A stretch of 7,363 bases of DNA from Tardiphaga sp. (GTDB lineage Bacteria; Pseudomonadota; Alphaproteobacteria; Rhizobiales; Xanthobacteraceae), in assembly GCA_028290765.1 (NCBI GenBank), contig JAQGJF010000551.1:1-7363 (forward strand), in the 5' to 3' direction. The translations under genes and the position numbers were made by a program. Positions 1 through 7,363 of the stretch are shown piece after piece (the first letter of the stretch is position 1; each line of letters starts with the position of its first letter). The notes under the pieces are model-generated. The model saw nothing but the letters and a program-made list of their open reading frames with translations, ran no database searches and had not been told where the DNA came from.

Positions 1-13
1 TTCGTTATCTATC

Positions 14-817
14 TCACGTTTCGAGCTTGATGGGCTCCGGCAGGCGATGCGCCGTTTCGGCGTGCTGCAGATTTTGCGTAATCACCTGGTAGTCCGTGCG
101 CTGCAGCGGCACCAGGTCCTTCACGCCAAACACCCGGCGCGCCGGATCGGGCAGTCCCGCAAGGCCGGCCCGGATCGCGTCGAAGAGCTGGCCGGCAGGC
201 TTGCCCAGCGCCGCGATGAAGGGAAGTCCCGGGGTCGGTTCCGTCGTCCCGATGACCTTCAATCCGGCCCCCTCACCCGACAGACAACTCATTCGCCACG
301 TGACCGAGTCAATGGCGGCGAGGTCGGCGCGGCCTTCGGCCACGGTCCGCATCGCGCTGGCATGCGATCCCGTCGCGATCGCCTGTCCAAAGAATCGGCC
401 ATCGCGGGCGTAAGGTGCCGCCGCCAGCATGATCGCGCCGTATCCCGACTGCGAGTCCTTTCCGTTGAGCGCCAGCGTCGCTCCCGCGAATTGCGCAAGA
501 CGGTCACGCCGGTCGGCCGACGCCGCGACGAGCGTGCTGTGATAGAATCCCGGCGGACAGCCCTCGACGCCGTAATCCGGCGTGCCGATCAATTCCACCT
601 TGTCACACAGCATCGTCACATAGGGCAGTCCGCAGGTCTGGCCCACGACAAGGTCCGGATGCAGCCATCCCTGATGCCGCGCCATCGAGCGGTCAACCTG
701 CTCCGGCGCCGCAATGCCGCGGGAGCGGATGGCGTCGCGTATCGCGCGCCACAATTCGTCGGCGTGGCCGCGCGTCCCCGCCACATCATACATCGGCAGG
801 AAAGCGATGGCGCGCAT
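14..817 (-). CDS. PhnD-like (COG3221) phosphate/phosphonate-type substrate-binding-fold protein, no signal peptide
   Basis: A 267-residue protein resembling the PhnD / phosphate-phosphite-phosphonate binding-protein family (Phosphonate-bd fold). Recognisable segments are the first strand AIAFLPMYDV (residues 3-12), LVVGQTCGLPY (57-67), the ligand-loop-like LNGKDSQSGYGA (117-128), TGSHASA (149-155) and ADLAAIDSVTW (164-174). The reading frame is open up to an ATG at 943, but the start at 817 is preferred: it has AAGGG six bases upstream and begins directly with the first strand of the fold. Neither start gives a hydrophobic leader, so export to the periplasm is not supported; the protein may be a cytoplasmic ligand-binding or enzyme-like relative. 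It is divergent from the MarR gene, and no permease or ATPase lies on its own strand in the window. The family call is fairly sure; the ligand is unknown, and true phosphonate binding is not implied. Confidence 0.85.
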   Translation of the reverse strand: MRAIAFLPMYDVAGTRGHADELWRAIRDAIRSRGIAAPEQVDRSMARHQGWLHPDLVVGQTCGLPYVTMLCDKVELIGTPDYGVEGCPPGFYHSTLVAASADRRDRLAQFAGATLALNGKDSQSGYGAIMLAAAPYARDGRFFGQAIATGSHASAMRTVAEGRADLAAIDSVTWRMSCLSGEGAGLKVIGTTEPTPGLPFIAALGKPAGQLFDAIRAGLAGLPDPARRVFGVKDLVPLQRTDYQVITQNLQHAETAHRLPEPIKLET

Positions 818-823
818 CGAAAG

Positions 824-828
824 CCCTT
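824..828 (-). promoter_or_regulatory. Ribosome binding site of the PhnD-like gene
   Basis: On the minus strand the sequence reads AAGGG, six bases before the ATG at 817. It supports this internal start over the upstream in-frame ATG at 943, which would place the 5' end of the gene through most of the divergent promoter region. Confidence 0.6.
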
Positions 829-874
829 GATCGATTTGTCCGGCGGGTGTCGTCAACGGCTGTCTTCCGTCAGC

Positions 875-895
875 AATCCGGCCCGCAGGCCGATT
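875..895. repeat. Inverted repeat in the divergent intergenic region, possible operator
   Basis: CGGCC (879-883) and GGCCG (888-892) form perfect arms around CGCA, extended by AAT on the left and ATT on the right with one unpaired base. It lies between the divergently transcribed PhnD-like and MarR genes, where a MarR autoregulatory site would be expected. The core is GC-rich, and such repeats arise easily by chance in this genome, so an operator role is only a suggestion. Confidence 0.25.
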
Positions 896-914
896 TTCAG
901 TTGATTGGGCGAGC

Positions 915-943
915 GGTATCCCACAAATGTCGCAGGCAGACAA
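915..943 (-). promoter_or_regulatory. Candidate promoter for the PhnD-like gene
   Basis: On the minus strand, TTGTCT (943-938) and GATACC (920-915) are separated by 17 bases, a fair match to a sigma-70-type -35/-10 pair. It would give a leader of roughly 90 bases before the start at 817. The match is weak and is inferred from sequence only. Confidence 0.25.
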
Positions 944-975
944 TCGCGAGCGGCGCGATATGAGGATGGACGAGC

Positions 976-1452
976 ATGCCCAGGAATCAGCGGCCGGTGC
1001 GGGCCAAATTATTCAAACGGCCCGGATTTCTGATCCGGCGGCTGCACCAGATCTACGTTGCGATCTATTTCCAGAACTGCGAGCGCTTCGGCACGACGCC
1101 GGTTCAGTCCAGCGTCATGCAGGTGCTGCTGGCGCAACCGGGCATGGATCAAGTCGCATTGGCCGCTGAGATCGGCATCGACCGCACCACGGCGTCGAGC
1201 GTGCTGACCCGGCTCGAAGCGCGCGGCATCATCAAGCGGCAGGCCGATCCGCAGGACCGCCGCACCAAGCTGGCTTTTCTTACCGCATCCGGAAAGGCCA
1301 TGCTGCAGGACATGCAGGCGTCGATCGAGGCGGCGCACAAGGAACTGGTCCAGCCGCTCGATCCAGCGGCGCGCGATCAATTTCTCGAACATCTGCTCTG
1401 TCTGGTTCAGGCTAACAACGACAGGGGCCGGTCTTTGCTGCGCGACCTGTGA
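976..1452 (+). CDS. MarR-family transcriptional regulator
   Basis: A 158-residue winged-helix regulator, close to the usual MarR length of 140-160. MarR proteins are dimers that bind palindromic DNA and usually release it when a small, often aromatic, ligand binds. The N-terminal helix (about 15-38) and the C-terminal helices (about 106-158) would form the dimer interface. The helix-turn-helix is at about 57-83 (VALAAEIGIDRTTASSVLTRLEA contained there), followed by the wing with the typical DPQDRR at 91-96 and the LTxxGK motif at 102-107. The ATG at 976 is the best start; GAGG and GGAC lie 5' of it at modest spacing. It is divergent from the PhnD-like gene and upstream of the importer operon, so it is the likely local regulator of both. 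The ligand is unknown; by analogy it could be the imported substrate or its hydrolysis product. Confidence 0.92.
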   Translation: MPRNQRPVRAKLFKRPGFLIRRLHQIYVAIYFQNCERFGTTPVQSSVMQVLLAQPGMDQVALAAEIGIDRTTASSVLTRLEARGIIKRQADPQDRRTKLAFLTASGKAMLQDMQASIEAAHKELVQPLDPAARDQFLEHLLCLVQANNDRGRSLLRDL

Positions 1453-1471
1453 CCGGACCACGGCACCGCCG

Positions 1472-1481
1472 CCATCGATGG
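1472..1481. repeat. 10-base perfect palindrome CCATCGATGG
   Basis: A perfect palindrome 20 bases after the MarR stop codon. It is short enough to be a chance occurrence; no function is claimed. Confidence 0.3.
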
Positions 1482-1484
1482 GGC

Positions 1485-1516
1485 CGGACCGCCGATTAAA
1501 AAACAGGCGCGGTCCG
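1485..1516. repeat. Hairpin after the MarR gene, 8-base perfect arms
   Basis: CGGACCGC (1485-1492) is the exact reverse complement of GCGGTCCG (1509-1516), with a 16-base loop that includes an A run. In the transcript this could fold into a strong GC stem 33 bases after the MarR stop. No U run follows on the plus strand, so it is not a standard intrinsic terminator, but it could slow or end MarR transcription or protect the 3' end. A second CCGGACC at 1453-1459 could compete for the right arm. Confidence 0.4.
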
Positions 1517-1533
1517 CTCAAAATTTCATACTT

Positions 1534-1552
1534 GCCTGACGATGATTCAGGC
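1534..1552. repeat. Inverted repeat GCCTGA-N7-TCAGGC, possible upstream operator
   Basis: Perfect six-base arms around seven bases, in the leader region of the importer operon. The left arm continues into CTGACGA (1536-1542), the reverse complement of TCGTCAG, which is the left half of the stronger palindrome at 1613-1630. This shared half-site suggests both may bind the same regulator, with centres about 78 bases apart. This is inference from two sites only. Confidence 0.35.
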
Positions 1553-1607
1553 GTAGGCTCGCTTCATCATCAAAAGCAGCAGCCTCCGGACGGCCGATGT
1601 TTTTGAA

Positions 1608-1613
1608 CTATAT
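1608..1613 (+). promoter_or_regulatory. Candidate -10 box CTATAT of the importer operon
   Basis: CTATAT matches the -10 form often seen in alphaproteobacterial housekeeping promoters. There is no good -35 hexamer 16-18 bases upstream, so the promoter would be weak or dependent on an activator. Transcription would begin near 1620, inside the adjacent palindrome, leaving a leader of about 50 bases before the ATG at 1670. Confidence 0.3.
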
Positions 1614-1630
1614 CGTCAGTGCACTGATGA
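1613..1630. promoter_or_regulatory. 18-base near-perfect palindrome, candidate operator of the importer operon
   Basis: The core TCAGTGCACTGA (1616-1627) is a perfect 12-base palindrome, and the symmetry extends to TCG...TGA with one G/T mismatch pair. Its size suits a MarR-type dimer. It sits against the possible CTATAT -10 box and covers the expected transcription start, a position typical of repressor sites. It lies 40 bases upstream of the binding-protein gene, and the nearest regulator gene is the MarR gene ending at 1452. The palindrome is seen directly; the protein that binds it is inferred. Confidence 0.5.
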
Positions 1631-1669
1631 CTTAGTTTGGCAAAGCCGCCTTTTGAAGCGAGATCGGAC

Positions 1670-2704
1670 ATGAACCCTGCCTCTTTTTTCAAGCCTGCGC
1701 GCCGCTCCCTCGCGTCTCTCGGCGCGGCCGCCGGCATGCTGCTGGTCGCGGCGACGATCGGCGCCGGCGCCGCGCGCGCCGAAGTCAACGAGCTCAGGAT
1801 TGCCCGCCAATACGGCATATCCCACCTCGCCATGGCCCTGATGGACCAGCTCCAGCTGTTGCAGCGCCAGGCCGAGAAGGCCGGGCTCAAGGACCTCAAG
1901 GTGACATGGAGCCGCTTCAGCGACGGGCCCGGAATGAACGAGGCCCTGCTCTCGGGCAATCTCGACGTCGCCAATGGCGGACTGACCGCCCTGATCGTGC
2001 TGTGGGACAAAAGCAAGGGGGCCTATGTCGGCCTGTCCGCCTTAAGTTCGATGCCCGCGGTGCTGATGACCCGCGACCCCGCGGTCCGGAGCGTGAAGGA
2101 TCTCAAGGAGAGCGACCGGGTTGCGGTGGTCTCCCGCGTGTCGATGCAGGCGATCATCCTGCGCATGCTGGCGGCGGAGGCTTACGGCAAGGACCAGTTT
2201 GCCAAGCTCGACCACCTCACCGTTCCACTGCCGCATCCCGACGCCATGGCGGCGATGCTGTCCGGCCGCAGCGAAATCACGGCGCATTTCACCGCGGCGC
2301 CCTATTACGAACAGGAAGCGGCCAACGGGGCCAACCGGGCGCTCAGCTCCTACGGAATTCTCGGCGGACCCGCCACCTACAGCGTGGCCTGGGCGTCGAA
2401 GAAATTCATCGAGCAGAATCCGAAAACCACCGGCGCCGTCCTCGCCGCGATCGAGGAAGCCACCGCCATCATCAAGAGCGACCCCCGGCGCGCGGCGGAA
2501 GTCTATCTGAAGGCTGAGACATCGTCGCTGAGCCCCGACGCGATCGAGGCCATGATCAAGGAGCCCGAGAACGTCTTCACCACGACCCCGCAAAACGTCA
2601 TGAAGTTCGTCGACTTCATGACGGCGACCGGAAGCGTCACGTCGCGTGCCGCCAGCTGGAAAGATCTCTTCACCTCGCTGATCGCCGACAAGCCCGGCAG
2701 TTGA
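1670..2704 (+). CDS. ABC transporter substrate-binding protein, NitT/TauT (NMT1/THI5-like) type
   Basis: A 344-residue periplasmic binding protein that would capture the substrate and deliver it to the permease encoded downstream. It begins with a clear signal peptide: KPARR near the N terminus, a hydrophobic stretch of Ala/Gly/Leu/Val (about 18-34) and cleavage after ARA at 37. The mature part starts with the ELRIARQYG strand (41-49) and continues with features of the SsuA/TauA/ThiY fold, including a GNLDVANGG-like segment near residues 99-107, where the family binds ligand. An in-frame TTG at 1637 would add 11 residues, but the ATG at 1670 is preferred because the signal peptide then has normal length and the palindrome upstream stays outside the gene. 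The ribosome site is weak. The ATPase gene starts 11 bases after its stop. The ligand is unknown; family members bind sulfonates, nitrate, pyrimidines, riboflavin or aromatic acids. Confidence 0.88.
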   Translation: MNPASFFKPARRSLASLGAAAGMLLVAATIGAGAARAEVNELRIARQYGISHLAMALMDQLQLLQRQAEKAGLKDLKVTWSRFSDGPGMNEALLSGNLDVANGGLTALIVLWDKSKGAYVGLSALSSMPAVLMTRDPAVRSVKDLKESDRVAVVSRVSMQAIILRMLAAEAYGKDQFAKLDHLTVPLPHPDAMAAMLSGRSEITAHFTAAPYYEQEAANGANRALSSYGILGGPATYSVAWASKKFIEQNPKTTGAVLAAIEEATAIIKSDPRRAAEVYLKAETSSLSPDAIEAMIKEPENVFTTTPQNVMKFVDFMTATGSVTSRAASWKDLFTSLIADKPGS

Positions 2705-3339
2705 TCGCAGCCGCCATGATGAACCAGCCTGCGATCTCCGGTGAGGCGGCGCTGTTGAGCGTCGACGACGTCACGCTGCAGTACAAGACGCCGCAGCATC
2801 TGGTCACCGCCACCTATCGGGTCGACTTCGGCGTTCGGCAGAGCGAACGCTTTGTCATTCTGGGTCCGTCAGGCTGCGGAAAATCGACCCTGCTGAAGGC
2901 GGTCGGCGGCTTCATGGCGCCGGTGTCGGGGTCGATCTCCATCGGCGGCACCCCCGTTACCGCGCCGGGGCCGGAACGGATGATGGTTTTTCAGGACTTC
3001 GACCAGCTGATGCCGTGGAAAACCGTGCTTCAGAATGTTGCCTTTCCGATGCGCGTGACCGGAAAATTCAGCCGCAAGGAGGCCGAAAGCCGGGCGCTGT
3101 CGATGATCGATCGGGTCAGGCTGGCGGCGTTCCGCGATGTCTATCCGCACATGCTGTCGGGAGGCATGAAGATGCGTGTCGCGCTGGCGCGCGCCCTGGC
3201 GCTGGAGCCGGACATCCTGCTGATGGACGAGCCGTTTGCCGCTTTGGACGCGCTGACGCGGCGGGAAATGCAGCAGGAGCTGCTCGGCCTTTGGGAACAA
3301 TTGCGCTTCACGATGCTGTTCGTCACCCATTCGATCGAG

Positions 3340-3342
3340 TAG
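3340..3342 (+). other. In-frame amber codon inside the ABC ATPase gene
   Basis: TAG stands where the family normally has the second Glu of the HSIEEA motif just after the switch histidine. Frame, codon use and family similarity are unchanged on both sides, with no insertion or deletion, so one base substitution explains it. Confidence 0.85.
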
Positions 3343-3528
3343 GCGATCGTCATCGGATCGCGCATTCTGGTGCTGTCGCCGCATCCGGGACGCGTCCGCG
3401 CCGAACTCGACGCGTCGCGGTTCGGCTTCGACGACATCGATAGCCCGGCGTTCGGCGCGCTGTCGAAGCGGATTCATGCCCTGCTATTTGATGAGAAATC
3501 CACCATGGCGGCGAAAGAACTGGCTGCG

Positions 3529-3534
3529 AAAGGA
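3529..3534 (+). promoter_or_regulatory. Ribosome binding site of the permease gene
   Basis: AAAGGA lies five bases before the permease ATG at 3540, inside the last codons of the ATPase frame. The permease can therefore recruit ribosomes by itself, although the ATGA overlap also suggests coupling to ATPase translation. Confidence 0.55.
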
Positions 3535-3539
3535 CCGTT

Positions 3540-4430
3540 ATGACCCAGCCCGTCGACATCAGCGCGCTCGACGCGCCGGTCCGCCCTGATTTCGAGCGCG
3601 AGCCGATCGATGCGTCCGGCATCGGCGACGTCGCGCGACCGCTTGGCTTGTTCGAACGGATCGGCAACAACGATGCGTTCCGCCGGTTGGTGATCCTCGT
3701 CTGCCTCGGCCTGATTTGGCAGTTCTACGCGAGCTGGATCGACAATCCGTTGATCCTGCCGACCTTCGCGGCGACCGCCAAAACCTTTTACGCCGACCTG
3801 ATCAATGGCGTGCTGATCGACCGGGTCGCCACCTCGCTGCGCTCGCTGCTGCTCGGCTATGTGAGCGGATTGCTGCTGGCCACCCTGCTGACGACACTGG
3901 CGGTATCGACGCGGATCGGGTCGGACTTGCTCTCGACGCTGACCGCGATGTTCAACCCGGTTCCGGCGATCGCGCTGTTGCCGCTGGCGCTGATCTGGTT
4001 CGGCCTTGGCGTGCCGTCGCTGGTCTTCGTCATCGTCCACTCGGTGTTGTGGGCGGTGGCCTTGAACACATTGACCGGCTTTCGCAGCGTGCCGGAGACG
4101 CTGCGCATGAGCGGCCGCAACTATGGCCTGCACGGCATCAAATACGTCGCGCTGATTCTCATCCCGGCCGCCTTTCCCTCGATCCTGGCCGGTCTGAAGA
4201 TCGGGTGGGCGTTCGCCTGGCGAACGCTGATCGCGGCGGAACTGGTGTTCGGCGTCTCGTCGCGCTCGGGCGGGCTGGGCTGGTACATCTTCGAGGCGCG
4301 CGCCGAACTCGAGACCAGCCGGGTGTTCGCCGGCCTTCTCGCCGTGATCATCATCGGGCTTGCCGTCGAGGCCGTCATCTTTCGGCTGATCGAGCGCCGC
4401 ACCGTGCTGCGCTGGGGCATGCAGCGCTAG
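3540..4430 (+). CDS. ABC transporter permease, NitT/TauT (SsuC/TauC-like) type
   Basis: A 296-residue inner-membrane permease of the BPD_transp_1 family that would form a homodimeric channel for the substrate delivered by the upstream binding protein. A hydrophilic N-terminal segment (1-48) precedes hydrophobic segments at about 50-66, 104-122, 138-155, 158-177, 222-240 and 263-283. The cytoplasmic coupling loop is visible at about 190-220: the usual EAA triplet is replaced by MSG, but the conserved Gly196, the ILIP at 206-209 and the AFPSILAGLKI segment that follows are kept, so it should still dock on the ATPase. The ATG at 3540 overlaps the last codon of the full-length ATPase frame by four bases (ATGA) and has its own AAAGGA site. 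The gene is intact, but with the ATPase frame ending early at 3342 translational coupling would be lost. Only one permease gene is present, as is normal for this importer type. Confidence 0.92.
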   Translation: MTQPVDISALDAPVRPDFEREPIDASGIGDVARPLGLFERIGNNDAFRRLVILVCLGLIWQFYASWIDNPLILPTFAATAKTFYADLINGVLIDRVATSLRSLLLGYVSGLLLATLLTTLAVSTRIGSDLLSTLTAMFNPVPAIALLPLALIWFGLGVPSLVFVIVHSVLWAVALNTLTGFRSVPETLRMSGRNYGLHGIKYVALILIPAAFPSILAGLKIGWAFAWRTLIAAELVFGVSSRSGGLGWYIFEARAELETSRVFAGLLAVIIIGLAVEAVIFRLIERRTVLRWGMQR

Positions 4431-4475
4431 ACCGCCCCGTCAATTCCGACCCATAGACCTCGCCGAAAATATCCG

Positions 4476-4481
4476 AAGGAG
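4476..4481 (+). promoter_or_regulatory. Ribosome binding site of the amidohydrolase gene
   Basis: AAGGAG, eight bases before the ATG at 4490, is the strongest Shine-Dalgarno sequence in the window. It fixes the start and suggests the enzyme is made at a higher level than the transporter parts. Confidence 0.75.
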
Positions 4482-4489
4482 ACAACGAG

Positions 4490-5980
4490 ATGCGGACGCT
4501 CATCAAAGCCCAATGGATCGTGGCGCATAACGGCCGCGGGCATACCCTGCTGCGCGACGGTGTCGTGGTCTATGAAGGCCGGAAGATCATTCACGTCGGC
4601 AAGGCTTTCGAAGGTCACGTCGACCGGGTAATCGAGGCCTCCGACAAGCTCGTCTGTCCCGGCTTCATCGACACCCATGTCCATTCCGGCCACCGCGCCT
4701 CGCACCGGCTGATCACGGATTCCGGTCGGCCGCTCTATTTCGGGCAGCCGTTCCTCGAAATCAGCGTGCCGAAAGAAGGCCGCGTCGTGGCCGGTGACCC
4801 GCGATATCTCAAGCCCGGCGACCAGGCCGTCAGCGCGGCGCTCGAACTCAACGCGCTTTTCACCGTGGCTGAATTGCTGCGCAACGGCGTGACCACTTTC
4901 GTCGAGTTCGGCAGTCAGGAAAGCGTCCAGCTGGCGCTGCTGAAGCAGATCGAACGCTTCGGGACCCGGGGTTACCTCGGACCCGGTTATGATTGCGGAC
5001 GCTGGGTCGGCGACTCCAGCGGCGGACTGAAGCGCCTGCATGACCCGGAGGGTGGCATGCGGGGCCTGAAAACCGCGGTCGACTTCATCCGGTCGCATGA
5101 TGGGGCGCTGGACGACCGGATCCGTGGCCTGCTGGTGCCGCGCGAAGTCGAGACCTCGACGGTGGAACTGCTTCGCGAGACGCTGCGCTGGGCCGACGAG
5201 CTGAAGGTGCCGATGGCAACCCACGCCGCCTATAGCGTGCTGGAATTTCACGACATCGTTCGCGAGCACCAGATGACGCCGATCGAGCTGCTCGACGAGG
5301 TCGGCATGCTGCGCCCGACCCTGAATATCGGCCATGGCAACCTGATCGCCGACAACGCCAACCTGAACTATTCGGGAGCGCGCGACCTGGCCTTGATGGG
5401 CGAGCACCACTGCTCGATCTCGCATTGTCCGATCAATATCGCGCGGCGCGCCCGCACGCTCGACAATTGGGAGCGCTACCGCAAGGCCGGCGTCAACATC
5501 TCGATCGGCAGCGACACCTATCCGCGCGACATGATCATGAACATGCGCACCGCCTCGCTGATGGGCAAGATCATGGGCCATGACTACTACAAGGCTCCCG
5601 CCGGCGAAGTGTTCGAAGCGGCCACACTCGGCGGCGCGCGCTCGCTCGGCCGCGACGATCTCGGCAGGTTGTCGGAGGGCGCCCTGGCCGACATCCTGAT
5701 CATCGATTTCGCCGGCAGGAATTCGCTGCGGTATGGGCCCGTGCGGGATCCGATCAAGAGCCTGGTCGAGTGCGGCGTCGGCGACGACATTCACACCGTG
5801 ATCGTCAATGGCGAGGTGTGCATGGAAGACGGCGTGGTGCCCAACCTCGATATCGCCGGACTTCGCGACCAGGCGCAGGCGGCAGGCGAGCATGTCTGGT
5901 CGACGCTGCAGGACTGGGATCCTCGCGGCCGGACCGCCGAACAGGCCAGTCCATGGTCGTTCCCGCTGCATCAGGGCTGA
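4490..5980 (+). CDS. Metal-dependent amidohydrolase, COG0402 (cytosine deaminase / chlorohydrolase-like)
   Basis: A 496-residue cytoplasmic TIM-barrel hydrolase of the amidohydrolase superfamily, similar in layout to cytosine deaminase, SsnA and AtzA/TrzN. The N-terminal strand domain (1-56) leads into PGFIDTHVHSGH (57-68) with metal ligands His63 and His65. Further expected ligands are His245 in ATHAAYS, His282 in IGHGNL and Asp342 in IGSDTYPRD; SHCP (311-314) is also present. The C-terminal composite domain includes GALADILIID (397-406) and a VIVNGEV strand (437-443). In deaminases of this group the metal His is followed by a catalytic Glu (HxxE); here that place is Tyr248, so ordinary deamination cannot be assumed. 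It lies 59 bases after the permease with an excellent ribosome site, probably in the same operon, and so may process the imported compound. An amide, amidine, ester or halo-heterocycle substrate is possible; none can be named. Confidence 0.88.
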   Translation: MRTLIKAQWIVAHNGRGHTLLRDGVVVYEGRKIIHVGKAFEGHVDRVIEASDKLVCPGFIDTHVHSGHRASHRLITDSGRPLYFGQPFLEISVPKEGRVVAGDPRYLKPGDQAVSAALELNALFTVAELLRNGVTTFVEFGSQESVQLALLKQIERFGTRGYLGPGYDCGRWVGDSSGGLKRLHDPEGGMRGLKTAVDFIRSHDGALDDRIRGLLVPREVETSTVELLRETLRWADELKVPMATHAAYSVLEFHDIVREHQMTPIELLDEVGMLRPTLNIGHGNLIADNANLNYSGARDLALMGEHHCSISHCPINIARRARTLDNWERYRKAGVNISIGSDTYPRDMIMNMRTASLMGKIMGHDYYKAPAGEVFEAATLGGARSLGRDDLGRLSEGALADILIIDFAGRNSLRYGPVRDPIKSLVECGVGDDIHTVIVNGEVCMEDGVVPNLDIAGLRDQAQAAGEHVWSTLQDWDPRGRTAEQASPWSFPLHQG

Positions 5981-6103
5981 GCGCGGGGACAGGCGGAGCC
6001 GGCACCGGCGTATGCGACATACAGACCCTTCCCTAAACCAACCTGCGGTGGCATCATCCCCCCGTGGCGCGTGCGTTCCCACCTTGGCATGGGGTGATGG
6101 GCG
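5981..6103. other. Intergenic gap between amidohydrolase and exported hydrolase genes
   Basis: A 123-base gap. It contains a small inverted repeat GTATG-CGA-CATAC (6010-6022) preceded by GCCGG-CA-CCGGC (5998-6009). Neither is followed by a T run, so no intrinsic terminator can be called for the importer operon. No convincing promoter for the next gene is seen. An in-frame TGA at 6095-6097 stops any upstream extension of that gene. Confidence 0.4.
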
Positions 6104-7363
6104 ATGTTCGTTCTCGACGCGATCCGATTTTGCAGCCGCAACACCCCCTGGCCGAGCGCAAGCCTGACGGCGCTATGGTTGTTCACCATCACCGCTCAAC
6201 CGTGTCTTGCGGTCGAGCCCGCGGCGAATAACGGACCGATCCCGCCCGCGGCGTGCAAGTCGCAGCCCACCATCTTCTTCGGCGCCGGTTTGAATATCCT
6301 GTGCGACAAGCGAGTTTCCTCCGGCATATTCTTGGGCTCGTATCTTTCGCAGGCAGCGGACAGCGTCGACGATTGCGCCAAGCGATGCTCGGCGAACGAC
6401 AAATGCAAGGCTTTTTCGCTGGACAATCGAGAACCGCCGGCAAGCCGTGTCTGCACACTGTTTGGATCGGCCGAGCGCTACAGCGACGCAAAAGGCTGGG
6501 TCGCGGGGATGCAGGCCGGTGCGGCCTTCGGGGTGCCGCGATCGCCCTCTTCTCTTCATAATCTCGACAGACCCATCGGCGGCCTCATCGGGAACATCGT
6601 TGGCGGCCTCGCGAGACCTCTGGAATTCCCCAAGACCGATCACAATACCAGCGGCGGCGGCCCCATTGCGCTGACGCCCGATATGAAAGCGCTGCAGCCG
6701 GTCTTCTTCGCGACCGACCGCACACGGGTGCAGGGCGCGGCGGTCGAGGCGTCCTTCGAAGCCGGACGGGATCCGGACATCACCTATGGCCAGGCGATCA
6801 TCAGCATTCCGAAAAACCATGACATCGGCAATGTCGAGCGACCGAAACATCGCTTTCTCTGGTTCGGTTCCCAACCGGAAACCGATGCGGATCATTTTCG
6901 GATCAAGGGCATCGCGTGGCTCGACCGCGGCGTGTTCGTCGACCAGCTGAAGGGCGGCGCAGACAGCGTTCTGCTGTTCATTCACGGATACAATGTTTCG
7001 TTCGCCGATGCGGTCTACAAGGCGGCCCAGATCGCCTACGACGCCAATTTCGCCGGCACGGTACTGGCGTTCTCGTGGCCGTCCGCCGCTGCCCTGTTCA
7101 AATACGATGAGGATCGCGAGAGCGCGGAATTCGCGGTACCGCATCTGGCACAGACCCTTCGGCTCTTGACCGACGAGATCGGCAAGAAGAACGTCTATAT
7201 CGTTGCCCACAGCATGGGCAACCAGGTGCTCGTCAACGCACTGCAGCAGTCTGCGCTCAGCGGGAAAGATCTGGCGATCACCGAACTGGTGATGGCAGCT
7301 CCCGACGTCGACAAGGACGTCTTCGGCACCAAGGTGGATCAGATCCGTTCGGTCGCCAAGAAC
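6104..7363 (+). CDS. Exported PAN/Apple-like plus DUF900 alpha/beta-hydrolase protein (partial, runs off the right end)
   Basis: The frame is open from the ATG at 6104 to the last base, giving 420 residues without a stop; the C terminus lies outside the window. An in-frame TGA at 6095 makes 6104 the earliest ATG; GGGGTGATGG before it is a poor ribosome site. A signal peptide is likely: hydrophobic LTALWLFTITA (21-31) with cleavage after CLA at 36. Next comes a cysteine-rich part (Cys51, 67, 91, 95, 101, 117) with DDCAKRCSANDKCKAFSLD (89-107), which resembles PAN/Apple domains used in carbohydrate or protein binding. After a Gly/Pro-rich linker (about 140-190) a DUF900-type (COG4782) hydrolase domain begins at VFFATDR (200-206). 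It has the HGYN oxyanion loop (294-297), the FSWPS strand (323-327), nucleophile Ser370 in AHSMGN and acid Asp401 in APDVD. The catalytic His is not reached. Probably a periplasmic or envelope esterase-like enzyme; the substrate is unknown. It is probably not part of the importer operon. Confidence 0.85.
   Translation, partial: MFVLDAIRFCSRNTPWPSASLTALWLFTITAQPCLAVEPAANNGPIPPAACKSQPTIFFGAGLNILCDKRVSSGIFLGSYLSQAADSVDDCAKRCSANDKCKAFSLDNREPPASRVCTLFGSAERYSDAKGWVAGMQAGAAFGVPRSPSSLHNLDRPIGGLIGNIVGGLARPLEFPKTDHNTSGGGPIALTPDMKALQPVFFATDRTRVQGAAVEASFEAGRDPDITYGQAIISIPKNHDIGNVERPKHRFLWFGSQPETDADHFRIKGIAWLDRGVFVDQLKGGADSVLLFIHGYNVSFADAVYKAAQIAYDANFAGTVLAFSWPSAAALFKYDEDRESAEFAVPHLAQTLRLLTDEIGKKNVYIVAHSMGNQVLVNALQQSALSGKDLAITELVMAAPDVDKDVFGTKVDQIRSVAKN

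Follow-up and report, generated by a model that had tools for sequence, protein, structure and literature searches.

The operon and its genes

The window, that is the whole stretch of 7,363 nucleotides which was analysed, contains between positions 976 and 5980 the genes of a MarR-family regulator, a substrate-binding protein, an ATPase, a permease, and an amidohydrolase in this order (Table 1). The same order is kept at positions 4156 to 9215 of the locus L001, which belongs to Bradyrhizobium sp. dw_78, the nearest named relative. The ATPase is 82% identical to its L001 counterpart before an in-frame stop codon and 72% after it, and the proteins of the other genes are 81 to 87% identical. Around 13 other loci which were compared, within the DNA available for them, no match at E ≤ 1e-3 was found to the MarR gene or to the amidohydrolase.

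Table 1: Features of the window related to the interrupted ATPase gene.
Positions	Strand	Feature	Evidence
976..1452	+	MarR-family regulator	PF01047, E 2.5e-13; 81% identical in L001, beside the operon there too
1670..2704	+	NMT1-like substrate-binding protein	PF13379, E 4.4e-14; SsuA_fam, E 1.8e-25, below cut-off
2716..3339	+	NitT/TauT-type ABC ATPase, 208 amino acids ahead of the stop	PF00005, E 4.6e-30
3340..3342	+	TAG within the ATPase frame (codon 209)	Glu in 119/120 homologues, Glu codon in 74/74 distinct loci
3343..3543	+	Other 66 codons of the interrupted ATPase and TGA	63/66 identical to P0001
3529..3534	+	AAAGGA, Shine-Dalgarno-like, five bases ahead of the permease ATG	
3540..4430	+	Importer permease, ending with TAG at 4428-4430	PF00528, E 1.2e-13; relative P0121 97% identical
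4490..5980	+	Amidohydrolase / chlorohydrolase-family enzyme, uninterrupted	NF004801, 536 bits, cut-off 416

The initial annotation had described the amidohydrolase as intact, which is borne out by its uninterrupted frame and by an NF004801 score above the cut-off. With 536 versus 416 bits the enzyme passes the NCBIfam threshold of the chlorohydrolase family PRK06151. The combination of an importer with this enzyme suggests, as judged from the gene content, uptake and subsequent deamination or dechlorination of a compound resembling an N-heterocycle. Two further genes flank this region. A phosphonate-binding-like protein (PF12974) is encoded on the minus strand at positions 14-943, for which no evident partner was found among the other proteins of the window scanned for domains, and a PAN domain fused to a DUF900 alpha/beta hydrolase occupies positions 6104-7363, where it is cut by the end of the window.

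The interrupted ATPase gene

The ATPase frame starts with the ATG at position 2716, meets the TAG at codon 209, and then stays open for 66 more codons up to the TGA at positions 3541-3543; this TGA and the permease ATG at position 3540 share bases in an ATGA. Without the TAG the frame would encode a NitT/TauT-type ATPase of 275 amino acids. Translated with the standard code from the ATG at position 2716 it yields 208 amino acids, which falls short of a complete nucleotide-binding domain of about 250–290 amino acids. The alignments show GPSGCGKST (residues 50-58), Gln93, LSGGM (147-151), ILLMDE (167-172), and His205 ahead of the stop, which correspond to Walker A, the Q-loop, the signature, Walker B, and the H-loop, respectively; the D-loop is present as well. 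An ABC_tran domain (PF00005, residues 36-175) is thus present together with Walker A, signature, Walker B, and H-loop, and the gene lies in an operon with an NMT1-like binding protein and a BPD_transp_1 permease. The signature, encoded at window positions 3154-3168, is LSGGM in all 27 aligned relatives as well; the usual ABC signature is LSGGQ.

When the part before the stop was compared with NCBIfam, the best models were those of taurine, nitrate (ntrCD), and SaoA ATPases, with scores below the curated cut-offs. The window ATPase stays under the cut-off of each of the best 25 of 183 NCBIfam models, as does the relative P0001. The residues following the stop (AIVIGSRILVLSPHPGRVRAE...) line up with the ATPase family, which excludes a chance open frame and identifies both parts as one interrupted gene. 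Including the part before the stop, identity to P0001 amounts to 203 of 208 residues before and 63 of 66 after the TAG; the 66 residues match a second close relative, P0002, at 57 positions. The ATPase gene of the window is therefore an interrupted copy, and its description from the sequence as a gene intact except for one stop, without frameshift, is confirmed by the 66 family-like open codons which follow this stop. A stop could equally arise from any of 69 other single-base changes among the remaining 274 codons, so the position of the TAG at codon 209 is unremarkable.

Codon 209 in related sequences

Of 7999 scored proteins, the best 120 were compared with the window ATPase. At residue 209 these have Glu in 119 cases and Ala in one, so that the glutamate initially expected at the position of the stop was correctly chosen. 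The homologues range from 252 to 293 amino acids in length, and none of these best 120 is shorter than 252; a short relative would rank lower. P0001 and P0002, which are 98% and 97% identical to the window protein over the first 208 residues, are both uninterrupted and 275 amino acids long, which makes the stop private among the sequences examined and absent from close relatives, as would be expected of a recent nonsense allele.

The same picture emerged at the DNA level. Codon 209 is GAG in 42, GAA in 24, ATG in two, and GTC in one of a first set of 72 loci, with three left unaligned, and it is GAG or GAA in all 53 loci of a second set (L073-L125). Removal of 36 loci with less than 60% identity, 14 duplicates, and one which did not reach residue 150 reduced these 125 loci to 74 distinct ones, of which 48 have GAG and 26 GAA. 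None of the 74 carries a premature stop or ends before residue 259. Stops were seen in two of the first 72 loci, in one case ahead of the start and in the other beyond the conserved part, and in seven of the 53 loci L073-L125, there at query residue 259 or 266. A search of 265 genomes gave a match at E ≤ 1e-90 in 155, and many matches were flagged as containing stops. In 26 flagged ones among the matches listed, all outside the 125 loci above, the stops are confined to the first two codons or to the stretch beginning with the 253rd, which are natural gene ends, and at codon 209 GAA occurs 18 times and GAG eight times. The initial annotation had named relatives which all end where the window ATPase does as a refuting outcome; none of the 120 proteins and none of the 74 distinct loci does so.

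No other record carrying this TAG was seen, and no identical protein was among the best 120 of either protein search, in a database clustered at 90% in which a truncated sister sequence may be hidden. A sample of 391 genomes from the family of the relative G001, in which the closest DNA is 78% identical, contains no near relative at the DNA level. With regard to an ATPase which might act as a substitute, G001 itself has at least 11 matches at E ≤ 1e-50 (150 of 207 candidates scored), its own orthologue and at least 10 others. Part or all of the region 2500-4600 is matched by 900 plasmid records, 28 at 80-90% and 872 at 60-80% identity and none above 90%. One plasmid record covers at least 80% of this query, at an identity of 70.8%.

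The sequence following the stop

Codon 209 apart, three residues are unique to the window ATPase, five to P0001, and 13 to P0002. After the stop lie two of the three, one of the five, and seven of the 13, respectively, numbers which are too small to be weighed. Compared with L001, the part before the stop has a dN of 0.153, a dS of 0.856, and a dN/dS of 0.18, and the part after it a dN of 0.165, a dS of 1.058, and a dN/dS of 0.16 (NG86); with dS values around 1 this estimate approaches saturation, and the comparison reflects a long history which is unable to date the stop. The third-position GC content is 0.73 after versus 0.83 before the stop, a minor difference. The 66 codons following the stop hence show no clear sign of decay against P0001, P0002, or L001, and, on these small numbers, no relaxed selection. 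Judged against P0001 and P0002, the stop looks recent. The initial annotation had offered a recent change, a sequencing error, or tolerance by readthrough or suppression, and a private stop followed by 66 codons without clear decay is in line with the first two.

Predicted structure of the truncated protein

In the structure model the elements lost after residue 208 are a helix at 207-213, strands at 216-220 and 227-232, and helices at 244-258 and 261-271. The 208-amino-acid product would thus lack the helix and the two strands directly after the H-loop as well as the C-terminal helices, so that the loss of the end of the nucleotide-binding domain, anticipated from the sequence, is reproduced by the model. 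In alignment, the chains of NrtD and CmpD cover 246-248 model residues, starting at residue 10-12 and reaching residue 261-263, which makes the tail part of the fold of solved relatives. AlphaFold assigns the 208-residue fragment a confidence as high as that of the full protein, a result which is uninformative on stability.

In a study on BmrA, removal of the whole C-terminal helix left neither ATPase nor transport activity (PMC11774805), and the window ATPase loses more than a C-terminal helix. The outermost piece of this helix was described there as dispensable (PMC11774805), so part of the lost ATPase tail may not matter. Because of the missing helix, strands, and C-terminal helices the 208-amino-acid ATPase is probably unfolded or inactive.

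Permease and downstream genes

The permeases of the window and of L001 end at the same residue, in both cases with TAG, and TAG therefore very probably works as a terminator in the operon. If this codon were read through, the permease would be 66 codons longer in the window and eight codons longer in L001. TAG is also the final codon of the ATPase gene in three of the 74 distinct related loci.

In L001 the putative permease start, the first ATG in this frame near the junction, is found two bases past the ATPase stop, and the overlap of the two genes is therefore probably not conserved. The amidohydrolase ATG is preceded by GAAGGAG. Independent initiation of the downstream genes is likely. The proposed loss of translational coupling to the permease is accordingly a weak point of the initial annotation, as the permease has an AAAGGA of its own and the overlap is probably not conserved. 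Transcriptional polarity across the 198 untranslated bases is possible.

Origin of the stop codon

On balance, and by a narrow preference, a private and very recent nonsense change in the ATPase gene with loss of the importer is considered the probable explanation. A single-base change would have turned Glu codon 209 of the ATPase into TAG within a conserved operon for an importer, the TAG would be read as a stop, and the 208-amino-acid product would be unfolded or inactive, so that the importer would presumably be lost, with permease and amidohydrolase still translated from their own ribosome-binding sites. Observed in this scheme are the stop, its absence from the relatives examined, the intact remainder of the gene, and a TAG terminator in the operon, whereas a real base, an inactive product, and a lost importer are inferred. 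A base error in the record explains the DNA with the TAG equally well as a real allele. Sequencing or assembly error, with the TAG confined to the record and the gene uninterrupted in the organism, is somewhat doubtful as an explanation but has to be taken seriously: there is one substitution, no second lesion, and no clear sign of decay over the next 66 codons, the close relatives P0001 and P0002 are uninterrupted, and the missing identical protein among the best 120 of either search may point to a low-coverage metagenome record. A substantial fraction of raw in-frame stops is expected to be artefacts, according to a survey of such stops (PMC7918605). On the other hand the other four genes of the operon all align as open frames with their L001 counterparts, and this part of the record thus shows no visible richness in errors; the outer two genes of the window were judged solely as open frames with domain matches. 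Either way, nonsense change or error, the TAG looks like an ordinary event which calls for no new mechanism.

A real TAG might also be tolerated if near-cognate misreading or an amber-suppressor tRNA provided some full-length ATPase, which appears unlikely. The 66 codons without clear decay would fit this explanation but are expected of any recent change, and the stop, which would be conserved in relatives if readthrough were programmed or due to suppression, is found in none of the 74 distinct loci and 120 proteins, thus giving no sign of upkeep by selection. An RNA fold of positions 3310-3420 no better than that of shuffled sequences (z -0.06) was counted against readthrough as well, and within the window Rfam yielded nothing at gathering score and no tRNA was present. 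The base after the TAG is G, a favourable context in an E. coli reporter study, where readthrough of TAG lay between that of TGA and TAA and tyrosine, glutamine, or lysine was inserted (PMC11126739). In-frame stops are described as widespread in bacterial genes, usually among nearly identical sequences, with many argued to be no pseudogenes and many keeping a dN/dS below 1, in the survey (PMC7918605). A maintained allele, in which leaky readthrough of the TAG followed by G would cut the ATPase output and tune the importer at the population level with the enzyme fully expressed, is quite improbable. The reading of TAG as a sense codon by this organism can practically be dismissed: the frame staying open under this assumption is the only point in favour, and the common TAG end of the window and L001 permeases and the three of 74 related ATPases ending with TAG contradict it. 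The nearest named relative, Bradyrhizobium sp. dw_78, uses the standard code, which also speaks against it. An ATPase which is short by nature and functional with about 208 amino acids is hardly conceivable; it would have the catalytic motifs as far as the H-loop, but none of the best 120 of 7999 scored homologues is shorter than 252 amino acids, none of the 74 loci stops before 259, and in the model the fold loses strands and helices.

Relation to known systems

From the NitT/TauT-type importer ATPases TauB, SsuB, NrtD, and CmpD the window copy differs by its end after residue 208, and caution is advised against its annotation as a working importer. It resembles the in-frame nonsense alleles of Belinky et al. 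2021 (PMC7918605) in having a single stop in a conserved gene without clear decay, and in the absence of this stop from slightly more distant sequences. Unlike the stops of this set, which were required in orthologues of at least two species, the stop of the window was seen once. If reads showed the TAG to be common in the population, the gene would become a small natural case for the tolerance of bacterial in-frame stops by readthrough.
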